Assembly: GCA_001799195.1 (NCBI GenBank)
Contig: MGSU01000267.1
Span: 350-6,166, forward strand
Reading direction: 5' to 3'
From: Deltaproteobacteria bacterium RIFOXYA12_FULL_61_11
GTDB lineage: Bacteria; Bdellovibrionota_F; JAHFAK01; YA12-FULL-61-11
DNA: 5,817 bases
The notes below the pieces were generated by a model. It was not told where the DNA came from and ran no database searches. It saw only the letters and a list, made by a program, of their open reading frames with translations. Every line of letters begins with the position of its first letter. Position 1 is the first letter of the stretch. A program made the position numbers and the translations under genes. Positions 1 to 5,817 of this stretch are shown in pieces.

Positions 1-224
1 GTGGGTTGCTCTTCAACGGACTCGGTAGTCGGGGGTACCTCCTTGATTGCCGGGGGTAGCGGGGCGACCGGGGTTGTCGGAGCGGTGGTTTCGGTGGTGT
101 CTTGGGCCGGCTCGAGCTTGACCGGTTCGGGCAGGACCTCGAGATCGTCGCTGGGGTCGGCGGCCACAGTCCAGGGAAAGAAGGAGAGCAGGGTGATCAG
201 GGAGATGAGTAGAGCGTGGTGCAT
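1..224 (-). CDS. Secreted protein with signal peptide and Pro/Thr/Glu-rich linker, 3' end cut by window edge
   Basis: I do not recognise a family. An ATG at 222-224 opens a frame with no stop through base 1, giving 74 codons plus two bases, so the C-terminal part lies outside the window. Residues 1-22 look like a signal peptide: a short n-region MHH, a hydrophobic core ALLISLITLLSFFPW, and a signal peptidase I type end T-V-A-A followed by DPSDD. There is no lipobox cysteine. Residues 23-74 are rich in Pro, Thr, Glu and Val (for example PEPVKLEPA and TTPVAPLPP), as expected of an extended linker joining the export signal to a later domain. A strong AGGAGG four bases upstream of the ATG supports this start. 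It follows the Cys-repeat lipoprotein gene after a 167-base gap with its own possible -10 box. Export is well supported; function cannot be told from this fragment. Confidence 0.75.
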   Translation of the reverse strand, partial: MHHALLISLITLLSFFPWTVAADPSDDLEVLPEPVKLEPAQDTTETTAPTTPVAPLPPAIKEVPPTTESVEEQP

Positions 225-228
225 GGGT

Positions 229-234
229 CCTCCT
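229..234 (-). promoter_or_regulatory. Ribosome binding site AGGAGG of the left-edge secreted protein
   Basis: Read on the minus strand, AGGAGG ends four bases before the ATG at 222-224. This is the best Shine-Dalgarno match in the window. It decides the frame of a gene that is otherwise easy to overlook because it has no stop inside the window. Confidence 0.7.
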
Positions 235-270
235 CGAGTCGTGCGCGGGCACGCCTGACGGCGCGGCAGG

Positions 271-276
271 AGTATA
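271..276 (-). promoter_or_regulatory. Possible -10 box (TATACT) upstream of the left-edge secreted protein
   Basis: TATACT on the minus strand matches the sigma-70 consensus at five of six positions and lies about 47 bases upstream of the ATG at 224, in a GC-rich gap. At 17-18 bases further upstream I see only AGGACT or CAGGAC, so no convincing -35 element. The rest of the gap 225-391 holds nothing else I can name. It has a short GGACC/GGATCC imperfect inverted repeat just after the upstream stop codon, but no T-run that would make it a terminator. Confidence 0.3.
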
Positions 277-391
277 GCGCAGAGAGGGGGGCGAGTCCTG
301 GAAAATCAGCGAGAGGGTGTATGACTTCAGTGAATGGGTAGATTTCAGTTTCGGGTGGTACGAGGGGATCCGTGGCCGGTCCGATCAATCA

Positions 392-1105
392 TCAATCGTC
401 GTCGTCATCATCATCGTCGTTGTAGGATTCCATGCAACTGTACCAAGGATGACCGTCGGCGACGCAGGCTGCATAACTCTCGCCGGCGTCGAGACAGTTG
501 TACCAAGGGTGGCTGTCCCCGAGGCAGGCTTCGTACCCGGCGCCCGCGGCAAGGCAGTTGTACCAGGGGTGGCCATCGGTGAGGCAGGTTTCGTAGCCGG
601 CGCCGGCGGCAAGGCAGTTGTACCAGGGGTGCCCGTCGGCAAGACAGGCCTTGTACCCGGCTCGGGCGGCGAGGCAGTTGTACCAAGGATGGCCGTCGGC
701 CAAACAGGCTTCATAGCCGGCGCCGGCGGCGACGCAGTTGTACCAAGGATGACCGTCTGTGAGACAGGCGTTGTAGCCGGCTCCCGCGTTCACGCACGAG
801 TACCAGGGATGGCCCTGCAGGGCACAGCTTATGTAGCCGAGGCGCGCATCCACACAGGAATACCATGGATGCCCTTGGGCGACGCAGGTTGTATAGGCCA
901 GTCCATTCCCCAAACAGGTTCCGATGGCTTCTTTTACCAAGCAGACTTCGGCCTCCTGTTGGGCTCCCTCGAGCGCTGCGATCTGTTCGGCACTCGGAGG
1001 TTCCGGGTCGGACAGGAGGTTACATGCTGGACCGGAGGCAAATCCGAGGAGGAAGAGGAAGCCCAGGTTGTGTATTGCCAGGAAGACCACCATCCGCTTC
1101 GACAT
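392..1105 (-). CDS. Putative lipoprotein of tandem Cys-containing decapeptides (8 x 20-residue HPWY units) with poly-Asp tail
   Basis: I do not recognise this family. The 237-residue product begins with an export signal: MSKR, then a hydrophobic core (about residues 6-23), then S-G-P-A-C with C28 as a loose lipobox. Residues 29-59 are a short, probably helical stretch with C55. Residues 60-229 are 17 decapeptides with no insertion or deletion, consensus [GPA]-[YW]-x-x-C-[LV]-A-x-G-x. Alternate decapeptides differ, making eight 20-residue units with near-invariant Y2, C5, G9, H10, P11, W12, Y13 and C15. Cysteines fall at 64, 74, 84 and every ten residues to 224. Eight aspartates end the protein. 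The ATG at 1105 is preferred over an in-frame TTG at 1144 because GAGGTG lies four bases upstream and the signal peptide then starts naturally. Regular disulfides outside the cytoplasm or metal binding are both possible, and neither is shown. The gene is separated from the upstream operon by 163 bases and probably has its own promoter. Confidence 0.85.
   Translation of the reverse strand: MSKRMVVFLAIHNLGFLFLLGFASGPACNLLSDPEPPSAEQIAALEGAQQEAEVCLVKEAIGTCLGNGLAYTTCVAQGHPWYSCVDARLGYISCALQGHPWYSCVNAGAGYNACLTDGHPWYNCVAAGAGYEACLADGHPWYNCLAARAGYKACLADGHPWYNCLAAGAGYETCLTDGHPWYNCLAAGAGYEACLGDSHPWYNCLDAGESYAACVADGHPWYSCMESYNDDDDDDDD
395..418 (-). repeat. GAY triplet run encoding eight C-terminal aspartates
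   Basis: Eight consecutive GAC/GAT codons sit directly before the TGA at 392-394 of the Cys-repeat lipoprotein. The codons are mixed (four GAC, four GAT). Length changes by slippage would stay in frame. A free acidic tail could bind cations, but no role is shown. Confidence 0.85.
419..928 (-). repeat. Coding tandem repeat: 17 x 30 bp, paired into eight 60-bp units (419-898)
   Basis: The 60-base period is exact from 419 to 898 with no length variation, and the first decapeptide (899-928) extends it. Each 60-bp unit translates to xYxxCxxxGHPWYxCxxAxx and splits into two related decapeptides, GYEACLADGH and PWYNCLAAGA, which share the aromatic at position 2 and C-L-A-x-G at 5-9. Units 4, 5 and 6 from the N-terminus are most alike and units 1 and 2 most diverged, which suggests expansion from the middle. 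The His-Pro-Trp-Tyr codons vary synonymously between units (CAT/CAC, CCT/CCC/CCA, TAC/TAT). Confidence 0.92.
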
Positions 1106-1109
1106 AAGA

Positions 1110-1115
1110 CACCTC
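1110..1115 (-). promoter_or_regulatory. Ribosome binding site GAGGTG deciding the start of the Cys-repeat lipoprotein
   Basis: GAGGTG on the minus strand ends four bases before the ATG at 1103-1105, with the GAGG core six bases away. The in-frame TTG at 1142-1144 would add 13 residues (MLFTKNVLEPRCL) in front of a normal signal-peptide n-region, which argues against it. Confidence 0.6.
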
Positions 1116-1180
1116 GGCTCGAGTACGTTTTTGGTGAAAAGCAAGCTCTGGGCCAGGTGGCAGCGGTAAAATAAACATTC

Positions 1181-1186
1181 ATTATA
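1181..1186 (-). promoter_or_regulatory. Probable -10 box (TATAAT) for the Cys-repeat lipoprotein gene
   Basis: A perfect TATAAT on the minus strand lies in a small AT-rich island (1167-1190) of an otherwise GC-rich window. It is about 75 bases upstream of the ATG at 1105, implying a 5' leader of about 65-70 bases. TG occurs two bases before the hexamer (TGTTTATAAT), close to but not an exact extended -10. No good -35 is seen at 16-18 bp spacing (TCCGAG at 17). The rest of the gap 1106-1268 shows only short inverted repeats without a T-run, so I find no terminator for the upstream operon. Confidence 0.45.
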
Positions 1187-1268
1187 AACAGGTTGGCGAC
1201 TTTCTCGGACTTGCTGGAGCGATGCCTAGGGCTATCCCGACACCATGGGGGTCTTGATGACCATGGCT

Positions 1269-2732
1269 TCAGAGGCCGGAAAAATATCCGACGACATCGA
1301 GCAGGTAGTGGGTCGTACTCTGGGTGTGGATACAGACTCCGCCCTCAGTGCCGATCTGGACCAGGGCACTGCTCGCCCGGGTCATTCCTTGGGTGTAGTT
1401 CAAGGAGGAGGTCTCCGGCGGGGGTTGTCCCTGGGAATAGATGGAGAGGAAGCCGTTCTCAGTGGGATCGACCGCGGTCAGGTTGACGGCAACAACCCGG
1501 GCAGTTGCGGGAAGTCCGTTGTGGTCGGCGAGTGGAAAACACTGGGTGGAACCGGCGAGAGGTTGGGCTTGCCCCCGGGTGTCGAGACGTCGGTATGGTG
1601 CGATCGGAATATAGGTCGAGGTCGAAGAGAAGTATCCGTGAAGGTCGAGGATGAAGTGGGAGGCCGCGGAGGTGTAGAGACAGGTCTTGAAGTCCGTCCC
1701 GATGGGATAGATGACACCGTTGCTGACCGTGTGGCCGGGGGAGTAGTTCAAGCTGGAGGTCGTCGGTCTCGTGGTCCCATTGGCGAAGACGATCAAAAAG
1801 CCGGCTTCGGTGGGGTTGACTGCGACGAGCTGGCCCACCACGGCCTTGGCCCTTTCGGGAATCCCGCCGGAACCGGTGACCGCAAAACAGTGGGTGCTGC
1901 CTGCTGCGGGGAGAGTCTTGTCGCGGGTGTCCTCGAAGCGAAAAGGCGTCACCGGGACATAGGCCGAGTTGACCGGGAAATAGCCGGTGATATCGAGAAC
2001 CACATGGGTGGTGGTCAGGGGGGCGAGGCAGACCTTGCCGTCCTGACCGACCGCGACGAGGGTCCCGTTGTTCGCTACTTGCCCCGCGGTGTAGTTCAGC
2101 GCTGGTATGGTTGGTTTGGCCGTTCCCGAGGGATAGAGCAGGAGGTAGCCAGGCTCCAGGGGAGTGACCGCGGTCACGTTGACGGCCACAGCGGTCACCG
2201 TGTCGGGGAGAGCATTGGTTCCCGCGAGCTGCACGCACCTTGGAGTATCTGGGACGAGGGACTCTCCACTCCGGGAGTCGAGAGCGCGGAAGGGTGGCAG
2301 CGGGATGTAGGACCCCGCCGGGGTGATCCCAGTGTCGGCAGGATTGCCTTGGTTACCGGGGAGGGGAGGATCAGTCTCCCCATAGTGTTCCGCTGCTTCA
2401 GGGTCTTCCGGAACCTCATGTACCTTGGGTTCTTTAGCGCCTGGTTGCCCTGGGGGCATTGTCGTCTGGTTTGTCGCCGTGGACGGATCGCTTGAAGTGC
2501 TGGCAGGATTGGTCGGTAGCGGTGGATTCTTGGGGGAGAGTTCTGCTCCCGAGGGGGGCGACGTTGTCTCGTCGGAGACGAAGGGACTGTCGAGGGATCC
2601 CTTGTCGTCGTCGCAGCCGAAGGTCCCAGCACCACTCAGGAAGAGCAACAAGGGCACGCTCAGGGGGAACGCCCATCCTCGATGGTTTGTGTGTTTCGCC
2701 CAGGAGCGTGTACGCAAGGAACGGAAGTTCAT
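1269..2732 (-). CDS. Lipoprotein with Pro/Thr/Ser-rich linker and three ~111-residue xPxRxxDTR...GYF modules
   Basis: The 487-residue product has a long basic n-region (R4, R7, R9, K13, R19), a hydrophobic core at about 20-35, and the lipobox-like T-F-G-C with C40 followed by DDDK. Residues 44-140 form a low-complexity Pro/Thr/Ser/Glu linker. Three modules follow at 142-252, 257-368 and 373-484. Each opens with YIPxxPxRxxDTR (DSR in the first), contains AVxVNxTAVxPxExGFLxxY and SLNYxxGxxxxN, and ends LDxxGYF. Each has one cysteine pair exactly 69 residues apart (166/235, 282/351, 398/467). Similar DTR...NYTAGQ...DVxGYF repeats are familiar to me from uncharacterised secreted actinobacterial and deltaproteobacterial proteins, but I know no proven function. 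Its ATG overlaps the GH3 stop as ATGA with only a weak RBS, so translational coupling is likely. A cell-surface carbohydrate-binding or scaffolding role beside the hydrolases is inference. Confidence 0.85.
   Translation of the reverse strand: MNFRSLRTRSWAKHTNHRGWAFPLSVPLLLFLSGAGTFGCDDDKGSLDSPFVSDETTSPPSGAELSPKNPPLPTNPASTSSDPSTATNQTTMPPGQPGAKEPKVHEVPEDPEAAEHYGETDPPLPGNQGNPADTGITPAGSYIPLPPFRALDSRSGESLVPDTPRCVQLAGTNALPDTVTAVAVNVTAVTPLEPGYLLLYPSGTAKPTIPALNYTAGQVANNGTLVAVGQDGKVCLAPLTTTHVVLDITGYFPVNSAYVPVTPFRFEDTRDKTLPAAGSTHCFAVTGSGGIPERAKAVVGQLVAVNPTEAGFLIVFANGTTRPTTSSLNYSPGHTVSNGVIYPIGTDFKTCLYTSAASHFILDLHGYFSSTSTYIPIAPYRRLDTRGQAQPLAGSTQCFPLADHNGLPATARVVAVNLTAVDPTENGFLSIYSQGQPPPETSSLNYTQGMTRASSALVQIGTEGGVCIHTQSTTHYLLDVVGYFSGL
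1281..2309 (-). repeat. Three tandem ~345-bp coding modules in the linker lipoprotein
   Basis: The modules occupy 1977-2309 (first, N-terminal), 1629-1964 (second) and 1281-1616 (third), separated by four-residue joints such as PVNS and SSTS. The period is 115-116 residues. They are diverged at DNA level but keep the DTR motif, the LNY motif, the paired cysteines and the terminal GYF, so they are old duplications held by selection on the protein. Confidence 0.85.
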
Positions 2733-4939
2733 GGCCTCGCGGGGAGCATGGTCAGGGCAGTCTCCAGCCCGCCGATCGAGCTGTTGCCCACGTAGATCAG
2801 GAATTGGCCGGGTTCGACGAGGAAACGGCCGTCGTCCTGGTAAAAGCCGAAGGCCTCTGCTCCAAGGGTGAAGTTCACCCGTCGGTGTTCCCCGGTTTCC
2901 AGGGAAACCCGCTGGAAGCCTTTGAGTTCGCGCACCGGACGGGTACGACTGGCTGCGAGGTCGCGCACATAGACCTGTACGACCTCGGTGCCGGCGCGAG
3001 GACCGACGTTGCGGACCTCGACCTCGAGGGTTACCTTTTCGTCGGGTCGCAGGCTTTGCGAGCTGAGGGTGAGGTCAGCGAGCGCGAAGGTGGTGTAGCT
3101 CAACCCGTGGCCGAAGGGGAACAAGGCTCCATCCGGGCAATCGAGGTATTTCGAGGTGTACTTGTCGGTGCCGGCGGGCCGCCCGGTGCTCTTCCGGCCG
3201 TAATAGGCGGGTTGACCCGAACAGTGAGGGAACGCCGCAGGCAGTTTGCCGCTGGGGTCGACCTCGCCGAAGAGGGCAGCAACGATGGCAGGGCCGGACT
3301 CGAGGCCGCCGAACCAGGCTTCCAGGATAGCCGGAGCGAGCGTTGCGACTTCGGGGATGGCCAGGGGACGGCCGTTCAGCAGCACGACGGCGGTCGGTTT
3401 CCCGAGGGCTAGGATTGCACGCAACACGTCGAGTTGACGCCCGGGCAAACCGATGAAGGCGCGTGAGGCGGCCTCACCGCTCTGTGCCGCGCTCTCCCCG
3501 AGGACCACGGTCACGGCGTCGGCGCGCTTCGCGGTGCGGACGGCTTCGGCGAGTTGGGCGTCCGTGGTGCCCGAGACATCTCCGCCTCCGGCGTAGGTAA
3601 TGTGCGGACCGCCGAGCTTCTCCCGGGCGCGGAGTGCGGCGAGGAGCGTGAGGACGTCGTCGGCGCGACCGTCGCCGCTCCAGGAACCCATGGCAGAGAG
3701 GCGGTCGTCGGCCAGGGAGCCGATCACGGCCAGGGATCGCAGGTTCTTAGGGAAGGGCAGGACGCCGCCCTCGTTCTTGAGCAGGACCAGGGAGCGGACT
3801 GCGGCTTCGCGGGCTAGGACTCGGAATTCGGGACGGGCAAGGGTCTCTGCTTCCCGTTGCTCGTCGGCATACGGATGGTCGAAGAGACCGAGACGGAATT
3901 TCCAGCGCAGGATCCGGCGCACCGCCTCGTCGATCACCGAGAGGGGGACGGCGCCGGAGGTGACGAGGTTCTCGAGGTTCTCCGCATAGGTGCGGCTGAC
4001 CATTTCCATTTCCACCCCCGCGGTCAGTGCGAGACGCGCCGCCTCTGCTCCGGACGGAGCGAACCCATGGGCGACGAGTTCGAGGACCGAGGTGTAATCG
4101 CTCACGACAAACCCCGAAAACCCCCACTCCCGGCGGAGGACCGAAGTCAGGGTCGAAGCATTGCCCGAGGTCGGAACGCCGTTGAGGTCGTTGAAAGCGC
4201 TCATGAAGGTGGCGACTCCCGCTTCGAGCGCCGCTCGGAAGGGAGGGTAGTAGATGTTGCGCAAGGAGCTGGCCGAGAGTTCGACCCCCGCGTAGTCGCG
4301 CCCGCCTTCGGCCGCCCCGTAGCCGACCCAGTGTTTCGCGCAAGCCAAGATTTTATCGGGTTCCGAGGGATCTTTTCCCTGAAAGCCGTACACGCGGGCG
4401 CGGGCATAGGCGGAACCGAGGAAGGGGTCTTCTCCGGCACCTTCGACGATGCGGCCCCAGCGGGGGTCCCTCGCGATATCGACCATCGGTGCGAAGGTCC
4501 ACTTGAGGCCGGCTGCCGCTGCCTCGGCAGCCGCAACCGCGGCGGTGCGTTCGGCGAGGTCCGGGTCCCAGGCCGAGGCTTCGGCCAGGGGAACCGGGAA
4601 AATGGTGCGGTACCCGTGGATCACGTCGAAGGCGAACAGGATGGGGATGCCCAGGCGCGAGCCTTCGACGGCCGCCCGCTGCAGTTCGTTGACGACGCGT
4701 GCTCCTCGCACGTTCAGGGTTGAACCTAGTCTCCCCTGCCGGGCTAGTTCGAGGTGTTCTTTTCGAAAACCGCCCTCGCTGAAGCCGTCGAGCTGTTGGA
4801 GTTGGCCGAGTTTCTCGACCAAGGTCATTGTGGCGAGTAGGGTTTCCACCCTTTGCTCGTGCGAGACCGTTCCCGCAGAGACCGGGGGAAAAAGGAGCAG
4901 AAGGCCCAGACAACAGATGGTAAATTGAATTAATTTCAA
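2729..4939 (-). CDS. Exported glycoside hydrolase family 3 beta-glucosidase (BglX-like)
   Basis: GH3 enzymes remove terminal beta-linked glucose (or similar sugars) from oligosaccharides with retention of configuration. From a TTG at 4939 the product is 736 residues, near the 750-765 usual for BglX-type enzymes. Residues 1-22 form a signal peptide ending V-S-A before GTVSHEQRVE. The TIM-barrel domain (about 30-375) shows FAFDVIHGYRTIFPVPLAEA (D105), ARDPRWGR, CAKHWVGYG (K202, H203) and the nucleophile segment GFVVSDYTSV with D281. The alpha/beta sandwich (about 385-605) carries LVLLKNEGGVLPF and the probable acid/base E489 in QSGEAASRAF. FPFGHGLSYTTF (607-618) leads into a C-terminal fibronectin-III-like domain. 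The frame stays open to an ATG at 5188, but that extension lies inside the upstream gene, has no protein-like features and would bury the signal peptide. The gene starts four bases after the upstream stop and overlaps the downstream ATG. Substrate linkage cannot be read from sequence. Confidence 0.95.
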   Translation of the reverse strand: MKLIQFTICCLGLLLLFPPVSAGTVSHEQRVETLLATMTLVEKLGQLQQLDGFSEGGFRKEHLELARQGRLGSTLNVRGARVVNELQRAAVEGSRLGIPILFAFDVIHGYRTIFPVPLAEASAWDPDLAERTAAVAAAEAAAAGLKWTFAPMVDIARDPRWGRIVEGAGEDPFLGSAYARARVYGFQGKDPSEPDKILACAKHWVGYGAAEGGRDYAGVELSASSLRNIYYPPFRAALEAGVATFMSAFNDLNGVPTSGNASTLTSVLRREWGFSGFVVSDYTSVLELVAHGFAPSGAEAARLALTAGVEMEMVSRTYAENLENLVTSGAVPLSVIDEAVRRILRWKFRLGLFDHPYADEQREAETLARPEFRVLAREAAVRSLVLLKNEGGVLPFPKNLRSLAVIGSLADDRLSAMGSWSGDGRADDVLTLLAALRAREKLGGPHITYAGGGDVSGTTDAQLAEAVRTAKRADAVTVVLGESAAQSGEAASRAFIGLPGRQLDVLRAILALGKPTAVVLLNGRPLAIPEVATLAPAILEAWFGGLESGPAIVAALFGEVDPSGKLPAAFPHCSGQPAYYGRKSTGRPAGTDKYTSKYLDCPDGALFPFGHGLSYTTFALADLTLSSQSLRPDEKVTLEVEVRNVGPRAGTEVVQVYVRDLAASRTRPVRELKGFQRVSLETGEHRRVNFTLGAEAFGFYQDDGRFLVEPGQFLIYVGNSSIGGLETALTMLPARP

Positions 4940-4943
4940 AGTA

Positions 4944-5817
4944 TTACTCTCTTCGTGGGGGTAATGCCAGGGGGATCTCTTCGCCCCGGAGCGGTCTTCC
5001 GAGCACTCCGTGAGCATAGGATTCGGCGAGGAGCGCTCGGAACGCTCTTTCCCGACCGGTTCTCCGGAGGTAGTCGCGGGCAAGACCGCCACTTCCGCCG
5101 AGCAGGGCGAGGACCACGGTTGCTTTTGCATCCCAAGTGGCGACCGGAGCGATCCCTGGTCCACGTGCCGAGGCTGCTTCGGCTCCACCGAGAGGTCCTT
5201 GGATCCCCGGATGTTGGAGCATGCGGAGATACCAGGCCAGGCCGACGATCGGGTCCAGCATGATCACCGGGAAGGCCGCGTAGGGGACGGCGACGTCGGT
5301 GCGTGCTCCCGACTGCGAGGCGGCCTCGGGTAGGCCGAGGTTGCTCGCATAGGTGAGGGGACCGGTCTGGGGGAGATGGGCCGAGGCGAAGAGGCCCGGG
5401 ATACCGCGTTCGCGGGAATAGATGGTCCTGAGGCGCTGGTTGTTGTGCAGCACCCGTCGTACCAGGGGGACGTCGAGGTAGGGGGCTTGCAACAGGTTCC
5501 ATTCTTCGTGCGAGGAAAAATACCAGCCCTTGCGCACGGTCACGGGCCCTGCCGCGGTCTTCACGTCGATGAGTTCAGGCGGTTGGGCGCGCCACACCTG
5601 TCGCACTTGGTGCCGCGTAGGGCGGGCGTACAAGGACCAGAAGAGGGTGAACAGTTCGCCCTCGAAGGGGTCTTTGAGGTAGTAACCCTCGGGAGGGCTC
5701 GAATAGGTCTGTTCGCGAGGGGGGCGTTCGGGGCGTGGGATGCTGACCTCTCCGCGCAGCAGGCCGGTCGTCGGGGCGAAGAACATCCGGTGGGCGTTGG
5801 AAGCCATCAGGGCGATC
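4944..5817 (-). CDS. C-terminal part of a probable glycoamylase-like (PF10091-type) carbohydrate-active protein, 5' end cut
   Basis: The frame is open to the window edge (I-A-L before the M at 5807) and lacks any signal peptide, so the true start is outside; 290 residues are visible. Counting from that internal M, PFEGELFTLFWSLY (47-60), IPGLFASAHLP (136-146), DVAVPYAAF...DPIVGLAWYLRML (171-197), GIQGPLGGAEA (201-211) and TWDAKATVVLALLGG (224-238) follow the order I recall for glycoamylase-like domains (PF10091). That fold occurs in GH144 endo-beta-1,2-glucanases and in cyclic beta-1,2-glucan synthases: a WEG/FEG-like helix, a short loop, APYAS..A, then GxxGPYGF. The match is from memory and partial, and several positions differ. 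In the family these are (alpha/alpha)6-barrel glucan-active proteins. Four bases separate its TAA from the GH3 TTG, so the two are surely co-transcribed, consistent with paired endo- and exo-action on a beta-glucan. A DUF3131-type or wholly different helical-barrel protein remains possible. Confidence 0.6.
   Translation of the reverse strand, partial: IALMASNAHRMFFAPTTGLLRGEVSIPRPERPPREQTYSSPPEGYYLKDPFEGELFTLFWSLYARPTRHQVRQVWRAQPPELIDVKTAAGPVTVRKGWYFSSHEEWNLLQAPYLDVPLVRRVLHNNQRLRTIYSRERGIPGLFASAHLPQTGPLTYASNLGLPEAASQSGARTDVAVPYAAFPVIMLDPIVGLAWYLRMLQHPGIQGPLGGAEAASARGPGIAPVATWDAKATVVLALLGGSGGLARDYLRRTGRERAFRALLAESYAHGVLGRPLRGEEIPLALPPRRE
4947..4953 (-). promoter_or_regulatory. Ribosome binding site AAGAGAG supporting the TTG start of the GH3 gene
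   Basis: Purine-rich AAGAGAG on the minus strand lies seven bases before the TTG at 4937-4939, directly before the TAA stop (4944-4946) of the upstream gene. The Shine-Dalgarno is therefore inside the end of the preceding reading frame, as expected for tightly packed operon genes. Confidence 0.5.

Follow-up and report, generated by a model that had tools for sequence, protein, structure and literature searches.

Regularly placed cysteines are known to tie helical repeats together in HcpB/HcpC and CagY of Helicobacter (PMC2581425, PMC3851747). HcpB and HcpC are exported alpha-alpha repeat solenoids with regularly placed disulfides (PMC2581425, PMC3851747), as we propose here for a cysteine-ladder protein of Deltaproteobacteria bacterium RIFOXYA12_FULL_61_11, but their repeats span 36-38 residues rather than 20, and the ladder protein has much shorter predicted helices and two Cys in every 20 residues. 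The middle repeat region of CagY, a surface protein of Helicobacter pylori, likewise carries regular Cys in short helical repeats, and Cys affects the assembly of its isolated repeats (PMC2581425); the CagY motifs, however, are 38-39 residues long, Lys/Glu-rich and part of a secretion system, whereas the ladder gene has no such context on a contig of only 6,166 bases. The Hcp/Sel1 and CagY repeats are the nearest systems in working principle, and the ladder protein is a member of neither. No Sel1 or TPR match was found at E values as high as 1 (whole protein) or 10 (its repeats), and the period is 20 and not the 36-38 residues of Sel1-like/Hcp proteins. Helix pairs, as expected of disulfide-tied alpha-alpha hairpins, are predicted at pLDDT 42 and 65.

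Two other systems share parts of the pattern. Twin-CX9C (CHCH) mitochondrial proteins (PF16860, NDUFB7), to which the earlier note on this DNA had likened the spacing, have the same CX9C interval, a Tyr three residues before Cys and a weak local similarity, but they consist of two longer helices with four Cys in total, whereas here 17 Cys run on with G-H-P or G-A-G breaks between them. PF16860 scored 15.3-19.2 bits against a cut-off of 26.4, aligning 24 of 44 positions over one CX9C pair. The predicted unit helices are only 4-9 residues long, hold at most one Cys each and end near Gly, with Gly/Pro breaks between the Cys, so a CX9C pair would not lie within one continuous helix, and CHCH membership is rejected. 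The idea that the Sel1-repeat protein COA7 has CX9C pairs is contradicted by PMC6505684. Choline-binding (CW_binding) repeats also recur every 20 residues and place WY and Gly similarly within the unit, a likeness chosen by the search pattern, but they form beta-hairpins and lack the ten-residue Cys ladder; the Pfam CW_binding profile does not match the protein.

The ladder gene lies on the minus strand of the window, the whole 5,817-nucleotide stretch analysed, with the following features:

1111-1115, minus strand: GAGGT, a Shine-Dalgarno-like stretch read directly from the sequence, with the ATG 5 nt downstream
392-1105, minus strand: the whole ladder gene, 237 amino acids plus stop (translation; codon-position and pN/pS pattern)
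1025-1105, minus strand: signal sequence, residues 1-27, KR followed by a hydrophobic core and SGPA (translation; putative export)
1022-1024, minus strand: C28, a possible lipidated Cys (non-canonical SGPA-C) or the first residue past a signal peptidase I cut
941-991, minus strand: residues 39-55, a predicted N-terminal cap helix with C55 at its end (AlphaFold, low confidence)
899-928, minus strand: residues 60-69, AIGTCLGNGL, first step of the ladder (C64) by Cys spacing, outside the 20-residue units
419-898, minus strand: residues 70-229, eight 20-residue units with consensus GYEACLADGHPWYNCLAAGA and invariant Y2, C5, H10, P11, W12, Y13 and C15
395-418, minus strand: residues 230-237, a C-terminal tail of eight Asp (translation)
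2729-4942: neighbouring gene for a GH3 BglX-like beta-glucosidase (family match)

The Cys of the 237-residue protein fall at positions 28, 55, 64, 74, 84 and so on to 224. Translation confirmed the previously noted ladder of 17 consecutive Cys (64-224) at an exact spacing of ten residues without an indel, its residues 60-229 corresponding exactly to window positions 419-928. When the mature sequence was shuffled 20,000 times, no spacing-10 run exceeded 5. The secure repeat unit is 60 bp (20 residues), present in eight copies over residues 70-229, and Tandem Repeats Finder reports a period of 60 with 79% matches. Seven of the 20 columns (those given above) are invariant in 8/8 units, and the codons of these residues vary synonymously among the units, except for the single Trp codon. 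Differences between the 20-residue units fall at codon positions 1, 2 and 3 in the ratio 168:108:263, with pS 0.62, pN 0.24 and pN/pS 0.38. The codon-position excess, the pN/pS and the invariant columns together support a real protein on the minus strand; the antisense ORF at 317-1174, which shares the codon boundaries and would place the excess of differences at position 1, is rejected by the same pattern. Since synonymous sites have diverged far while the invariant residues were kept, the duplications are old and have been held under purifying selection, rather than arising from recent slippage. The earlier proposal that each unit descends from two homologous decapeptides of 30 bp fared less clearly. 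The two halves share the register YxxC/WYxC, and their amino-acid identity there, 22.5%, is the highest among ten circular registers, but at the nucleotide level the consensus identity of 50% is within the range of a codon shuffle (39% expected, P = 0.12), so a common ancestor is possible and weakly supported by the sequence. The Asp8 tail is the sole match in the genome to a pattern of seven Asp followed by a stop.

The ladder protein is unusual, and its family is undescribed within reach of the tools used. As the earlier note had anticipated, it matches no known family: neither Pfam nor NCBIfam gave one at its cut-off (CHCH, zinc knuckle and thionin matches were all sub-threshold), PHROGs gave nothing below E 0.04, and a profile search of PDB sequences gave nothing below E 0.1. 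The best PDB hit (E 0.16) was human alpha-defensin (3lo2/1zmh), which aligns to window positions 419-898 with CX9C-X9-C, a Tyr near one Cys and a Trp near the next, and is probably a coincidence. No bacterial CX9C repeats turned up in the literature that was searched. Relatives were found neither elsewhere in the same genome, nor in one other genome of its phylum, nor in plasmids and phages. Sequence and profile searches of 386 broad genomes, and a profile search of 377 genomes from the phylum to which a Polyangiaceae bin belongs, yielded no relative either; apart from the ladder gene, the profile recovered nothing but a single unrelated linker with spaced Cys. Scans of 84,980 species genomes with peptide patterns and with a threefold WYxC pattern, which would miss highly diverged ladders lacking WYxC, returned no relative; nor did tblastn-confirmed scans of species-genome contigs and viral contigs. 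Among the matches listed when viral contigs were scanned with a generic ladder pattern were Cys-rich frames of minisatellites, and two narrower patterns again gave minisatellite frames. A match in phage PaBG is antisense to an annotated gene, and weak matches elsewhere, those in G060 included, prove to be minisatellite frames, stop-bearing or very short. An Omnitrophota 30-bp minisatellite (L173, about 4349-4621, minus strand) reads in one frame roughly as (RRQSHPWYQC)n with an internal stop, apparently by chance. The threefold WYxC scan of species-genome contigs gave CW_binding-type repeats, out-of-frame minisatellites or matches with no in-frame ORF. Its only coherent in-frame proteins were repeats from gut Clostridia, which we take to be of choline-binding type (CW_binding-like) from their TGW...WYY pattern; at eight loci (L145, L152, L154, L158, L159, L163, L165 and L170) several 20-residue repeats in succession have a Cys (WYYC), which amounts to one Cys per 20 residues. 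We read the resemblance to the ladder as convergence plus search bias.

An apparent signal sequence makes export of the ladder protein likely. The canonical lipobox is L-[AS]-[GA]-C; the site before C28 reads S-G-P-A-C, in which the Cys and the Ala at -1 are present but Pro at -2 departs from the standard pattern. Of the earlier description as a lipoprotein, therefore, the export signal stands as likely and the lipobox match does not, and lipidation of C28 is uncertain from the sequence. This bears on the even Cys count (18) claimed for the mature repeat region, which holds only with C28 lipidated or otherwise outside the count. The same genome carries two VKOR-DsbA fusion genes (listed as C338 and C133) with active sites CPAC and CPHC, encoding separate proteins (L183, 706-1968, minus strand; L184, 1459-2688, plus strand), and two more DsbA-family matches. 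According to PMC11208910, disulfides of exported proteins are made by bacterial DsbA and DsbB/VKOR enzymes. With the fusions in the genome, cystines rather than free thiols are the default expectation for the ladder protein, an argument that carries some risk because the assignment of so short a contig to a draft genome (87% complete) does.

Structure prediction with AlphaFold2 gave pLDDT 42 and pTM 0.19 for the mature sequence alone, and pLDDT 64.7 and pTM 0.41 when the final four units were modelled on an alignment of the preceding units of the same protein, which is not independent evidence. At low to medium confidence, both runs predict that each unit contains a pair of short helices, at about residues 2-8 and 11-17, and neither predicts a strand. 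Foldseek found no fold match for the model in PDB or BFVD, which for a model of such low confidence is no evidence of a new fold. In both halves the conserved non-polar positions lie at -3, 0 and +1 relative to Cys, a spacing that suits one helix face, and Gly is common at +4. Hydrophobic moments near 80-110 degrees exceed those near 170, and over the seven to nine positions per helix are significant alone only for helix B, 11-17 (P = 0.014). Helices of seven residues with Gly ends are of marginal stability. With helices 2-8 and 11-17 antiparallel around a Gly-His turn, C5 would face C15; on the model, the next turn would bring C15 and C25 face to face with much the same ease, and geometry alone cannot choose the pairing register. 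Counting favours the register within units, because pairing 55-64, 74-84 and so on to 214-224 consumes all 18 Cys after C28, whereas the shifted register strands C55 and C224. We therefore lean towards disulfides within each unit, which depends on C28 being outside the count, for example by lipidation. The small disulfide-braced solenoid of 20 residues per turn that the earlier note had suggested fits the helix predictions, the conservation and the VKOR-DsbA oxidases, but is matched by no fold in PDB or BFVD.

We give about an even chance that this is an exported envelope protein whose orphan solenoid is built from mini alpha-alpha hairpins with one disulfide each. The gene product would be exported to the envelope, its body formed by a small repeat solenoid in which each 20-residue unit folds into a pair of very short helices, YEACLADG and PWYNCLA, that run antiparallel. 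A Gly-His turn would join the two helices of a unit and an AGAG loop would part neighbouring units. C5 and C15, opposed across the turn, would form one disulfide per unit, making eight rungs, and C55-C64 would add a ninth at the N-terminal cap, accounting for every Cys after C28. Conserved Tyr, Trp and Leu may pack between adjacent helices, the cystines and aromatics together holding helices too short to stand alone, and the VKOR-DsbA fusions would oxidise the protein after export. The resulting rigid rod could act as an envelope scaffold or offer a surface for ligands, and its likely contact points are the acidic Asp8 tail and the invariant edge of His-Pro-Trp-Tyr.

Apart from the GH3 gene and a three-repeat exported protein, the other contig neighbours of the ladder gene are unknowns. 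The latter (487 residues; 1269-2732, minus strand) has three copies of a module of about 110 residues ending in LDVVGYF/LDITGYF, a possible lipobox GTFGC that is likewise non-standard, and no above-cut-off match in Pfam or NCBIfam. For a 290-residue protein encoded upstream of the GH3 gene (4944-5816, minus strand), Pfam, NCBIfam and PHROGs gave no match; it may be a partner that acts on glycans. At the left contig end (L182, 2-202, minus strand) lies the start of a membrane protein, presumably resembling AI-2E family transporters, and the adjoining stretch is masked as N. The GH3 enzyme and its neighbours hint at extracellular polysaccharide work, which does not prove a link to the ladder protein.

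Other readings of the ladder account for parts of this evidence. The main rival for function is a metal-binding array, in which C-x4-H-x4-C in each unit would give eight Cys2His sites for Zn, Cu or Fe, sequestering or buffering metal in the envelope, with the acidic tail as an added low-affinity site. The invariance of His10 in 8/8 units, midway between the two Cys, the Asp8 tail and a sub-threshold match to the zinc knuckle PF13917 speak for it, but that score is far under the cut-off, the two VKOR-DsbA fusions of the genome lead one to expect oxidised Cys in an exported protein, the equally invariant Trp, Tyr and Pro have no metal role, and the identified neighbour is a glycosidase and not a metal gene; we consider the array unlikely. 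Alternatively, disulfides could join molecules into a cross-linked surface polymer or sheath, as has been considered for the CagY repeats, which multimerise via Cys when isolated (PMC2581425). The regular, rod-like ladder would suit this, but pairing within one molecule is favoured by the even number of Cys and by C5 facing C15, and the genome holds no further copies, which makes such cross-linking quite unlikely.

It is improbable that the repeat is instead a beta-hairpin binding cell wall or polysaccharide in the manner of choline-binding proteins, with WYxC on one strand and the Cys of the first half replacing the tryptophan of TGW. The gap-free 20-residue register shared with the Clostridia repeats of the threefold WYxC scan (for example DGSHWYYCDASGAM), an hhalign score of 31 equalled by only 2 of 200 column permutations, and the adjacent GH3 beta-glucosidase, which hints at glycans, are in its favour; however, those repeats were preselected by a pattern with W, Y and C at spacing 20, which biases the score, no Pfam CW_binding match appears even at E 10, both AlphaFold models are all-helical and the hydrophobic moments do not fit strands. 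That the gene encodes a disordered exported linker, or is a decaying orphan ORF without a fold, would agree with the failure to find homologues and the weak AlphaFold confidence, but is very improbable given a pN/pS of 0.38, seven invariant columns, the third-position excess of differences and 17 Cys without an indel.

The ladder protein is known as a single gene in one draft genome, which limits the weight of the finding. Most likely it works as an oxidised rigid rod in the envelope, a scaffold or binding surface, although this biochemical role is one we infer. A new repeat fold is possible but doubtful: an alpha-alpha solenoid whose unit, at 20 residues, is unusually small and stable only through a cystine of its own, or else a Cys-His rod that is redox-switchable or loaded with metal. 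With the ladder protein, a bacterial phylum that has hardly been sampled gains an undescribed repeat. If the model of disulfide-tied mini hairpins is true, the repeat would be unusually small and regular for a helical one stabilised by disulfides; it could then serve as a natural template in the design of cystine rods and as a clean test of the minimum length of a helical hairpin held by a single disulfide.
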